Below, one piece after another: positions 1-61,879 of a stretch of DNA of 61,879 nucleotides. The notes below the pieces were generated by a model, which saw only the letters and a program-made list of their open reading frames with translations, was not told the origin of the DNA and made no database searches. Made by a program: the position numbers and the translations under genes. Origin of the DNA: a virus; IMG/VR virus record IMGVR_UViG_3300032073_003536, positions 1 through 61,879 of that record. One strand, given 5' to 3'. Each line of letters starts with the position of its first letter. Position 1 is the stretch's first letter.

Positions 1-592
1 ATGTATCTACTAGTTGTTGTACTACGGCATCACGTATAATACTTCTTTCTTCACCTTCACCTAATTCTTTTTTAAGGTTTACTTTTTCTTTTTTTCTGTC
101 GTAATCTTTTGATGATTTGTGAGCACCAGCACCAGACATATTTCTACTATGTTTTGCTACTGGGTTGTTTTGTTTTGGAAGTTTTTTGTCTTTGTTTTCT
201 GCAATGCTTGGATCAATTACTTGTGATGTAAATTGTTGCATTAGTTCAACAATGTCATCATCGTTATCTAATATTTTATAATCAGCATCGACTATAAGTG
301 CTACATTGTCTTCGTAACCATGATTCTCACCACTAAGTACATGCATTCCATTACTTAATTCTATGTGGTCTTCTTGGTTAACCCATTGATGAATAACTGA
401 CTCTACTTCCTCATGCGGAAGTTTACCTAACTTAGGTTCTGTATTAAGTGTAGTTACATCTTCACCCACAAGTTTACCTTGCATAGGATGAGGTGACTCG
501 TGCCCCATATTAGGTTTAATCTTCTTAGGCTTTTTATCTTTAGCCTTTGAATGATTAGGTTTCTTATCTTCAAAAAACTCGCTTATTTGCAT
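1..592 (-). CDS. hypothetical protein, partial (runs off window)
   Basis: Open reading frame on the minus strand, about 197 codons visible, cut by the window edge. Its ATG shares an A with the stop codon of the lysozyme gene upstream (TAATG overlap), so it is co-transcribed with it. The visible protein is strongly charged, with a Lys-rich N-terminus and, near residues 150-180, a basic SGAGAHKSSKDYDRKK stretch that resembles the GAGAH..KK tails of many marine T4-like phage proteins. No domain recognised. Position among lysis and fibre genes suggests a late or virion function (inference). Confidence 0.65.
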   Translation of the reverse strand, partial: MQISEFFEDKKPNHSKAKDKKPKKIKPNMGHESPHPMQGKLVGEDVTTLNTEPKLGKLPHEEVESVIHQWVNQEDHIELSNGMHVLSGENHGYEDNVALIVDADYKILDNDDDIVELMQQFTSQVIDPSIAENKDKKLPKQNNPVAKHSRNMSGAGAHKSSKDYDRKKEKVNLKKELGEGEERSIIRDAVVQQLVDT

Positions 593-1059
593 TATACGTT
601 CTCTAATCTTTCCATTAATCTTTCAGCACGGTTAGTTACTTGTTTGTGCCATCTGCTGTCTCTTCCTTCTACAGCGGCTTGTTGCCAATCTTGAGATTCT
701 AACGCCTTGCGGAAATTATTAAATTTACCTAAACGTGTTCTTCCCATGTTAAACATCATATTAACAATTATTTGCTGTACTTCGTCGGGCCACTCATTGA
801 ATTGTTCTCCATATAACGCAACACACTCACTAATTGAGGTGTCAAGGTCACGTTCAAAACATTCTCTAACTCGCTCTTCTGATACTGGTGTTCCGACTTC
901 TTGTCCAAACTCTGGATCAGATTCGAGGACCAAATGTCCAACTCCGAAAGTTGGGTAGCCCAGATGGTCTTTATAAATTTCATTTACGACTCCTTCGTCG
1001 ATTTTTAGTTGTTCGAAAACTGCTTCTCGATCCAATGTTGTGTCTTTACTAAAAAACAT
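592..1059 (-). CDS. T4-type lysozyme (GH24 muramidase)
   Basis: Hydrolyses the glycan strands of peptidoglycan, for host lysis or as a baseplate-associated enzyme. The N-terminal KIDEGVVNEIYKDHLGYPT matches the T4 gpe start with its catalytic Glu (IDEG) and the Gly-rich FGVGH turn. The C-terminal NMMFNMGRTRLGKF and SRWHKQVTNRAERLM match the T4 C-lobe. I use the ATG at 1059 (155 aa) because a GGAG lies 11 nt upstream and a late-type promoter box (1097-1104) lies between it and the further in-frame TTG at 1125. Length fits T4 lysozyme (164 aa). No signal peptide, so endolysin export would need a holin; none is certain here. Confidence 0.93.
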   Translation of the reverse strand: MFFSKDTTLDREAVFEQLKIDEGVVNEIYKDHLGYPTFGVGHLVLESDPEFGQEVGTPVSEERVRECFERDLDTSISECVALYGEQFNEWPDEVQQIIVNMMFNMGRTRLGKFNNFRKALESQDWQQAAVEGRDSRWHKQVTNRAERLMERLENV

Positions 1060-1096
1060 ACTAATTATATCTCCGTAATATGTAGTGTTATATTTG

Positions 1097-1104
1097 TATT
1101 TATC
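1097..1104 (-). promoter_or_regulatory. T4-late-like promoter box
   Basis: GATAAATA on the minus strand, 37 nt upstream of the lysozyme ATG at 1059. It matches the T4 late consensus TATAAATA except at the first base. Confidence 0.6.
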
Positions 1105-1125
1105 AGAATTTAATATTTTAACCAA

Positions 1126-1155
1126 AAAAAATCCCCACCGTAGTGAGGATTTTTA
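1126..1155. terminator. bidirectional intrinsic terminator
   Basis: Hairpin with arms AAAAATCCCCAC and GTGAGGATTTTT around a CGTA loop (one mismatch), with A/T tracts on both sides. It lies between the fibre-type gene and lysozyme, so it can end the minus-strand transcript from 1764. Confidence 0.75.
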
Positions 1156-1176
1156 AATTTTAATATAACAGTACTC

Positions 1177-1764
1177 TTAACTTGCAATAGAACCGTAGTC
1201 TCTAGCAATGTTGCTAGTTACACCAGCCTGTGTAATAACAACTGCTGTAACAGTAGCAGTACCACTTGAAGCACTACCTGAAGTAATTGTTGCCTTTACA
1301 TCTGTAGCAGAAGTATAGATATGTTGTTTTGAACTTTGGAACTGTCCAACTTCGGTCATTGCGGCATCATCTGCCTCGAATAGTCTGTTGGTATCACCAT
1401 CGTCTCCGATAATAATATTTGTGTTGTCAGTAGCACTAACCCACGGACTTCCAACATCTACATGAATACTAAAAATCATAGAGTTAGCAGGTGCATTAAA
1501 TAATGTAGTTGTACCAGTATTATATGAAACTGATGTACTCACATATTGTGCAACCGTCTGCGTAGCACTATCAAATTGACCTTTAGTAAAGAATGCATTC
1601 GCCTGAGTTGCGTCAGCACCTCGGACTTCAACAAGAGTAGAACCGTTATTGTCAGTAAAACTAAAATAGTCTGAATCTGTGTCTGTTAATATTTTAAGTC
1701 CACGTTTTCCGAATTGTACTAAGTTAGCAATTCCCTTTAACGCAAAATTATTTGTCTCTGCCAT
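1177..1764 (-). CDS. tail-fibre-type virion protein
   Basis: 195 aa, low in Cys and rich in Thr, Ser, Ala and Gly, as in beta-rich fibre proteins. Residues 10-45 contain LVQFGKRGLKI followed by DNGSTLVEVRGAD, the same N-terminal module as in the large fibre at 52182-54806 (LQFGKRGPKL, DGTTLANMRIAD). The C-terminal half (FSIHVDVGSPW, IIIGDDGDTNRLFE, GTATVTAVV) resembles the C-terminus of the protein at 51115-52182. It therefore combines modules of two other fibre proteins. An RBS-like run is weak, but a late-type promoter box lies 54 nt upstream. Function in host attachment is inferred. Confidence 0.75.
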   Translation of the reverse strand: MAETNNFALKGIANLVQFGKRGLKILTDTDSDYFSFTDNNGSTLVEVRGADATQANAFFTKGQFDSATQTVAQYVSTSVSYNTGTTTLFNAPANSMIFSIHVDVGSPWVSATDNTNIIIGDDGDTNRLFEADDAAMTEVGQFQSSKQHIYTSATDVKATITSGSASSGTATVTAVVITQAGVTSNIARDYGSIAS

Positions 1765-1818
1765 TTGGTTACTCCAATATATAATCGATTATGTATTAGT
1801 TATAAACTTCTACATCAA

Positions 1819-1826
1819 TATTTATC
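1819..1826 (-). promoter_or_regulatory. T4-late-like promoter box
   Basis: GATAAATA on the minus strand, 54 nt before the ATG of the fibre-type gene at 1764. Confidence 0.6.
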
Positions 1827-1841
1827 TTTTCTGTGCTTTTA

Positions 1842-2531
1842 TTAACTGTTAATAAAATGATGTATTGCTTCTGCATATTTTTTTAAACCATCTGAATTAG
1901 GATGTTGGTCAGTATCACTTATAGTGTGGTCAATGTAAGATATATTTTCATAAGGTTTATTATCTATATTAAAACAAGAATCCATGTATTCTTTGGGTAT
2001 ATGATTTAATATGTTGTTTGGTATTGCAGGACCGTCAGGTGAGTCTGAATGCAACACACCCCATATAACTTTACTATTAGGATTTAGTTTTTCGTAAGCA
2101 AATATTCTTTCTATAGATGCAATTAACATATTTTCTGTACCAGATAGTCCATTGTCTGTTGGAAGTAAAAATTTTTGCATCCAATCCTTTGCTAGTAATA
2201 TACTATTTGAAGACCTACTATGTTCAAATTCAAAATCACTATCCAACATACCATACATACTATGAATACTTCCTTTGTTATTAAAATAAGGAAATCTGTA
2301 ATGTATTGTGAATCCGAAAATAATTAAAGGGTTTTCAAACTGTTTTTGCAATTTTAAAGGCTGTAATGATATTTCTGTATTGCTTGAACCTCCCCTAGAT
2401 AAATTAACAACAGGCAAGTTCATTATATTACCCAAATGTGCGGGCCAAGATTTATCCATGCTTAAACTACCCTTAGTAACAGGGCCTATAGTATAACTAT
2501 CTCCACATGCTATTATTCCATCAAATTTCAT
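1842..2531 (-). CDS. SGNH/GDSL-like hydrolase
   Basis: 229 aa. Block I of the SGNH family is visible as ACGDSYT near residue 10, with the nucleophile Ser. NLSRGGSSN near residue 45 fits block II (Gly), and DQHPNSDG near residue 208 fits block V with catalytic Asp and His. Known members are esterases or acetylesterases acting on sugars and lipids. Next to fibre and lysozyme genes it could deacetylate host surface polysaccharide (inference). No signal peptide. A CTAAATA box sits only 5 nt before the ATG, so the transcript may have almost no leader. Confidence 0.75.
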   Translation of the reverse strand: MKFDGIIACGDSYTIGPVTKGSLSMDKSWPAHLGNIMNLPVVNLSRGGSSNTEISLQPLKLQKQFENPLIIFGFTIHYRFPYFNNKGSIHSMYGMLDSDFEFEHSRSSNSILLAKDWMQKFLLPTDNGLSGTENMLIASIERIFAYEKLNPNSKVIWGVLHSDSPDGPAIPNNILNHIPKEYMDSCFNIDNKPYENISYIDHTISDTDQHPNSDGLKKYAEAIHHFINS

Positions 2532-2543
2532 AATATTATTTAG

Positions 2544-2572
2544 TTGACATGTGTGCTAATAGGTAGTATAAT
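2544..2572 (+). promoter_or_regulatory. sigma70-like promoter
   Basis: TTGACA (2544-2549), 17-nt spacer, TATAAT (2567-2572). Both boxes are perfect. It drives uvsE at 2613 and points away from the SGNH hydrolase gene. Confidence 0.85.
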
Positions 2573-2612
2573 TTAGTCATGTTTACAACCGTACACAATT
2601 TATAGGTATTTT

Positions 2613-3725
2613 ATGTTTGATAATGATATACAACGTATAGGTTTTTGTTGCAAGTATATGGTCCCAGACCAAACGCAAACTCCTAAAGTTCTTAAGGAAC
2701 TACAGCAACAATACACAGAACGTATGACAACTATTACTTGGCTTAACAGACAAGAAAAGTCTGTAGCAGAAGAACGTATGCTTGAACTTGTTACACATAA
2801 CATGCAGGCGGCATACAATCTTGTTGAATATGTCAGTACACTTCCAGCAGAACGTAGAATGGTTAGACTAGGTAGCAATCAGTTGCCTGGCGCAACACAA
2901 GAAGACTGGCAATACATGTGGCAAGATCCTACTAATATTAAAATGCTAGAACAAGGTTTTGCTAAAGTCGGTAAACTTGCTAGAGACAAAGATGTACGCC
3001 TTAGTTTCCATCCAGGTCAATTTACTGTACTTGCTTCTGAAAGCGAAGATGTTATTAGACGTAGTGTAGATGAATTCGAGTATCATGTAAACATGGCTAG
3101 GTGGATGGGTTACGGCAAACAATTTCAAGACTTCAAGTGCAATGTACACATATCAGGTAGAAAAGGTGCCCAGGGTATTATAGATATACTGCCTAAACTA
3201 TCTCCCGAAGCAAGAAATATTATGACTATCGAGAATGACGAAATGTGTCATGGTCTAGATGAAAGTCTTAAATTAGTTGACCATGTTGCTCTGGTGTTAG
3301 ACATACATCATCATTGGATTAGAGATGAAGAGTACATACAACCAGATGATGATAGAGTTAAACGTGTTATTGATTCCTGGCGTGGTGTTCGTCCTGCAAT
3401 GCATTACAGTTATAGTAGAGATGAATGGCTTGACCAGTCTACTACTATTAATGAATCAACCAGACATAACGAATTACAAGATATAAAAGTATTATTAGAG
3501 ACAGGTGCTAAGAAACAGAAACTTAGAGCACATTCGGACTTCTATCCTAACGTAGATGCTAACGAGTGGGCATTGAGTTTTTGGCCCTACTTTGATATAC
3601 AATGCGAAGCCAAGGCTAAGAACTTAGCCAGTGAGCAATTATATTTACAAAGTTGTACACAAACATCGACTCCGGAGTCTATTGTGTTGACTGATTGGGG
3701 AACGCCGAGTTCCTTATCTATCTAG
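2613..3725 (+). CDS. uvsE: UV damage endonuclease UvsE/UvdE
   Basis: 370 aa TIM-barrel endonuclease that nicks DNA 5' to UV photoproducts. Family signatures are all visible: GFCCKY at the N-terminus, the metal-site segments RLSFHPGQF (about 130), NVHISGRKG, MTIENDE (about 208), LVLDIHHHW (about 230) and KLRAHSDFY (about 310). Length and motif order match full-length bacterial UvsE, so the enzyme should be active. Its own strong sigma70-type promoter suggests early expression. Phages of sunlit surface water often carry such repair enzymes. The last ~40 residues are less conserved. Confidence 0.93.
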   Translation: MFDNDIQRIGFCCKYMVPDQTQTPKVLKELQQQYTERMTTITWLNRQEKSVAEERMLELVTHNMQAAYNLVEYVSTLPAERRMVRLGSNQLPGATQEDWQYMWQDPTNIKMLEQGFAKVGKLARDKDVRLSFHPGQFTVLASESEDVIRRSVDEFEYHVNMARWMGYGKQFQDFKCNVHISGRKGAQGIIDILPKLSPEARNIMTIENDEMCHGLDESLKLVDHVALVLDIHHHWIRDEEYIQPDDDRVKRVIDSWRGVRPAMHYSYSRDEWLDQSTTINESTRHNELQDIKVLLETGAKKQKLRAHSDFYPNVDANEWALSFWPYFDIQCEAKAKNLASEQLYLQSCTQTSTPESIVLTDWGTPSSLSI

Positions 3726-3865
3726 CACATCTTGATGAGTGGTGCAATATTTTAATTGTCAACTGGTTCATAACCAATCAGTTAATAATATTTACAATAT
3801 TACCTACAAATCTGTTAGTTATGGTGTATTTTGATTAAATAATGGTATTAAATTGGAGTTAATCG

Positions 3866-4222
3866 TTGACCTACGTTGTAAAGAGTGAATGTGTAGATTG
3901 TAAACACACCGCCTGTGTGGCAGTTTGCCCTGTAGACTGTTTTTTTGAATTAGAAAACACTCTAGTAATAGATCCTGATATTTGTATCGATTGTGCTATT
4001 TGTGAGCCAGAATGCCCTGTAGACGCCATTGTAAGCGATAGAAAGTTAAAACCAGAAGAAAGCCATTGGCTTGATTTCAATAAAGAAATGAGTAGAGTAG
4101 GTGCACCAGTAATAACTAAAGTTAAGGCTCCTATGGAAGGACACGAAGATATAAATTACACGGATCAAGAAGCATTTGAGAAAGTTTCTAGGATACCATT
4201 TGTAGATATTACCGATAAATAG
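3866..4222 (+). CDS. 7Fe-type ferredoxin (FdxA-like)
   Basis: 118 aa electron carrier. The start is TTG at 3866, supported by GGAG 7 nt upstream and by the conserved ferredoxin opening MTYVV. Two cluster-binding regions are visible: CVDCKHTACVAVCPVDCF and CIDCAICEPECPVDAI, the arrangement of FdxA ferredoxins with one 3Fe-4S and one 4Fe-4S cluster. The C-terminal ~50 residues match the FdxA tail (LDFNKEMS). It needs Fe-S assembly, which this phage also encodes. Its final codons, Asp-Lys-stop, form a late-type promoter box (4214-4221). Confidence 0.92.
   Translation: MTYVVKSECVDCKHTACVAVCPVDCFFELENTLVIDPDICIDCAICEPECPVDAIVSDRKLKPEESHWLDFNKEMSRVGAPVITKVKAPMEGHEDINYTDQEAFEKVSRIPFVDITDK
4214..4221 (+). 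promoter_or_regulatory. T4-late-like box overlapping a stop codon
   Basis: GATAAATA encodes the last Asp-Lys and part of the TAG stop of the ferredoxin gene. It lies 72 nt upstream of the cell wall hydrolase gene. Confidence 0.4.
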
Positions 4223-4237
4223 CAACACACATAATAC

Positions 4238-4266
4238 TTGACAAACACCACACTTTTTAGTATAAT
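4238..4266 (+). promoter_or_regulatory. sigma70-like promoter
   Basis: TTGACA (4238-4243), 17-nt spacer, TATAAT (4261-4266), 27 nt before the ATG at 4294. Confidence 0.85.
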
Positions 4267-4293
4267 ATTAGTATAAATTAGAAAGGATTTGTG

Positions 4294-4836
4294 ATGGAAG
4301 TAGTAGGACCACTAATGATGACCGCGAAAGCAATAATGCTTTCTATGATGGTCGGCAATGCACCCATGGACCAGCATAATGTTGAGGAAACATATTGTAT
4401 GGCTCTTAACATTTATTACGAAGCAAGAGGCGAAGGCTGGAAAGGTAAAGCCGCCGTTGCCCACGTTGTTCAAAACAGAGTTGAACATCCTAAATATCCT
4501 AACACCGTATGTGGTGTAGTTTTACAATCACGTAAATGGAAAGGCAGAGTAATAAGAGATAAATGTCAATTTGCATGGTATTGCGATGGCAGGTCTGACG
4601 TAGTACAACTAACATATAAAAAAGCACCTAGGCGTGGTAAAGTAATTGAGCCTAATATGATTGATTGGAGACGTTCTGTAGAAACTGCTATTCAAGTTAT
4701 GGACGGTTGGAGCAGAGATGTTAGTTACGGTGCTACACATTATTTTAATCATAACATATCTACACCTAGTTGGAGCACAGTTTATCCCACAACAATAATC
4801 ATTGGTAATCATACTTTCCTTGCACGGAACGATTAA
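4294..4836 (+). CDS. SleB-like cell wall hydrolase
   Basis: 180 aa. The core YCMALNIYYEARGEGWKGK (about 30-50) is the Hydrolase_2/SleB signature with the catalytic Glu in YEARGE, followed by AVAHVVQNRV and the CQFAWYCDG segment. Family members are lytic transglycosylases of peptidoglycan. ATG at 4294 is preferred over GTG at 4291 because AAGGA then lies 6 nt upstream. The N-terminal ~25 residues are hydrophobic and Met-rich (GPLMMTAKAIMLSMMVG), which could be a signal or anchor sequence. A second cell-wall enzyme beside the lysozyme at 592-1059. Confidence 0.88.
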   Translation: MEVVGPLMMTAKAIMLSMMVGNAPMDQHNVEETYCMALNIYYEARGEGWKGKAAVAHVVQNRVEHPKYPNTVCGVVLQSRKWKGRVIRDKCQFAWYCDGRSDVVQLTYKKAPRRGKVIEPNMIDWRRSVETAIQVMDGWSRDVSYGATHYFNHNISTPSWSTVYPTTIIIGNHTFLARND

Positions 4837-4853
4837 TTAAAACAGCATTTTAA

Positions 4854-4861
4854 GATAAATA
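4854..4861 (+). promoter_or_regulatory. T4-late-like promoter box
   Basis: GATAAATA in the gap between two genes, 46 nt before the nuclease ATG at 4908; an AGGAG-type RBS follows. Confidence 0.6.
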
Positions 4862-4907
4862 CTTCTTGTAAATAACACACACCCAGTAGGATGGGCAAGG
4901 AGTAACA

Positions 4908-5396
4908 ATGTACGAATATAGATGCACAGTCTTGAAAGTTGTGGACGGAGATACAGCGGACGTAGATATAGATTTAGGATTTGGAATAGTCCTAACAGAT
5001 GAAAGAGTTAGGCTCATGGGCATAGACACACCAGAAAGCAGAACATCAGACAAAGTAGAAGATTTATTTGGTGAACTTGCAAAAGCAAGATTAAAAGAAC
5101 TTATAGCAGGCAAATCAGGTCCTATTCTTAAAACACAAATTAATAAAGATGGCGAAGATATGAAAGGTAAGTTTGGAAGAATTCTCGGTGACTTTGAAGT
5201 TGAAAAAGATGGTGAGCGAAGAATGGCAACAGATGTATTAATTGAAGAAGGACATGCAGTAGCATATTTTGGCGGCAGTAAAGAAGAAATTGCGGCTAAA
5301 CATTTAGTTAATAGAGATAAATTATTGCGAGAAGGTTTAGTTAGTCAAGAAGACTTTGATAAAGCAACGGCAATAATGGAAAAGAAAAATAGTTAA
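4908..5396 (+). CDS. thermonuclease-like (SNase) nuclease
   Basis: 162 aa OB-fold nuclease of the staphylococcal nuclease family. VVDGDTADVDIDLG, VRLMGIDTPESR and KFGRILGDF carry the Ca-binding Asp residues and the catalytic Arg-Glu region in the expected order. No signal peptide, so it probably acts in the host cytoplasm, for example on host DNA or RNA (inference). It has a clear RBS (AGGAG) and sits under a late-type promoter box. Length is typical for phage and plasmid SNases. Confidence 0.88.
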   Translation: MYEYRCTVLKVVDGDTADVDIDLGFGIVLTDERVRLMGIDTPESRTSDKVEDLFGELAKARLKELIAGKSGPILKTQINKDGEDMKGKFGRILGDFEVEKDGERRMATDVLIEEGHAVAYFGGSKEEIAAKHLVNRDKLLREGLVSQEDFDKATAIMEKKNS

Positions 5397-5424
5397 TTTT
5401 TACCAAAATAACAATGGAATTATC

Positions 5425-5452
5425 TTGACATTATCTAAATAGTGTGTATAAT
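5425..5452 (+). promoter_or_regulatory. sigma70-like promoter
   Basis: TTGACA (5425-5430), 16-nt spacer, TATAAT (5447-5452), 26 nt before the ATG at 5479. Confidence 0.85.
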
Positions 5453-5478
5453 ACTATTTAATATTAGAGGAATTCCAT

Positions 5479-5763
5479 ATGTTATTAGAAGTAATAAAAC
5501 CCGGTGAAGTTGTAAGTTGCAGATTGTCAACAGGCGAAGAACTTGTCGGTACACTAAAATCTGAATCAGCAGAGTCTGTAGAGTTATCTAAACCACTTAT
5601 TGTTGGAAGAAGTGAAAATGGATTTGGCTTAATGCCATATATGATGACAGTATCGCCAGAATCAATGGTTAAAATTTCACTAGAGCATATTATGACTTTA
5701 GCAAAAACCAACGAAGAAATTACCAAAGGATATCAAAAACAAACATCGGATATAATTACATGA
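5479..5763 (+). CDS. small conserved phage protein, possibly Sm-like
   Basis: 94 aa. The pattern VSCRLSTGEELVGTLKSESAESVELSKPLIV, two Gly-centred beta strands and a following strand, is what one sees in Sm/Lsm folds, and similar small proteins occur in T4-like marine phages. RNA binding is a guess. Preceded by a GAGG RBS and a sigma70-type promoter; overlaps queD by 4 nt (ATGA), so the two are translated together. Confidence 0.7.
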   Translation: MLLEVIKPGEVVSCRLSTGEELVGTLKSESAESVELSKPLIVGRSENGFGLMPYMMTVSPESMVKISLEHIMTLAKTNEEITKGYQKQTSDIIT

Positions 5764-6245
5764 ACAAAAGATTCTATTCAGGCAAAACATACAGCCACGC
5801 AACAGGACACAGTTGCGCCTTTAGACAATGGCGAGCAGATAGCCATTGCAATTTAATTCACGGATATGCATTACAGTTTGAACTGAAGTTTGGTGGTGAA
5901 CTAGATGACAGTAATTGGATTGTAGACTTTGGTGGACTAAAGCCACTGAAAACTTGGTTAGCAGAAATGTTTGACCATACATATATTGTTGCTGAAGATG
6001 ATCCAGAATTGGAAACATTTAAGGAACTAGAAGCAAAGAAACTTGTTGATTTGAGAATTGTTTCAGCAACAGGTTGCGAAAGATTCGCGGAGATGGTTTT
6101 TGATTATGCAACTACTCTTGTTAGTGAACTAACAAACGGTAGATGCTGGGTACAGGAAGTTACAGTTAGAGAACACGGACATAACTCTGCAACTGTAGAA
6201 TTGAATGACCATCAAAAATTATTTTTCCATGATGGAGTGCAATAA
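5760..6245 (+). CDS. queD: 6-carboxytetrahydropterin synthase QueD (PTPS family)
   Basis: 161 aa T-fold enzyme that converts dihydroneopterin triphosphate to 6-carboxytetrahydropterin for preQ0 and queuosine synthesis. The N-terminal SHATGHSCAFRQW and SHCNLIHGYAL regions hold the zinc His ligands and catalytic Cys; HGY replaces the common HGH, a variant I associate with alphaproteobacterial and phage members. FDHTYIV and the C-terminal VREHGHNSATVE supply the remaining active-site residues. No other que gene lies in the window, so the product either feeds host queuosine or phage DNA modification encoded elsewhere. Confidence 0.88.
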   Translation: MNKRFYSGKTYSHATGHSCAFRQWRADSHCNLIHGYALQFELKFGGELDDSNWIVDFGGLKPLKTWLAEMFDHTYIVAEDDPELETFKELEAKKLVDLRIVSATGCERFAEMVFDYATTLVSELTNGRCWVQEVTVREHGHNSATVELNDHQKLFFHDGVQ

Positions 6246-6346
6246 TGTACGATATCAGCGAAAAAGGTGAAAAACAATTTAACAGAGTTATTTGGTTATT
6301 GAGAGGTCTCTATATCTTTATACCTGTTATGTTTTTCCTAACATAA
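6245..6346 (+). CDS. 33-aa predicted membrane peptide
   Basis: A short open frame whose ATG overlaps the QueD stop (TAATG). The product has a charged N-terminus (YDISEKGEKQFNR) and one hydrophobic segment (VIWLLRGLYIFIPVMFFL). Tight overlap argues for a real gene, but its size leaves doubt. Confidence 0.5.
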   Translation: MYDISEKGEKQFNRVIWLLRGLYIFIPVMFFLT

Positions 6347-6455
6347 CGAAGAACGAATAATGATGAACGAGGGCAAGTTGCTGAAGCCGAAAACAGTAGG
6401 CTAGAGTAAGCACCACACCCGCACCGAGTTGATAGCCAGTGAGTAATAGTATGTC
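6347..6455 (+). other. non-coding stretch with nested stems
   Basis: 109 nt with no supported gene, visibly richer in G and C than its surroundings. Nested complementary arms TGCT/AGCA (6379-6382, 6409-6412) and AGCC/GGCT (6385-6388, 6399-6402) could form a small structured RNA between convergent genes. No terminator-type T tract is seen. Confidence 0.3.
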
Positions 6456-7025
6456 CTATGAAAACTGGCCCTTTAATTCTACAACTTCATCAATAGTAAT
6501 ACTTTTTAAACCAGGATTATCAGGAAACACACAACAAGGTTGTTGGTTATAAAAATCCTCTTGATAATCACACCATTCTCTTTTCCAAAAGTTTCCTTCT
6601 GCATCTTCTAATATAGAAATTTTTTCTTCTTTATTATGAATCACAGTTTCGAAGTCTTCAAATGTTTGGAAAGAACCCAATCGTTGTAATCTATCTAAAT
6701 AATCGCCATCTTGAGAAATTCCAAATGACGGAAATGCTTTGTTCCAATTATTTGTACGCATCCATTCTTGTTGTTCTGCGTCAGGTATATCTATTGGCTG
6801 GTATGTGCCTAAGTTAGGAAATTGTTCACTTAACCAGTGTTTTTCATTTTCCCACACATCACTATCAGGGTCAAACTGTAATTCTACAATGTCTCCTTGA
6901 AAGTATTTTATAATTAAATTACCTCCATTATATGTTCTATAATGTAAGTCTTCGTTAATTATGCATTCGATATATTTTTCTTGGGGGTAATGTATCCAAT
7001 TCAGTTCCATATATGTATTTAGCAT
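6456..7025 (-). CDS. hypothetical protein
   Basis: 189 aa from ATG at 7025; ATG at 7010 is an equally possible start, and neither has a good RBS. The acidic product is rich in Trp, Tyr and Phe (WIHYPQEKYIE, WMRTNNWNKAFPSFG) and has CC near the end. I do not recognise a family. It is transcribed against its neighbours and starts back to back with the gene at 7042, so its promoter must lie inside that gene. Confidence 0.6.
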   Translation of the reverse strand: MLNTYMELNWIHYPQEKYIECIINEDLHYRTYNGGNLIIKYFQGDIVELQFDPDSDVWENEKHWLSEQFPNLGTYQPIDIPDAEQQEWMRTNNWNKAFPSFGISQDGDYLDRLQRLGSFQTFEDFETVIHNKEEKISILEDAEGNFWKREWCDYQEDFYNQQPCCVFPDNPGLKSITIDEVVELKGQFS

Positions 7026-7027
7026 TA

Positions 7028-7035
7028 GATAAATA
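7028..7035 (+). promoter_or_regulatory. T4-late-like promoter box, near-leaderless geometry
   Basis: GATAAATA ends 6 nt before the ATG at 7042. If it is read like a T4 late promoter (-13 to -6), transcription starts at or next to the ATG. Confidence 0.5.
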
Positions 7036-7041
7036 GTTGTT

Positions 7042-8484
7042 ATGCTATTCGGGATATTAACATTACTTACAGCCTTGGCTATTGCCGGAGTTGCCGCATG
7101 GTTCTCAATTATAGGACTTATGAGCATTTTCAGTGCCGCCGCTATGCCAATAGCAATTATGGCAGGTACATTAGAAGTAGGTAAGTTACTTACAGCAAGT
7201 TGGCTTTATAGATACTGGAATGAGACTTCATTACTATTAAAGACTTACTTGTCCACAGCCGTGGTTGTTTTAATGCTTATTACAAGTATGGGTATTTTTG
7301 GATACCTAAGTAAAGCACACTTAGATCAAGCAAGTGAAAGCGGAAATGCATTTGCTGTAGTTGAAAGACTAGAAGGACAAGTAGCAAGAGAAGAAAACAA
7401 AATAGACATCCTAGAAGAACGTATTGCCACTTTACAATCAGGAAGTGGCGTTGACAATTCACAAAGTATCTCACAACAAGCAGAAATTAGAGATGGTGCA
7501 TGGGAAAGAGTTAAAGGTGATATAGACTTTGCTAACGAACAAATTCAAAGACTTAGAGACCAATTAACAGTATTAGATTCAGCAGTAAATGACCTTAGAG
7601 CAAAAGGTGTTGAAGTAATTACCACTGATGAAGGTGGTACATTTAGACGTGCTGAAACAGAAACAATAGATTATGTTGCCCAAGCAGATGCATTATTCGA
7701 ACAACAAAAAGAACAACGTGACCAAATTAGAGCAGATATCAAAACACAACAAGACAACATTGATAGATATAGAGCTCAAGCACAAACAACTATCGACAAT
7801 GCTAATTCTGAAATTAACAGACTTAGAGATAGTAGTACAGCAACTCAAGATGACGCTCTAGATAAAATAGACGAATACAACGATGAAATAGATACAATAT
7901 ATGATGACATAGTAATTATTAAAGATGAGATGTTTCAAGCGGAAAGTGTTGTTAGAGAGTTAGAAAAAGAAGTAGGACCAATTAAATATGTAGCACAATT
8001 GGTATACGGACAAGATTCTGAAGATTATTTAGATGCGGCAGTAAGATTATTTATTTTATTGCTGGTATTTGTGTTTGATCCATTAGCAGTTGTACTAGTT
8101 ATAGCGGCTAACCAAACACTACTTAGGTATGGTATAAACTTAGAAAAAAGTGCACCAATAAAGCCTTCGGACCCAAATGAACTTAAACAAACTTGGCATA
8201 ATAAAGACTTAGGCAATATTCAAGACAAAGATGATTTTGAAAGACAAAGTAGAGAAATATACGGAGACAATATGCCAGACGTTCCAAATGTTATAGAAAA
8301 AATTGTAGAAAAAGAAGTTGTTGTAGAAAAAGAAGTACCCGTTGAAGTCATTAAAGAAGTTGAAAAAGTCGTAGAAAAAGAAGTTGAACTAGAAGTAGAT
8401 ATGTCCACACCTCCTGCTATCAAAGAATTAGAAAAACGATTAGAAAAGAAACTAAAGAAAAATGACAAAAAAAATAACGGTTAA
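7042..8484 (+). CDS. membrane-anchored coiled-coil protein with VEKEV tail
   Basis: 480 aa. Three hydrophobic segments lie in residues 1-25, 28-50 and 65-90, followed by a long coiled coil (about 100-320: VERLEGQVAREENKIDILEE and onward), another membrane segment (about 333-355, LFILLLVFVFDPLAVVLVI) and a Lys/Glu/Val tail (about 410-455) repeating VEKEV and VEKVVEKEV. The tail has the same chemistry as the repeat protein encoded next (22-nt overlap). Similar large membrane proteins exist in marine T4-like phages, without assigned function. A scaffold at the inner membrane is inferred. Confidence 0.8.
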   Translation: MLFGILTLLTALAIAGVAAWFSIIGLMSIFSAAAMPIAIMAGTLEVGKLLTASWLYRYWNETSLLLKTYLSTAVVVLMLITSMGIFGYLSKAHLDQASESGNAFAVVERLEGQVAREENKIDILEERIATLQSGSGVDNSQSISQQAEIRDGAWERVKGDIDFANEQIQRLRDQLTVLDSAVNDLRAKGVEVITTDEGGTFRRAETETIDYVAQADALFEQQKEQRDQIRADIKTQQDNIDRYRAQAQTTIDNANSEINRLRDSSTATQDDALDKIDEYNDEIDTIYDDIVIIKDEMFQAESVVRELEKEVGPIKYVAQLVYGQDSEDYLDAAVRLFILLLVFVFDPLAVVLVIAANQTLLRYGINLEKSAPIKPSDPNELKQTWHNKDLGNIQDKDDFERQSREIYGDNMPDVPNVIEKIVEKEVVVEKEVPVEVIKEVEKVVEKEVELEVDMSTPPAIKELEKRLEKKLKKNDKKNNG

Positions 8485-9253
8485 ACAAGCCTTAAATGAA
8501 CTGAACACAAAGTATGCTAAAACACTAGAGATGTTAGACAGTTCTCTAGATGTTATAGAAGACTTAGAAAATGAAGTTGATGAACTAAAAACTACTAACA
8601 ATATTTTACAAAAAGATTTACTAAAGAAACCTAAAGTAATAACTAAGGAGATAGAAGTTGAAAAAGTCGTTGAGAAGGTTGTCGAAGTTGAGAGAAAGGT
8701 CGAGGTCCCAAAGGAGACAGTGGTCACTCGCGAAGTCAAAGTCCCAGGACCCGAGCGGATTGTTGAAGTCCCAGGACCCGAACGAGTTGTCGAAAAAATA
8801 GTAGAAGTTGAAAAAATTGTACAAGTGCCTGGACCAGAAAGGCGTATAGAAGTTCCTATAGAAAAAATTGTACAAGTGCCTGGACCAGAAAGGATTGTTA
8901 CTAAAGAGGTCCCTGGCCCAGAAGTTATAATCACTAAAGAAGTACCAGGACCTGAACGTGTAGTACAAGTTGAAGTACCTGTAGAAAAGATTGTAGAAAA
9001 GATTGTCAAAATTCCAGGAGAGAAACCTGATGTCATAGAAAAAGCATCCACTAAAGATTTACGTGAAGCCGCAAGGATTATGGCTATGAGTGAATTCAAT
9101 AAAGAAGGATTCAGTGAGGAAGAAATATTCAATATGTTGCAGAAAAGTAGTGAAGAAGATGTAAATAAACAGTTGGGGGGATTTTGGGCAATACCATTAC
9201 CAGCCGACCAAGAAGAAACAGATGAAAATCAAACGAGGTATCAAAAGAAATAA
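8462..9253 (+). CDS. VPGPE-repeat, alveolin-like charged repeat protein
   Basis: 263 aa. N-terminal coiled coil (1-55), then about 130 residues (60-195) of alternating Val and charged residues built from VEKIVEV and VPGPERIV units: VPGPE occurs at least six times, spaced by EK(I/V)V(E/Q)V. A compact C-terminal part (about 200-250, LREAARIMAMSEFNKEGFS) looks helical. The EKIVEVP-type pattern resembles alveolin repeats of protist membrane skeletons; homology is not implied. The repeats use different synonymous codons (gtcccaggacccgag against gtgcctggaccagaa). It overlaps both the membrane coiled-coil gene and clpX. Confidence 0.8.
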   Translation: MTKKITVKQALNELNTKYAKTLEMLDSSLDVIEDLENEVDELKTTNNILQKDLLKKPKVITKEIEVEKVVEKVVEVERKVEVPKETVVTREVKVPGPERIVEVPGPERVVEKIVEVEKIVQVPGPERRIEVPIEKIVQVPGPERIVTKEVPGPEVIITKEVPGPERVVQVEVPVEKIVEKIVKIPGEKPDVIEKASTKDLREAARIMAMSEFNKEGFSEEEIFNMLQKSSEEDVNKQLGGFWAIPLPADQEETDENQTRYQKK

Positions 9254-10524
9254 TGTCTGACGATAAACAAGATAACAATTTAGAGTGTAGTTTTTGTGGT
9301 AAAAAACGCAACGATGTTAAAAAATTAATAGCAGGGCCTACATCCTATATTTGTAATGAATGTATTAGTATAAGTCATAAGATTATTAATGAAGAATATG
9401 ACGAAACAGACTTATTTGATGATGAGGAAATTCCTGCACCACAAGACATAAAAGACTATCTAGACGAGTATGTAATTAGTCAGGACTATGCTAAAGACAT
9501 ATTAAGTGTTTGTGCATATAATCATTACAAGAAGATTTTACATACAACAGAAAGCGAAAAGATAGAAAAAAGTAATGTACTATTATTAGGTAATACAGGT
9601 ACAGGTAAAACATTATTAGTTAAAACATTAGCAAATAAACTTAATGTACCTTTTGCAATAGCAGACGCAACTACACTAACTGAAGCAGGATATGTGGGAG
9701 AGGATGTAGAAAGTGTTATTGAACGTTTATTAAATGTATGCGACTGGAATGTACCATTAGCACAAAACGGTATAGTATTCATAGATGAGATAGATAAAAA
9801 AGCTCGTAGCAGTGAGTCTAATGCCAATACAAAGGACATAAGTGGCGAAGGTGTACAACAAGCACTCTTAAGACTTATAGAAGGTACAACTGTTAAAGTA
9901 TCAGCAAATGGATCAAAGCGAATGGATGATTACATAGAGTTTGATACATCAAATGTATTATTCATATTAGGCGGCGCATTTGTTGGCATAGATGAAATTG
10001 TTAAAAAGAAACTTAAACAAAGTTCAGTAGGATTCAATAGACCAATAAAAAGTACAACAGATAATAAAGATTGGATAGAACATGTAGAGCATGAAGATAT
10101 TATACAGTACGGGTTAATACCAGAATTTGCTGGACGATTGCCAAACATTGTTGGACTACTAGATTTAGATGAGGCAAATATGTTTAATATATTAAAAAAT
10201 TCTAAAGGTAGTGTAATTCATCAGGTTAAAAGATTATTAAAAATTGATGATATAAGTTTAGAATTTGAGGATCATTATCTTAGAGATGTTGCCAAGATAG
10301 CGGCAAAGAAAAAAGTAGGTGCAAGAGGTCTAAAAAGCATAGTAGAAAACAGTCTACATAATATTATGTTTAGAGCACCAGAGTTACAAAAAAGTGAAGT
10401 ACAACGTGTGGTGTTTAAAAAGTATCCATTTTCTGTTGACTTACATCCTACTATTGTGTATACTAATGGCATTAGTGAAATAGATAAAGACTATAAAATT
10501 AAATTAAGAGGGAACAGTGAGTAA
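9253..10524 (+). CDS. clpX: ClpX-like AAA+ unfoldase
   Basis: 423 aa, the usual ClpX length. Order of features: zinc finger Cys12, Cys15, Cys34, Cys37; Walker A GNTGTGKT (113-120); pore loop GYVG (about 148); Walker B VFIDEIDK; sensor and arginine-finger region with EFAGRLP; C-terminal small domain. It should unfold tagged proteins and feed them to ClpP. Two differences: the RKH pore loop region reads [13 protein letters not shown], without RKH, and the ClpP-docking IGF loop reads VGFN. Both suggest altered substrate choice or partner. The phage encodes ClpP at 46385 and ClpS at 22327. Confidence 0.95.
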
Positions 10525-10942
10525 ACCAAGGAATAACACCCACAACAAAAAATTTACAAAGGAGTGGAATACAAAAAAGAAATATGACAGTCCTAAAAAA
10601 GATGAGCATTACTTAGATGCTTATAAACCTGGCATTGAAGTTAGAAACGGAGATGTAAACAAAGCAATTCGTATTTTGAAGAAACGCCTTGAAAAAGCAG
10701 ATTTTCAAAAAGAAATGGCAAAACAGGCATTTTACGAAAAGCCTAGTGCTAAACGTAAACGTAAGAAAGACCAAGCAAAAAAACGTTGGAACAAATATGT
10801 ACGTGATGCAGAAGCAAGAGGTGAGTTTAAAATGTACGAACCTACAGGTACAAAATGGATGAAAAACAAACGTAAAACTAGAGAACATGCTAAAACCAAA
10901 CAAAGGCAACAAGCAATGTTAAGAAGTCGTGGTCATTTATAA
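10517..10942 (+). CDS. rpsU: ribosomal protein bS21 with long C-terminal extension
   Basis: 141 aa, GTG start with GAGGG 6 nt upstream, overlapping clpX. Residues 40-95 (VRNGDVNKAIRILKKRLEKA, then FYEKPSAKRKRKKDQAKKRW) match bS21, including the FYEKP..R.RK signature. bS21 helps initiation by contacting the anti-Shine-Dalgarno region of 16S rRNA; phage copies may exchange into host ribosomes. Normal bS21 is ~70 aa; here ~35 residues precede and ~45 follow the core, all strongly basic. Viral bS21 genes are known. See also bL33 at 22116. Confidence 0.88.
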   Translation: MSKPRNNTHNKKFTKEWNTKKKYDSPKKDEHYLDAYKPGIEVRNGDVNKAIRILKKRLEKADFQKEMAKQAFYEKPSAKRKRKKDQAKKRWNKYVRDAEARGEFKMYEPTGTKWMKNKRKTREHAKTKQRQQAMLRSRGHL

Positions 10943-11721
10943 TGCGTATAGCCGTTGTCAGTGGTGGCTTTGATCCACTACATTCAGGACACATCAATTT
11001 ATTAGAAAGTGCAAAAGCACATGGCGATAAACTAGTAGTTCTAGTAAACAGTGATGAATGGCTATCTAGAAAAAAAGGCAGACCCTTTATGCCTTTTGAA
11101 GAGCGTTCCCTAATTATTCAACGCATGGACATGGTAGATAATGTTTATGCTGTTGACGATGAAGATGGTAGTGTAACTAAAGGACTTATACAAGTTCGTA
11201 ATGCATTTGGTACTAATCATAGTTATGTCTTTTGTAACGGAGGTGATAGAGGAAAGAATAACATACCGGAAATGGATGTAGAAGGTTACACATTTGAGTT
11301 TGCTGTAGGTGGAGATAACAAAGCCAACAGTAGCAGTTGGATACTTAAAGAATGGCAGTATCCAACAACTAGAAGGGTCTGGGGCGAGTTTAGTGACTTG
11401 TTTCAAGACGAAGCAGTTAAAGTTAAAGAACTTGTTATAGAGCCTGGCAAAGGCATTAGTTATCAACGTCATTTTAAAAGAGACGAGATATGGTTTGTTA
11501 GTAAAGGTGAATGTGAAATAAAGTATGGTGCAGATACGGATCTACCAGAACACTACACATATCATGTATTAAAAACGGATCAGTCTTTTACTGTTAGAAG
11601 AGGCAGTTGGCATCAAATTGTTAATAAAGGCATAGACCCTTGCCATATCATAGAGATACAATATGGGGAAGAAACTACAGAAGACGACATAGAACGTCTA
11701 GAATATTACAACGGAGAATAA
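10942..11721 (+). CDS. nucleotidyltransferase fused to a mannose-6-P isomerase-type cupin
   Basis: 259 aa two-domain protein. Residues 1-130 are a cytidylyltransferase-like Rossmann fold with the HSGH nucleotide motif (SGGFDPLHSGHINLL). Residues 140-250 are a cupin like the C-terminus of ManC/PMI type II: RRVWGEFSDLF, VKELVIEPGKGISYQRHFKR, DEIWFVSKGECEI, and GSWHQIVN. This suggests synthesis of an activated sugar or polyol (inference). The TAA stop overlaps the next ATG. The fusion order, transferase first and cupin second, recalls ManC, but the transferase family differs. Confidence 0.85.
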   Translation: MRIAVVSGGFDPLHSGHINLLESAKAHGDKLVVLVNSDEWLSRKKGRPFMPFEERSLIIQRMDMVDNVYAVDDEDGSVTKGLIQVRNAFGTNHSYVFCNGGDRGKNNIPEMDVEGYTFEFAVGGDNKANSSSWILKEWQYPTTRRVWGEFSDLFQDEAVKVKELVIEPGKGISYQRHFKRDEIWFVSKGECEIKYGADTDLPEHYTYHVLKTDQSFTVRRGSWHQIVNKGIDPCHIIEIQYGEETTEDDIERLEYYNGE

Positions 11722-12161
11722 TGGAATTGAAAAAATTAAACGAAAGTAAAGTATGCGACATACTTAATACAATAGTGGAATATGAGATGGCAGGTGTTGT
11801 TAGATACGCACACAGTTCTTTAATGGTTACTGGTCCATACAGGATACCTATTGTGCAATTCTTACAGGAACAAGCAAATGAGAGTTTACAACATGCCTTA
11901 CAGGCAGGTGAACTAATCACAGGATTAGACGGACATCCTAGTCAAATTATTGCACCTATTGATGAATCACATGACCATTCTATTTTGAGAATACTTGAAG
12001 AGAGTTTGGAACATGAAACTTTTGCAGTAGATTTATATAAAGAGTTATTGCGGGAAGTAGAAGGTGCCAGTGTGTATTTAGAAGAATATGCTCGAGGACA
12101 AATTGGTCAAGAAGAACAACACGCATTAGAAATTAAAAAAATGTTAAAAGACTTTGCATGA
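11721..12161 (+). CDS. ferritin-like (bacterioferritin/Dps-type) protein
   Basis: 146 aa four-helix bundle. Start is the ATG at 11721 (ACGGAG RBS, overlap with previous TAA). Iron-ligand patterns are visible in each helix: VEYEMAGVVRYAH, EQANESLQHALQAGE, LEESLEHETFAVDLY and QIGQEEQHALE, which give the Glu and ExxH residues of a di-iron site. Known relatives oxidise and store iron or protect DNA. In this phage it could hold iron for the Suf pathway or limit Fenton damage (inference). Confidence 0.85.
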   Translation: MELKKLNESKVCDILNTIVEYEMAGVVRYAHSSLMVTGPYRIPIVQFLQEQANESLQHALQAGELITGLDGHPSQIIAPIDESHDHSILRILEESLEHETFAVDLYKELLREVEGASVYLEEYARGQIGQEEQHALEIKKMLKDFA

Positions 12162-12343
12162 AAACAATACGAGCGACAATTCAAATAGAAGTTCCGTATT
12201 CAAATGAATATATGAACTATGGGGATAAGTTAGATACAGAACTAAGAAGAGTTATAGATAACACACCTTTTTTAAATTGTGGTATAGAGGCAGGAAACTT
12301 GGAACCAAATGGTAATCCAACACTTAGATTAAAAGATGACTGA
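12158..12343 (+). CDS. hypothetical small protein
   Basis: 61 aa, ATGA overlap with the ferritin-like gene. IRATIQIEVPYSNEY looks like one beta strand followed by a helix; no family recognised. Confidence 0.65.
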   Translation: MKTIRATIQIEVPYSNEYMNYGDKLDTELRRVIDNTPFLNCGIEAGNLEPNGNPTLRLKDD

Positions 12344-12422
12344 TTGGACAACCATAATTATTGTTGTTGCCTTTTTAATTTTTATATATATTAATAACAA
12401 CAACCAGAGGCCTAAATTTTGA
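12336..12422 (+). CDS. 28-aa single-TM peptide
   Basis: Short open frame overlapping both neighbours. The product is TDWTTIIIVVAFLIFIYI followed by an Asn-rich basic tail, so one transmembrane helix with tail. Poor RBS; real status uncertain. Confidence 0.4.
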   Translation: MTDWTTIIIVVAFLIFIYINNNNQRPKF

Positions 12423-12877
12423 GGTTACATTACAAAGATTGCGGTAAGATAGGATTCACTTGTAGTACATTTGATTTACTACATGCTGGACATGTAACAA
12501 TGTTAGAAGAAGCAAAAAGACATTGTGATTTCCTTATTGTTGGATTGCAGAACGATCCTACATTAGACAGGCCCGAAAAGAATGCACCAGTACAGAGTAT
12601 TGTGGAAAGGCAAATACAACTGGCGGCAGTAAAATATGTAGATGAAATAGTTATCTATAACACAGAACAAGACCTAATAGACCTTTTACTAACACTTCCT
12701 ATAGATGTAAGAGTACTAGGTGACGAATACAAAAACAAAGACTTCACAGGCAAAGATATTGCTAAACAACGTGGCAGTAAGATAATTTACAACGGTAGAG
12801 ACCATTCATTTAGTAGTAGCAGTTTGCGTAAGAGAGTTGCATTTGCAGATAGCGATTTTGTAAACAAAGAAAAATAA
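12419..12877 (+). CDS. glycerol-3-phosphate cytidylyltransferase-like protein (TagD type)
   Basis: 152 aa. HAGH motif in STFDLLHAGHVTMLEEAK near residue 22 binds the nucleotide; the C-terminal HSFSSSSLRKR corresponds to the RSxxxSSTxLR signature of CTP-using enzymes. Length fits single-domain TagD/RfaE-C enzymes, so it should transfer a nucleotide to a phosphorylated polyol or sugar. TTG start at 12419 with GAGG upstream. Second such domain in this cluster, after the fused one at 10942. Confidence 0.82.
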   Translation: MRLHYKDCGKIGFTCSTFDLLHAGHVTMLEEAKRHCDFLIVGLQNDPTLDRPEKNAPVQSIVERQIQLAAVKYVDEIVIYNTEQDLIDLLLTLPIDVRVLGDEYKNKDFTGKDIAKQRGSKIIYNGRDHSFSSSSLRKRVAFADSDFVNKEK

Positions 12878-12941
12878 TCTTCAAGTATTATTCGAATGTG
12901 CATCAACAGGTGTGCATTTAAGTAATTAAAAGGAGATTAAA

Positions 12942-13322
12942 ATGAAATACTTAATATTAGTACTAGCACTAGTTTCTTTTAGTGCATCAGCGGCAACGGT
13001 CATTAACTTTGATGATGGTTCTACATTGACCCTTAAAGAAGACGAAATGATTCACGTTACTAAAGATTTGTTATATCGACGACAAAGTTATAATAACGGT
13101 CGAACTGTTCAGTTCAAAGTTTATCCTGAAACTACTAAACGAGATTATGTTGAAGTAGACACAGGAACTGAACCTAATCAGGTAGTTGGTTCACACGAAT
13201 GGTGTAAGGCATATATTCCATGGAGCGAAGGTTTAACTTTCACTATGGTAACATGGCAACGTTTTTGTGATACAAACGGCGACAGTATCTATGACGAAAA
13301 TGACCAGGGTTGGGAAGGCTAA
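12942..13322 (+). CDS. secreted small protein with EF-hand-like Ca loop
   Basis: 126 aa. A clean signal peptide (MKYLILVLALVSFSASA, cut near residue 17) sends it to the periplasm. Two Cys near residues 87 and 108 can pair there. The C-terminus DTNGDSIYDENDQG follows the DxNxDxxxDxxD pattern of dockerin or thrombospondin-3 calcium loops. Strong RBS (AAGGAG). I do not recognise the family. A secreted phage protein may alter the envelope during infection (inference). Confidence 0.75.
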   Translation: MKYLILVLALVSFSASAATVINFDDGSTLTLKEDEMIHVTKDLLYRRQSYNNGRTVQFKVYPETTKRDYVEVDTGTEPNQVVGSHEWCKAYIPWSEGLTFTMVTWQRFCDTNGDSIYDENDQGWEG

Positions 13323-13332
13323 TTAAAAAAGG

Positions 13333-13360
13333 TTGACATTGTGGATAAAAGACGTATAAT
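13333..13360 (+). promoter_or_regulatory. sigma70-like promoter with leader hairpin
   Basis: TTGACA (13333-13338), 16-nt spacer, TATAAT (13355-13360), preceded by AAAAAGG. The leader contains a perfect GTTAGG/CCTAAC hairpin (13370-13375, 13386-13391). Confidence 0.85.
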
Positions 13361-13416
13361 AGTAAACAAGTTAGGCAAACATGGACCTAACATTAATGTT
13401 GAAATTAGGAGGTCAT

Positions 13417-13674
13417 ATGACTACAACAACAACTAAAGAAATGAAAGTTCTATCCGCTTTACAAGAAGGCAGAACTCTTTCATCAGCACAAATCAAATCA
13501 TTTTTTGGTGCTGGAAACCCACAAGCAGTGATTCAATCGCTAAGATTCAAAGGATTTCCAATCTATTTGAATACTGTAACTGATACTAAAGGTAGAAGCA
13601 GAAACGTATATCGTTTAGGTACAGCCTCTAGAGCAGTTGTAGCCGCTGGTTATAAAGCATTAGCAACTTCTTAA
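13417..13674 (+). CDS. winged-helix DNA-binding protein
   Basis: 85 aa; start chosen at 13417 because of a perfect AGGAGG 4 nt upstream. KEMKVLSALQEGRTLSSAQI, then NPQAVIQSLRFKGFPIYLNT and YRLG form the helix-turn-helix plus beta wing seen in small regulators common in T4-like marine phages. It has its own strong promoter and ends at a strong terminator, so it is a single-gene early unit. Target unknown; transcriptional control of phage or host genes is inferred. Confidence 0.8.
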   Translation: MTTTTTKEMKVLSALQEGRTLSSAQIKSFFGAGNPQAVIQSLRFKGFPIYLNTVTDTKGRSRNVYRLGTASRAVVAAGYKALATS

Positions 13675-13688
13675 TAAAGAAGAAAATA

Positions 13689-13716
13689 AAAAGGGAGACT
13701 TCGGTCTCCTTTTTTT
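13689..13716 (+). terminator. intrinsic terminator with UUCG loop
   Basis: GGAGAC (13694-13699), TTCG, GTCTCC, then seven T. The arms are extended by A/T pairs. Ends the winged-helix gene. Confidence 0.92.
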
Positions 13717-13764
13717 ATGGGCGAATACACCTACCTATCCTAATTAACCTATTATTTTGGATAC

Positions 13765-13877
13765 ATTTAGCATTAGTTAATACGGATATTATAGTAACTT
13801 CGTTCAGTAGAAAACAGCAAAACAGTAGCGAATTTATAATAGAGCAATCGATGTAAAGGCCCAGTTTAATGCTAAAT
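13765..13877 (+). ncRNA. possible structured non-coding RNA
   Basis: The 324-nt gap between 13717 and 14040 has no gene. It holds a perfect 11-bp inverted repeat, ATTTAGCATTA (13765-13775) and TAATGCTAAAT (13867-13877), around about 91 nt with an inner TTCG/CGAA stem and an A-rich GTAGAAAACAGCAAAACAGTAG loop. Strand is not certain. A folded RNA or a binding site for a protein dimer are both possible. Confidence 0.4.
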
Positions 13878-13934
13878 ACTACTACCAATCACAACCTCTC
13901 TTTATATTACATATCAATGAGTTATTTAAAAAAC

Positions 13935-13962
13935 TTGACATGAAGTTAAATTTATGTATAAT
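13935..13962 (+). promoter_or_regulatory. sigma70-like promoter
   Basis: TTGACA (13935-13940), 16-nt spacer, TATAAT (13957-13962), 78 nt before the outer-membrane protein gene. Confidence 0.85.
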
Positions 13963-14040
13963 ATAGTAATGTTGCAGGGATGATGCAGAGTAATTCTATT
14001 CTGTTTTTGAACTGTAACTGTAATAAAAAAGGAGGGATAA

Positions 14041-14649
14041 ATGAAAAATTTATTCACATTAATGGTAGCAACAATGCTATCGGTACCAACCTTCGCCGCT
14101 GATTTTGGTGGTAAAGTTGGTATAGCATCTGATAATATATTCAGAGGCGTTAACATGAGTGACGGGTTTGGATACTCTGCTCAAGGCAATTTAAGTCTTG
14201 ACAATGGTATCTTTGCTGGAGCAAGTGTTATGTCACTGGATGAAAATTCAGATTTAATGACAACTATGTTGGTTGGTTATAGTTTTGACTTAGGTGGCGT
14301 TGATTTTAACGTTGCATACGTTGACCGTGGCTTCCAAGGTGTTGACATTGACGGATGGGAAGAATTAAACGTGAGAGCGGATTTCGACCTATTTGGCGTA
14401 TACTACTCTAAAGGACTAGATGATGCAGGTGATTTCTACAAAGTAGATTCAAGTGCATTAAAAGTTGTTGACGTTGCCTATGGTGACTGGGACAATGCAG
14501 GTTCTTATTGGGAAGTATCTAAGTCTTTTGACTTAGCCGCCGGTAGTGTAAAAGTTGGTTATATTGACCACGAGTTAAATGACGAAGACTTCAGTGACAA
14601 AATCACTGACGTAGACAACTTTTATGTAGGCTACTCTTATAGTTTCTAA
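14041..14649 (+). CDS. outer-membrane beta-barrel protein (Gcw_chp/TIGR02001-like)
   Basis: 202 aa. Signal peptide MKNLFTLMVATMLSVPTFA, then alternating beta strands ending in an aromatic residue (YVGYSYSF), the usual outer-membrane insertion signal. The first strands, GKVGIASDNIFRGVNMSDG, match the V(S)DYxFRGxSxSDG opening of the Gcw_chp family, bacterial proteins of unknown function. A phage copy could change envelope permeability or block superinfection (inference). Own promoter, RBS (GGAGGG) and terminator: an independent unit. Unusually Gly/Asp-rich compared with neighbours. Confidence 0.85.
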   Translation: MKNLFTLMVATMLSVPTFAADFGGKVGIASDNIFRGVNMSDGFGYSAQGNLSLDNGIFAGASVMSLDENSDLMTTMLVGYSFDLGGVDFNVAYVDRGFQGVDIDGWEELNVRADFDLFGVYYSKGLDDAGDFYKVDSSALKVVDVAYGDWDNAGSYWEVSKSFDLAAGSVKVGYIDHELNDEDFSDKITDVDNFYVGYSYSF

Positions 14650-14668
14650 TTACTTAGAAATCTTTAAG

Positions 14669-14702
14669 TAAAAAGCACATCTTAGGGTGTGCTTTTTTTT
14701 TG
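14669..14702 (+). terminator. intrinsic terminator
   Basis: AAAAGCACA and TGTGCTTTT arms with an 8-nt loop and a run of T, just after the outer-membrane protein gene. Confidence 0.9.
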
Positions 14703-14713
14703 GTTATAAAAGG

Positions 14714-14742
14714 TTGACATTAATATAGATTTTTAGTATACT
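14714..14742 (+). promoter_or_regulatory. sigma70-like promoter
   Basis: AAAAGG then TTGACA (14714-14719), 17-nt spacer, TATACT (14737-14742), 33 nt before the ATG at 14776. Confidence 0.8.
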
Positions 14743-14775
14743 AGTAAGTTCATTAAATATAAAAGAGGTATTTTT

Positions 14776-15003
14776 ATGAATAATGTAATGAATATAGCCA
14801 AAGACTTTGTGTCTGGTGTAACAGCAATCTTAATATCATTATTAGGATTAGGTGTTGTAGCAAACCTATTGTTTGGTAACACTATCATCATTGGTGATGT
14901 GGTTGCAAATATTACTAACCTAGTTACTACTTTAGGTAACGGTGGATTAGTAGGTCTTATCGTGGCTGTGATTGTTATTTCTTTCTTTTTAGACAAGAAG
15001 TAA
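14776..15003 (+). CDS. small two-TM membrane protein
   Basis: 75 aa: short amphipathic start, TM1 (AILISLLGLGVVANLLFG), a Val/Ile-rich middle and TM2 (GGLVGLIVAVIVISFFL) ending in DKK. The layout and the motifs LLxLGxVxxxLF and GLxGLxxAxV also occur in the protein at 58282-58524, so the two are probably paralogues. Size and topology allow a holin, but nothing proves it. Single-gene unit with promoter and terminator. Confidence 0.75.
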   Translation: MNNVMNIAKDFVSGVTAILISLLGLGVVANLLFGNTIIIGDVVANITNLVTTLGNGGLVGLIVAVIVISFFLDKK

Positions 15004-15018
15004 TAATTTTTTAAACTT

Positions 15019-15044
15019 AAAAGGTAGTTAATTCTACCTTTTTT
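15019..15044 (+). terminator. intrinsic terminator
   Basis: AAAAGGTAG and CTACCTTTT arms with a 6-nt loop followed by T residues. Confidence 0.88.
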
Positions 15045-15076
15045 GCTGAAAGATGCCAGAAAAAGTGGTAAAAAGG

Positions 15077-15105
15077 TTGACTCTGATCCCATATTTTAGT
15101 ATAAT
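15077..15105 (+). promoter_or_regulatory. sigma70-like promoter
   Basis: AAAAGG then TTGACT (15077-15082), 17-nt spacer, TATAAT (15100-15105). It heads a run of about ten closely packed small genes. Confidence 0.85.
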
Positions 15106-15139
15106 ATATGTATATTAAATAAAAACGTAGGAGTTTTTT

Positions 15140-15514
15140 ATGCAGAATTTAAACACAATTAACCAAAGTAAAGACAAGATTACATCAGTGCCTGGTCTTT
15201 GGATTGGTTCTTTAACTTGTTATTACAATGACGATAGACCTGGTAAGAATATACAACTTACTTCGCTTGAAGAAATGTGGTATGGACATGAAGAAAACAT
15301 TAATCATCCAGAAGGTTCAGAACATCCTGAGAGTGTAAATGTTCCTCACTTCAAGTTAATGAGAGAAAGAGTTTTTAATTCTGTATTAGCAAGAACTGGT
15401 ATTGATGTTAGAGATTTTGATAATATTATACATGCTTCAACTTCACCTGGTAGAGACAAAGATGGAAACATCATTGAACATGGTAATGAAAAAAATATTG
15501 TGAGGAACGTTTAA
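15140..15514 (+). CDS. hypothetical protein
   Basis: 124 aa, acidic, RBS TAGGAG. No family recognised; visible features are GLWIGSLTCYYNDDRPGKN and a His/Glu-rich centre (HEENINHPEGSEHPE). First gene of an early operon; its stop overlaps the next ATG. Confidence 0.7.
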   Translation: MQNLNTINQSKDKITSVPGLWIGSLTCYYNDDRPGKNIQLTSLEEMWYGHEENINHPEGSEHPESVNVPHFKLMRERVFNSVLARTGIDVRDFDNIIHASTSPGRDKDGNIIEHGNEKNIVRNV

Positions 15515-15864
15515 TGATTAAAGAAAGAAATACAACTGTCCTTGCTTCAGACTATCAAAGTACTGAGCAACTTAAAAAGTTTCTGGTGCATTGTACTGGT
15601 GCTAAACTAACACCAGTTGCTAGAACTGATAACGCATTTTGGATATCGGGTGATAAAAGAGGCGACTACTACGAGCAAAAATATTACAAAGTAGTATTTG
15701 GTCCAGTCACCCAAGTCTCTTATGGTCAAGGTAGAAGCGAAAAGTCAGGCTATGGTTTTGACATTCAATCCTCAGGTGACTACATGGGTTGGTCAATGAT
15801 GGGCGAATACAGAACAATGATTAAAGAAGCGATTGCTGACTACAAGCAGAAAGAGACTGCATAA
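15514..15864 (+). CDS. hypothetical protein
   Basis: 116 aa, TAATG overlap with the gene before. Tyr- and Gly-rich middle (YYEQKYYKVVFGPVTQVSYG). Predicted mixed alpha/beta. No family recognised. Confidence 0.7.
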   Translation: MIKERNTTVLASDYQSTEQLKKFLVHCTGAKLTPVARTDNAFWISGDKRGDYYEQKYYKVVFGPVTQVSYGQGRSEKSGYGFDIQSSGDYMGWSMMGEYRTMIKEAIADYKQKETA

Positions 15865-15872
15865 TTTGACAA

Positions 15873-16241
15873 ATGACTAATAAGCATAAAAAACAAGTTC
15901 ATAATTTTGTGCAATCTACATTTAAAATTGTAGGTTGTTCTTTATTGTTTCTTGGATTGACTATGAGTTTAGGAATATCTGTAAATCCTCATATGGAACT
16001 TACAGCATACATGATGTTATTTATTGGTACAATACTAATAATGACACATAGTTTTAGAGGTAATGACCACATGTTCTTATTAGTTTCTAGTGCAGGTTTT
16101 TTATTGACTAGTAATGCATTCTTAGGCACAGAAACTGCATTAATGATTGCAGATAGTTATGGTATTGCACTCACAGAAGAAGAAGGTTGGTTTGCTAAGT
16201 ATGGCAAATTGTTTGTAGAAATATTAAAGGCGGTAGCATAA
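15873..16241 (+). CDS. predicted 3-TM membrane protein
   Basis: 122 aa. Three hydrophobic segments: IVGCSLLFLGLTMSLGISV, LTAYMMLFIGTILIM and MFLLVSSAGFLLTS. Basic N-terminus predicts a cytoplasmic start. No family recognised. Confidence 0.65.
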   Translation: MTNKHKKQVHNFVQSTFKIVGCSLLFLGLTMSLGISVNPHMELTAYMMLFIGTILIMTHSFRGNDHMFLLVSSAGFLLTSNAFLGTETALMIADSYGIALTEEEGWFAKYGKLFVEILKAVA

Positions 16242-16678
16242 TGACAATGCATCTTGCACAAGGTCTAACGACTATTAGGAATAAAAAGTATAAGCCTAAA
16301 ATGACAAAGGCAAATATTGCCAAGTGGACAGAAGGATTACGTCTTAAAAATAAACAGAATAAACGTATGGGTATGCCTAAATGGACATTTGACCAATATG
16401 TAGATTACTGTCACGGCATATCACCTAAAGTAGATCCTAGAAGTAGAGAAGCATTTAAGTCGGTAAAGCCTGACACATCTCGAGTTAATGATATGATTGA
16501 ACATCAAAAGAAATATCCTAGTATGCCTATATCAACGAGTAACAGGACAGACGGTGTTGATATGAAATGGGAGAACGAAAAACGTGAAATTAGTTCTGGT
16601 TACACTATTGCTCCAGCATACAATAAAGGGGCATATCAAGTTATTGGTAAGGCTAACATAAAAGATATAGGCAAGTGA
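16241..16678 (+). CDS. hypothetical basic protein
   Basis: 145 aa, TAATG overlap. Basic N-terminal half (HLAQGLTTIRNKKYKPKMTK) and Trp/Lys-rich centre. The opening resembles short T4-like phage proteins with 'GL.TIN.(K/R)' starts; no function known. Confidence 0.65.
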   Translation: MTMHLAQGLTTIRNKKYKPKMTKANIAKWTEGLRLKNKQNKRMGMPKWTFDQYVDYCHGISPKVDPRSREAFKSVKPDTSRVNDMIEHQKKYPSMPISTSNRTDGVDMKWENEKREISSGYTIAPAYNKGAYQVIGKANIKDIGK

Positions 16679-16878
16679 GTGACCAAGAAGGAAATTCTAA
16701 AAGATGGCAAGACAACTCAGACGGCTGGGTTAAAACTATGACAGAGTCAAAAGAAAAGAAAGAAGCAAGGCGCCAACTGCTCAAAGGTGAATGTAATCAC
16801 GGAGACCTAGGCTGGTGCGAAGTATGTGCATACGATATCAATGGCGAGAGAGTAGCATTTAAAGGAATAGATTATTAG
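16675..16878 (+). CDS. small protein with CxH...CxxC zinc-type motif
   Basis: 67 aa, GTG start overlapping the previous stop. CNHGDLGWCEVC near residues 40-51 could bind one zinc. Very hydrophilic N-terminus. Function unknown. Confidence 0.6.
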   Translation: MSDQEGNSKRWQDNSDGWVKTMTESKEKKEARRQLLKGECNHGDLGWCEVCAYDINGERVAFKGIDY

Positions 16879-16879
16879 T

Positions 16880-17140
16880 ATGACTACAGAATTAGCAAAA
16901 CTAAATAATAACGAATTAGTATACGGAACATATGATGAAGTAGAAGCATACGCAGAAAAAAATGATACCTGTGTAGACCGATATTTTGACCATATAAATC
17001 CTTCTACTGTTTACAATAAATTTAAATGGGTAGGAACAGGATTATCAGATCCTTTTGCAGTTTCCGTACCTTATAATTATGATAAGGCTGAACCAGCCGG
17101 TACGTTTAACACTAGAGGTGTTAATACAGACAAATGGTAG
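16880..17140 (+). CDS. hypothetical protein
   Basis: 86 aa, Tyr/Asn-rich ([17 protein letters not shown]). No family recognised. Sits in the same small-gene operon. Confidence 0.6.
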
Positions 17141-17150
17141 AGGTAATATA

Positions 17151-17429
17151 ATGGCAATGAGACGAGATGAAAGAACTGTATCTTTTGAAATAAAAGAATC
17201 AGAGTGGCTAGGTGAAAAAGGTGTACAACATCTTTACAGTTTTAAAAACGGTTATGGTGCCAGTGTTGTAAAGCACAAAGGATCCTATGGGTATGACGCA
17301 GGTAAATGGGAGTTAGCAGTTTTAAAAGGCGAAGACTTGTGCTATGATACAGAAATTACCGATGACGTAATAGGATATTTAAATGATCCTGAAGTTGATA
17401 GATATTTAGGAATGATTGCAAGTTTATGA
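17151..17429 (+). CDS. hypothetical protein
   Basis: 92 aa from ATG 17151, which has AGGTAATATA upstream; longer in-frame versions would run into the gene before. [20 protein letters not shown] is a beta-hairpin-like segment seen in short T4-like phage proteins. Overlaps the next gene by 4 nt. Confidence 0.65.
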
Positions 17430-17641
17430 GTGAAGATAATAAAATAGATAAAAGCCATGGTAAGTGGCACGGTGGAAAAGGCTCCGCTAGAAAGGACAAT
17501 AACAATTCTAAATTTGCAGATGGCTGGGACGCCATATGGGGCAAAAAAGAAAAAGACAGTGGACTTACTAGAAGAGAGCAAGTATTGTTAGATCCATTAG
17601 AAGCAAGTAAACGAAGCGACGAAAGTAAAAAGGAAAAATGA
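17426..17641 (+). CDS. conserved short phage protein (KWHGGKGS motif)
   Basis: 71 aa, hydrophilic. [14 protein letters not shown] followed by [13 protein letters not shown] is a pattern I know from many phage hypothetical proteins; role unknown. Overlaps both neighbours by 4 nt. Confidence 0.7.
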
Positions 17642-17904
17642 CAATACCTGACGTAATAGGATTAATAGGAGTAGCATTATTAATTATAACTTATGCATTA
17701 CTCCAGTTAGATAGAATAGACCCTAAAGGGTTTTGGTATAGTTTTAATAACTTAATGGTAGCAATACTTGTTACTGTAAGTTTAATTTATACACCAAATC
17801 TTGCTAGTATTGTAATCGAAGTATTTTGGTTTCTAATTAGTTTGTTTGGTGTCGTCATGTTTTATAAAAGAAAGGACTTGACAAAAAAAGGAAATAGTAT
17901 ATAA
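17638..17904 (+). CDS. CBU_0592-like small membrane protein
   Basis: 88 aa with three hydrophobic segments. DVIGLIGVALLIITYALLQL, YSFNNLMVAILVTVSLIY and IEVFWFLISLFGVV match the DxxGxxGxxL...NL...SL....(I/V)ExFW layout of the CBU_0592 membrane family, which is usually cellular. That suggests a gene taken from a bacterium. Role unknown. Its 3' end contains the promoter for the next gene. Confidence 0.7.
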   Translation: MTIPDVIGLIGVALLIITYALLQLDRIDPKGFWYSFNNLMVAILVTVSLIYTPNLASIVIEVFWFLISLFGVVMFYKRKDLTKKGNSI

Positions 17905-17905
17905 T
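17878..17905 (+). promoter_or_regulatory. sigma70-like promoter inside a gene end
   Basis: TTGACA (17878-17883), 16-nt spacer, TATAAT (17900-17905); the -35 box is inside the coding region of the membrane protein. Drives the ParB-like gene at 17948, which has a strong GAGGAGG RBS flanked by GACC/GGTC. Confidence 0.85.
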
Positions 17906-17947
17906 AATATTTTAACATAACATAAAGACCGAGGAGGGTCGTTCACT

Positions 17948-19111
17948 ATGGCTATGAAAACGTATGCTGATAAAATAAATCAGCAATTTAAATCCGGAGC
18001 AAGTAATCTTGTTTCATTACAACAACGTCTAAATGATGCATTAGCATTAAATCCAGTATTTCAAAAAATGCTTGATGGTGCAGTAGACGAATTCAAACGC
18101 AGAAATACGCAATGGAAATCCTTTGAAGATTTAACATTGTGTAATGCAATACCTGTAAAAATGAACGAAGTAGTTATCGATACTACATTACAACGTCCAT
18201 TAAACATTAGGCACATTATAAAAATACTTGACCATTTTAGTCAAAGTATGGTTATGCCTATACAGGTGTACAAAGAGGTACCTCCCGGCGATGAATGGAT
18301 TGCATGGGACGGACAACATACTGCTATAACATTATACATAATTGCAACAAAAGTATTTGGGCAACGTCCTGCTACTGTTACAATTCCAGTTAATGATTAT
18401 CCAGTTGAAAATAAACTAGAGATTAGGCAAAACTTTATTTTACTTAATGGTGATGCTAAAGAGCCTTTAGACTTTATTGATACTTATAAGCAAATGGTAT
18501 ATGGTGTAAGAGTAGATGGTGCAACAAATGAAGATTGGATTGACACAGAACTAAAACAACAATATCTAGAAGACGCAGGTATCTTTGCTACCAACAGTAA
18601 GTTTGGTGATGAAGATGAGCAAGGTGCATTTACTTTGTTAGCAGACACACTAATGAGTAAAAGTCTTAAAACAAGAAAAGATCCACAAATAACAAAAATG
18701 TTTACTAGTTATTGGGGTTACTTAAATCAAGAACGTCCAGTACAAGCCAAGGAGGCTAGGCAGTTATATGAATACTTTGATGCTTGTTTTACACAAGGAA
18801 TTGTAGTAGATGATGAATACTGCAGAAAACTTGCCGACTTTACCAAAGAGTTCTTTGAAGGTGACTTCAGCGAAAGCGGAATGTTTTGGGATAAGGTAAA
18901 ACAAAGTTATTCCAATTGGTACCGTGGTGCTAATAAACATAGCGAAGATAAAAACGAAGATGGAGAAATAATTGTAAGAGGGTTTACTACAGAATGGAGA
19001 TGTGGCGGACCGTTTATTATTTCACAAATTAATAAAAGTACAGACTTAGAAACTCCAAGTTACACTCCTAACAATGGTTATAGTGTAAAGGATTTTGAGT
19101 TATGGCAATAA
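17948..19111 (+). CDS. ParB/sulfiredoxin-like domain protein
   Basis: 387 aa. Around residues 70-125 one sees TLQRPLNIRHIIKILDHF, MPIQVYKE and EWIAWDGQHTAITLYI, the DGQH(T/R) core of ParB-like nucleotide-binding or nuclease domains. The remainder is helical and unassigned. The next gene is an HNH endonuclease, overlapping by 10 nt, so the pair may act together in DNA cleavage, host takeover or homing (inference). ParB-type DNA partition is less likely because no ParA is present. Confidence 0.75.
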   Translation: MAMKTYADKINQQFKSGASNLVSLQQRLNDALALNPVFQKMLDGAVDEFKRRNTQWKSFEDLTLCNAIPVKMNEVVIDTTLQRPLNIRHIIKILDHFSQSMVMPIQVYKEVPPGDEWIAWDGQHTAITLYIIATKVFGQRPATVTIPVNDYPVENKLEIRQNFILLNGDAKEPLDFIDTYKQMVYGVRVDGATNEDWIDTELKQQYLEDAGIFATNSKFGDEDEQGAFTLLADTLMSKSLKTRKDPQITKMFTSYWGYLNQERPVQAKEARQLYEYFDACFTQGIVVDDEYCRKLADFTKEFFEGDFSESGMFWDKVKQSYSNWYRGANKHSEDKNEDGEIIVRGFTTEWRCGGPFIISQINKSTDLETPSYTPNNGYSVKDFELWQ

Positions 19112-19542
19112 GAAATCCAAGCAAAGATAAGTTAAAGTCTAACGCAGTATTAAAGGAACAACTAAGTAAACCTTGTATGCTGGAGGATTGTGATAATACT
19201 ATAAGTATATATGACGGGCCAGGCAGTAACGTTTTGTGTAGGGACCATCAATTGGAATGTGTTGAATATGGAGGTATGGGTAAACCAGAGAGACCTTGGA
19301 CATTTTACAGAACTATGGAATGTGCAAAGTGTGGATATAATCCAACTGAAGATCCACAGTTCGATGAAATAGAAGATGAGTACCACAGACTTCGTGTAAT
19401 GCGAGCCATTATGCATGGAGACCATATACACCTAAAAAGTCAAGGTGGTGCTAATACGGCAGATAACATACAGACATTGTGTGTTAAATGCCATATGATA
19501 AAAACATATAAAGAGAAGGACTATCTTGGCACAAAGCAATAA
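19102..19542 (+). CDS. HNH endonuclease
   Basis: 146 aa. The C-terminal MHGDHIHLKSQGGANTADN and IQTLCVKCHMIKT give the H-N-H metal fingers with CxxC structural Cys; another Cys pair, CAKCG, precedes at about 72. Two further Cys (CMLEDC) near residue 25 may form an extra zinc site. Could be a nicking or homing nuclease, or an Mrr-like partner for the DGQH protein. No intron around it. Confidence 0.85.
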   Translation: MAIRNPSKDKLKSNAVLKEQLSKPCMLEDCDNTISIYDGPGSNVLCRDHQLECVEYGGMGKPERPWTFYRTMECAKCGYNPTEDPQFDEIEDEYHRLRVMRAIMHGDHIHLKSQGGANTADNIQTLCVKCHMIKTYKEKDYLGTKQ

Positions 19543-19915
19543 AGAAAATATCCTCAGGAAACATATCCATACTGAGTCAAATGATAAGGCACAAGAACGT
19601 CTTATCATTTGTGCTCCTGTTAGTGATGATGCAGACTATGAATGGATAGTAGGTTTAGCAGTTGACGAAGCAATTAAGCCATTTAAAGATTGGTTTAAAG
19701 AAAATGACATACCGCATGTATTTGAAATTAATTGGGGTAGTCCGTGGCTAGATGAACAAGCAAGTCATTTATTTTGTATAAATGTTACTTGCCGTCCAGA
19801 AGGAAGAACTTTAACTAAAGAAGAGAGTATGGTGTTTGAATTAAAATTTAACGGAAAATTCCCTATTCTAAATATAACAGAATATATAGAAAAGGCGGCT
19901 AATAAATGGCAATAG
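19526..19915 (+). CDS. hypothetical protein
   Basis: 129 aa from TTG at 19526, with AAGGA upstream inside the HNH gene. Alpha/beta composition (ERLIICAPVSDDADYEWIVGL). No family recognised. Overlaps the next gene by 10 nt. Confidence 0.6.
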   Translation: MAQSNKENILRKHIHTESNDKAQERLIICAPVSDDADYEWIVGLAVDEAIKPFKDWFKENDIPHVFEINWGSPWLDEQASHLFCINVTCRPEGRTLTKEESMVFELKFNGKFPILNITEYIEKAANKWQ

Positions 19916-20163
19916 ATAAAGCATCATTAAAAGAATCAGTAATAGACACATCACTAGCATTAGTAATTAACTTTCCATTGAATATGTTATTGTTGTATAT
20001 TGCTAATAGAACATTTATACCTGACATGGAATCAGAACAAGAACAAATATTTTGGACATCTGTTTTCCTAACTGTAGTGTTTACACTTGTAGCAGTTACA
20101 AGAAAATATTTTGTTAGAGGATACTTTAAAGCCAAAGAGATTAGAAAAAATGCAATACATTGA
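19906..20163 (+). CDS. DUF7220-like small membrane protein
   Basis: 85 aa with two TM helices. ESVIDTSLALVINFPLNMLLLYI and FWTSVFLTVVFTLVAVTRKYFVRGYF follow the layout of small phage membrane proteins with an (R/K)xYxxRxxF end. Role unknown. Confidence 0.65.
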   Translation: MAIDKASLKESVIDTSLALVINFPLNMLLLYIANRTFIPDMESEQEQIFWTSVFLTVVFTLVAVTRKYFVRGYFKAKEIRKNAIH

Positions 20164-21103
20164 ACACGGATTCGCAGGACGTGATATTCCTTCAATTGAT
20201 ATAGTAAAAGGTTTATTTGACACAATTGAACGAGAAGGAAAGTATAAACATATTATAGATACAAGTGTGTTGTGGAACTTTAATGATGTGTATAATCCTG
20301 ATCATTTCCCTAGAGTACAAAATCCTTTAGAAGGTCGTAAGAATTTAATGTTGCTAGTTCAATTAATGGACCCTGCTGGATATTTAGATAACAATAACGA
20401 TTTTAATAATAAAGGCTGGCATGGAATAGATATTTTAAGTGATAGAACATGCATGTATAACTTTTGGGCAGAGTATTGGTGTGATTACTGGACAAACAAT
20501 AATGAAAAATTTGAGACGGATGTTGAACTAAAATTTGATACACACTTTAAAAAATACCTAATGTATAATAGAAAGCCAGTGCACCATAGAGTAATAGCAG
20601 TTGACCAACTAGAAAAAGGAAACCTTTTAAACGACGGCTATGTGACTCTAGCAGACCAATTAACATTACCCATGCCTGGAGTTAAAGATGTATTTTTAGT
20701 TACAGATGGTGATATAGAAAAGAAATCAGATCCATCATTAGGTGATATGCATATATGGAATCATGCATTTGTGAATGTTATTAGTGAAACATCTATGGAT
20801 GGCACATTTATGAGTGAAAAAACATTTAAGCCTATTGTTGGTAAAAGGCCTTTTGTTAGTTTTAATAAAGAACGTACTCAACGTCTAATAGATGTAGGCT
20901 TTAAAACATTTGGTAATTTTTGGAATGAAAATTTAGATTGGTATGAGCAAGTAGACTTTATATGTAGACAAGATGTTGATACACTCAAAGGTTGGTGGGA
21001 ATCATATGAAATGCAAGATATATTAGAACACAACAAAATGCATTTCTGGAGCACCTATCAAGCCATAAACAAACAATTTCTATACGATTTTATAAAAAAA
21101 TAG
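20150..21103 (+). CDS. glycosyltransferase-like protein (EKTFKPI family)
   Basis: 317 aa from ATG 20150. The C-terminal FVNVISETSMDGTFMSEKTF, then KPIVGKRPFVSFNKERTQRL and VGFKTFGNFWNE resembles the nucleotide-sugar-binding half of fucosyltransferase or exostosin-like enzymes. The protein at 27937 shares this region (FFFTEKVLKPMAYGQALVV). Likely to modify surface sugars or a phage component (inference). Trp-rich N-terminal half is unassigned. Confidence 0.65.
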   Translation: MQYIEHGFAGRDIPSIDIVKGLFDTIEREGKYKHIIDTSVLWNFNDVYNPDHFPRVQNPLEGRKNLMLLVQLMDPAGYLDNNNDFNNKGWHGIDILSDRTCMYNFWAEYWCDYWTNNNEKFETDVELKFDTHFKKYLMYNRKPVHHRVIAVDQLEKGNLLNDGYVTLADQLTLPMPGVKDVFLVTDGDIEKKSDPSLGDMHIWNHAFVNVISETSMDGTFMSEKTFKPIVGKRPFVSFNKERTQRLIDVGFKTFGNFWNENLDWYEQVDFICRQDVDTLKGWWESYEMQDILEHNKMHFWSTYQAINKQFLYDFIKK

Positions 21104-21123
21104 CATTTTTTTGCAAAAAAAGG

Positions 21124-21153
21124 TTGATTTTTTGCCAAAAAGTACTATATAAT
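21124..21153 (+). promoter_or_regulatory. sigma70-like promoter for hsp20 leader
   Basis: AAAAAAGG then TTGATT (21124-21129), 18-nt spacer, TATAAT (21148-21153). About 450 nt upstream of hsp20. Confidence 0.75.
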
Positions 21154-21164
21154 ATATTAAGTTG

Positions 21165-21172
21165 TATAAATA
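21165..21172 (+). promoter_or_regulatory. perfect T4-late box
   Basis: TATAAATA, an exact match to the T4 late consensus, right behind the early-type promoter. Gives hsp20 two modes of expression. Confidence 0.65.
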
Positions 21173-21611
21173 ACTTTGCAATTTTACTAATGCAAGGGCA
21201 ATAGAATCGTAAGAAACTAAAGTCTACTGCAAAAGAAAAATTGCTATAATGATGCACAAGGTAAGTGAATCGTAAGAAACACAAACCGAATGGTATTATT
21301 ATATAAACTGGAGATTAAGTCTTCAAAAGTGCTCGGGCTTTGCAATATAAGTCTTCAAAAGAGCACGGACTTAAACCTCTTAGTTTTGATAGTTGAAGGA
21401 CACTCCTCGGAGACACAAATTCAACATTTGGGGTAACCAACAAACGGCTTTAGATGGCAACACCTGAAGACACGAAGAAGATTACCAAGTAGACTAGAGC
21501 GACAGGACACACACTAACGAATGCCGCTCTACTCCGCGAACTTTTTATTCGCCAAATGGGTTTAAGAAGTTTAAGATAGAAAAATAACTTGCTAAACAAT
21601 AGGAGATTATT
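21173..21611 (+). ncRNA. long structured leader / ncRNA upstream of hsp20
   Basis: About 440 nt without a gene. Visible parts: two tandem stem-loops, each with the 14-nt repeat GAATCGTAAGAAAC (21204-21217, 21267-21280), enclosed by GCAATTTT/AAAATTGC (21178-21185, 21237-21244) and TATAATgAT/ATTATTATA (21245-21253, 21295-21303); two tandem 24-nt units AAGTCTTCAAAAG..GC.CGG.CTT (21317-21340, 21349-21372) whose ends pair, one by G-U; GTTGAA/TTCAAC (21392-21425) around CTCC/GGAG; AGAGCG/CGCTCT (21496-21530); GCGAA/TTCGC (21536-21552). Either a multi-aptamer leader or separate small RNAs. Confidence 0.6.
21583..21611 (+). promoter_or_regulatory. ROSE-like RNA thermometer over hsp20 RBS
   Basis: The arm AATAACTTGCT (21583-21593) pairs across a 7-nt loop with AGGAGATTATT (21601-21611), directly before the ATG at 21612. 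UUGCU facing AGGAG, with a G-G opposition, is the signature of ROSE thermometers of alphaproteobacterial small heat-shock genes; AAUAA/UUAUU extends the stem. Predicted to hide the Shine-Dalgarno at low temperature. Confidence 0.6.
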
Positions 21612-22058
21612 ATGGTAAATAAGCAATTCAGAATCACATCAGATTCACTATCCCCACTATATAAAATGAGCGTCGGCTTTGACAGAATGGCAGAGCAGTT
21701 TTTTAACGACCCATCATTTGTAAATAACGGTACAGGCTATCCGCCTTACAACATTTCTAAAACATCAGATGACATCTATGAGATTACTCTTGCAGTAGCA
21801 GGATTTAAGAAAGGTGATATCGATATTAGTTTAGAAGACGGTACGTTAAAAATCGAAGGCACTTCAGGTGTACTTGATAGCGACAAAGAAGTTGAATACC
21901 TACATAAAGGTATTGCTGAAAGAAATTTCATTAGGACTTTCAAATTAGCAGAGTTTGTCGAAGTCAAAGATGCCAAGTTAGAAGACGGTATTTTAAAGGT
22001 AACATTGTTTAGAAATGTTCCTGACGCCCTTAAACCACAAAAGATTAAAATTTCTTAA
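21612..22058 (+). CDS. small heat-shock protein Hsp20 (alpha-crystallin)
   Basis: 148 aa. The alpha-crystallin domain runs from about residue 35 to 130: YNISKTSDDIYEITLAVAGF, DISLEDGTLKIEG, GIAERNFIRTFKLAEFV and DGILKVTLFRN. Holds unfolding proteins for ATP-dependent chaperones. N-terminal KMSVGFDRM matches the IbpA-type start. T4-like marine phages often encode it. Expression appears controlled by an unusually long leader ending in a thermometer-like hairpin. A weak terminator-like GAGGA/TCCTC hairpin with T-rich tail follows. Confidence 0.95.
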   Translation: MVNKQFRITSDSLSPLYKMSVGFDRMAEQFFNDPSFVNNGTGYPPYNISKTSDDIYEITLAVAGFKKGDIDISLEDGTLKIEGTSGVLDSDKEVEYLHKGIAERNFIRTFKLAEFVEVKDAKLEDGILKVTLFRNVPDALKPQKIKIS

Positions 22059-22115
22059 TAGTACTGGTAAATAATGGGGAGGAAGAATACTTTCTCCTCA
22101 TTTTAGCGAGTACAT

Positions 22116-22319
22116 ATGGCAAAGAAAGACAAAAGAAAACAGATAGTATACCTCATACCAGAAGGTGAGACTAGAGATAGTCACACATATCATTATACAG
22201 CAGTTAAAACAAAAAGGTTGACTTCTGAAAATAAGAAGTTAAAATTAAACAAGTATAATCCGGTAAAACGAATACACGAAACTTTCGTAGAAGCAAAATT
22301 ACCACCACACACCAAATAG
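22116..22319 (+). CDS. rpmG: ribosomal protein bL33-like
   Basis: 67 aa basic protein. Residues 25-62 (YHYTAVKTKRL, then KKLKLNKYNPVKRIHETFVE and AKL) align with bL33: Y-T-x-x-K-x-K-R, K-L-x-L-x-K-(F/Y)-x-P-V-x-R-x-H, and final E-A-K. N-terminal MAKKDKR also fits. It has no Cys pairs, like the C-minus zinc-independent type. bL33 is a small 50S protein near the E site. A phage copy may replace or supplement the host protein (inference). Lies just upstream of clpS, 7 nt gap. Confidence 0.82.
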   Translation: MAKKDKRKQIVYLIPEGETRDSHTYHYTAVKTKRLTSENKKLKLNKYNPVKRIHETFVEAKLPPHTK

Positions 22320-22326
22320 GTTTAAC

Positions 22327-22626
22327 ATGGCAAAAGAGGCAGTAAAGACTAGAACTAGCACAGAACTAAGATATCCAGGCAGATATAATGTTGTCATTTA
22401 CAATGATGACTACACGCCTGTTGAATTTGTTATCAAGATGTTAGTAGAGGTATTTAATAAAGATGTTAATACTGCTAAGTCATTAACGCAGGAAATTCAT
22501 TCTCAAGGTGCAAGTATTGCCGGAACATACAATGCCGAGATTGCTGAACAAAAGTGTTCAGAAGGCATTTCAATTGCTAGAGCAAACGGACACCCACTTC
22601 AACTTAAAGTTGAAAAAGTAGAATGA
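22327..22626 (+). CDS. clpS: ClpS adaptor protein
   Basis: 99 aa. [20 protein letters not shown] is the N-degron-binding ClpS core with the Asn-Asp pair, followed by [20 protein letters not shown] and EIAEQKCSE with the conserved HxxG...G.Y..EIAE pattern. Delivers proteins with N-terminal bulky residues to ClpAP. No ClpA is encoded here, so it would work with host ClpA or a remodelled ClpX. ATGA overlap with sufB makes the two translationally coupled. Confidence 0.93.
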
Positions 22627-24068
22627 GCATAGATAATCTTAATAAAGAAAAATACGAACAAGGTTTCAATACAGATGTAGAAGCAGATAGTCTGCCGCCT
22701 GGTCTAGACGAAGATACAATAAGACAAATTAGTGCTATTAAAGAAGAACCACAATGGTTACTAGATTTTAGATTAAAAGCATACAAAAAATGGATTGCAA
22801 TGGACGAACCAGATTGGAGTGAGTTAGATTACACACCAATTGATTACCAAGCATTAAGTTACTACTCAGCACCAAAGACTAGAACTAAAGATGATATACC
22901 ACCCGAAATATTAGAAACTTTTGAAAAATTAGGTGTACCTTTACATGAACGTGATGCATTATTGGGAATAGAAAAAGACCCAAGTGTTATCCCAACTGTA
23001 GCAGTTGATGTAGTCTTTGATAGTGTTAGTATAGCAACAACATTCCAAACAGAATTAAAAAAACACGGTATTATATTTTGTAGTATTAGTGAAGCAGTAC
23101 AACATCACCCAGACTTAGTAAGAGAAAACTTAGGTAAAGTTATACCTTATTCAGATAATTATTTTGCTACACTTAATAGTGCTGTATTTACAGACGGCAC
23201 ATTCTGTTATATTCCCAAAGGTGTTAAGTGTCCTATGGAACTTAATACATACTTTAGAATCAATGCTCGTAATACAGGACAGTTTGAACGTACACTTATA
23301 ATAGCAGATGAAGGAAGTTATGTAAGTTATTTAGAAGGATGTACAGCACCAGCATATGATGAGAATACATTACATGCGGCATGTGTTGAACTTATATTAC
23401 ATGATGATGCAGAAATAAAATATTCAACAGTACAAAATTGGTATCCAGGAGATGAGAACGGAGTAGGCGGAGTTTATAACTTTGTAACAAAACGTGCAAG
23501 GTGTGAAGGCAAAAATAGTAAAGTTAGTTGGACACAGGTTGAAACAGGAAGTGCTGTTACATGGAAGTACCCAAGTTGCATACTTAAAGGTGAAGGAAGT
23601 ATCGGAGAATTTTTTAGTGTTGCAGTAACTAAAGGTAAGCAACAAGCAGATACAGGAACTAAGATGATTCACTTAGGTAAGAACACAAAGTCCACAGTTA
23701 TATCCAAAGGTATTAGTTTTGGCGATAGTACAAATACATATAGAGGTGCAGTTAAAGTTAATCCCGGAGCTCATAATGCCAGAAACTATACTAAGTGTGA
23801 TAGTTTAATGTTACAAGATAGCAGAGCATTAACTATACCATATGTAACAAGCGAAAATAATAGTGCTATGATTGAACACGAAGCAAGTGCAGGTAAAATT
23901 AGTGATGAACAATTATACTATTTGCAAAGTAGAGGCATGGATGAAGATGATGCTATGAATTTAATTGTAAATGGATTCTGTAAAGATGTATTTCAGAAGT
24001 TACCATTAGAGTTTGCCGCTGAAGCCAATAAATTATTAAGTGTAACACTAGAAGGAGCAGTAGGATAA
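22623..24068 (+). CDS. sufB: SufB Fe-S scaffold protein
   Basis: 481 aa, full length. Core of the SufBC2D scaffold on which Fe-S clusters are built. Visible: PEWxxxFRLKAY-type start ([16 protein letters not shown]), the central beta-helix with [20 protein letters not shown], and the C-terminal NYTKCDSLM holding the Cys equivalent to E. coli Cys405, then [20 protein letters not shown] and SRGM with the essential Glu. All key positions are kept. First of five overlapping or close suf genes. Confidence 0.96.
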
Positions 24069-24070
24069 TG

Positions 24071-24099
24071 TTGACATTACATAAAAAAGGTAGTAAAAT
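24071..24099 (+). promoter_or_regulatory. sigma70-like promoter between sufB and sufC
   Basis: TTGACA (24071-24076), 17-nt spacer, TAAAAT (24094-24099) in the 37-nt gap. It would allow extra sufCDST transcript. Confidence 0.55.
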
Positions 24100-24105
24100 A
24101 AGCGA

Positions 24106-24801
24106 ATGCTAAAACTAAAGAATTGGGCAATAGAAAATGTTATACACAGTATCGATGTAGATTTTGATGCTGGGCGTACTTATGTGGTTATGGGTGCAAA
24201 TGGTGTAGGTAAAAGTACATTGTTACATAGCATTATGGGTAAACCTGGATTAGAAACATCCGGTTCTGCAGAATTTTTAGATGTAGAGATATCAGATATG
24301 GAAGTAAATGAACGTGCTGATATGGGGATGTTTATAGGTTTCCAAGCACCTACTAGTATACCAGGACTTAGTAACTTTCAATTTATTAAACAAGTTAAAG
24401 AACTATCTGTAACAGATATCAAAGATAATCTTACACAATTCAAAGATTTAAGTTCAAAAATGAAACTGCCCGACGATTGGGATAAACGTAATCTAAATAC
24501 AGATGCAAGTGGCGGTGAGAAGAAAAAGAACGAATTAATACAAATGTTAATGATGGATACCAAACTTGCAATGTTAGATGAGCCTGACAGTGGACTAGAT
24601 GTTGACGGCATAAAAACACTTACAGAACAATTAAACAATTGGAGAACAAAAGACAATACTCTTATAGTTGTAACACATTACGATAAACTAATTGAAGGAC
24701 TAAATCCTGATGCAATATTTGTATTGAAGAAAGACCACATAGTAGGTGGTGATAAATCTCTAGCAGATAAAATATTTGCAGAAGGGTTTGATAGTGTATA
24801 A
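24106..24801 (+). CDS. sufC: SufC ABC-type ATPase
   Basis: 231 aa soluble ABC ATPase driving conformational change of SufBD. Walker A GANGVGKST (30-38), Q-loop GFQAP, signature TDASGGEKKKNELIQ, Walker B LAMLDEPDSGLDVDG, and the switch His in VVTHYDK. SufC-type SGGEKKR..E and DSGLDxD wording makes this SufC, not a transporter. No membrane partner nearby. Length is slightly under the usual ~248 aa. The start ATG lies 7 nt downstream of the -10 box, so its leader may be extremely short. Confidence 0.95.
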   Translation: MLKLKNWAIENVIHSIDVDFDAGRTYVVMGANGVGKSTLLHSIMGKPGLETSGSAEFLDVEISDMEVNERADMGMFIGFQAPTSIPGLSNFQFIKQVKELSVTDIKDNLTQFKDLSSKMKLPDDWDKRNLNTDASGGEKKKNELIQMLMMDTKLAMLDEPDSGLDVDGIKTLTEQLNNWRTKDNTLIVVTHYDKLIEGLNPDAIFVLKKDHIVGGDKSLADKIFAEGFDSV

Positions 24802-26062
24802 ACAACTTTACGGTACTAGGTTATTAGAAAATCAGTTTGGCAAAGATGTATATTTTACCTTGCATGACGTAGCAGACTATGTCACATCAGACGAGTATAT
24901 AGATGGCATAGATTCTAACTACTGGTCTCACAAATTACCACAATACAACAAAACATATAAACATAATCTTATAAATTTAAAAGATGATGGTCTACCTACT
25001 AAGCGAAGTGAACAGTTTAATTTTGCAAACTTACATAAATTATATTCATTAGAAATACTTAATAGTCAGCCTACACAAGGTCTCGATTTAGAAAAGTTTA
25101 GTTACCTTGCAAACCAAGATAGAACTATTGTATTAAACGATAGTAATGTTGTTACTACAAATGACTTAGGCAAAAAGGCTCCGTTTAATGTACAGATATT
25201 GGATAGTATAACTGTTAATAAGAATAGAATGTCGGAATATATACAGTTATTGCATCAAGAAGAAAATTTAACTAGACTCACATACGCATTAAGTCCATTT
25301 CCTAATATTATTATTTTTCCAAGCGGCAGTAAAGAGTCTTTTAAAAAGAATCCATTAAGCATACAATATTTAAACTCAGGAGAAGATCCAAAATTAGATT
25401 GTAATACAACTATATTTGATATTCAATATAATACTAAAGTAAAATTAAATGAAACTGTTAAAACAACAGCAGGTCAAATGAACTATAGTATGTATATTCT
25501 AAGAGAAAATTCAGAACTAGTAATAGACAGAAAGTCAAAAGACTCCGGCGGGTGGAATATATTTGATAGTGTGTTCATTTGTCATCCTGGCAGTAAACTT
25601 ACAGTTAATTTTACTAACACAGGAAGTCAATACACACAAGAAAATTTTTATATAAACAGTAGCAGTAAGACTACTGTAAATATTAAAGGCAGAAATAAAA
25701 TATTCAGAGGTAACAATTATCACCAATATGTTTATCAAAAAAGTGACGACCCTGATAATTATAGTAGTATAGATATTAAAAATGTAGGTAAAGAATTCGC
25801 ATCAACAAGTTTCATAGGAAGATATGATGTTGGTGCATTAAGTATAGATTTTGATGGTGATATGAACAATCAAAATTTAATGTTAGACAAGAATGTAAAA
25901 ATGCATACTCGCCCTATTTTAGATATACATACAAAAGAAATAAAATGTCAGCATGGCTGTACTGTAAGTAATGTAAATGAAGAACACATATATTACTTGC
26001 AGAGTAAAGGTATGGATAAGAGTCAAGCAACTGACCTATTAGTAGAGAGTTTTTTATGTTAA
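24794..26062 (+). CDS. sufD: SufD Fe-S scaffold subunit
   Basis: 422 aa from GTG 24794 (AGAAGGG 7 nt upstream, overlapping sufC). Divergent N-terminal half; C-terminal half has the SufB/SufD fold: RPILDIHTKEIKCQHGCTVS with the His equivalent to SufD His360, then NEEHIYYLQSKGMDKSQATD. Forms the SufBC2D complex with sufB and sufC products; needed for iron entry in E. coli. Overlaps sufS by 7 nt. Confidence 0.9.
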   Translation: MYKQLYGTRLLENQFGKDVYFTLHDVADYVTSDEYIDGIDSNYWSHKLPQYNKTYKHNLINLKDDGLPTKRSEQFNFANLHKLYSLEILNSQPTQGLDLEKFSYLANQDRTIVLNDSNVVTTNDLGKKAPFNVQILDSITVNKNRMSEYIQLLHQEENLTRLTYALSPFPNIIIFPSGSKESFKKNPLSIQYLNSGEDPKLDCNTTIFDIQYNTKVKLNETVKTTAGQMNYSMYILRENSELVIDRKSKDSGGWNIFDSVFICHPGSKLTVNFTNTGSQYTQENFYINSSSKTTVNIKGRNKIFRGNNYHQYVYQKSDDPDNYSSIDIKNVGKEFASTSFIGRYDVGALSIDFDGDMNNQNLMLDKNVKMHTRPILDIHTKEIKCQHGCTVSNVNEEHIYYLQSKGMDKSQATDLLVESFLC

Positions 26063-27285
26063 GAGCGTACCCAAAAGCAAAGAGTATTAAAGAGATTAGG
26101 AATTGCTTTCCTAGTTTAGCATATACAGAACTAGCCTATTTAGATAATGCGGCTAGTACACAAACTGTTGACAGTTCGATTAAAGCAGTCAGCGACTATC
26201 ATTATAATTATAGAGCAAATGTTCATAGAGGTGATTTTGAAACTAGTAGTATTGCTAGTGAGATATATGACCAAGCAAGAGTAGAAATAGCAAAATTAAT
26301 TAATTGTGAAATAGAAGAAGTTGCATTTACAAAAGGCACAACCCATAGTTTAAACATTGTTACTAATTGGTTACAAGATGATAGAAAAGTAATAGTTACA
26401 GAGTTAGAACATCACAGTTTATTAATGCCTTGGTTAAAATCTGGTAAAACACAAAACGGTGGAGATTTAATTGTTGTACCAGCAAGTGACCATGGCGATG
26501 TTAGTTTAGAAGATTTCACAAAAGCATGTAAAGAAAATCCAGGATCAATATGTGCATTCCTTACACAAAGCAATTTAACAGGAATGTGTCTACCTTGGGA
26601 ACATATGGTTAGAATAGCAAAAGAATATGATTGTGAAGTTATTATAGATGCATGTCAAAGCATAGGTCATAAACCTATGGATGTTCAAGCAAACAATATA
26701 GACTGGATGGCATTTAGCGGACACAAGATGTTTGCAAGTACAGGAGTTGGAGTTTTATTCCATAGGGGTGGCTTTGGTGACATAGATAATGCCTATGATT
26801 TAGGAGGCGGTACAGCAGAGCATGTAGACTTCGACGGATACCATTTACATAGTGACTTTAGAAAAATAGAAGCAGGCACACCAGACATTGCAGGAATACA
26901 TAGTATAGGAGCCGCGGCAAAATGGATGCAAGAAATAGGCTATAAAGACATACAAGAATGTGAAGCAGAATTTTTTAACATGCTTGACGACAAAGGATTA
27001 TTCCACATACCAGAACTTAAACTTATTGGTCCTGTTGCACCAAGAAGTGTGTATAGTTTTGTAACAGAATTTAATCCAAGTGACTTAGCAGGGTTTTTAA
27101 GTTTTGATAAAGTATGTGTAAGAACGGGCCATATGTGTGCCCAGCCTGCCAGTAGACGTTACAATAAAAACAATACAGGTGTATTTAGAATAAGTACTGC
27201 ACCGTACAACAACGAACTAGATTGCGTAAAATTAGTAGAGGGTATATGGAAAGCGATGGAAAAGTTGGGCTTCAAGAACAGTTAG
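26056..27285 (+). CDS. sufS: SufS cysteine desulfurase
   Basis: 409 aa, group II PLP enzyme that takes sulfur from cysteine. LAYLDNAASTQ start, TELEHHSLLMPW, the PLP Lys in FSGHKMFASTGVGVL (about 222), and the persulfide Cys in CVRTGHMCAQP (about 361). All catalytic residues are present and length equals bacterial SufS. Group II enzymes need SufE, which the phage carries at 45993. The small subunit end overlaps the next gene by 40 nt. Confidence 0.96.
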   Translation: MLRAYPKAKSIKEIRNCFPSLAYTELAYLDNAASTQTVDSSIKAVSDYHYNYRANVHRGDFETSSIASEIYDQARVEIAKLINCEIEEVAFTKGTTHSLNIVTNWLQDDRKVIVTELEHHSLLMPWLKSGKTQNGGDLIVVPASDHGDVSLEDFTKACKENPGSICAFLTQSNLTGMCLPWEHMVRIAKEYDCEVIIDACQSIGHKPMDVQANNIDWMAFSGHKMFASTGVGVLFHRGGFGDIDNAYDLGGGTAEHVDFDGYHLHSDFRKIEAGTPDIAGIHSIGAAAKWMQEIGYKDIQECEAEFFNMLDDKGLFHIPELKLIGPVAPRSVYSFVTEFNPSDLAGFLSFDKVCVRTGHMCAQPASRRYNKNNTGVFRISTAPYNNELDCVKLVEGIWKAMEKLGFKNS

Positions 27286-27581
27286 TAGACCAAGTTATTG
27301 CAAATTTAAGAAGAGTCTTTGATCCAGAGATTCATTTAAATGTTTATGACTTAGGTTTGATATATAATGTCCAAGTAAATCAAGAATATGATGCAGTCGT
27401 TACTATGACCCTGACATCTCCAAATTGTCCAGCCGCAGAGATACTACCAATGGAAATAGAATTTGCAACTCGTAGTGTACAAGGATTAAATAAAGTTCAT
27501 GTACATTTAACATTTGATCCTCCATGGAATCCAGATACAATGGTAAGCGATGAAGGGAAGTATCAACTAGGAATATTATAA
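27246..27581 (+). CDS. sufT: SufT/MIP18-family Fe-S maturation protein
   Basis: 111 aa from ATG 27246 (GAGGG RBS inside sufS). VFDPEIHLNVYDLGLIYNV and MTLTSPNCPAAEILP, with the single conserved Cys, are the DUF59/MIP18 signature shared by SufT and PaaD. Acts in loading Fe-S clusters onto target proteins. It closes the sufBCDST run; the following ATG overlaps its stop (TAATG). Confidence 0.88.
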   Translation: MESDGKVGLQEQLVDQVIANLRRVFDPEIHLNVYDLGLIYNVQVNQEYDAVVTMTLTSPNCPAAEILPMEIEFATRSVQGLNKVHVHLTFDPPWNPDTMVSDEGKYQLGIL

Positions 27582-27940
27582 TGAGTAGAACTGTTAAACC
27601 ACATTCAGAAAAATTAGATGATGTTATCATTGAAACAGCCAAAGGACAAGAGTTTACTGTAGGCGAGATTAAACACTCTAATAGAATACAGAAAAGTGCT
27701 ACACCTAAACAAGACCTCAGTTGGTATATTAAGTGGACCGCAAGTTTGTTTATACTTGGAAGTATGAGTATTAGAGGTATACCAGAACTTGCTATGTTTG
27801 ATATAATGCTAAGTCTTATTGGAGTAGCAGGATGGATGTGGGTAGGCTTCTTGTGGAAAGATAGAGCACTCATATTGTTAAATGGTGTAGGTATTATACT
27901 GTTTATGAGAACACTAATTACGGATTACTTACTTGTATGA
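27581..27940 (+). CDS. small phage membrane protein
   Basis: 119 aa. Hydrophilic first 45 residues, then three hydrophobic segments with LSWYIKWTASLFILGSMSIR, MLSLIGVAGWMWVGFLWKD and RALILLNGVGIILF. The WYIKW...SL...GW..V...W.(D/E)(R/K)AL(I/L) pattern recurs in membrane proteins of T4-like marine phages. Role unknown; co-transcribed with suf genes. Confidence 0.7.
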   Translation: MSRTVKPHSEKLDDVIIETAKGQEFTVGEIKHSNRIQKSATPKQDLSWYIKWTASLFILGSMSIRGIPELAMFDIMLSLIGVAGWMWVGFLWKDRALILLNGVGIILFMRTLITDYLLV

Positions 27941-29448
27941 CTGTAGATGTAAGAGAATTGCCTTGTACTGATGGTAATGTAATAGACTTAGCAAATCCAG
28001 ACATAACACAGTTCACACAATGGCAAGTGCCTAGTAATGATACTCAACATACTCACCCCTTAGTAATGAGTAACGATCCATTTTTTAATTTGCGAGGTAT
28101 AACTAGAGAATTATTTGCTGATGTATCTTCAGAAGAACAGTTTTTAGCAGTAGACTTTTTTATACCAACTAGTGGATTTAGTGAATGGTCACCTAGTGGT
28201 AACTTGTATATCAGTCACGGGTTACGAGACCAGCAAATAGAATTTCTTATGAGTTGGTTTGAGAACTACGAAGAAATAAACAAAACATTAATATTAAGTT
28301 TTTGCGATGAAAGTCCAGAGTTAGAATCTGCTCTAGAAACAATTTACAGTTTAATGGCAATTTATAGTATTCCTAATAAGAAAGTAATTTTAATGGGACA
28401 CAATTTTGCAGGACAAGAAGTTGTTAATAGTTTTGCAAAAGAAAATGGCGAAGTACCTTTACAATATATAGTAGCATGGTGGATGTTAGGACATTTAGAT
28501 TGTACAGATATAGAAAAAATAGCAGAACGCCATTACGATTATTTAGAAGAAGGAACATACCAAACGTATCTGTACGAACCAATTAGTATGGAACAAAAAC
28601 GTAACACATTTATTTTTCTCAATAGAAGAGAAACAGCAAATAGAATTGCATTGCTTTGGTGGTTATGGAAGTTAGGTGTAAAACATTATAGATTTATACA
28701 TAGTGCATTTCCTCCTCTAAGATTATTTGGATTAAGTGAAACAAGAGAAGATGCAAGTCCTAGTGAAGATCCTTCTAAACGTAATCACTATACTAAAATA
28801 TTTTTTGATAGCATACTAAAACACATAGCACCAAAACTTGTTGACGAACTTACAGATAAAGATGTACATGATTTTGTAGTACAAATGGATGTAGGTAAAA
28901 CACTTAAAGGCGACCATAAGTTTATCGGAGACCAAGAGTCTAAGTTCGTGCCATTGAATAATGATGCATACATTTGGTTAACCTGTGAAAGTACAAGCGA
29001 ACTAAAAGGCAAGAATTTTTTCTTTACAGAAAAAGTATTAAAACCTATGGCTTATGGACAGGCACTAGTGGTACATGCACAACCAGGCTTTATAAAAGCA
29101 TTCAAGGAATTAGGTTTTTACACATTAGCAGATGAATTAGGCATAGACGAAAGTTACGACAACATAGAAGATGAGGGAGAACGTCTAGAGTTTATTGCTA
29201 AAGAAATGATAAAAATTAGCAAAGTGCCTGTAACTGAATTACATAAAAAATATATACTATTACAAGACAAAATAGATTCAAACAGAAAACTTATGTTTTC
29301 GATGTTAAGTAATATTAGCAATAATTTTACAGACAATCAAAGTAAGTATATAACAGAAGCAATCATTAATAATACAGCACATGATACTAAAACAGCACTA
29401 AAAAGTTACAAAGAATTATTTGACATTAAAACTATTGTTAATAAATAG
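27937..29448 (+). CDS. glycosyltransferase-like protein (EKTFKPI family)
   Basis: 503 aa. C-terminal part with DAYIWLTCESTSELKGKNFF, FTEKVLKPMAYGQALVVHAQ and GFIKAFKELGFYTLADE corresponds to the sugar-nucleotide half of the protein at 20150-21103. The N-terminal 350 residues, with FIFLNRRETANRIALLWWLW, are unassigned. A fucosyltransferase/exostosin-type fold is the best guess. ATGA overlap with the membrane protein before. Its Asn-Lys-stop end forms an AATAAATA box. Confidence 0.6.
   Translation: MTVDVRELPCTDGNVIDLANPDITQFTQWQVPSNDTQHTHPLVMSNDPFFNLRGITRELFADVSSEEQFLAVDFFIPTSGFSEWSPSGNLYISHGLRDQQIEFLMSWFENYEEINKTLILSFCDESPELESALETIYSLMAIYSIPNKKVILMGHNFAGQEVVNSFAKENGEVPLQYIVAWWMLGHLDCTDIEKIAERHYDYLEEGTYQTYLYEPISMEQKRNTFIFLNRRETANRIALLWWLWKLGVKHYRFIHSAFPPLRLFGLSETREDASPSEDPSKRNHYTKIFFDSILKHIAPKLVDELTDKDVHDFVVQMDVGKTLKGDHKFIGDQESKFVPLNNDAYIWLTCESTSELKGKNFFFTEKVLKPMAYGQALVVHAQPGFIKAFKELGFYTLADELGIDESYDNIEDEGERLEFIAKEMIKISKVPVTELHKKYILLQDKIDSNRKLMFSMLSNISNNFTDNQSKYITEAIINNTAHDTKTALKSYKELFDIKTIVNK
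29440..29447 (+). promoter_or_regulatory. T4-late-like box overlapping a stop codon
   Basis: AATAAATA over the last Asn-Lys-stop codons of the gene before, 32 nt ahead of the peroxiredoxin ATG. Confidence 0.45.
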
Positions 29449-29479
29449 TGTAATTAAAATATCTATATAGGAAATTAAA

Positions 29480-30058
29480 ATGGCAATTGAAATGACAGTA
29501 CCATCTATTAGTTGGATGGCTCGTAAAAAACCTGAAGGTCAGGACGACTATGACTGGGTACAAGAAAACTCTGCAGAACTATTTAACAACAAAAGAGTTG
29601 TAGTTTTTGCACTACCTGGTGCATTTACTCCAACATGCAGTAGTACACATTTACCAGGGTACGAAGCAAACTATGAAAAGATTTTAGAACAAGATGTTGA
29701 TGAAGTTTATTGTTTAAGTGTAAACGATAGTTTTGTTATGAACGCATGGTTTAGTTCTTTAGGTATCAATGATGTAAAACCTATTGCAGACGGCAACGGG
29801 CACTTCACACGTCATATGGGTATGCTTGTTAAGAAAGAAGCAGTAGACTTTGGATATAGAAGTCAACGATATTCTATGGTTGTAGACCGCGGTAGAGTAG
29901 AAATGATTTTTGTTGAAGATGGAAAAGAAGACAATTTTGCTGGTGACCCTTTTGATGTTAGTGATTCTACTTCAATGTTAAATTATTTAGAAGCAGTTAA
30001 AGATATCAGAAGAGAAGAGTTAGCAAGAGCGAATGCAGAAGATTCAACTGATTCTTGA
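29480..30058 (+). CDS. peroxiredoxin (Prx5 type)
   Basis: 192 aa thiol peroxidase. FALPGAFTPTCSSTHLPGYE has the peroxidatic Cys in the Prx5 context; SVNDSFVMNAWFSSLG and RSQRYSMVVDRG follow as in the family. Removes H2O2 and organic peroxides. The usual fused glutaredoxin is absent. Fits with ferritin-like and Suf genes as oxidative-stress defence (inference). RBS AGGAAAT. Confidence 0.92.
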   Translation: MAIEMTVPSISWMARKKPEGQDDYDWVQENSAELFNNKRVVVFALPGAFTPTCSSTHLPGYEANYEKILEQDVDEVYCLSVNDSFVMNAWFSSLGINDVKPIADGNGHFTRHMGMLVKKEAVDFGYRSQRYSMVVDRGRVEMIFVEDGKEDNFAGDPFDVSDSTSMLNYLEAVKDIRREELARANAEDSTDS

Positions 30059-30941
30059 AAACGAATCCAAAACTAAATTAGAAAAGATAGAATGGGGTCT
30101 ATATGATACCCATTCTGCATTCAAAGTATACAATCTTTTAGAATATACTAAGCCTGGAAGTAATATGTTTCCTAGGATAGACGTACGACAAAAGAAAACA
30201 GCAGAAACAACATTAGACCTTGCAACAGAAATGAATTGGGTTATAGATGAAATTAATGCTGAGTGTGATGGTTGTGAAATAGACTTAGCACTAAAGTTAG
30301 ATTTAGAAGTACCACCACATCAACAAGTTAAAAAACTTAATACATTACATGAGATTTTTCAACTGTACACCGAAAAATACGGCACAGGGATAAACAGAAC
30401 ACAAGAGTTATTAGAACGTGTAAACATATTAGTTCACATGCTAGAAGCAGGTCCTGTTGAAATTGACCAGGTATTTTTTGTAGCAAAACAAGAAGGGCCT
30501 ATCCCTAATGAATTAGATTTAGAAATGACTGATGAAGACCATATGGAACGTAAGCCACATGCTCTTTGGGGTGTGCTTGAATTAGATTATCATACAGTAG
30601 GAAAAGATTTAGGTGCTTGTTTTTGGACAGATGATATTGAATTAGTTGCAAGTGGAGAACTTAGACAACAAACAACACTAAAGCCTAGTATAGCCGCAAA
30701 TTTTATGACAGGCCCTGAAATGGGACCGTCAGAGGATAAAGATAACGCAACTATACAGCAATACTATGATTGGTGTGCAGATAATAAATTAGATGAATAT
30801 ATAGATTATACTCTTCCCGTATATCGATTAGGGAGAATGAGAGTAGGTGAAATGACCAATGACCTAAATATTAGCGACATTCAAACCATGGCAATTGAAT
30901 ATCCGAGTATTAAAGAAATTATGTTGATAAATGATAAATAA
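30033..30941 (+). CDS. hypothetical acidic protein
   Basis: 302 aa, ATG inside the peroxiredoxin end (26-nt overlap). Glu/Asp-rich, with WVIDEINAECDGCEIDLALK and a helix-rich centre. No family recognised. The last codons Asp-Lys-stop form a GATAAATA box. Confidence 0.65.
   Translation: MQKIQLILENESKTKLEKIEWGLYDTHSAFKVYNLLEYTKPGSNMFPRIDVRQKKTAETTLDLATEMNWVIDEINAECDGCEIDLALKLDLEVPPHQQVKKLNTLHEIFQLYTEKYGTGINRTQELLERVNILVHMLEAGPVEIDQVFFVAKQEGPIPNELDLEMTDEDHMERKPHALWGVLELDYHTVGKDLGACFWTDDIELVASGELRQQTTLKPSIAANFMTGPEMGPSEDKDNATIQQYYDWCADNKLDEYIDYTLPVYRLGRMRVGEMTNDLNISDIQTMAIEYPSIKEIMLINDK
30933..30940 (+). promoter_or_regulatory. T4-late-like box overlapping a stop codon
   Basis: GATAAATA covering Asp-Lys and the TAA stop of the gene before, 31 nt before the ATG at 30972, which has an AGGAG RBS. 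Confidence 0.5.
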
Positions 30942-30971
30942 TAACATTAATACTATAGTAGGAGTTTTTAA

Positions 30972-31799
30972 ATGACCGATTTTGTACTACCAACACAGGA
31001 TACATTCGACGCAGTAGACAGCAGTGGATATACCATTACTGATGGCGATGCAGGCTTCTTAACAAAAGAAGTTGGATCAGCGATTAAAATATTAGCAGAT
31101 CAAATGCCAAACAGTGAAATGATTCATGTTCGCTCACCAAGAACAGCAACAGGAAAAACAGAAAAGTTTATAACAGATAATATTGCAGATGCTGATGCAA
31201 TGCCTAAAATTGTAACTTCTGATTTCTTTGGTAATACATTATTAGACTGCACAAACTTTTTTACATACACTGGCAATCATGCAAAAATTTATAAAAATAT
31301 TTTCCAAGCACCCGTTGTAACAAACGATGGTGATGGCAATCCTACTCAATTAGTAATTGGATCTGTTAATGATGGAGACATTACTCTCGATTTAACACAA
31401 GATCCACCAAGCAGAAGTTCGTCACAACTTGCATCTATGAACGATTTAGATGAACAGTTCAATATGTCAACTATGGTTAATCAAGGCGGAACAGCATTAG
31501 GTACAGAATCAGATAACTTTAAACCTGAACTTGTTGTTGCTATGTTAAATCCAGTAGCAAGTGCAAAAACTGCCTGGGATCAATATGCGGCTGTAACATT
31601 ACTAGCCAGTTGTTTTAATAACCTACCTGACAATGGTGTTATGCTTGTTAATCACGTTGAATATAGTGCATTAAATCAGGCTTTATGGGCAGTACTAAAT
31701 GCTCAAACTTCTGTAGGAAGAACATACAACATTAGTTGGATTGCATCAGAAGGTGCAGATCAAGTACTTGACGTAGCCGTTATTAAAAGACTATCCTAA
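30972..31799 (+). CDS. tandem paralogue A, unknown
   Basis: 275 aa. It aligns over its length with the next protein: GSAIKILADQM/GSIIKHYVDQL, TGKTEKFITDN/TGKSAKFIIDN, DFFGNTLLDC/DVFQNTFLYC, SDNFKPELVVAM/DDSFMPETTVIF and a final (A/V)IKR. Mixed alpha/beta with a late strand pair (DNGVMLVNHVEY); might be a degenerate Rossmann or methyltransferase-like fold (weak). Function unknown. Confidence 0.7.
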   Translation: MTDFVLPTQDTFDAVDSSGYTITDGDAGFLTKEVGSAIKILADQMPNSEMIHVRSPRTATGKTEKFITDNIADADAMPKIVTSDFFGNTLLDCTNFFTYTGNHAKIYKNIFQAPVVTNDGDGNPTQLVIGSVNDGDITLDLTQDPPSRSSSQLASMNDLDEQFNMSTMVNQGGTALGTESDNFKPELVVAMLNPVASAKTAWDQYAAVTLLASCFNNLPDNGVMLVNHVEYSALNQALWAVLNAQTSVGRTYNISWIASEGADQVLDVAVIKRLS

Positions 31800-31804
31800 T
31801 AATC

Positions 31805-31820
31805 ACTGATAAATATCAGT
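31805..31820 (+). promoter_or_regulatory. 16-bp palindrome over a late-type box
   Basis: ACTGATA-AA-TATCAGT is a perfect inverted repeat that contains GATAAATA (31808-31815) and touches the ATG at 31821. Could be a promoter with operator, giving a leaderless transcript. Confidence 0.45.
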
Positions 31821-32651
31821 ATGACAGACTTACAGCATCCTACTGAAGCATACATACGTGATTTAGAAATTTATGACTACGTTTGGGACGATTTATCAGA
31901 TGGTCTTATAACTAATGAACATGGTTCCATAATCAAACATTATGTTGACCAATTACAATCCACAGATACTATATTACTTAGAGAACCATTAAGTGGTACA
32001 GGCAAAAGTGCAAAGTTTATTATAGACAATGCAGAAAACCCAGACAACATTCCTAACATAGTAGTACAAGATGTATTCCAAAATACATTTTTATACTGCG
32101 GTGAGTTTTGGGATATTGTAGAAGACGATGCAAGAGTGTTTCAAAATCCACAATTACCAGACGAGATCCATTATGATGAAGCAGGTGATATTATAGGTAC
32201 CACTAGAACATTCCCTAGTGGAGAATCATATTATATGGACTTAACTACTGATCCTGAATTACGGTCTCCTGAACAATTAAAAACAGTATTAAACGATTCT
32301 GCTGACGATATGAGCAGAATGGTAAATGTAAATGATGTCCAACTAGGAACATCAGATGATTCTTTTATGCCAGAAACTACTGTAATATTTCCTTTCCCTA
32401 TTAGTACAGGATATCCATCGCATGAAGCAGAAGGATTAGTTAATCAAATAATTAGTTCTCTTCGTCATACACCTGTTGGCGGAGTAGTAATTCTAATAGA
32501 TATACACTACGATCGTGTTAATAAGCAAATGTGGAGATCTATAGAACCTTTACAAGACCTTGGTTGGGTATTTGACATACAATGGCTATTAAATTCAGAA
32601 GATGACGAAACTGGTGCATGGAAAGCCGCCGCAATTAAACGAATCCAATAG
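31821..32651 (+). CDS. tandem paralogue B, unknown
   Basis: 276 aa, homologous along its length to the gene before (see shared segments there). GGVVILIDIHYDRVNKQMWR near 215-235 looks like the late strands of a class I methyltransferase fold, but no SAM motif is seen. The GTGKS string is not a complete Walker A. No RBS; ATG abuts the palindrome. Confidence 0.7.
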   Translation: MTDLQHPTEAYIRDLEIYDYVWDDLSDGLITNEHGSIIKHYVDQLQSTDTILLREPLSGTGKSAKFIIDNAENPDNIPNIVVQDVFQNTFLYCGEFWDIVEDDARVFQNPQLPDEIHYDEAGDIIGTTRTFPSGESYYMDLTTDPELRSPEQLKTVLNDSADDMSRMVNVNDVQLGTSDDSFMPETTVIFPFPISTGYPSHEAEGLVNQIISSLRHTPVGGVVILIDIHYDRVNKQMWRSIEPLQDLGWVFDIQWLLNSEDDETGAWKAAAIKRIQ

Positions 32652-32659
32652 TTTATAAT

Positions 32660-32667
32660 AATAAATA
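32660..32667 (+). promoter_or_regulatory. T4-late-like promoter box, near-leaderless geometry
   Basis: AATAAATA ends 6 nt before the ATG at 32674; no RBS between them. Confidence 0.45.
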
Positions 32668-32673
32668 GTTTTT

Positions 32674-33888
32674 ATGAAACTCGCTATCACTGGAGTGGGT
32701 ATAGTCTCGCCTTTAGGCAATACTCTCTCTGAAAACATTAAGAATCTTAAGGCATTAGAAGTTCCAATACAAGACTATAGACAACAAGGTCATTTTAGTG
32801 ATTGGATACTAGAAGTAAAAAAAGCATTTCATTGCAATTATGATGATGTAGATATTGAACATCTTATAAAGAAAAAGGATAAACGTTGGATTGATCCAAC
32901 TGTAGTATCTAGTATGATTGCAGTAGAAGAAGCAGTTAAACAAAGCGGTTTAGATTTCCCACATGACACTCCTGTAATAGTAGGAACTATTAGAGGCGGT
33001 GCTCCTAACCTAGCAAGGTACGGGCAAATACTAAATGACAAAAGACGTAAAGTACACCCACAAATACTATTAAGTAGTTCACATGAGTACGTTAGCAACC
33101 ATATAAGCAGTCATTACAAGTGGCATGGGCCAAGTATGGGTACTAGCGGAACATGTATTAGCGGTGTACAAGCATTGGATATAGCAAAGAAATATATGAT
33201 TACTGAAGGTTATACCTGTGCTATTGTTGGCGGAACAGATTTTATGACAAGTTCTATGAGTACTATATACTTCCAACTGTTAGGTGCTATTAGCCAAACA
33301 GGAAAAAGTGTACCTTGGGACGAAAGTCGAGATGGTTTTGTTATGGGAGAAGGTAGTGTTTACCTAGTAGTAGAACCATTAGAGTTGGCCCGTAAGAGAG
33401 GGGCAAACATTAGGTGGGTAGTTGACGGTCTCGGGATAGCGAACGATGGGGCTCACCCTACTCAACCTGACCTTGAAGGCACTGGTGCCAGAATTGCTAT
33501 AGATAAGGCTTTATCACAAGCAGGCACTAGTGCTGGAGATTATAATGTATTAAATGCACATGCCACAAGCACACCATTTGGTGATCCTGTAGAGTATAAC
33601 GTGTTGAAAGATTACTTTCCAGAGCAAAGTTATTTGTACGGTAACAAAGGACAAATAGGCCATTTAATGGGTGCAAGTGGATTAGCAGAAGTTGTATTAG
33701 GTGCAGAAGCAATGGTAGACGGATTTGTTCCAGCAAACGCCGGCTTAGAAAAACCTTTTACAGATGACAACTATTTTAATTTATTAACACAACCAACAGA
33801 GGAGTCGTACACCAGAATGTTTAAAACATCTTTTGGATTTGGTGGAAGAAGTGCGGCAGTGAGTATAGTAGATGAAAGAGAAATTTAA
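32674..33888 (+). CDS. beta-ketoacyl-ACP synthase (KAS I/II-like)
   Basis: 404 aa thiolase-fold condensing enzyme. GVGIVSPLGN start; nucleophile Cys161 in GTSGTCISGVQALDI; His296 in NAHATSTPFGD; Lys325 and His330 in GNKGQIGHLMGASG; GFGGRSA at the C-terminus. The C-H-H triad and Lys are intact, so it should catalyse Claisen condensation in fatty-acid or polyketide-like synthesis, using host ACP. Length equals FabF. No other fatty-acid gene is nearby. Such a gene is rare in phages as far as I know. Overlaps the deaminase by 17 nt. Confidence 0.93.
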   Translation: MKLAITGVGIVSPLGNTLSENIKNLKALEVPIQDYRQQGHFSDWILEVKKAFHCNYDDVDIEHLIKKKDKRWIDPTVVSSMIAVEEAVKQSGLDFPHDTPVIVGTIRGGAPNLARYGQILNDKRRKVHPQILLSSSHEYVSNHISSHYKWHGPSMGTSGTCISGVQALDIAKKYMITEGYTCAIVGGTDFMTSSMSTIYFQLLGAISQTGKSVPWDESRDGFVMGEGSVYLVVEPLELARKRGANIRWVVDGLGIANDGAHPTQPDLEGTGARIAIDKALSQAGTSAGDYNVLNAHATSTPFGDPVEYNVLKDYFPEQSYLYGNKGQIGHLMGASGLAEVVLGAEAMVDGFVPANAGLEKPFTDDNYFNLLTQPTEESYTRMFKTSFGFGGRSAAVSIVDEREI

Positions 33889-34375
33889 AAAAGCATTCAT
33901 GGATTGTGCAGAGAGATTTGCACAATTAAGTACTGCCAAACGTGCTCAGGTAGGTGCAATCATTGTAAAAGATAATCGTATTATTAGTATTGGTTACAAT
34001 GGTATGCCGAGTGGTTGGACTAATGATTGCGAAACAACTGTAACTTGGAATGATGTTCCTCACATGCGTAGAGAATACGAAGAATCAGGTGCAACATTTC
34101 ATGAATCTCCACACGGTAGTACATGGAGTAAACTAAAAACAAAAGACGAAGTATTACATGCAGAAACAAATGCAATAGCCAAAGTTGCACAAAGTAATGA
34201 TAATTGCAAAGATGCTACACTATTTTGTACACATGAGCCTTGTATACAATGTGCTAAATTAATATTTCAATCAGGTATTACAACTGTATATTACAAACAT
34301 TCATATGATGCCGCAGTTGGTAGAGGAAGAGAATTTTTAGATAGAAGTGGGTGTACTGTGGAACAAATGTCGTGA
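33872..34375 (+). CDS. dCMP/deoxycytidylate deaminase
   Basis: 167 aa. Zinc site: HAETNAI (catalytic Glu) and EPCIQCAK; AQVGAIIVKDNRIISIGYNG is the family start, with an inserted segment (residues 50-85) carrying extra Cys/His as in T4 gpcd. Converts dCMP to dUMP for thymidylate supply. Good length for the T4-type enzyme. Confidence 0.93.
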   Translation: MKEKFKKAFMDCAERFAQLSTAKRAQVGAIIVKDNRIISIGYNGMPSGWTNDCETTVTWNDVPHMRREYEESGATFHESPHGSTWSKLKTKDEVLHAETNAIAKVAQSNDNCKDATLFCTHEPCIQCAKLIFQSGITTVYYKHSYDAAVGRGREFLDRSGCTVEQMS

Positions 34376-35304
34376 AAGTAGAAAAGTTAAATGCAGGAAT
34401 ATTAATAGACTGTGATATAAGTAATTTAACAGAACAAGACTACCAAGACATTAACGAATTATACCTAGACAAGTTATTAATAACATTTAAAAATCAACCC
34501 TTCCAAACAATTCCTTTTGCAAAACTTATAAACAAAATGGGTTCCTTTGCAAATTGGAATCAAATGCTATGGAAACAAGATGGCACAAACCTTGCTAAAC
34601 AAGAATATGTAGATCCAGCAACATTTAATGGTGCTGACAATGATTACCCATTACAACGTGTTACAGGTGAAAAAACAGATAAAGGATTAGCAACAGGTAT
34701 ATTTGGTAACGGTGAATTAGATTGGCATAGTAATATGAATGGTGATATGGATCGTGCTAGAGGAGTAGCATTACAAGGTGCATGGCATAGTGAGAATACA
34801 CATACTGCATTTATGGATACTGTAAAAGCATATGATGATATGAGTGACGAGCTAAAACAACGTTGCGAGGGTGTAATAGGACATTATGAATATGCTCCTG
34901 AAAATTGGGCAAAAGGTGTTCCTACTCCACAACTGCAATTAATGAAAGGCTTTGGAATGGTAGACCATAGATATACTATGCCTTTAGTTAATGAAGGCTT
35001 CAATGGTAAGAAAGGATTATACTTTCATTTTCATAATAATTGTAAATTTAGACAAGATAAAGAATTAAAACAAGTTCTAATGGATCATTGTTTTCAAGAT
35101 AAGTACATATACAATCATAAATGGAATCCAGGCGATATAGTTATAAGTGACCAAGTACTTACACTACACAAAAGAGTAGAGTGGGAACCAGAGATTATAG
35201 CAAAACGTGTTCTACACAGAATAACATTCCATTATGACAACATGATAGAAGATTATTTTAACAAATATACCAAAATAAAAGAGTCAAATACACTAGAATA
35301 TTAG
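34372..35304 (+). CDS. TauD/TfdA-like 2-oxoglutarate dioxygenase
   Basis: 310 aa from GTG 34372 (overlapping the deaminase stop). LDWHSNMNGD near 118 is where the Fe-binding HxD lies; here it reads H-S-N. The distal GDIVISDQVLTLHKR and RVLHRITFHY supply the second His and the 2OG Arg. The double-stranded beta-helix appears complete. Asn in place of Asp may change or reduce activity; I recall HSN-type phage relatives, so it may be typical for them. Substrate unknown. Confidence 0.75.
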   Translation: MKVEKLNAGILIDCDISNLTEQDYQDINELYLDKLLITFKNQPFQTIPFAKLINKMGSFANWNQMLWKQDGTNLAKQEYVDPATFNGADNDYPLQRVTGEKTDKGLATGIFGNGELDWHSNMNGDMDRARGVALQGAWHSENTHTAFMDTVKAYDDMSDELKQRCEGVIGHYEYAPENWAKGVPTPQLQLMKGFGMVDHRYTMPLVNEGFNGKKGLYFHFHNNCKFRQDKELKQVLMDHCFQDKYIYNHKWNPGDIVISDQVLTLHKRVEWEPEIIAKRVLHRITFHYDNMIEDYFNKYTKIKESNTLEY

Positions 35305-35333
35305 TTGACTTTTACAACCAAAGGTACTATAAT
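35305..35333 (+). promoter_or_regulatory. sigma70-like promoter
   Basis: TTGACT (35305-35310), 17-nt spacer, TATAAT (35328-35333), beginning right after the previous stop codon; the next ATG is only 6 nt after the -10 box. Confidence 0.75.
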
Positions 35334-35339
35334 ACTAAC

Positions 35340-35585
35340 ATGGTAAAAAAATCTAAAACACAAATGACTAAAGCAGAGTTAATAGAACTATGCTATGAGT
35401 ATGAGTCAGTAATTAAAGATCTTAAAGACGCAGTAACCAATCTAGAAAATGACAGAATTGGATTAGATACAATAGTTGCTGACAACGACACTAGTTTCTT
35501 AATATCAGGCATGAATGCTAGGATTAAAAAATTAGAAGATAAAATTTTAGAGCTCGGGCAAAGTGAAAGGAAAGAGTATGAGTAA
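35340..35585 (+). CDS. small coiled-coil protein
   Basis: 81 aa. Heptad-like LIELCYEYESVIKDLKDAVT then NLENDRIG, and a second helix. No RBS and ATG 6 nt behind a -10 box, so the leader is minimal. Function unknown. Confidence 0.65.
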   Translation: MVKKSKTQMTKAELIELCYEYESVIKDLKDAVTNLENDRIGLDTIVADNDTSFLISGMNARIKKLEDKILELGQSERKEYE

Positions 35586-35961
35586 TTTAGTATTCGTTTA
35601 CGGGTCACTAAAAAGTGGCGGCATGGTAAGAGGATTGGATGGATTCCCTGGAGCAACTATCGTAGGTAAAGCAAAGACAACATATCCAGATTATAATATG
35701 TTAGACTTAGGAAGTTTTCCTGCTGTAGTCAAAGGAGAGAAATATATTCAAGGTGAAGTTTGGGAAGTAGATGACACAACTTTTCAAGAACTTGATATGA
35801 TAGAAGGCTATCCTGAATTTTACAAAAGAGTTAAAACAGAAACAACACAAGGTAGAGCATGGATGTACTTCTTAGAAAGTGACCAATACCGTTCATTAAT
35901 GCATCCTGAGTCTGATAACATAGACTTGGATGGTGACACACTAATTTGGAAAACAAAATGA
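35578..35961 (+). CDS. gamma-glutamylcyclotransferase-like (AIG2/GGACT) protein
   Basis: 127 aa from ATG 35578 (AAGGA upstream). The BtrG/AIG2 motif FVYGSLKSGG begins the protein; catalytic Glu is expected in the ELDMIEGYPEFYKR segment (about 78-92). Family members cleave gamma-glutamyl-amino acids or act on glutathione degradation products. Could touch host glutathione (inference). Overlaps both neighbours. Confidence 0.87.
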   Translation: MSNLVFVYGSLKSGGMVRGLDGFPGATIVGKAKTTYPDYNMLDLGSFPAVVKGEKYIQGEVWEVDDTTFQELDMIEGYPEFYKRVKTETTQGRAWMYFLESDQYRSLMHPESDNIDLDGDTLIWKTK

Positions 35962-36275
35962 AACCAGAAACAACACAACTAGTTGCACTAGTAGAACATA
36001 TCAGACATTGGCATCATGCAAGAAATTTAATTGAAGGTGCTACCGATAAGGATCAACTAGCAAAACTTATACAAGAAATGGGCGAACTGTCTGACAATAT
36101 TTGTAAAGGCAAAGATATTAGAGATGATATCGGCGACATGATTGTAGTTTTGATTAACATTGCGGAACGCAATAATGTTTCGTTAACAGAATGCTTAGAC
36201 CAAGCATGGAACGACATCAAGGATCGTAAAGGAAAGATGGTCGACGGCATCTTTATTAAAGAAGGAGACGACTAA
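35958..36275 (+). CDS. MazG-like nucleotide pyrophosphohydrolase
   Basis: 105 aa. LIQEMGELSDNI and IRDDIGDMIVVLINIAE give the ExxE...ExxD-type metal site of the all-alpha NTP-PPase fold, and the single domain length fits phage MazG. Hydrolyses (d)NTPs, possibly house-cleaning or ppGpp-related. ATGA overlap with the cyclotransferase. Confidence 0.85.
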   Translation: MKPETTQLVALVEHIRHWHHARNLIEGATDKDQLAKLIQEMGELSDNICKGKDIRDDIGDMIVVLINIAERNNVSLTECLDQAWNDIKDRKGKMVDGIFIKEGDD

Positions 36276-36276
36276 A

Positions 36277-36444
36277 ATGGGTATGCTAGAAACAGTGACA
36301 CAAAAAATTAAAGAAGCAGTTTGGTGGCACGAAGACATGGTAGAAGATTTTGCAGAAAAATATAATTTAAGTATATATCAAGCATCTTGGATAAGTTTTA
36401 TAAAAGGTGTAATTGTAGTATTATTCCTGCAATGGTTATTCTAA
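36277..36444 (+). CDS. 55-aa protein with C-terminal TM helix
   Basis: Good RBS (AAGGAG). Soluble N-terminal half (KIKEAVWWHEDMVEDFAEKY), then one hydrophobic helix (FIKGVIVVLFLQWLF). No family recognised. Confidence 0.65.
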   Translation: MGMLETVTQKIKEAVWWHEDMVEDFAEKYNLSIYQASWISFIKGVIVVLFLQWLF

Positions 36445-36472
36445 ACTTTTTACTTACATAAGGAATCGCATA

Positions 36473-37591
36473 ATGCGTATTGAAGAAGACATTAAACTAG
36501 ATTACAATGACGTTTTACTTAGACCCAAACGTAGTACAATGGGTAGCCGTAAAGAAGTAGATTTACAAAGACAATTTACTTTTATGAACAGTAAAAAAAC
36601 ATTTAACGGTATTCCAATTATTGCCAGTAACATGCATGGAGTTGGAACATTTAGAATGGCAGAAGAACTTATTAAAGTTCCAATGTTTACCACGTTATGC
36701 AAAGATTATCAAACAGCAGACATTTGGGATTGGTTAAGTAATCATGTACATAAGCCAGACTTATGTAACCTAACAGCGGTGTGTACGGGCATCACAGACG
36801 TTGATAACGAGCGTATCGAAGCAACACTTAAACTATGCAGAAGCATTCAATATGTTTGCATTGATGTAGCAAATGGTTACAGTGAAAGATTTTTAGATTA
36901 TGTAGCACGTTTTAGAGACAAGCACCCGGACATTACAATTATAGCAGGTAATGTTGTAACAGGTGATATCACAGAGGAGTTACTCCTCAAAGGAGCAGAC
37001 ATTGTTAAAGTTGGCATTGGGCCTGGTAGTGTTTGTACTACTAGGATTAAGACTGGCATTGGATATCCGCAACTATCAGCCGTTATGGAATGTGCCGATG
37101 CCGCTCATGGTCTTGGCGGACACATCATTGCTGATGGCGGTTGTGCAAGTGCTGGAGATGTAGTTAAAGCATTTGCCGGTGGAGCCGACTTTGTACAACT
37201 AGGAGGTTTACTAGCAGGTACAGATGAAGGTGGCGGTGATGTAATAACAAAATCCTATATAACAAACGAACAACAAGAAAGCACTTCAGCAGGTGTTGGC
37301 AAAAGAGTACAAAAAAGTTATGTAGAATTTTATGGTAATAGTACCACAATAGCACAGGAGGATTTCGGTGGCGTACAAGAGCATAGAACAAGTGAAGGTA
37401 GAATTGTCCAAGTTCCTTATAGAGGTGCAGTTAAGTCCGCAGTTGGGGATATACTTGGAGGCTTGCGTAGTGGTTGCACTTATGTTGGTGCTCACTCTTT
37501 AAAAGAACTTAGTAAGCGAACAACATTTGTAAAAGTAAACGGTGGAAGAACTTATAACAATACGTTCGAACAATTAACAGTAGGTGAATGA
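36473..37591 (+). CDS. guaC: GMP reductase (IMPDH/GMPR family)
   Basis: 372 aa TIM barrel. KLDYNDVLLRPKRST start, VGIGPGSVCTTRIKTG with catalytic Cys188, YPQLSAV, HIIADGGCASAGDVVKAFA and VPYRGAVKSAVGDILGGLRS. No CBS domains and the CTTR.KTG.GYPQ context favour GMP reductase (GMP to IMP with NADPH) over IMP dehydrogenase. It would recycle guanine nucleotides toward adenine, which suits an AT-rich genome (inference). AAGGA RBS. Confidence 0.88.
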   Translation: MRIEEDIKLDYNDVLLRPKRSTMGSRKEVDLQRQFTFMNSKKTFNGIPIIASNMHGVGTFRMAEELIKVPMFTTLCKDYQTADIWDWLSNHVHKPDLCNLTAVCTGITDVDNERIEATLKLCRSIQYVCIDVANGYSERFLDYVARFRDKHPDITIIAGNVVTGDITEELLLKGADIVKVGIGPGSVCTTRIKTGIGYPQLSAVMECADAAHGLGGHIIADGGCASAGDVVKAFAGGADFVQLGGLLAGTDEGGGDVITKSYITNEQQESTSAGVGKRVQKSYVEFYGNSTTIAQEDFGGVQEHRTSEGRIVQVPYRGAVKSAVGDILGGLRSGCTYVGAHSLKELSKRTTFVKVNGGRTYNNTFEQLTVGE

Positions 37592-38190
37592 AATATTTGA
37601 TTAAAACACCTGGTAGAACAGGATCGCATTTAATAGTAGATTACATTCGTAGTAATGAAGATTTAGAATTTACTATTTTTAATGAAAAAAGTGATGCATA
37701 CAGTCCTGAAAAATATTTAACAAAAGGAATAATTTTTGACCATAGTGTTTCTATACCAAAAAACACAAAAGATGCAATACTTATAATTAGTAAACGCAAA
37801 AATATTGCACATCAATTGTTAAGTGGCTGGGTAGGAATTTTAAGAGCAACACAAGATCCAGATAAAGATTTTGAAAAAGTAAATCATTTCAACTCATTAG
37901 CATTACCAATTGGATTAGCAGAATTATATAAAGTACAAAATGAACACTACGAACACTTAAAAACTTTACCTTGGAAAGCAATACACGAATTTTATATGGA
38001 AGATTTTTTAGAAGATCCTAGTGTATTGTGTAGTATTAATAATGGTAAAGCACCAAACGATTGGAAACATGCAGAAGAATATGGGCCTGAAAATTCAGGT
38101 TTAGCAATAAATTATAAGGAATTTTTTAATATGCCGATAGATGCACATTTGCATATAAAACAAATATGCGGGGAGATAGGAATAAAATGA
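37588..38190 (+). CDS. sulfotransferase-like P-loop protein
   Basis: 200 aa. The N-terminus YLIKTPGRTGSHLIVDYIRS resembles the 5' PAPS loop (P-x-x-(S/T)GS) of sulfotransferases. The remainder is poorly matched, with IPKNTKDAILIISKRKNIAH perhaps the 3'-phosphate loop. Putative transfer of sulfate to sugars or lipids; only moderate confidence. Confidence 0.6.
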   Translation: MKYLIKTPGRTGSHLIVDYIRSNEDLEFTIFNEKSDAYSPEKYLTKGIIFDHSVSIPKNTKDAILIISKRKNIAHQLLSGWVGILRATQDPDKDFEKVNHFNSLALPIGLAELYKVQNEHYEHLKTLPWKAIHEFYMEDFLEDPSVLCSINNGKAPNDWKHAEEYGPENSGLAINYKEFFNMPIDAHLHIKQICGEIGIK

Positions 38191-38396
38191 AATACAGTAT
38201 AACAGTACCAATGCCACATGGAGACAGTTTAAAAGCAATGGGGCAAACATCTATTCTTTCTGACCTAACATTAATAGTTAATGACGGTTGGGCAACATTT
38301 ATAGGTGAGGCAAATACTCCAGAAGAGTTCGAGCAGGACTTGATAGATTCAATAGACGGAGTACCGACAGGAGTTAAAGCCGTTGAAGTCTGGTGA
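38187..38396 (+). CDS. hypothetical protein
   Basis: 69 aa from ATG 38187 (ATGA overlap, GGGGAGATAGG upstream). MKYSITVPMPHGD then a beta-rich GWATFIGEANTPEEF. No family recognised. Confidence 0.65.
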   Translation: MKYSITVPMPHGDSLKAMGQTSILSDLTLIVNDGWATFIGEANTPEEFEQDLIDSIDGVPTGVKAVEVW

Positions 38397-38658
38397 TGAA
38401 CATAATGAAAGACAATACTACAGTAGTAAGACAGGCATGATTATACCAGATAGTAAAAAAGCAGAACATATCATATGGGAATTAAAACATGAAATGTCTA
38501 ATCCCCGCAATGATGGTTGGACTGGTTCAGATATGAAAAAAAGATTATGGGATATAAAAATGGCAGTAGATAAAGCATTAATAAATGCTCCAGAATATAC
38601 AAATGATCCTCCTTATGAAGATATATACTTGATAGAAAGACTAAAAGGTAAAGTATGA
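38383..38658 (+). CDS. hypothetical protein
   Basis: 91 aa from TTG 38383 with GGAG upstream; an ATG at 38437 is the alternative. Charged, helical (ELKHEMSNPRNDGW). No family recognised. Confidence 0.55.
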   Translation: MKSGDEHNERQYYSSKTGMIIPDSKKAEHIIWELKHEMSNPRNDGWTGSDMKKRLWDIKMAVDKALINAPEYTNDPPYEDIYLIERLKGKV

Positions 38659-39440
38659 AATTAGGTATTATTGGTAAAGGATTTGTAGGCTCAGCAGTAG
38701 CACATGGCTTTGACAAAGACTGTGAACAAGTTATAGTAGATCCTAAATATACCGATAATGAAATAACAGATGTATTAGATTGTAAATTAGTATTTGTTTG
38801 TGTACCAACACCACCTAACGAAGATGGCAGTATAAATGTAGACATAGTTCATGATGTTTTAATAGAATTATCTATGCGAGATTACAAGGGTGTTGTAGTT
38901 GTAAAAAGTACAATTATACCAGATTACTTACATGAATTTAAAAAAGAGTTTGATTTAAAAATAGTTTACAATCCAGAGTTTCTTACAGAATCAAATGCAA
39001 ATGAAGACTTTAAAAATCCTCCCTTCCAAGTATTTGGAGGCAAGTGGAGAGATTGTGAAGTTGTTGAAAAAGCATATCTTAGACACAGTTCAGTTAGAAT
39101 TGTACCTACATTTAAAGTAGACTTAACCACAGCAAGTCTTTTAAAATACACAATTAACAGTTGGTTAGCAACTAAAGTAACATTCTTTAACGAATTAAAA
39201 CAACTACATGAACTAGGAAGTAGTATGGTAAGTTGGGAACAATTTACAGACATGTTAAGTAGAGATGACCGTATAGGCAATAGCCATATGAAAGTACCTG
39301 GCCCGGATGGAGAGCCTGGATTTGGAGGACATTGTTTCCCTAAAGACACAGAAGCATTACTACACTATGCAAATAACAAAAATATCAAGATGAGTGTATT
39401 GCGTAAAGCAGTACAGACCAACAAAAAACTCCGAGATTAA
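38655..39440 (+). CDS. UDP-glucose/GDP-mannose dehydrogenase, short form
   Basis: 261 aa. Rossmann start KLGIIGKGFVGSAVAHGF, KSTIIPDYL, YNPEFLTESNA and the catalytic Cys in FGGHCFPKDTEAL. Family enzymes are ~390-450 aa; this one stops right after the central domain, without the C-terminal UDP-binding domain. Since the stop is followed by a promoter and there is no frameshifted remnant, it is a natural short version. Oxidises an NDP-sugar or a different substrate (unknown). Confidence 0.85.
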   Translation: MKLGIIGKGFVGSAVAHGFDKDCEQVIVDPKYTDNEITDVLDCKLVFVCVPTPPNEDGSINVDIVHDVLIELSMRDYKGVVVVKSTIIPDYLHEFKKEFDLKIVYNPEFLTESNANEDFKNPPFQVFGGKWRDCEVVEKAYLRHSSVRIVPTFKVDLTTASLLKYTINSWLATKVTFFNELKQLHELGSSMVSWEQFTDMLSRDDRIGNSHMKVPGPDGEPGFGGHCFPKDTEALLHYANNKNIKMSVLRKAVQTNKKLRD

Positions 39441-39448
39441 GATAAATA
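39441..39448 (+). promoter_or_regulatory. T4-late-like promoter box
   Basis: GATAAATA immediately after the dehydrogenase stop, 76 nt upstream of the nitroreductase. The leader has possible alternative pairings: TACGCA/TGCGTA (39459-39464, 39483-39488) and ATTGT..CTA with TAG..ACAAT (39451-39458, 39474-39483), plus GGGT/ACCC (39495-39508). Confidence 0.6.
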
Positions 39449-39524
39449 CTATTGTCTATACGCAAGACGAAACTAGATACAATGCGTAATAAATGGGTTT
39501 AGACACCCTAGACGGAGAAATAAT

Positions 39525-40157
39525 ATGTTTAGAAATATGCTTAAAAAGGCAATTCACAAGAGCCAGCATGTTCAGAGAAACTGGGACCTATCACAAGAAA
39601 TTCCACAAGAAGATATAGATATCATTGCAGAGTCAGTGATTGGTGCACCTAGTAAACAGAACATCAAGTTCTTTAAGCCTTATTTTATCACAGATAGAAA
39701 AAAGATTGAAGCAATACACAGAAACACTTTGGGATTCATGATTGAAGACGGAAAGCAAGGCGGTAAAGCATTAAAGGGAGACAGGTTAACAACTAACCCT
39801 CAAACTTTAGCACAGTTACTAATTGTTTTTGTTAAAGATTGGGATAGCAAAGATGCAAAAAATAAAACTGATATTAGTTGGGACGAAGAAGTTATGGAAT
39901 ATGACATGCACCAAGCACTTGGTGTAGCGGCAGGATACTGTAACATGACATCAGCACTATTAGGCTATGGCACAGGATGTTGTAGTTGTTGTGACAAAGA
40001 TGCAATCCGAAGAATATTAGGTATTGATGAAAAACCATTACTATTAATGGGAGTTGGTATTCCTGATGGCAGTAAGCCAAGAAGAGAGCACCACTTAAAT
40101 CCAAACTTAACTTTCCCTACTAAAAGGAAAGACATCAAAGCAGAATACATTAGTTAA
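39525..40157 (+). CDS. nitroreductase-family flavoprotein
   Basis: 210 aa. ESVIGAPSKQNIKFFKPYFI is the FMN-binding start of nitroreductases; EYDMHQALGVAAGYCNMTSA and PLLLMGVGIPDG are the remaining family segments. Uses FMN and NAD(P)H. Unusual: GTGCCSCCDKDAIRR has four Cys in five residues at about 146-150. Similar genes occur in T4-like marine phages. Strong RBS (ACGGAG). Confidence 0.85.
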   Translation: MFRNMLKKAIHKSQHVQRNWDLSQEIPQEDIDIIAESVIGAPSKQNIKFFKPYFITDRKKIEAIHRNTLGFMIEDGKQGGKALKGDRLTTNPQTLAQLLIVFVKDWDSKDAKNKTDISWDEEVMEYDMHQALGVAAGYCNMTSALLGYGTGCCSCCDKDAIRRILGIDEKPLLLMGVGIPDGSKPRREHHLNPNLTFPTKRKDIKAEYIS

Positions 40158-40171
40158 TTTTGTACAAAATT

Positions 40172-40202
40172 AAAGCCAGACTTTATAGTTTGGCTTTTTT
40201 TT
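40172..40202 (+). terminator. intrinsic terminator
   Basis: AAAGCCAGACT and AGTTTGGCTTT pair (11 bp, one G-T) with a TTAT loop and a T run. Ends the nitroreductase unit. Confidence 0.92.
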
Positions 40203-40240
40203 GACTACTAAATATGTACTTTACAGGATTATGTTAAAAT

Positions 40241-40759
40241 ATGTGGCAAAAAATATTTTGGTGGTTAGCAAAACGTAGAGGCACAGAGACCTTAACGAAC
40301 ATATATACTGACTTTGAATATATGCACAGAGTATTTTTGGGTAGACAAATTCATAGAAAAGGAATAGCAGGTGACTACCATGGTGGTAGAGTTTGTTTAA
40401 ACTTAATATTAGGAAGTGATTTACCCACAGAGCATAATCATCCATGGGGTTACTTTACACTCATACTGTCGGGAGGATACTATGAGGTTAGAGGTAAGGA
40501 AAGAAAGTGGAGAGGTCCAGGCTGGTTTGCTTGGCGTAGTCACAATGATTTCCATAGAGTTGAAATCCCTGATGGAGGATATGCAGTAACATTTTTTGTA
40601 AAAGGACAACATGGCAAAATGGGTTCGTTTTTTATGGATAAAGGCAAACCCACAAAAGATTTAAAATTCTGGTTACGAAGAGGTGTAACAAGAGAAAAAA
40701 TAGCGGAGATGATTAAACTTAAATCTCCAGAGGACATTAAAAAAGATGAAGTTAATTGA
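40241..40759 (+). CDS. cupin-fold protein
   Basis: 172 aa. TEHNHPWGYFTLILSGGYYE and RSHNDFHRVEI are the two His-containing cupin motifs, so a metal site is likely. N-terminal WQKIFWWLAKRRG may be membrane-associated. Similar proteins occur in marine phages; substrate unknown. Overlaps nadE by 14 nt. Confidence 0.7.
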   Translation: MWQKIFWWLAKRRGTETLTNIYTDFEYMHRVFLGRQIHRKGIAGDYHGGRVCLNLILGSDLPTEHNHPWGYFTLILSGGYYEVRGKERKWRGPGWFAWRSHNDFHRVEIPDGGYAVTFFVKGQHGKMGSFFMDKGKPTKDLKFWLRRGVTREKIAEMIKLKSPEDIKKDEVN

Positions 40760-41693
40760 CGATATTTTAAAACTAACTCCAGGAGATGGAGAAGCAATAG
40801 ACGAATGGTACATTGATAAATTAGCATACCAAATAGACAAAGGGATATATCCTAAAAGAGCAACACTAGGCAATATTGTTGAAAAAATTGTTGCAGGATT
40901 AAAAGATTATAAACATAAACATGGCATAGAAAATATAGTAGTAGGACAAAGTGGAGGCATTGATAGTGCCTTAACTGCCGCATTATTTAAACAAGCAGGT
41001 TGGATTACACATGGTGTAACAATGCCTATTCATCAAATAGAACAAGAAACAAATAGAGGTATTGAAAACATTGATGCTTTACAATTAGAAAAGCACCATT
41101 ACGACCTATCAGAACAGTTTGACAGTATGTTAAATTTCTTAGGAACAACTGGAAATACATACAAAGGGCAACAAAGGCAAGGAAATATTAGAGCAAGATT
41201 GAGAATGATTACTCTATATAATCTTGCACACAAACTTAACGGATGTGTAGCAAGTACAGATAACTTTAGTGAATTAGCCGCAGGGTTTTGGACATTACAT
41301 GGTGATGTGGGAGACATTGCACCTATACAATCACTAACAAAAAGTTGGGAGGTACCAGCACTAGCAGACATGCTAGATATACCGAAAAACACTATTACAG
41401 CACTACCTACAGACGGGTTAGGCATAAGTACTAGTGATGCGGACCAACTCGGAATGAACTATTTAGAGTTTGATATATTATTATTTGAACTACTAAGTTT
41501 ACCTGAAATTAATGAAGATAACCTTAGAAAGCATATAAATACTATAGAAGACGATGAAATTAGAGATAAAGCATGGCTTGTCGCTAATAGAGTTAAAGGT
41601 ACTGCTTTTAAAAGAGCAAATCCTTTCAACTTAGTTCATCCTGTATTTAGCGACAGATTCGCTATATTAGACAAACTAGACAGGAGTTTATAA
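40746..41693 (+). CDS. nadE: NH3-dependent NAD+ synthetase
   Basis: 315 aa. PP-loop SGGIDSA (69-75), RLRMITLYNLAH, GCVASTDNFSELAAGFWTLH and DVGDIAPIQSLTKSWEVPAL; TDGLGISTSD. Makes NAD from deamido-NAD and ammonia, or glutamine-derived ammonia from the host. No glutaminase domain. Full length, active-site residues kept. Could support NAD supply for the many NAD(P)-dependent phage enzymes (inference). Confidence 0.93.
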   Translation: MKLIDDILKLTPGDGEAIDEWYIDKLAYQIDKGIYPKRATLGNIVEKIVAGLKDYKHKHGIENIVVGQSGGIDSALTAALFKQAGWITHGVTMPIHQIEQETNRGIENIDALQLEKHHYDLSEQFDSMLNFLGTTGNTYKGQQRQGNIRARLRMITLYNLAHKLNGCVASTDNFSELAAGFWTLHGDVGDIAPIQSLTKSWEVPALADMLDIPKNTITALPTDGLGISTSDADQLGMNYLEFDILLFELLSLPEINEDNLRKHINTIEDDEIRDKAWLVANRVKGTAFKRANPFNLVHPVFSDRFAILDKLDRSL

Positions 41694-41694
41694 A

Positions 41695-41976
41695 ATGGGA
41701 ATATTTAATTGGTTAAAAAATCTTTTTAGTTCACCATCACCAGTAGAACCAACACCTGCTCCAGCACCAGCACCGGTTTCAAAGCCTGCTCCTAAAAAAG
41801 CAGAACCTAAGAAAGCAGTTGCAAAGGCTGAACCTAAAGTGACCAAAGCAAGTTTATCAAAACTTACTAAAAGTCAAATTGAGGAAAAGGGTAGAGAATT
41901 TGGTATCGAAGTTGATAAGAGACAGAAAAAAGACAAACTAATTTCAGAAGTATTAGCCGCATCTAAGAAAGCATAA
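41695..41976 (+). CDS. Pro/Ala/Lys-rich protein with SAP-like end
   Basis: 93 aa: amphipathic GIFNWLKNLF, a Pro-Ala linker (VEPTPAPAPAPVSKPAPKK), and a C-terminal helix pair LTKSQIEEKGREFGIEVDKR that resembles SAP/Rho-N nucleic-acid-binding modules. Role unknown; DNA or RNA binding possible. Confidence 0.65.
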   Translation: MGIFNWLKNLFSSPSPVEPTPAPAPAPVSKPAPKKAEPKKAVAKAEPKVTKASLSKLTKSQIEEKGREFGIEVDKRQKKDKLISEVLAASKKA

Positions 41977-41995
41977 TAGTTTTCTAAGCAGGCTA

Positions 41996-43876
41996 ATGAA
42001 AGAAAAAATTGTTTTAGTTCAGCCCAACTTCAAAATCGGCGGCGGTAGTTTTACAGGTTACTGGCTACCTTATTCTGTTGGATGTCTTTGGAGTTATGCA
42101 AGTAAGCATACTTGGGTAACAGACAATTTTGAAGTTCAAGACTTAATATACAAACGTGAGCAACCTAGCAAATTAATACAACGTATTAAGAATTGCAAGG
42201 TTGCATTCTTTTCCAATTACATGTGGAATTGGGAATACAATAAGCATATCGCTGAACAATTAAAGATTGAAAATCCGGACATCAAAATCGTATTTGGTGG
42301 TCCTCAAGTCACGACTAGACCACAAGAAGAAGAATTCTTCAAACATCACCCATACGTCGACAGCATTAGTCTCACAGAAGGCGAAGAGTCTTTTGTAAGC
42401 ATTCTTGACGCAATATTACACAAAAAGCCGTTAAAAGACGTCTATGAAGGCGAGCGACTAGTGGATTTAGACATACCCAGCCCATATCTTACAGGAGTAT
42501 TTGATAAGATAATGGCTGAAGCACCTAAAGACCAACTATGGAACGGAACCATAGAAACAAATAGAGGGTGTCCTTTTGCATGTACATTTTGTGATTGGGG
42601 TAGTTTAACCTATGCTAAGATTAAAAAGTTTCCTATACCAAAAGTATTACAGGAACTTACATGGATGTCAGAACGACAAATAGACTATGTTACTATTGCT
42701 GATGCAAACTTTGGCGTATTCACAGATAGAGACTTAGAGTTTACAGAAAGGTTAGTTGACTTACAAAACAAAAATGGATTTCCTAAAGTAGTAGATGCTA
42801 CTTGGTATAAGAATAGTAGTGATGAGATTTTAGAAATTGTTAAGAAGTTTATTAGCAGTGGTTTCAATAGAGGACTAACTCTTAGTGTGCAAAGTATGGA
42901 CATGGATGTATTAGAAGAAATTAAAAGACGTAATATGGAAATGTCTGACCTCAAAATGATTTTTGAAAAATGCAATAGGGAAGGCATACCTAGTTATACA
43001 GAACTTATATTAGGCTTACCTAAGGAAACATATGAAAGTTGGAAAGCAGGATTGTGTGAAGTAATTAAAGCAGGACAACACAATGCTATAGAAAGTTGGT
43101 TAGCACAAATGTTAGAAAACGCACATATGAACTTACCTTCAGAAATTGAAAAGCATGGTATTACAACAGTTGTTGTAGAAAACTATGTTAGTGGATTCGA
43201 AGAGGAAGATAATATCTTTGAAAAAGTTAATTTAGTTACAGGTACAAAATATATGCCAACGCCAAAGTTTATTGACAGTTGGTTATATGCATGGGTTATT
43301 AATAACTTTCATAACTATGGTTGGAGCCAAGCAATAGCAAGATTAATATATGAGAAGAATGGTATTGAGTATGAGCAAACATACGATATGCTTTTCCAAG
43401 CATGTTTAGAAGACGAAGGTGTAGTTGGTCAACTAATACGAACAGCAAAAGAACAAATTACATTTTATTTAGAAACAGGTAGAAGCGATGGTCCTGGCAT
43501 ACTACAAGGGTTTAGTGGTCATACTTTAATGTGGGAGGCACAAACAGACTTCCACAAAAACGATAAAGCAATTAAAGAATTTGTAAAGAAACATCTTACA
43601 CAAGAATACTGTAACCTAGATGACCATATGTATCAACATCTATTACAATTCCAACATAATTATACTACAGCAGAAGATACAGTATATCCATACTGGGCAA
43701 ACACTGGATATAACTTTTACGAATACATAAACGGTATAGATAAAGAACTTACAAGTACAAAAGACAATTATCAATTCGACATTGCCGAACATGTCAAAGG
43801 CGAAGAATACTTTAATAGATTATACTTCAGACGCAGACAAGGTTGGGGCAAATCCATAATCAGTCAAAATACTTAA
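41996..43876 (+). CDS. B12-binding radical SAM enzyme
   Basis: 626 aa. N-terminal Rossmann-like B12-binding domain (1-150; KIVFGGPQVTTRPQEEEFF, TEGEESF), then the radical SAM core with Cys192, Cys196, Cys199 (NRGCPFACTFCDWG) binding 4Fe-4S, TIADANFGVF and ELILGLPKETYESW. The C-terminal 230 residues are unassigned. Such enzymes do methylations or rearrangements on unreactive carbons; the substrate cannot be told. Its cluster must be assembled, fitting the phage Suf set. Confidence 0.9.
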   Translation: MKEKIVLVQPNFKIGGGSFTGYWLPYSVGCLWSYASKHTWVTDNFEVQDLIYKREQPSKLIQRIKNCKVAFFSNYMWNWEYNKHIAEQLKIENPDIKIVFGGPQVTTRPQEEEFFKHHPYVDSISLTEGEESFVSILDAILHKKPLKDVYEGERLVDLDIPSPYLTGVFDKIMAEAPKDQLWNGTIETNRGCPFACTFCDWGSLTYAKIKKFPIPKVLQELTWMSERQIDYVTIADANFGVFTDRDLEFTERLVDLQNKNGFPKVVDATWYKNSSDEILEIVKKFISSGFNRGLTLSVQSMDMDVLEEIKRRNMEMSDLKMIFEKCNREGIPSYTELILGLPKETYESWKAGLCEVIKAGQHNAIESWLAQMLENAHMNLPSEIEKHGITTVVVENYVSGFEEEDNIFEKVNLVTGTKYMPTPKFIDSWLYAWVINNFHNYGWSQAIARLIYEKNGIEYEQTYDMLFQACLEDEGVVGQLIRTAKEQITFYLETGRSDGPGILQGFSGHTLMWEAQTDFHKNDKAIKEFVKKHLTQEYCNLDDHMYQHLLQFQHNYTTAEDTVYPYWANTGYNFYEYINGIDKELTSTKDNYQFDIAEHVKGEEYFNRLYFRRRQGWGKSIISQNT

Positions 43877-43902
43877 AAAACTTAACAACTGTTATAACTT
43901 TT

Positions 43903-43910
43903 GATAAATA
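43903..43910 (+). promoter_or_regulatory. T4-late-like promoter box
   Basis: GATAAATA in the gap after the radical SAM gene, about 200 nt before the next gene. Confidence 0.6.
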
Positions 43911-44111
43911 AGGTTGGAAGTTTAGCAATCCCCTTCCACAAGAGGACGGTTGTTGGAGGTCATTGACGTAATATGTATTTACTGTAGGTTCCGTTTTGAG
44001 AATACATCATATGACTCCATAAAAAGTTTAGGAACTTTAACCCCTCAGCACTTGCCGTAAGGGAGTGTGAATTTGGGTGCTAATTAAAATATTAGACTCA
44101 AGGAGAGTAAG
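43911..44111 (+). ncRNA. structured leader or ncRNA
   Basis: 201 nt without a gene after a late-type box. Possible stems: GGAAG/CTTCC close to the 5' end and AGCAC/GTGCT near the 3' end enclosing CTT/AAG. It ends with a strong RBS (AAGGAG) for the 57-aa gene at 44112. Confidence 0.35.
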
Positions 44112-44285
44112 ATGATAGTAGATAATACTAAGTTCTTCTTTCAAAATATGACAAGTAGTTGGTCCAACTTTAAAGCAAAATATTGCCCTAATGGACAGAC
44201 TTGTAATGACATAGCAACTTTTGGAACATTAGGTTTCATGATTTGGTTTATGTACATTGCGATGGAGCCAATTATCAGATTTTAA
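44112..44285 (+). CDS. 57-aa predicted membrane protein
   Basis: RBS AAGGAG. Soluble start with two Cys (YCPNGQTC, about 24-31), then one hydrophobic helix (TLGFMIWFMYIAMEPII). No family recognised; a late-expressed membrane peptide. Confidence 0.65.
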   Translation: MIVDNTKFFFQNMTSSWSNFKAKYCPNGQTCNDIATFGTLGFMIWFMYIAMEPIIRF

Positions 44286-44361
44286 AACCTGTACTGTTGA
44301 ATTGAACGAATGACGAATAATTAAAAAACATAATGGAGCAATCCATTCTCCCATTTTTAGG

Positions 44362-44387
44362 CCCTGTAGAGATACAGGGTTTTTTTT
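44362..44387 (+). terminator. intrinsic terminator
   Basis: CCCTGTA and TACAGGG arms, GAGA loop, eight T. A further AATGGA/TCCATT hairpin lies just upstream. Confidence 0.93.
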
Positions 44388-44399
44388 GGGTAAATTTTG

Positions 44400-44407
44400 C
44401 ATAAATA
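44400..44407 (+). promoter_or_regulatory. T4-late-like promoter box
   Basis: CATAAATA right behind the terminator, 59 nt before the lipase ATG. Confidence 0.55.
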
Positions 44408-44466
44408 TACTTGTAATTATTTACACACAAATACAAGGTAGTAGGATACCAATTAGGAGTAACATT

Positions 44467-45258
44467 ATGGGATGGTTAGCCGACTGTTCTGAATCAGAAC
44501 GAGCCAGTGTCCTGGCTAAAATGGCAGGGAGAGCATATCTTAGTGAAAAAGAATTAAAAGCCACTGAGAAGACTCTTAAGATGCAAAGGGCAAAAGCAAA
44601 ATTTATACAAGATGGTGATGCAGAAGCATGGGTATTTATTACTCGTGACGATGCTATTATCGTAAGTTGCAGAGGAACTGAACCTACAGAGTTTAGAGAT
44701 ATACTAGCAGACTTAAAAACAATACCAGTAAGTCACCCTAGAGCGGGTCGAGTACATAAAGGTTTTAAAGAATATACAGATTTAGTATTTGACGAAATTC
44801 TAGAGCAAGTTAAAAAAATGCGTAAAAAAGAAGAGAACGTTTTTGTTGTTGGTCACTCATTAGGTGGAGCAATGGCAGTATTAGTTGCTGAAGGCTTACA
44901 AGCAGAAGGTATACCAATCAAGGAACTAAGAACATTTGGTCAACCAAGAGTTGGTAACAGAGCATTTAGAAGACATTTAGAAGGTTGTGACATTGGAAGA
45001 TATGTACGTTATGTAAATAACAACGATATAGTGCCTAGTGTACCACCTTGGTTATTTGGATTTGTGCATGGTGGCAATTTACATTATATTAACAGTTATG
45101 GTTTTATTAGAGATATGACTATATGGCAAAGAATTAAAGATGGTTGGAGAGGTTTTTGGGCCGCATGTAAGCAGTTTAAATTCTTTGATTTTGTAGCGGA
45201 TCATGGCATGCCTAATTATGTTGAGAAGGCAGGAAACATTGCAGACTTGGATAAATAG
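44467..45258 (+). CDS. class 3 lipase
   Basis: 263 aa from ATG 44467 (TTAGGAG upstream). Nucleophile elbow GHSLGG (129-134, Ser131), oxyanion region IIVSCRGTE, TFGQPRVGNRAFRR and the acid/His part YVNNNDIVPSVPPW and FGFVHGG. Alpha/beta-hydrolase acting on acyl-glycerols or phospholipids. No signal peptide, so it could attack the inner membrane from inside, for lysis or lipid recycling (inference). Ends in Asp-Lys-stop with late-type box. Confidence 0.92.
   Translation: MGWLADCSESERASVLAKMAGRAYLSEKELKATEKTLKMQRAKAKFIQDGDAEAWVFITRDDAIIVSCRGTEPTEFRDILADLKTIPVSHPRAGRVHKGFKEYTDLVFDEILEQVKKMRKKEENVFVVGHSLGGAMAVLVAEGLQAEGIPIKELRTFGQPRVGNRAFRRHLEGCDIGRYVRYVNNNDIVPSVPPWLFGFVHGGNLHYINSYGFIRDMTIWQRIKDGWRGFWAACKQFKFFDFVADHGMPNYVEKAGNIADLDK
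45250..45257 (+). promoter_or_regulatory. T4-late-like box overlapping a stop codon
   Basis: GATAAATA over the final Asp-Lys-stop of the lipase, 21 nt before the next ATG, which has TAGGAG. Confidence 0.5.
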
Positions 45259-45278
45259 TAGTAACATAGGAGATTAAT

Positions 45279-45437
45279 ATGTTAGATTATATAAAATCAA
45301 GATTAAAAGAAAGGACTAGTTGGGATGGAAGTATCCTAATTGCAGGTGGTATTGTAATGATACTTGCACCTGTTAATTTAATTGCATACGGCATGATTGC
45401 CTACGGTGCATGGACTATCTGGAAAGAAGAGGACTAA
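45279..45437 (+). CDS. 52-aa predicted two-TM protein
   Basis: RBS AGGAG. Basic start (LDYIKSRLKERT), then ILIAGGIVMILAPVNLIAYG and MIAYGAWTIW, a tight hydrophobic hairpin, ending KEED. Short phage membrane proteins of this kind are common; function unknown. Confidence 0.7.
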   Translation: MLDYIKSRLKERTSWDGSILIAGGIVMILAPVNLIAYGMIAYGAWTIWKEED

Positions 45438-45441
45438 TTAA

Positions 45442-45858
45442 ATGGCAAGTTTTGCAGAAGAACAAAAAATTAAAGCACACATGGAATTGATTATTGAAGA
45501 CGGTGACTATAAAGCATACTTTAGTCAAGGTACTAATGCAGATGGCGTAAGTGCTTGGTACTTAACTAATGATTCTGATAAAGCGGCGGCAGATACTTTA
45601 TTAGATGCCAAAGTTGCAGAACTTACTGCTATCGGCGATGCTACTGCTAATGGCGAAGGACCTAGTGACTTTGATGGTTATACTCCAATTCATTTTGATG
45701 ACAGTATTGCAGATGCAGGCGTTGATTATAGAACTTGGTTTGTAGATGAAAATGCAGACTACTTTAAAGCAGACAACGGCAATAGTGATAGTTTAGTACA
45801 AGTTACTGAATCATCAGAAATCAGCACACTACTTACAGACAGCAATTACGTTGCTTAA
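45442..45858 (+). CDS. hypothetical acidic protein
   Basis: 138 aa, very acidic, Asp/Ala/Ser/Thr-rich, nearly no basic residues in the second half. Might be a virion decoration protein judging by composition and late-type promoter upstream (weak inference). No family recognised. Confidence 0.65.
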   Translation: MASFAEEQKIKAHMELIIEDGDYKAYFSQGTNADGVSAWYLTNDSDKAAADTLLDAKVAELTAIGDATANGEGPSDFDGYTPIHFDDSIADAGVDYRTWFVDENADYFKADNGNSDSLVQVTESSEISTLLTDSNYVA

Positions 45859-45870
45859 AAATTTATTTTT

Positions 45871-45935
45871 ATAGGGGGAGAACTCTGCAGGTTCAAGCCC
45901 TATATTTCTACGGTCCAATTCTAGGGCCAGAATAC
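45871..45935 (+). other. two small hairpins in a gap
   Basis: ATAGGG/CCCTAT (45871-45876, 45898-45903) and GGTCC/GGGCC (about 45912-45928). The first includes GGTTCAAGCC, like a tRNA T-loop, but no tRNA can be folded. No T run for a terminator. Confidence 0.4.
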
Positions 45936-45957
45936 TACTATTACAATTAAATACTAA

Positions 45958-45986
45958 TTGACAACGAGAACAAAAGGTAGTACAAT
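45958..45986 (+). promoter_or_regulatory. sigma70-like promoter of sufE-clpP-sufA
   Basis: TTGACA (45958-45963), 17-nt spacer, TACAAT (45981-45986). The sufE ATG follows after 6 nt, so a nearly leaderless transcript. Confidence 0.75.
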
Positions 45987-45992
45987 TACACC

Positions 45993-46388
45993 ATGCAATT
46001 AGACAAAGAAGATTTAGACTTCCTTAATGAATTAGAGCCTAGCGACTTGTACGAATTAATCGTAGAAAAAGGAGTCGATACGGTACCAACTAAGGAACTA
46101 CTAGATGAATTATGTATAGATGATAATCGTGTATACGGTTGTCAAAGTCTAGTATGGGTCAATAGAATTGACGATAACTGGTACTGGGAGAGCAATGCAT
46201 TTTTTGTACAAGGTCTAATAAATGTAGTGATGACTCATGTTGTACACATGACAGATGAAGAGATAGGTAAAATTAAAGTAGACGACTTTGCATTTATTTG
46301 TCCTGAAAAAGTAACGTGGGGAAGAGTAAGAGGCATAGAAAGTTTCTTGCGTAAATTAAAATTAATTGTTAACGGAGAAACTAAATGA
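45993..46388 (+). CDS. sufE: SufE sulfur-acceptor protein
   Basis: 131 aa. Takes persulfide sulfur from SufS and passes it to Suf[15 protein letters not shown] near residue 50 has the acceptor Cys in the RVxGCQSxVW context; [13 protein letters not shown] and [14 protein letters not shown] match the rest of SufE. Length fits (138 aa in E. coli). Stop overlaps clpP ATG (ATGA). Confidence 0.93.
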
Positions 46389-46972
46389 ATTTTGTACCAT
46401 ATGTAATAGAAAAAACAAGTAATGGCGAACGTAGTTATGATATCTATAGTAGATTATTAAAAGAACGTATTGTGTTTTTAAACGGAGAAGTAAACGATAC
46501 TGTAAGTAATAGTATTTGTGCTCAGTTACTTTTTTTAGAAGCAGAAGATCCAGATACAGATATAAATTTTTACATTAACTCGCCAGGCGGTGTAGTTACA
46601 AGTGGTATGGCTATGTACGATACCATGCAATACATTAAACCAGATATTTCAACTATTGTAATGGGACAAGCGGCTTCAATGGGTAGTTTATTAGCACAGT
46701 CGGGTGCGGCTGGAAAACGTTATATGTTGCCAGGTGCTAGACACATGATACACCAACCATTAGGCGGTGCAAGTGGACAAGCAAGTGATATAGAAATCCG
46801 TGCTAAAGAGATTGTAAGAATTAAGAAAGAACTTACTGAAGTGTATGTAAGACATAATACTAAAGATAAAACATTCCAAGACTTTGAAAGTGCTATGGAC
46901 AGAGATAATTTTATGACTGCCAAAGAAGCCTTAGATTTTGGGCTGGTAGACGAAATTATTACTAAGAGATAG
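46385..46972 (+). CDS. clpP: ClpP protease subunit
   Basis: 195 aa. Catalytic triad Ser98 (MGQAASMGS), His123 (HMIHQP) and Asp172 area (MDRDNFM); [18 protein letters not shown] and the handle helix are complete. Forms the tetradecameric chamber used by ClpX and ClpA. No propeptide is visible. With phage ClpX (9253) it may form a phage-specific protease or mix with the host one. Confidence 0.96.
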
Positions 46973-46984
46973 ATAAGTAATAGT

Positions 46985-47335
46985 ATGACTATAAATGTTT
47001 TTAACCCAACAGAACTTGTTTCAGTTACAGAAAGTGCAAAAGCACACTTACTTCAGCAGATTGGCGATTCTATAGGTGTTAGTTTAGGACTAATGCCAAA
47101 CGGTTGTGCAGGATTTGAATACGACTGGGAAGTCGTTAATGAAGTACCAGACGATTATACTGAATTACTATTAGGAGATAAGTTATTACTCGTAGACAAT
47201 ATGAGTTCAGATTTTCTAGTTGGTAGCATTATTGATTTGAAGGACGAAGGTATAAAAGGAAAGACACTAACAGTTACCTCCCCTAAGGCACTAGGAAGTT
47301 GTGGCTGTGGGGAATCGGTGACGTTTGATGTCTGA
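46985..47335 (+). CDS. sufA: A-type Fe-S carrier (SufA/IscA/ErpA family)
   Basis: 116 aa. Three cluster Cys: NGCAGFEYDWE and GSCGCGESVTF. The family carries 2Fe-2S or 4Fe-4S clusters from scaffold to targets. SufA is chosen over IscA/ErpA by the company of suf genes; sequence alone does not decide. Phage copies of HesB/IscA type are known. Follows clpP by 12 nt. Confidence 0.92.
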   Translation: MTINVFNPTELVSVTESAKAHLLQQIGDSIGVSLGLMPNGCAGFEYDWEVVNEVPDDYTELLLGDKLLLVDNMSSDFLVGSIIDLKDEGIKGKTLTVTSPKALGSCGCGESVTFDV

Positions 47336-48212
47336 ACTTAACTTCATAGAATATTCTGTAAACAGAAACGAATACGATCCAGGCGATGTTATTATCGCTT
47401 TACGTGGTTTAGGCTTTCAACAAATAAGCCATGCAATTAATGAAAAGGCTACAATGTGGTCTTGTAATGGTTGCGTATTACTACTAACTATTAATGATAA
47501 AATTGAAACAGGACTAACAGGATTAGGACTAAACACACCTATTGCACCAGATGGCAGTATTCACTGTGAAACAACAGGACTTAACCTATACAAAGACCCT
47601 AACGGATTAAACATCTATACTTACCCTGTTGAAGGATTTAAAAAAGTATTTGACGAACATTTTAATTTAAGAGGACAAGCAGGTACACAAGATGCATTAC
47701 AGTTCTTTGGTGGTGTTGTATATAGATGTAACAGTTCTAATATCAGAAATACTTTAGTAGACCAACTTAAATTAAGAATTGTAAAAACAACAGAAAATTA
47801 TATAACAGGTGTTTGTAGTCAAAACAGATTTAATATACTTTGGGATTTACATAGTGAAGATAATGTGCTTGATACATTAATTATTGTTACAGACGATATA
47901 ACAGATGTTGTTTCAAAATACATTGGTAGAGGATTTGATAGTGCTCCACTTAATGATGTAAGAAAATTAGAGATAAAAGAAAAGTATGCAACACAAGAAG
48001 AAGCATTATTTCCGCCAACACATTTTATTGCAGGTTGGGATTTGAATTTAGGCGGTAAAGAGAAAAGTTATGTTATCGAAAAAATGTTCGAAAATGCATT
48101 GCCTAACTTAAATATAGTAGTGCAAGAGAGACATAATCACAACGGAATAAACGAAGAAACATTACTTTACTACTCTCAAGTTCACGAATTTGAGGGGCAG
48201 TTAGTTGAATAG
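47328..48212 (+). CDS. hypothetical protein, possibly VOC-like
   Basis: 294 aa from ATG 47328, overlapping sufA. LRGLGFQQISHAINEKATMW and SCNGCVLLLTINDK give the G-F....H......W..N...L pattern of vicinal-oxygen-chelate folds, and a second half repeats it loosely; HNHNGINEETLLYYSQVHEF at the end has several His/Glu. Assignment is weak. Might be a metal-dependent dioxygenase or merely a structural fold. Confidence 0.55.
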   Translation: MSELNFIEYSVNRNEYDPGDVIIALRGLGFQQISHAINEKATMWSCNGCVLLLTINDKIETGLTGLGLNTPIAPDGSIHCETTGLNLYKDPNGLNIYTYPVEGFKKVFDEHFNLRGQAGTQDALQFFGGVVYRCNSSNIRNTLVDQLKLRIVKTTENYITGVCSQNRFNILWDLHSEDNVLDTLIIVTDDITDVVSKYIGRGFDSAPLNDVRKLEIKEKYATQEEALFPPTHFIAGWDLNLGGKEKSYVIEKMFENALPNLNIVVQERHNHNGINEETLLYYSQVHEFEGQLVE

Positions 48213-48528
48213 TATATTAGATAACATTTTTCCATACAAGTTATTAGGTAAAACATATACTAGTAAGCCAGAAGACATAGAAGATAGAACTGCTATGTTT
48301 AGAGAACGTTGGGATAGTTGGAAACATACAAGTATAAAATTACCAGCAGATTTACACAAAGCGGCTAGTTATGGTAGTGCTAGATATATACAAGGGTCTG
48401 CAGATAAAAAAGTTAAAACTTTTGCAAAGAAACACAAATTAAAAGAGTTTTGGGAATATCAAATTAGAGGCGATGAATTAAGATTCGCTGATGAAGATTT
48501 TGCATTACTATTTAGATTAACATTATGA
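48205..48528 (+). CDS. hypothetical protein
   Basis: 107 aa from TTG 48205 (GAGGGG upstream, overlap 8 nt). Basic, helical, with FRERWDSWKHTSIKLPADLH. Not the gp62 clamp-loader subunit by motif. Function unknown. Confidence 0.6.
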   Translation: MNSILDNIFPYKLLGKTYTSKPEDIEDRTAMFRERWDSWKHTSIKLPADLHKAASYGSARYIQGSADKKVKTFAKKHKLKEFWEYQIRGDELRFADEDFALLFRLTL

Positions 48529-48860
48529 ATCCATTAATAGATTACACCACTAAGACAACAGACGAGTTGTTAGAGTTAAACAAAGAGTACACTAAAAAGT
48601 TATATAACATTAGTGGTACAAATCCTTTGTATAATCATATATTGGCATTAAGAGATCAAGTGCAAATGGAATACGGCGAACGTATGCAGTTGCAAATACA
48701 CAAAGATAAACTAAAAGGCGACCACGCAAAAATTATAGAGATAGGAGAGATTGAATCTGTAGAATACGGACTTGATCCTGATGATCAAACTAAATTTGTA
48801 ACAGAGGTTGCTAACACATACAGAAGCAAAGATGAAGACAATACACCTAAAGACGGATAA
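48525..48860 (+). CDS. hypothetical helical protein
   Basis: 111 aa, ATGA overlap. Two long helices (TTDELLELNKEYTKKLYNIS; LYNHILALRDQVQMEYGERM). No family recognised. Confidence 0.65.
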   Translation: MNPLIDYTTKTTDELLELNKEYTKKLYNISGTNPLYNHILALRDQVQMEYGERMQLQIHKDKLKGDHAKIIEIGEIESVEYGLDPDDQTKFVTEVANTYRSKDEDNTPKDG

Positions 48861-49572
48861 AGAAATACATTTAATAGGAATGTTAAATGTTCCTAACGAA
48901 AGTGATATAGAATCCTTAGAACAATTTAGATTTACAATAGCATACACTATGTTTGTTAGCCAAGATAACAATGAATCAATTGAAGAACTAAGCATAGCAC
49001 AAAATATAAGTTATCAAAAAATAAATCATTTTTTAAGTTATTATGTCGACCATGCAATGTGGTATGATGTAAACGGACAAGATATGATAGATAAACATTT
49101 AACACAATGTAGAAATTTATTATTAATAACACCTATAGTTAATGTAACATACTTAGGAAATTGCTTGTTTAAAAAATTTAACACACTATGCAAACCAAAT
49201 GTATATGTAGATGGCGTGTCTATATTAGACCACAGTACAGGATTATCATATGTTTATAGAACAGATGAGCCTGATGCAGAAATAGAAATATTACCAGATT
49301 CAAAAGAATGGCCCGGAGAGTTTTCTATATATGATACACCATGGTGGGAGAGAGATAGCATAAGTGCATACGACTATTCTTGCAAATCTCAAGAAGAATT
49401 AGATAATATTAAATTTCAAATAGAAGAAGGTGAGATTGAACACGAAGATTGGAAAATAATCGAAGATGAAGTTATAAAACAATTAAGTAACGATCCTAAT
49501 TTTAATCAAGAAAACGGTAAGGTAATTAAGTTTGATTTTAAGAAAGCAAACAACCCTAAAAAGGTTGACTAA
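48832..49572 (+). CDS. hypothetical protein
   Basis: 246 aa from ATG 48832, 29-nt overlap. N-terminal helices with a possible helix-turn-helix (EELSIAQNISYQKINHFLSY), then a beta-rich centre (CKPNVYVDGVSILDHSTGLS) and an acidic end. Sigma-like or DNA-binding roles are possible but unproven. Confidence 0.6.
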   Translation: MKTIHLKTDKEIHLIGMLNVPNESDIESLEQFRFTIAYTMFVSQDNNESIEELSIAQNISYQKINHFLSYYVDHAMWYDVNGQDMIDKHLTQCRNLLLITPIVNVTYLGNCLFKKFNTLCKPNVYVDGVSILDHSTGLSYVYRTDEPDAEIEILPDSKEWPGEFSIYDTPWWERDSISAYDYSCKSQEELDNIKFQIEEGEIEHEDWKIIEDEVIKQLSNDPNFNQENGKVIKFDFKKANNPKKVD

Positions 49573-49593
49573 TAACAAACAATACTATATACT
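49565..49593 (+). promoter_or_regulatory. sigma70-like promoter
   Basis: AAAAAGG, TTGACT (49565-49570, overlapping the previous stop), 17-nt spacer, TATACT (49588-49593); ATG 6 nt later. Confidence 0.75.
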
Positions 49594-49599
49594 AACAAT

Positions 49600-50109
49600 A
49601 TGTTAGACAAGCATAATAGATATCTTAGTGACGAGAATACAGGCGTAGAAATGCTGTATCGTAATATAGATATTAACACTACTGAGTTTCAGAACACTGA
49701 TGATATTGCAATGTACAATGAAAATGCTGAGCATTTTGATATAAAAACGTTGCAAATTTTAGGTGAAGATGATTTAGATAGGATAAATACATACATAATT
49801 CCACAACACTATAAAGATTTAGATGTTGAGGAATATATAAGAGAGTTAGTTCCAAACGGAGTGGACGGCACTGATAACGCCGAGGCCAGTCAAAGGGTTG
49901 AGATGGAACTAGCAATGTATAAGGAAAGAGGACTTTATCCTATACTACAAGTATTAATATATGTTGTAGACACTCTAAGAAAACATAATTTAGTTTGGGG
50001 TGTAGGTAGAGGCAGTAGTGTAGCAAGTTATTTGCTCCATTTAATCGGAGTCCACAAAGTAGATTCGGTTAAATACAATTTAGATATAAAGGAATTCCTA
50101 AAGAGGTAA
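49600..50109 (+). CDS. DnaE-like (Pol III alpha) fragment protein
   Basis: 169 aa. The end, YVVDTLRKHNLVWGVGRGSS then VASYLLHLIGVHKVDSVKYN and LDIKEFL, corresponds to the GRGSAAGSLV.Y.LGIT.(I/V)DP..Y.L.FERFL segment near the catalytic start of bacterial Pol III alpha. The polymerase Asp triad (PDxDxD) that follows in DnaE is missing, so it cannot be a polymerase alone. Nucleotide-binding, regulator or decoy are possibilities. Starts 6 nt after a -10 box. Confidence 0.7.
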   Translation: MLDKHNRYLSDENTGVEMLYRNIDINTTEFQNTDDIAMYNENAEHFDIKTLQILGEDDLDRINTYIIPQHYKDLDVEEYIRELVPNGVDGTDNAEASQRVEMELAMYKERGLYPILQVLIYVVDTLRKHNLVWGVGRGSSVASYLLHLIGVHKVDSVKYNLDIKEFLKR

Positions 50110-50111
50110 GA

Positions 50112-50594
50112 ATGGTACAAAGAAAAAGTAATAAAGGTGTTATTATCGATATGGAAACATTACTATCAATGAATAGTGATGAGTTAGCAGTTGGTAACAT
50201 GAAAGTTAATGCGGCAGGTGATGTATTAGGTGACAAAGGCGAAGTCATACAAAAAGCAGAAGACCGTGTTAAAGCCTACTATGAAGCCAATCCTAAATCT
50301 AGTACTGCTCAGTCATCGTTAAAAGGCGCAATGCCAGACGTTCCAGAACAAGTACAATCAGATATGGCTCCAGAGTTAAAAACTGCTGAAGCAGAAAAAA
50401 CAGAAGCAAACCAAAGTGTAATGGATCAAGTAGATCCTGCTAGTGTGCCTGCTCCAGATGTAATTCAAGAAGAAGTTACTATGGTAGATGAGGAAAGAAC
50501 AATAGTAAGTTACAAAGAAGTAGAATTACCTAACGGTGATATTGAAATGGTTCCTGTATACGAAGATGATTGGACTGAAGATGACAAGGCTTAG
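50112..50594 (+). CDS. conserved T4-like phage acidic protein
   Basis: 160 aa. QRKSNKGVIIDMETLLSMNS and VGNMKVNAAGDVLGDKGEVI recall a short T4-like marine phage family (known only as hypothetical). Second half is Glu/Pro/Val-rich and likely disordered. Overlaps the GroES-like gene by 14 nt. Confidence 0.7.
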   Translation: MVQRKSNKGVIIDMETLLSMNSDELAVGNMKVNAAGDVLGDKGEVIQKAEDRVKAYYEANPKSSTAQSSLKGAMPDVPEQVQSDMAPELKTAEAEKTEANQSVMDQVDPASVPAPDVIQEEVTMVDEERTIVSYKEVELPNGDIEMVPVYEDDWTEDDKA

Positions 50595-50943
50595 AGCATA
50601 TAAAGATAACATACTTTGCATTGAAGGTGATTTTGGAGACAAAACTACTGAAGCAGGTATTATAATTAAATCCACAATAGGTTCAGACGAAGGTATTGCA
50701 CCACGTTGGTTCAAAGCATTTGAAGTAGGTCCGGACATTGATTGGGTTAAGCCAGGTCAATGGTTGTATGTTGAATATGGCAGATGGACAGAAGGTTTTG
50801 CTGTAAAAGACGATAGACTTGAAGTAGGTCAAAAACTATGGAAAGTAGATCCTGAAGCATGTATGATGATATCAGATGAAGATCCTACTGCAAACAACAC
50901 AAACATTGGTAACATATCCTCTATGAAGCCAGACGATATTTAA
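50581..50943 (+). CDS. GroES/gp31-like co-chaperonin
   Basis: 120 aa from ATG 50581. LRAYKDNILCIEGDFGDKTT then EAGIIIKST is the GroES-type barrel with the mobile-loop region, and FEVGPDIDWVKPGQWLYVEY GRWTEG is the second strand pair. Marine T4-like phages carry this protein in place of T4 gp31, where the co-chaperonin helps host GroEL fold the major capsid protein. Role here is by family. Confidence 0.78.
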   Translation: MTRLRAYKDNILCIEGDFGDKTTEAGIIIKSTIGSDEGIAPRWFKAFEVGPDIDWVKPGQWLYVEYGRWTEGFAVKDDRLEVGQKLWKVDPEACMMISDEDPTANNTNIGNISSMKPDDI

Positions 50944-50944
50944 T

Positions 50945-51118
50945 ATGAAATTACAAGAAGCACCACAACGAACAGGTCTTAGCACCGTAGGATTATCAGG
51001 AATTACTATACTAGCAGGAGTTGTATTCGACTTTCTTAACCCTTGGTGGTTAATTGCAAGTGCATTTCTTATCCTAGTAGGAGTTGGACTTGAATCAGGA
51101 CAACGTAAAGAGTTTTAA
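50945..51118 (+). CDS. 57-aa predicted two-TM protein
   Basis: Short frame after the GroES-like gene. STVGLSGITILAGVVFDFLN and PWWLIASAFLILVGVGL are two hydrophobic helices; ends in basic QRKEF. Its TAA overlaps the stop of the convergent fibre gene. Confidence 0.65.
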   Translation: MKLQEAPQRTGLSTVGLSGITILAGVVFDFLNPWWLIASAFLILVGVGLESGQRKEF

Positions 51119-52182
51119 CTGTAACTTATAGTAATTACAGCAGTACCAGTGGTACTACTATCAGCATCAAAATAAGCCAACACACTAGTATCAGTTGCAT
51201 TAGAGTAAACAAAATTAGGTTGTACTTCGTATGTTCCAGTATCTGTTAAATCCAAATAATCATCTGTCATTAGTCTATCAGTATCACTAGCATCACCAAC
51301 TGTAAGAGTTGGAGCACTACCGTCAAATGCAGTTGTAACATCAACTGTAACACTTTGTACTTTACTACCACTACTGATATTGCCTATAACAGTACTTGCA
51401 CCAGTTGAGTGTAAAATAGTTGTTGTAAGTGTACCTGAATCTGTAACTGCACTATCGGCTGTACCAATAAGTGTTAAGTGTCCTGCATTGGCTGGATCAG
51501 CCTGGTCGGCAATGTACAATCTATATTCACCATCACCACCATCAGCAACTTTAACAAAGTCACCTGCTTCTACATCATTAGCGGCAAATAAGGCTGTAAG
51601 GTTTGCATAGGTTCTATAAACCATGCTACTACCAGTTGATGTAACACCAGTGTTACCAACATATCTTGCGCCAGCAACATAAATTACATTACCACTTGAC
51701 GTGCCTATAGCACTTGGAAGGTTGCTACCAATAAAGTTTAATACACCTGACTGGTAATCAAAATACCATTCGTCACTTGAACCAGAACCTGTTTCAAATA
51801 ATTGTGTACCATTTGTTTGTACATCTGCTGTACTAGTAGGAGCGGCATAAACTTTTAATTGGTATGTTGCACCAAAACTTGGAGATATCCAATTTGTTGC
51901 ATTTGTTTTCCACGTTCTATTATCTGATGAACTACCGTCCTCAACTATTTCTAATGCATCTGCATCTGCATCTGTGTAAATGTGTACAATACTGCTATTA
52001 GCACTTGGTATTGTACTTGGAATACTGCTTGACTGATTCCAAATATCCGAATCTTTAATTACTAAACTACTTGCTATAGGTTCATTAGGTGCTTTTTTGT
52101 TATCATTAGTATCAGTTTTGGCTTTACCAAAACCAATCTTCTTCCAAAGTAAATCAATTTTTTGTGAATCTGATATTGCCAT
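51115..52182 (-). CDS. T4-like fibre/structural protein
   Basis: 355 aa. The start, ISDSQKIDLLWKKIGFGKAK then TDTNDNKKAPNEPI, is one I know from structural proteins of T4-like marine phages. The middle is Gly/Ser/Thr-rich beta. C-terminal 110 residues (QSVTVDVTTAFDGSAPTLTV, GDASDTDRLMTDD, GTAVITISY) correspond to the end of the protein at 1177-1764, suggesting a shared receptor-binding or trimer module. Follows the big fibre gene without gap (shared base). Confidence 0.82.
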   Translation of the reverse strand: MAISDSQKIDLLWKKIGFGKAKTDTNDNKKAPNEPIASSLVIKDSDIWNQSSSIPSTIPSANSSIVHIYTDADADALEIVEDGSSSDNRTWKTNATNWISPSFGATYQLKVYAAPTSTADVQTNGTQLFETGSGSSDEWYFDYQSGVLNFIGSNLPSAIGTSSGNVIYVAGARYVGNTGVTSTGSSMVYRTYANLTALFAANDVEAGDFVKVADGGDGEYRLYIADQADPANAGHLTLIGTADSAVTDSGTLTTTILHSTGASTVIGNISSGSKVQSVTVDVTTAFDGSAPTLTVGDASDTDRLMTDDYLDLTDTGTYEVQPNFVYSNATDTSVLAYFDADSSTTGTAVITISYS

Positions 52183-54806
52183 TATGCTATACTCAATGCT
52201 GTGAGTTCGTCTCCGGACTCTAGTTTAATTCTAATTAATATATTATTACCAAAACTGTTTGTTGCATTTTGGTCACCTAATGTTAAGGTAAAACTATCAT
52301 TACTATATGTTGTACCATCTATAATTCTATCACCTGATGTAAATGCACAACCATTTGATCCGTTTCCACCATTACTGGTATCACTACCAGGAGTTCCTGC
52401 ACCACCGTACGTTACACCTGCATCAATCCAACCATTTAATCCACTAGCACTATCTATGCCTGTGGCCGGAGCCGCTACAAAAAAGCCACTTACCTTACCA
52501 CTTAATGTAATTGTAAAGTTAGCCATTGTAGTTCTTCTAAATGCAAAAGTAAAATATTGTGCTCCACTTCTGCCTGTGTTTAAATCTGGTCCTTGGGGTA
52601 GGTATGCTGTACTACTTAAATCTGTATCAAAATGTTTTATTTCTCCCCAACGTGTAACTGCTTCAGTTGTACCTGCAATAGTTTGTGCACCAGTCCAAGC
52701 ACTACCTGTATAGTAGTTAGTTGAATTACTAAAACTTGGATTATCTGTACTAGGCAAACCTGTAATACGTTTTCCGTTATCATTAAACCCAGCACCTAAA
52801 CTACTTGATACTGATATGCTCTCTTCATCAATACCTGTACTACCATTAAATGCTTGTACATATTTGCCACTTAGTTCTGCATAGGAACCTGTGCCATTAA
52901 CACTAAACATTCTTGCTTTAATTTGTTCTATACCAATACCACCGCCATTAACATTAACAGTAACATCACCTAATGAATATGCGGCGCCACTATTGGCACC
53001 TGTATTTGCTTTTGGTACACCACTATCTAAAAATGTTGTAGTGCCATCTATTTCTGCGTAAGTGGAATATTGTGTTGAAACTGTTGAACCACTTGTTGAT
53101 TCTTGATTAGTACCGTTTGCTATAGCAAATGGACTTGAAGTTTGTGAGTAACATTGACCAATCCAATCGTAAACTGTTACGCCACCTAATGTTAATGTTG
53201 CATCATTTGTGTAATAAGGAACACCTGAAATATATTTTAATGTTCCTGCACTTGCCTGTACAAGTGTTGCACCTGACATACTTACTGTTGGTGTATCTAC
53301 TACGTCATCTTTTACAAAAGAAAGTGTATTAGTATCACCTGTAACAGAATGACTTAATTTGTATGAGTGCGAACCAACTGCCAGTCCTGCTGTGGACTTA
53401 GATACTTTTGCTTTAAATCCTTGATGTAATCCTGGACTATAAATTGAATTACTAAATGATGATGAACCACCACTACTGCTTAAAAATTGATAATCACTTT
53501 CTTGTGTAATAGTAAGTCCGTTATCACTGCCACTATCATCTGCATTACTAAATGTTATAGAACCATCTGTAGCACCATCTATAACTGCTGTTAATGTTCC
53601 AGCATCTCCATTATAAGCAAAACTACTCATAACTGTTGATTCTGTTGTTGTGCCTGCACTTGCATTTGTAATTCTTGTAACTGATTGTCCTACAGTAACA
53701 CTATCCGCTGTACTGTTATCAGTAAAGCCATGTGCCGCTCTAGGACTTGAACCTGAACTGTTTTCACCAAATGTAATTGTTTTACTACTTAATCCACTTG
53801 GTGCTGATATACTGCCGTCATATACTTTTAATGAATCTGTTGCAGTACTGTTTAATTCACCTGGGTCTGCTGTACTATGAGCAGTTTGTACTAAAGTAAT
53901 TGTTCTCATACTGGAGCCACTATCAGAAGCATAAGCATGACTTTTTCTTGCTTGACCTACGTCACCTGCTGTACCACTACTAATTGTTTCTGTAGCACTA
54001 CCATCACCCCAATTGACTGTATAAGTACAAGTTGCTGAGCCTGAGTTTGTTGTTGTATTTTCTAAATAAATTGTTTCACCCGAATTAATTTCTCTACTGT
54101 TACCAGTTAATGCACTACCACCAGAACTAGCAGTAAATATGCCAAAGTTGGCTACTGGAGTTGCTGTATATAATGTAATGAAATTTGTTTTTGTTACTGT
54201 AGCACTGGAACCTTCACCACTACCACTTGTATTTCTTGCTACAATTACAACGTCATATGGTGAATTTGAATTGTCTGTATATGTATGACTTGGAGTACTG
54301 TCTGATGTGCCATTAGTATTGGAACCATCGCCCCAATCTATGTCATACTGATTTGAATTACCAACTGTAGATATAGTTAATGTAACTGTAAGTGGATTAC
54401 CACCTGAACTAACGTTGGTTGTTGCATCTACACTTTTAACATAAGTATTGTTTCTTATGTTTTCCATAGTTTCGTTTAATCTGTCTATGGACTCTGATAC
54501 TGTAGTTGAGCTTGTTAGTGATGTAACACTACCCGGACTAACAAAGTCACCATCACCTCCAGTACCCAATGTAATATTGTAAGCATTTGTACTTACATTA
54601 CTAACTGCTGTATCTAATTGTGATTTTGTTACTGCATCCGTACTTACCACACCGTCGGCAATCCTCATATTTGCTAATGTTGTACCGTCGTTCGCCATAA
54701 CTTGCATGGCACTTGTAGTTGCATTTGCTACTAACTTAGGTCCTCTTTTACCAAATTGAAGATCAGTGGATACACCTTTTTGACCAAATCTATTTTCGTT
54801 TGCCAA
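52182..54806 (-). CDS. large tail fibre protein with PKD-like repeats
   Basis: 874 aa. N-terminal LQFGKRGPKLVANATTSAMQ module shared with 1177-1764; SQLDTAVSNV and SESIDRLNETMENIRNN look like adaptor helices. Two PKD-like domains at about 140-310 (YDIDWGDGS...HTYTD; YTVNWGDGSATE...HAYA). The rest is Ser/Thr/Gly-rich beta repeats. Extremely low in Cys, typical for fibres. Likely contacts the host surface; PKD domains often bind sugars or proteins (family knowledge). Late promoter box and GGAG RBS upstream. Confidence 0.85.
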   Translation of the reverse strand: MANENRFGQKGVSTDLQFGKRGPKLVANATTSAMQVMANDGTTLANMRIADGVVSTDAVTKSQLDTAVSNVSTNAYNITLGTGGDGDFVSPGSVTSLTSSTTVSESIDRLNETMENIRNNTYVKSVDATTNVSSGGNPLTVTLTISTVGNSNQYDIDWGDGSNTNGTSDSTPSHTYTDNSNSPYDVVIVARNTSGSGEGSSATVTKTNFITLYTATPVANFGIFTASSGGSALTGNSREINSGETIYLENTTTNSGSATCTYTVNWGDGSATETISSGTAGDVGQARKSHAYASDSGSSMRTITLVQTAHSTADPGELNSTATDSLKVYDGSISAPSGLSSKTITFGENSSGSSPRAAHGFTDNSTADSVTVGQSVTRITNASAGTTTESTVMSSFAYNGDAGTLTAVIDGATDGSITFSNADDSGSDNGLTITQESDYQFLSSSGGSSSFSNSIYSPGLHQGFKAKVSKSTAGLAVGSHSYKLSHSVTGDTNTLSFVKDDVVDTPTVSMSGATLVQASAGTLKYISGVPYYTNDATLTLGGVTVYDWIGQCYSQTSSPFAIANGTNQESTSGSTVSTQYSTYAEIDGTTTFLDSGVPKANTGANSGAAYSLGDVTVNVNGGGIGIEQIKARMFSVNGTGSYAELSGKYVQAFNGSTGIDEESISVSSSLGAGFNDNGKRITGLPSTDNPSFSNSTNYYTGSAWTGAQTIAGTTEAVTRWGEIKHFDTDLSSTAYLPQGPDLNTGRSGAQYFTFAFRRTTMANFTITLSGKVSGFFVAAPATGIDSASGLNGWIDAGVTYGGAGTPGSDTSNGGNGSNGCAFTSGDRIIDGTTYSNDSFTLTLGDQNATNSFGNNILIRIKLESGDELTALSIA

Positions 54807-54841
54807 TTTATAACTCCTACACTACAATGGTTTCTTATTGT

Positions 54842-54849
54842 TATTTATC
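54842..54849 (-). promoter_or_regulatory. T4-late-like promoter box
   Basis: GATAAATA on the minus strand, 35 nt before the fibre ATG at 54806. Confidence 0.65.
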
Positions 54850-54851
54850 AC

Positions 54852-54879
54852 TTGACATTAAATTTTTATATGCTATAAT
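54852..54879 (+). promoter_or_regulatory. sigma70-like promoter
   Basis: TTGACA (54852-54857), 16-nt spacer, TATAAT (54874-54879), back to back with the late fibre promoter; drives 54907 and the clamp loader. Confidence 0.85.
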
Positions 54880-54906
54880 AAGTTAAAATTGCAATGGAGA
54901 ATTAAT

Positions 54907-55140
54907 ATGCACAAAGAAAAACAAGTAAAAGCACAATTTACTAAATCGGCTAGAGTTATTAGTGACTATGCTAATGATTTATATTTTGAACAACCACGTG
55001 ATGGATTAATCAAACAAGAATTAATCACATACGAAAACTTAGAACATGGAGTTAAAAAAACTACGGTGGAAAGGATCTTTACCACAAATGGTGATTACAA
55101 CGACCACACCACAATAAGTATATTACCTAACAACATCTAA
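54907..55140 (+). CDS. hypothetical protein
   Basis: 77 aa, RBS GGAG. QVKAQFTKSARVISDYANDL and YFEQPRDG start; beta-rich end. Sits before the clamp-loader gene in the place where replication genes cluster in T4-like phages. No family recognised. Confidence 0.65.
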   Translation: MHKEKQVKAQFTKSARVISDYANDLYFEQPRDGLIKQELITYENLEHGVKKTTVERIFTTNGDYNDHTTISILPNNI

Positions 55141-55150
55141 GGAGAAAGAG

Positions 55151-56074
55151 TTGAAAGAATTATGGGTAGAAAAGTATCGTCCGAATACTATAGCAGACTA
55201 TGTATTCAGAGATACAAATCAGAAAGGACAAGTTGCAGGTTGGATTAAAGACGGAGCATTACCACATTTGTTATTCAGCGGAGCACCAGGAACAGGTAAA
55301 ACAACATTAGCAAAAGTTTTGTTGTCTGAACTTAGTGTGGATAGCATGGACATATTAGAAATAAATGCAAGTAATGAAAATAGTGTCGATACCATCCGTA
55401 GCAAAATTACAAATTTTAGTAGCACCATGCCGTTTGGTGACCTAAAGTATGTATTGCTGGATGAGGCTGATTATATTACCCCTAATGGACAAGCCGCTCT
55501 ACGTGGTGTTATGGAAACATATCATACGTCTTGTCGCTTTATATTAACCTGCAACTATCCACAAAGAGTTATTCCTGCACTTCACAGTAGGTGTCAAGGA
55601 TTCCATATTAATAAACTTGATACTACAGAGTTTACTGCCAGGATAGCAACTATATGTATTGAAGAAGGTGTTACAATGGATTTAGAAACACTTGACACTT
55701 ATGTACAAGCAACATATCCAGATTTGCGTAAGGCAATTAATTTAGTACAGCAGAACGTAGTAGACAATGTATTGCAACGTCCACAAGAAGGCGACGGTAA
55801 TACTAGCGATTGGATGCTTAGTGCTGTTGAATTATTTAAAGCCAGCAAATACAAAGAAGCAAGGAACATGATTGTAAGTCAAGCAAGACCTGAAGAGTAT
55901 GAGGACATATACAAGTTCATGTATAGAAACTTAGAACTTTGGGGAGACACTGAACAAAAACAAGACCAAGCAATTATAATTATTAGGAATGGTATTGCTA
56001 AGGGTATTGCTGTAGCAGATCCAGAGATTAACTTATCTGCTACTTTAATTGAATTACAACTAAATAGTATGTAA
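55151..56074 (+). CDS. sliding-clamp loader ATPase (T4 gp44-like)
   Basis: 307 aa, TTG start with AAGGAG. ELWVEKYRP opening, Walker A SGAPGTGKTT (43-52), Walker B LLDEADYIT, SRC motif HSRCQGF, sensor 2 region DLRKAINLVQQ. Opens and loads the phage DNA clamp onto primers together with gp62. Neither gp62 nor the clamp gp45 is identified here. Length close to T4 gp44 (319). Confidence 0.93.
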   Translation: MKELWVEKYRPNTIADYVFRDTNQKGQVAGWIKDGALPHLLFSGAPGTGKTTLAKVLLSELSVDSMDILEINASNENSVDTIRSKITNFSSTMPFGDLKYVLLDEADYITPNGQAALRGVMETYHTSCRFILTCNYPQRVIPALHSRCQGFHINKLDTTEFTARIATICIEEGVTMDLETLDTYVQATYPDLRKAINLVQQNVVDNVLQRPQEGDGNTSDWMLSAVELFKASKYKEARNMIVSQARPEEYEDIYKFMYRNLELWGDTEQKQDQAIIIIRNGIAKGIAVADPEINLSATLIELQLNSM

Positions 56075-56075
56075 T

Positions 56076-56393
56076 ATGGTAGACTTAGAAAAAACAAAAA
56101 GAATACAGCAGGAACAAGAAGTAGAGTTTGTTCACGTAGGCTGGCGAGCAAAACTCAAGCAATGGTGGAGAACACTTTGGCGTGAAGAATGGGAACTTAC
56201 TGTATATTTTATAGCAGAAACTAAATTTTTTGAAGACAGTTCGAGAGTTAGCAGTTATGCACCTAAAACGTATCGTGCGAAAGCAATCAAAAAACTTACA
56301 CAAACACACATTATATTCGTAGACCTACTAGGTATTAAACATGAAATTAAAGTTGTTGAACCTGTAGGATATGATTTACGCAAGATATACTAA
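56076..56393 (+). CDS. hypothetical basic protein
   Basis: 105 aa following the clamp loader by 1 nt. Trp/Arg-rich (WRAKLKQWWRTLWREEWELT) with a beta-rich end. It does not show gp62 motifs. Stop overlaps the next ATG. Confidence 0.65.
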   Translation: MVDLEKTKRIQQEQEVEFVHVGWRAKLKQWWRTLWREEWELTVYFIAETKFFEDSSRVSSYAPKTYRAKAIKKLTQTHIIFVDLLGIKHEIKVVEPVGYDLRKIY

Positions 56394-57016
56394 TGTACCT
56401 AAAAGCCGAGCATGAGTTAGACAAGAGTCTGGCTGAAGACCACTTCACTGTTTTATTCCATTATGCTCAAGAGAGTGAAACTCAAGTATTAATTAATGAG
56501 TTCATGCAAACCAAACTGGACACTATTACTGGTGTAAGAAACCAAACAGATGTTGATATTCATTTGCATGATGTATTTGACTTACATCCAACTGGCAAAG
56601 AACATAAAGAACGATTACAACAATCGTTACAAGAGTTGCGTAAAGAACAAGCCGGTAATATATTATTTGACCAAATACATTTCCATAGTACAACTCCTTT
56701 AGAAGTAGACCAACCTCAGATTGTAGCAGATGGTCCATATGATTTAGTGTATGTAAACTTACCTTACAAATTGCCACAGAGTCCTAATAGTGTAGACCTA
56801 GTCGTAGGTGAAACAATTAAGTTATGGTGGTCTGGAATAGAGCCTGGCGGCATTATGCTTATACCAGACTATGATAAAATTGCTATAAGGCGTCAAGTAG
56901 ATTTATTTGTAAGAAGTAAACAATGCGAATATGAAAAATATTATGATACTAACTGGGACCAACCAGAACTAGGCGAAGACCATTTTATGATTGCACTTAG
57001 AAAAGATGAGATTTAA
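56393..57016 (+). CDS. methyltransferase-like fold, no SAM motif
   Basis: 207 aa. YDLVYVNLPYKLPQSPNSVD and GGIMLIPDYDKIAIRR look like strands 4-5 of a class I methyltransferase, but the Gly-rich motif I is absent. The same style appears in 58618-59196. Might be a degenerate relative. Overlaps the Fe-ADH by 11 nt. Confidence 0.5.
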   Translation: MYLKAEHELDKSLAEDHFTVLFHYAQESETQVLINEFMQTKLDTITGVRNQTDVDIHLHDVFDLHPTGKEHKERLQQSLQELRKEQAGNILFDQIHFHSTTPLEVDQPQIVADGPYDLVYVNLPYKLPQSPNSVDLVVGETIKLWWSGIEPGGIMLIPDYDKIAIRRQVDLFVRSKQCEYEKYYDTNWDQPELGEDHFMIALRKDEI

Positions 57017-58028
57017 AGAACAAAACGTAGACATTATTATTGAAGAACATGGCTTTGGTCCATGGCTTAAAGAATTAAAACCTGACCTTAATATGCGTAA
57101 AGTACTTGTTATAGCAAGTAGCAGTATTAATATGGACTTAATAAAACAAGAACTTGATAAATGTAGATTTGAGAACGTAGCATATTTAATAGATAGTTTT
57201 GTAGATCCAACTACAAATAGTATTCAACAAGCACACAATATTTTTGTACAATCTCAATGCGATACTATTATTGCAATAGGTGGTGGAAGTGTAATTGATT
57301 TAGCCAAAGGCATAATGTATGAAGAAATAGGAAACCATGTTATTTTTATAGCATGTCCTACAACGTATGCTGGAACTGAACTAACCAAAGGTTTTATGGT
57401 TGTTAGAGATGACTTAACTAAAAAAAGTGTGTATGACGTAGCCGTACAGCCAAATGTTATACTAATTGATCCTATTTTAGCACACACTTTACCACATAAA
57501 ATTAGTGTTGTTGTGGCACTCGATGCCTTAACTCATTGCTTAGAAGGAGCGACAAGCAGTCTAAAGAACCCTGTAGCAGACGGTAGTGCTCTGTATGGAG
57601 TACAACTAATAACACAACATTTACCCACAGAAACTATAGACAAGCAATGGCGTATAGATATGGCTATTGCAGGATTACTTGGTAGCAAAGCAATGGACTG
57701 TGGACTAGGACATATACACACAATAACTTATGCTATTGCAAACAATACTAGTTTATCTCACGGTGAACTTAATTGTTTGTTTGCACCATTTGTAATTGCA
57801 AAAACATTAGAGTATGATCCTGATGTATACAAATACATTGACATTGAAAAAGTTCTGTCAATATATAAACATTATATTGTGGAATGGAATTTGATGTCTA
57901 GGTATACCGACGAGCATGAAGATAGATTTATTGCTCAGGCTGTACAGGACTCTGCATATATTAGTCACCCTGTAACTTTTAAAGCACAAGACTTTCAAGA
58001 AATATTTGACAACATTATCTCGTTCTAA
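57006..58028 (+). CDS. iron-containing alcohol dehydrogenase family
   Basis: 340 aa from ATG 57006. IIAIGGGSVIDLAKGIMY binds NAD(P); TTYAGTELT follows; metal ligands are visible in ALDALTHCLEG (Asp, His) and in GLGHIHTITYAIANNTSLSH GE (two His). Full fold and ligands kept. Substrate could be an alcohol, aldehyde, glycerol or a sugar acid; NAD may come from phage NadE. Ends overlapping a convergent gene. Confidence 0.88.
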   Translation: MRFKEQNVDIIIEEHGFGPWLKELKPDLNMRKVLVIASSSINMDLIKQELDKCRFENVAYLIDSFVDPTTNSIQQAHNIFVQSQCDTIIAIGGGSVIDLAKGIMYEEIGNHVIFIACPTTYAGTELTKGFMVVRDDLTKKSVYDVAVQPNVILIDPILAHTLPHKISVVVALDALTHCLEGATSSLKNPVADGSALYGVQLITQHLPTETIDKQWRIDMAIAGLLGSKAMDCGLGHIHTITYAIANNTSLSHGELNCLFAPFVIAKTLEYDPDVYKYIDIEKVLSIYKHYIVEWNLMSRYTDEHEDRFIAQAVQDSAYISHPVTFKAQDFQEIFDNIISF

Positions 58029-58218
58029 TAAACCTTTCCCATTGTCTCTCATGAGCATAGTATAAAAACATTTTAGTAATTACTTCTAAACTTGCTATAC
58101 TTACACCCGCAACTATATTTCCTGTAATTAACCAACTCAGTAAGAAAGTATCTAAACTTGCTACTACTCTCCAAGTACAAGTTTTATAAAAACTATATCG
58201 CTTTTTTGCTTTTGCCAT
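58015..58218 (-). CDS. DUF2061-type membrane protein
   Basis: 67 aa from ATG 58218 (AAGGAG upstream). KRYSFYKTCTWRVVASLDTF, LLSWLITGNIVAGVSIASLE and TKMFLYYAHERQW match DUF2061: conserved K..TWR..A..DT and YY.HER.W. Two TM helices; function unknown, mostly cellular. Its 3' end overlaps the convergent dehydrogenase by 14 nt. Confidence 0.85.
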   Translation of the reverse strand: MAKAKKRYSFYKTCTWRVVASLDTFLLSWLITGNIVAGVSIASLEVITKMFLYYAHERQWERFIRTR

Positions 58219-58230
58219 TATTTGACTCCT

Positions 58231-58258
58231 TAGAAAAAGAAAGGAGACCGAAGCCTCC
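58231..58258 (-). terminator. intrinsic terminator with UUCG loop
   Basis: On the minus strand GGAGGC-TTCG-GTCTCC followed by a T-rich tail; same loop and right arm as the terminator at 13689. Ends the gene at 58282-58524. Confidence 0.85.
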
Positions 58259-58281
58259 CTTCCAACTTTCACTTAGAAAAA

Positions 58282-58524
58282 CTACTTTTTGCCGTCTTTC
58301 TTAAATAAGTGATATAACACAAAGGCACCTACAAGACCTAGCAATCCTTCTGCGGAAAGGCCTTTAAGAATACCCATAACATTGTCCACTACACTTACCT
58401 CGGGCCAGAAAGGAATTCCTGTGCCGTTGAATAAGACTTCGAGAACTATGCCAAGTGCTAAAAGTGATAATCCTGTTTGTGTCAAACCGTGAGCCCAATC
58501 ACCCACCTTCTTGATTATATCCAT
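58282..58524 (-). CDS. small two-TM membrane protein
   Basis: 80 aa from ATG 58524, chosen for GGGAG 8 nt upstream (an ATG at 58539 lacks one). DIIKKVGDWAHG amphipathic start, TM1 TGLSLLALGIVLEVLF, TM2 GLLGLVGAFVLYHLF, KKDGKK end. Same plan as 14776-15003. Holin-like by size only. Confidence 0.72.
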   Translation of the reverse strand: MDIIKKVGDWAHGLTQTGLSLLALGIVLEVLFNGTGIPFWPEVSVVDNVMGILKGLSAEGLLGLVGAFVLYHLFKKDGKK

Positions 58525-58617
58525 ATAATATTCTCCCATTGGTTATTATAAAACCAATATTATTTACGCCTGTATTCTAAAGGTAAACTACTACTATAAG
58601 TTAAATAAGTACTTTAA

Positions 58618-59196
58618 TTGGATGAAACTAAGGATAACTACCGCCAAATGTTAATAGAACTAGAAAATATTAATTTTGAACACGAAATCGAGGTTTCCGG
58701 GTACGACAAGAGCATTATTTCAATATTGAATGCCTATGCTTTTGAAAAGAAAACAACAGGATTGGTTGAATTTGGGAGAGGTAACGGAAATTTATTTTCA
58801 TTTATTTCTGATGCTAGTATGGGAACGGTATCAATTCTAGAAGATTTCACACAAACTATATTTCAAGGCGATTCTACACAATATAAGGATTTAGAAGTTA
58901 CAACTTACAATGCATTTGCAGGCAAACCACTTGACCAAAAGTTTGATTTTATATATTGTTCTTTACCTAATATGATACCAGGATTTGAACAGCATATATT
59001 TGAGTCTAGATTAAAAATGGCATTTGAAAATTTGATGCTTATGCTTAATGAAGATGGTATACTTATAACTGTAGACTTTAATACCCAAAGCATTAAGACA
59101 ATAATAGAATCATTAGACAAGCCTTATATGCCTTATATTCAAACTAATGATGATGACATTAATCCTGCATACTATATGTGTGCAATAAAAAACTAA
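58618..59196 (+). CDS. methyltransferase-like protein
   Basis: 192 aa from TTG 58618; ATG 58648 is the other candidate. GLVEFGRGNGNLFSFISDAS resembles motif I (E.G.GNG), KFDFIYCSLPNMIPGF motif IV, and MLMLNEDGILITVDFN the late strands. Likely SAM-dependent fold, possibly degenerate. Related in style to 56393-57016. Substrate unknown. Confidence 0.6.
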   Translation: MDETKDNYRQMLIELENINFEHEIEVSGYDKSIISILNAYAFEKKTTGLVEFGRGNGNLFSFISDASMGTVSILEDFTQTIFQGDSTQYKDLEVTTYNAFAGKPLDQKFDFIYCSLPNMIPGFEQHIFESRLKMAFENLMLMLNEDGILITVDFNTQSIKTIIESLDKPYMPYIQTNDDDINPAYYMCAIKN

Positions 59197-59211
59197 CAAA
59201 GACACTAAAAT

Positions 59212-59850
59212 ATGAAATTTTACGATTACGATTTAGAGTACAGCGAAAAATGTTTTACCCCATCAACTGTAAGTAATTTAACTGCACCAAGAATACCTGT
59301 ACAAGGTAAAAAAGTTTTAGACCTGGGTTGTGGTATAGGTCCATTGTCTGTTTATTTTGCTAAGAATGGTGCTAGTTGGGTAACAGCAACAGATATATAC
59401 GAAGAACATATTAAGTATGCTAGGCTCAATGCACAAAAACATAATGTAGACATTGGTATAGTTCAGGGAGATTTATTTGAAAACATCTCTGATACATATG
59501 ATATAATATGTTGTGATGTATCTGGCATAGATAGACGAGTAGCAGAAATTACAGATTGGTTTCCTAGTGGCGTACCAATAGCAGATGAAACAGGTAACAA
59601 CATAATTTGCAAAGCAATAGAACAAGCACCAAAATATCTAAATGAAGGAGGCGAGATGTATATTTGCGTATCTTCTTTTTCTGATATTAAAAAACTAGAA
59701 GAGACCGTAGGTGACAAAGGCGGACCTATATTTGAAAAGAACATTCCTTTTAGTAAAACATTAATGGAAAAGCATCATTTATTAGATCCTAATAGTTTTA
59801 TAAAAAGAGGTTCTAGGTTCATGTGGACGTTTAGTTTATGGAAGATTTAG
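59212..59850 (+). CDS. class I SAM-dependent methyltransferase
   Basis: 212 aa. Motif I VLDLGCGIGPLSVYFAKNGA (about 35-55), motif II VTATDIYEEH, IICCDVSG at motif IV (no NPPY), and GGEMYICVSS. Resembles RsmC/PrmA-type small-molecule, RNA or protein methylases; target not inferable. Overlaps the next gene by 13 nt. Confidence 0.85.
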   Translation: MKFYDYDLEYSEKCFTPSTVSNLTAPRIPVQGKKVLDLGCGIGPLSVYFAKNGASWVTATDIYEEHIKYARLNAQKHNVDIGIVQGDLFENISDTYDIICCDVSGIDRRVAEITDWFPSGVPIADETGNNIICKAIEQAPKYLNEGGEMYICVSSFSDIKKLEETVGDKGGPIFEKNIPFSKTLMEKHHLLDPNSFIKRGSRFMWTFSLWKI

Positions 59851-60050
59851 TAAAAGAAATATTACAAGAGCCAGAATTTAAACAAGGTGGATTTGTTTAT
59901 AAACACGTTGCTGGTGGTAACCCTGAACCTTTAAGAGCAGTACAGAGTACAGTAGACCGAATGAGAGAACTTCATGATATAGAAGACTCCCAATTCGGTA
60001 AACTGTGTGAAAGACTACTTAACGAAATTACTAAGATTTGTAAATCTTAA
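59838..60050 (+). CDS. hypothetical small protein
   Basis: 70 aa, helical end (VDRMRELHDIEDSQFGKLCE). No family recognised. Its last 20 nt overlap the convergent phoH gene. Confidence 0.65.
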   Translation: MEDLVKEILQEPEFKQGGFVYKHVAGGNPEPLRAVQSTVDRMRELHDIEDSQFGKLCERLLNEITKICKS

Positions 60051-60774
60051 GTACTTCAGCAACTGCTGGATGTCTTTCAATTTGCCTGTGGTCAAACTCA
60101 ATTAAATTTATTCTGTCAGAACTAAATTGCTTTAACCTATCAATAAAGTCAGCAAGTCCATTACTAGTAAAACCTCTATCATGTTGATTAAGGTCACCAG
60201 TAACAATCAACTTACTGCCGTCACCTATTCTAGTAAGTAACATCTTCATTTGTTCTTGAGTTGCATTTTGCATCTCGTCTGCAATTATAATTGCATTTTT
60301 AAAAGTTCTTCCTCTCATATAGGCAAGAGGTGCCACTTCAAGTTTATTGTTTTCTACTAAGTATTCCATTTCTTTGGGATGATAATACTCATCGAATATA
60401 TCAAATATGGGTCTAGTCCATGGCGCCATTTTTTCTACTAACGAGCCAGGTAGAAAACCATGTTGTTCATCTACACTAACTGCCGGTCTAGTTATAACTA
60501 TTTTATCCACGTTACTATTTCTAAATTCTTTGATAGCATATAATGTACTAATCAAAGTTTTACCCGTCCCTGCAGGTCCTGTCGTGAATACTATGTTATT
60601 GTTGGGATTTGTTAGCGACTCTAATAAGTCGTCTTGTTTAAAGTTCCTTGGAACTATGTTGACTGTCTTCTGTCTTTGTATGGTCTCTACTTGACCACCT
60701 CGAATTATCTTCAAATTTCTGTTCTCCCTAATTTGTGTTTTAAATTGACGTTCTTTACGTTTCTTTCTGGACAT
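60031..60774 (-). CDS. phoH: PhoH-like ATPase
   Basis: 247 aa. Walker A TGPAGTGKT (65-73), VITRPAVSVDEQHGFLPG, Walker B IIADEMQNATQEQMKMLLTR and sensor GSKLIVTGDLNQHD. Basic N-terminal 45 residues. PhoH is a helicase-like ATPase frequent in marine phages; proposed links to RNA turnover or phosphate stress are not settled. Only replication/nucleic-acid gene on the minus strand here. Confidence 0.95.
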   Translation of the reverse strand: MSRKKRKERQFKTQIRENRNLKIIRGGQVETIQRQKTVNIVPRNFKQDDLLESLTNPNNNIVFTTGPAGTGKTLISTLYAIKEFRNSNVDKIVITRPAVSVDEQHGFLPGSLVEKMAPWTRPIFDIFDEYYHPKEMEYLVENNKLEVAPLAYMRGRTFKNAIIIADEMQNATQEQMKMLLTRIGDGSKLIVTGDLNQHDRGFTSNGLADFIDRLKQFSSDRINLIEFDHRQIERHPAVAEVLKIYKS

Positions 60775-60943
60775 GTTACTATACTCCTTGAATGCCGCCC
60801 AAACGAATACAATGCAGAATAAATTCCTGCAAGATGACTCTTATTGGGGGGATTTGATATATGTTTGTGTTTAGTTTGATTTAACATACTCATATATTAC
60901 TTATCTTTCGGTCCTTTTAGAATAACTAATTAGTTAATGAAAT
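60775..60943. other. divergent intergenic region
   Basis: About 170 nt between phoH (-) and the next gene (+). No gene or terminator seen; phoH has an AGGAG RBS near 60781-60786. Its promoter is not clear (TTGCAG/TATTCG is a weak candidate). Confidence 0.4.
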
Positions 60944-60951
60944 GATAAATA
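60944..60951 (+). promoter_or_regulatory. T4-late-like promoter box
   Basis: GATAAATA, 22 nt before the ATG at 60974, which has an AGGAA RBS. Confidence 0.65.
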
Positions 60952-60973
60952 CATTTACAATAGGAATATATAC

Positions 60974-61549
60974 ATGCAAACCTTAAAAATTATTAATGAC
61001 AACATAAGAAAAATATCCGAAACTAATACGTTGTTGGATATGCTTTTAGAGTTCGAAGGAGTGTTAGATACATTTGATATGTATGCTTACAAGAACTGGA
61101 AAAAGGGTGAAGTTATAAACGGACCTAAACTAGGTAGATACTTTATTGAGGTAGCATTAATGTATCCGTATGAGGATATGCCAGATCCTGAAGCATTACT
61201 TCGTTTGAAAGCAAATGATTGCGATGTTAAAATGTACAAGGATCAGTTAATTAAAAGTAAGAAGATTAAAAGTGTTGAAGACACGGAAGTAGTAGTACGA
61301 GGTAATGCTCCAAGGCGTGTTGCTAAAAAAGAACAACATGATGTCTGGATAGTTGAAGTAAAAATGCCAAGACGTTTTGTAGATGAATTTAGCACAGAAC
61401 AAATTGAAGCGGCAGAAGATGCCTACGTAGACATGGAGGCTATCCAAAGCGGTGTTGACCAAAATTTAGAAAACCCAATCAACAATGCAGATCCTATGGC
61501 ACCACCAGTTGATCCTATGGCAGGAACAACACCAGGAGTTGGTCTATAA
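60974..61549 (+). CDS. T4-like marine phage protein, probably virion-related
   Basis: 191 aa. N-terminal helices (NTLLDMLLEFEGVLDTFDMY AYKNW), a beta part with HDVWIVEVKMPRRFVDEFS, and a Pro/Met-rich flexible tail (NNADPMAPPVDPMAGTTPG). Under a late-type box and ahead of another probable head/neck gene. Resembles hypothetical proteins near the portal gene in cyanomyophages (memory-based). Stop overlaps the next ATG. Confidence 0.65.
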   Translation: MQTLKIINDNIRKISETNTLLDMLLEFEGVLDTFDMYAYKNWKKGEVINGPKLGRYFIEVALMYPYEDMPDPEALLRLKANDCDVKMYKDQLIKSKKIKSVEDTEVVVRGNAPRRVAKKEQHDVWIVEVKMPRRFVDEFSTEQIEAAEDAYVDMEAIQSGVDQNLENPINNADPMAPPVDPMAGTTPGVGL

Positions 61550-61879
61550 TGAGTTTAGAACATTATGACTTAAAAGAAGTCGTTAAAGATGAAATAAGTA
61601 TCGATGAGTTTGAACCTAAAACAGGTGAGAAAGAAAACGTTGCTGTATTTGGTTTTTATGTAACTGAAAAAGCAGTTGGTGACGACTTAGCAAATTTTCT
61701 AGATAAAAGTTCCTTTGATTTCAGAGATGTCGAAGTAACTCCAAATCCAAATCCAGATAATTTATATATGGTATTTGTTGAAGTAGATAGACAACCTGGA
61801 ATAGTTGACATGATTAAAGAAGTTGCCAAAGATGTTGTAAACATTGCAGGCAAAATGGATTGGAGAGGTAAGCCATTAC
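61549..61879 (+). CDS. T4-like marine phage protein, partial
   Basis: About 110 codons visible, cut by the window end. VEVTPNPNPDNLYMVFVEVD then IVDMIKEVAKDVVNIAGKMDW is a pattern seen in marine T4-like phage proteins next to portal or prohead genes. TAATG overlap with the gene before. Function unknown. Confidence 0.65.
   Translation, partial: MSLEHYDLKEVVKDEISIDEFEPKTGEKENVAVFGFYVTEKAVGDDLANFLDKSSFDFRDVEVTPNPNPDNLYMVFVEVDRQPGIVDMIKEVAKDVVNIAGKMDWRGKPL

Follow-up and report, generated by a model that had tools for sequence, protein, structure and literature searches.

Does a phage small heat-shock gene carry its own RNA thermometer? The question is raised by 29 nucleotides lying directly in front of hsp20 in a viral sequence, IMG/VR record IMGVR_UViG_3300032073_003536, positions 1 to 61,879. 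The whole of this 61,879-nucleotide stretch is referred to here as the window. The original prediction held that AATAACTTGCT (21583–21593) pairs with AGGAGATTATT (21601–21611), covering the Shine-Dalgarno (SD) sequence, and that the result is a ROSE element of the alphaproteobacterial type. Both segments are read directly at these positions, and the ATG of hsp20 follows at 21612. The defining feature of ROSE-like elements is a U(U/C)GCU that pairs with the SD and includes a bulged G (PMC11342760). Here, the anti-SD UUGCU (21589–21593) faces the SD AGGAG (21601–21605), 5′ of hsp20. The features at this end of the locus are as follows:

21583–21611, plus strand: hairpin B, ROSE-like (fold, alignments of relatives, pair counts)
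21612–22058, plus strand: hsp20, small heat-shock protein of 148 aa (Pfam PF00011 HSP20, E 4.5e-17; PHROG 432, E 9e-38)
22327–22626, plus strand: clpS, Clp protease adaptor, 3′ of hsp20 (Pfam ClpS, E 7e-25)

It is inferred that clpS is possibly co-transcribed with hsp20. It is followed by sufB and sufC-like genes, which were assigned by reading the translations only. Separately, the load of proteostasis and Fe-S genes in this phage is unusual: it has ClpX, ClpS and a Clp protease (9253–10524, 22327–22626 and 46385–46972) and an apparent suf iron-sulphur cluster adjoining hsp20 (22623–27581), for which the Suf names again come from the translations.

When the 29-mer is folded on its own, the proposed pairing is recovered and consists of five A-U pairs, a C·A mismatch, U-G, U-A, a G·G mismatch, C-G, U-A and A-U. 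Its stability at 37 °C is low, −1.8 kcal/mol (z −1.96); 12 of 200 shuffled sequences do equally well, and at the same temperature other pairings compete within the local fold of the window. As the energy is weak, this fold alone is unconvincing, and it is the comparison with relatives that makes the case. AACTTGCT and AGGAG are kept in all 11 of the nearest relatives, which were identified by protein similarity, and the loop and outer stem vary. Loss of the pairing in relatives would have refuted the original prediction; instead, the pairing is conserved.

The substitutions in hairpin B also preserve pairing. In alignment A6, which covers the clade of the window, a pair inside the core changes from U-A to A-U in seven of 19 leaders, and one of five pairs has a double compensation. 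The swaps that maintain the helix are C-G to G-C, U-A to A-U and U-G to C-G, with less room to vary than in hairpin A, which is described below. Among 122 distinct leaders, UUGCU is present in 106 and UCGCU in 16. The G of this motif is either bulged or opposite another G in the folds, and the pairs that flank it covary.

Small heat-shock genes are frequent among T4-like phages from the sea, with matches in 507 phage records. The leaders were sampled from the 11 relatives and then a wider search, which gave 80 loci, and from 22 regions of phage records, nearly all of them isolates. Leaders from L121 onward were fetched with a pattern that fixes part of hairpin B and leaves hairpin A unselected. 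U(U/C)GCU followed by GGA at an ATG occurs in 110 of 113 phage hsp20 leaders, including those of the isolates S-PM2, HTVC008M, Mosig, Melnitz, Syn1, Phosso and Atu_ph07. By reading, the three exceptions appear to be variants (UUGCG in PA5oct, ACGCU in S-TIM54 and UGCCU in Salicola phage SCTP-2). At the candidate starts of other open reading frames in the same DNA, the pattern is found in 6 of 1,431 cases: three at dnaK, one at groES and two by chance, where hairpin A is lacking. The identical script matches 89 of 95 hsp20 loci, and three of its six misses (L005, L040 and L071) carry the element on inspection.

Scans that take no account of genes give the same picture. Matches lie at hsp20 in 106 of 127 cases, with about ten at dnaK and two at groES, and for the UCGCU form 93 of 120 matches are at hsp20. 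In 18 phage records (approximately 2 Mb), CTTGCTN{2,14}AGGAG has 31 occurrences, roughly one for each genome and most of them at hsp20, against four for the reversed pattern. These data bear on one alternative, which is that the complementarity arose by chance in AT-rich DNA. That explanation could draw on the weakness of the isolated hairpin and on the score of the window copy in covariance model R1, which is at background (see below). It retains virtually no probability and is already refuted by the comparison, as conservation in 110 of the 113 leaders, covariation and specificity for chaperone genes rule it out.

The original prediction pictured a single hairpin. This was incomplete, since the element comprises two hairpins, and both hairpin A and a long structured leader had been missed. 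The second hairpin is:

21538–21572, plus strand: hairpin A, a long stem with a UU/UU internal loop, C-G, a bulged G (21551) and CC-AAAU-GG (folds, covariation)

Hairpin A is nearly universal in phage hsp20 leaders, where it lies just 5′ of hairpin B. In its general form, a stem without fixed sequence leads through a Y-R pair to a bulged G and CC, and GG follows a loop that is often GAAA or UUCG; these two loops interchange between leaders. Covariation was scored in the flanks after anchoring on the core only. For 116 distinct leaders the outer stem pairs in 73% of cases versus 45.5% with shuffled partners (z 16.5). In a seed of 12 sequences, pairing holds in 96.4% of cells, with double compensations in 19, and in the clade of the window (A6) 6 of the 11 pairs have a double compensation. 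The arrangement of two hairpins, with hairpin B holding the SD, is thus backed by covariation.

In other phages the late promoter motif lies immediately 5′ of hairpin A. In the clade of the window approximately 370 additional nucleotides separate the two, and the thermometer forms the 3′ end of a structured leader of about 430 nucleotides. The parts of this leader are:

21165–21172, plus strand: TATAAATA, a T4-type late promoter motif (direct reading)
21178–21296, plus strand: variable 5′ part with two copies of a GUAA-loop hairpin module, AUC-GUAA-GA (alignments)
21317–21373, plus strand: optional module with two UCUUCAAAAG...CGG repeats and complementary GUGCUC/GAGCAC (fold)
21432–21531, plus strand: conserved 3′ domain of the long leader (RNAalifold on 19 leaders, pair counts with controls)
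21432–21436 with 21482–21486, plus strand: helix GGUAA/UUACC (RNAalifold, 19 leaders)
21448–21469, plus strand: GNRA hairpin (RNAalifold, 19 leaders)
21495–21531, plus strand: helix UAGAGCG/CGCUCUA (RNAalifold, 19 leaders)

Most relatives keep the late motif where their leader begins, as seen in the alignment. By analogy with T4-like phages it is presumed to be the promoter, with the hsp20 transcript starting just downstream. Upstream of it and 3′ of the preceding gene is an AT-rich palindrome (21096–21150), a likely terminator, which also caused artefactual microRNA-like Rfam matches at these positions.

The 5′ modules (21178–21296) are gained and lost between relatives, with the flanking pairs read by eye. 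The optional module is missing in L002, L003, L006, L018 and L279, and its GUGCUC and GAGCAC segments are swapped in the alignments of L008 and L012. The region 21290–21640 folds with a z of −3.48. RNAalifold on the 19 leaders gives 32 pairs, 20 of them with double compensations, and 94.4% of cells pair versus 79.7% when shuffled and 38–56% when slid. The slid control flatters the prediction because that alignment had itself supplied the structure. No Rfam family corresponds to the structured part (21178–21531, ~350 nt), and its only DNA similarity to named phages was a spurious low-complexity match.

A leader with its own late-type promoter motif, this degree of structure and covariation, and a modular build could be a small RNA in its own right, encoded by a gene that simply stops beside hsp20. 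This is improbable. A search with its conserved motif found the long leader directly 5′ of the hsp20 thermometer in 17 of 17 contigs, no obvious terminator lies between the two, and the genes upstream vary between relatives. The long leader is better regarded as part of the hsp20 mRNA; its role is unknown, and perhaps it stabilises the message or adds a second input.

It is considered probable that the hsp20 leader is a two-hairpin, ROSE-like thermometer in which melting frees the SD, with the temperature response inferred from proven ROSE elements. In the proposed mechanism, the late phage promoter would produce the hsp20 mRNA, in which hairpin A is expected to fold as a stable platform. Hairpin B, in which weak pairs on either side of a bulged or mismatched G hold UUGCU to AGGAG, would keep ribosomes off. 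Warming of the infected cell would then melt hairpin B, freeing the SD so that Hsp20 is made; both repression and melting are inferences, the latter again from proven ROSE elements. What the comparison between phages establishes is the pairing in hairpin B, the presence of two hairpins and the association with chaperone genes.

Predicted melting adds little. In the isolated hairpin B, the probability of the core C-G pair is predicted to fall from 0.99 at 4 °C to 0.68 at 50 °C. In ViennaRNA calculations the mean opening of the SD between 10 and 37 °C is 0.04 for hsp20 leaders and 0.05 for other genes of the window, and for the proven E. coli ibpA almost no opening is predicted. As hsp20 leaders do not differ from other genes and a proven thermometer appears flat, this prediction is without power. 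The failure to separate hsp20 from other genes would suit a different explanation, namely that the hairpins are a fixed damper of translation, or a 5′ structure that stabilises the mRNA, with no useful response at ocean temperatures; stable 5′ hairpins right after promoters are, moreover, common in mRNAs. However, such a damper has no need of a conserved bulged G, an invariant U(U/C)GCU or placement at chaperone genes only, and this explanation is given a small chance.

The main rival is feedback by protein. Here, phage Hsp20 or host IbpA would bind the leader and repress translation until misfolded protein draws the chaperone away, so that the signal is protein damage and not temperature. In E. 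coli, IbpA acts through the ROSE-bearing ibpA 5′ UTR to repress translation of its own message (PMC10474464), and lytic infection is itself a protein-folding burden. Hairpin A is also highly constrained, even though hairpin II alone is enough for thermoregulation in Pseudomonas (PMC3669281). Yet feedback alone leaves unexplained the strict U(U/C)GCU/AGGA pairing with its bulged G, a motif known to melt on heating, and the element is also found at dnaK and groES. Feedback is regarded as unlikely, although not negligibly so, as the explanation in place of a thermometer; it could also work alongside temperature.

The presence of the element 5′ of phage dnaK and groES emerged from the gene-independent scan, in which matches away from hsp20 that have an upstream hairpin are mostly at dnaK, with two at groES. 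The dnaK genes with a ROSE-like leader are those of L096, L127, L165, L121, L129, L185, L209, L233 and L237, and the groES genes those of L172/L407 (G020) and L241 (G010). In L127 and L165, as in G018 and G019, dnaK and hsp20 stand in tandem with a separate element each, and G018 also has a virion structural gene. In G020, groES-groEL is followed by hsp20, with elements 5′ of groES and hsp20. The same element precedes these genes, and some phages thus appear to use it for joint control of a few chaperones.

Small proteins of approximately 60–85 aa are also encoded behind U(U/C)GCU-AAGGAG (L430, L492, L523, L527, L442, L477, L470 and L156), and several of these loci have a GCC..GGG hairpin as well. 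No clear Pfam or PHROG family was found for them, and the idea that small proteins behind some elements resemble phasins was not backed by any profile.

In bacterial contigs the pattern, when 5′ of an open reading frame, is mostly at hsp20. Many of these copies are from uncultured marine Alphaproteobacteria, and their hairpin A is alike. Bacterial dnaK genes with UUGCU-AAGGAG at the start and without hairpin A were seen in L295, which is titled uncultured Alphaproteobacteria, and in L372. That cyanophages carry a thermometer of proteobacterial type points to a possible joint transfer of gene and switch between host groups, in a direction that is not established.

Conservation of the hairpin in nearly every phage with hsp20 suggests that many marine phages let temperature time the synthesis of chaperones. 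A broader reading is held only tentatively, at somewhat less than even chances: T4-like and other marine phages would possess a heat-shock regulon, in which one ROSE-type thermometer with differing stems stands at hsp20, dnaK and groES, and a clade-specific RNA of ~400 nt adds a second signal. If the leaders do respond, a large share of marine phages would sense warming through their own mRNA, without the heat-shock factors of the host, which would be relevant to infection in warming seas.

Covariance models were used to place the element among known RNAs. The original prediction had proposed an Infernal search with the ROSE models, and the outcome was mixed. Classical ROSE (RF00435) had no match in 18 phage records, Rfam at gathering cut-offs had none in the window, and no phage leader exceeded the cut-off of any Rfam ROSE model. 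ROSE_3, below its threshold, nevertheless fell exactly on several phage leaders as the best match of the whole genome, with E values of 1.1e-7 for the dnaK leader of G017 and 1.6e-6 for Melnitz hsp20; the L258 leader was matched with an E value of 7e-6. Failing an Rfam cut-off does not exclude membership, because the E. coli ibpB leader reaches just 15 bits in Rfam and is likewise missed.

Model R1 was built from 12 phage leaders only (alignment A4). Its best matches are hsp20, dnaK or groES leaders in most of 42 whole records, and in a mixed search it matches the E. coli ibpB leader (E 0.006). The window copy scores 8.2 bits with R1 and 10.7 with ROSE_3, no better than background in 62 kb. 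This copy is atypical and from a divergent clade, with the UU/UU internal loop in hairpin A and a longer spacer. Its membership rests on the aligned relatives (A6) and on two intermediates, L016 and L024, which score 27–31 bits with R1. Another Rfam family, freshwater-2 (RF02980), aligns at the L258 leader with 25.8 bits against a cut-off of 49.9 and was deemed a separate RNA. It occurs above the cut-off at G005:C1:170383-170466 (minus strand) and G006:C1:104619-104701 (plus strand), each time directly 5′ of an open reading frame starting with MGRP. To our knowledge, this RNA has no known function.

Phage thermometers have been described before: in lambda cIII, in SP-beta blyA and at a gut-phage sigma-70 gene, none of them reported as ROSE-like or 5′ of a chaperone gene (PMC11182007). 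The cIII element is a conformational switch and that of blyA a fourU element (PMC11182007 and general knowledge). By the count of its authors in 2024, the blyA element was just the second thermometer from any phage genome (PMC11182007). The open-access literature yielded no ROSE-like thermometer from a phage, with subscription papers and preprints outside the scope; the open-access work on cyanophage Hsp20 that was examined does not mention a thermometer, and nothing was found there on regulation of phage hsp20. As the search covered open-access sources only, novelty is provisional, and the short ROSE-like thermometer is apparently undescribed in phages.

In known ROSE-like thermometers, between two and four hairpins precede a small heat-shock gene (PMC3669281, PMC11342760, PMC11182007). 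On its sequence features the assignment to this class stands, as U(U/C)GCU against the SD, the bulged or mismatched G, the hairpins and hsp20 are all present; the alphaproteobacterial type is less well supported. Classical alphaproteobacterial ROSE (RF00435) likewise has the U(U/C)GCU/SD core hairpin but differs in having three to four hairpins. The phage leaders lie closer to the short type of Pseudomonas and E. coli, as represented by ROSE_3 and the ibpB leader. In E. coli, ibpB has AUGCUC-[G]-CC-GUCA-GG-GAGCAU and later UCGCUUCUUAGAAGGAG (UCGCU..AGGAG), and ibpA, which matches Rfam ROSE_2 (RF01832), has GACGC-[G]-CC-UGAU-GG-GUGUUC and then UCGCU..AGGAG. Both differ from the phage leaders by an additional hairpin between the two shared ones. 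The short form with two hairpins is known from Pseudomonas (PMC3669281), where the ibpA element (ROSE_3, RF02523; PMC3669281) has ..YGCC..GGR.. in hairpin I and U(U/C)GCU against the SD in hairpin II, and also lies 5′ of a small heat-shock gene. The alignment of ROSE_3 with the phage leader L258 covers the entire model. Unlike Pseudomonas ibpA, the phage copies are rich in A and T, do not reach the Rfam cut-off, stand behind late-type promoters and occur also at dnaK and groES, which would broaden the set of genes known for the ROSE class. Provisionally, what is new here is the genomic setting, the target genes and, in the clade of the window, the structured leader.
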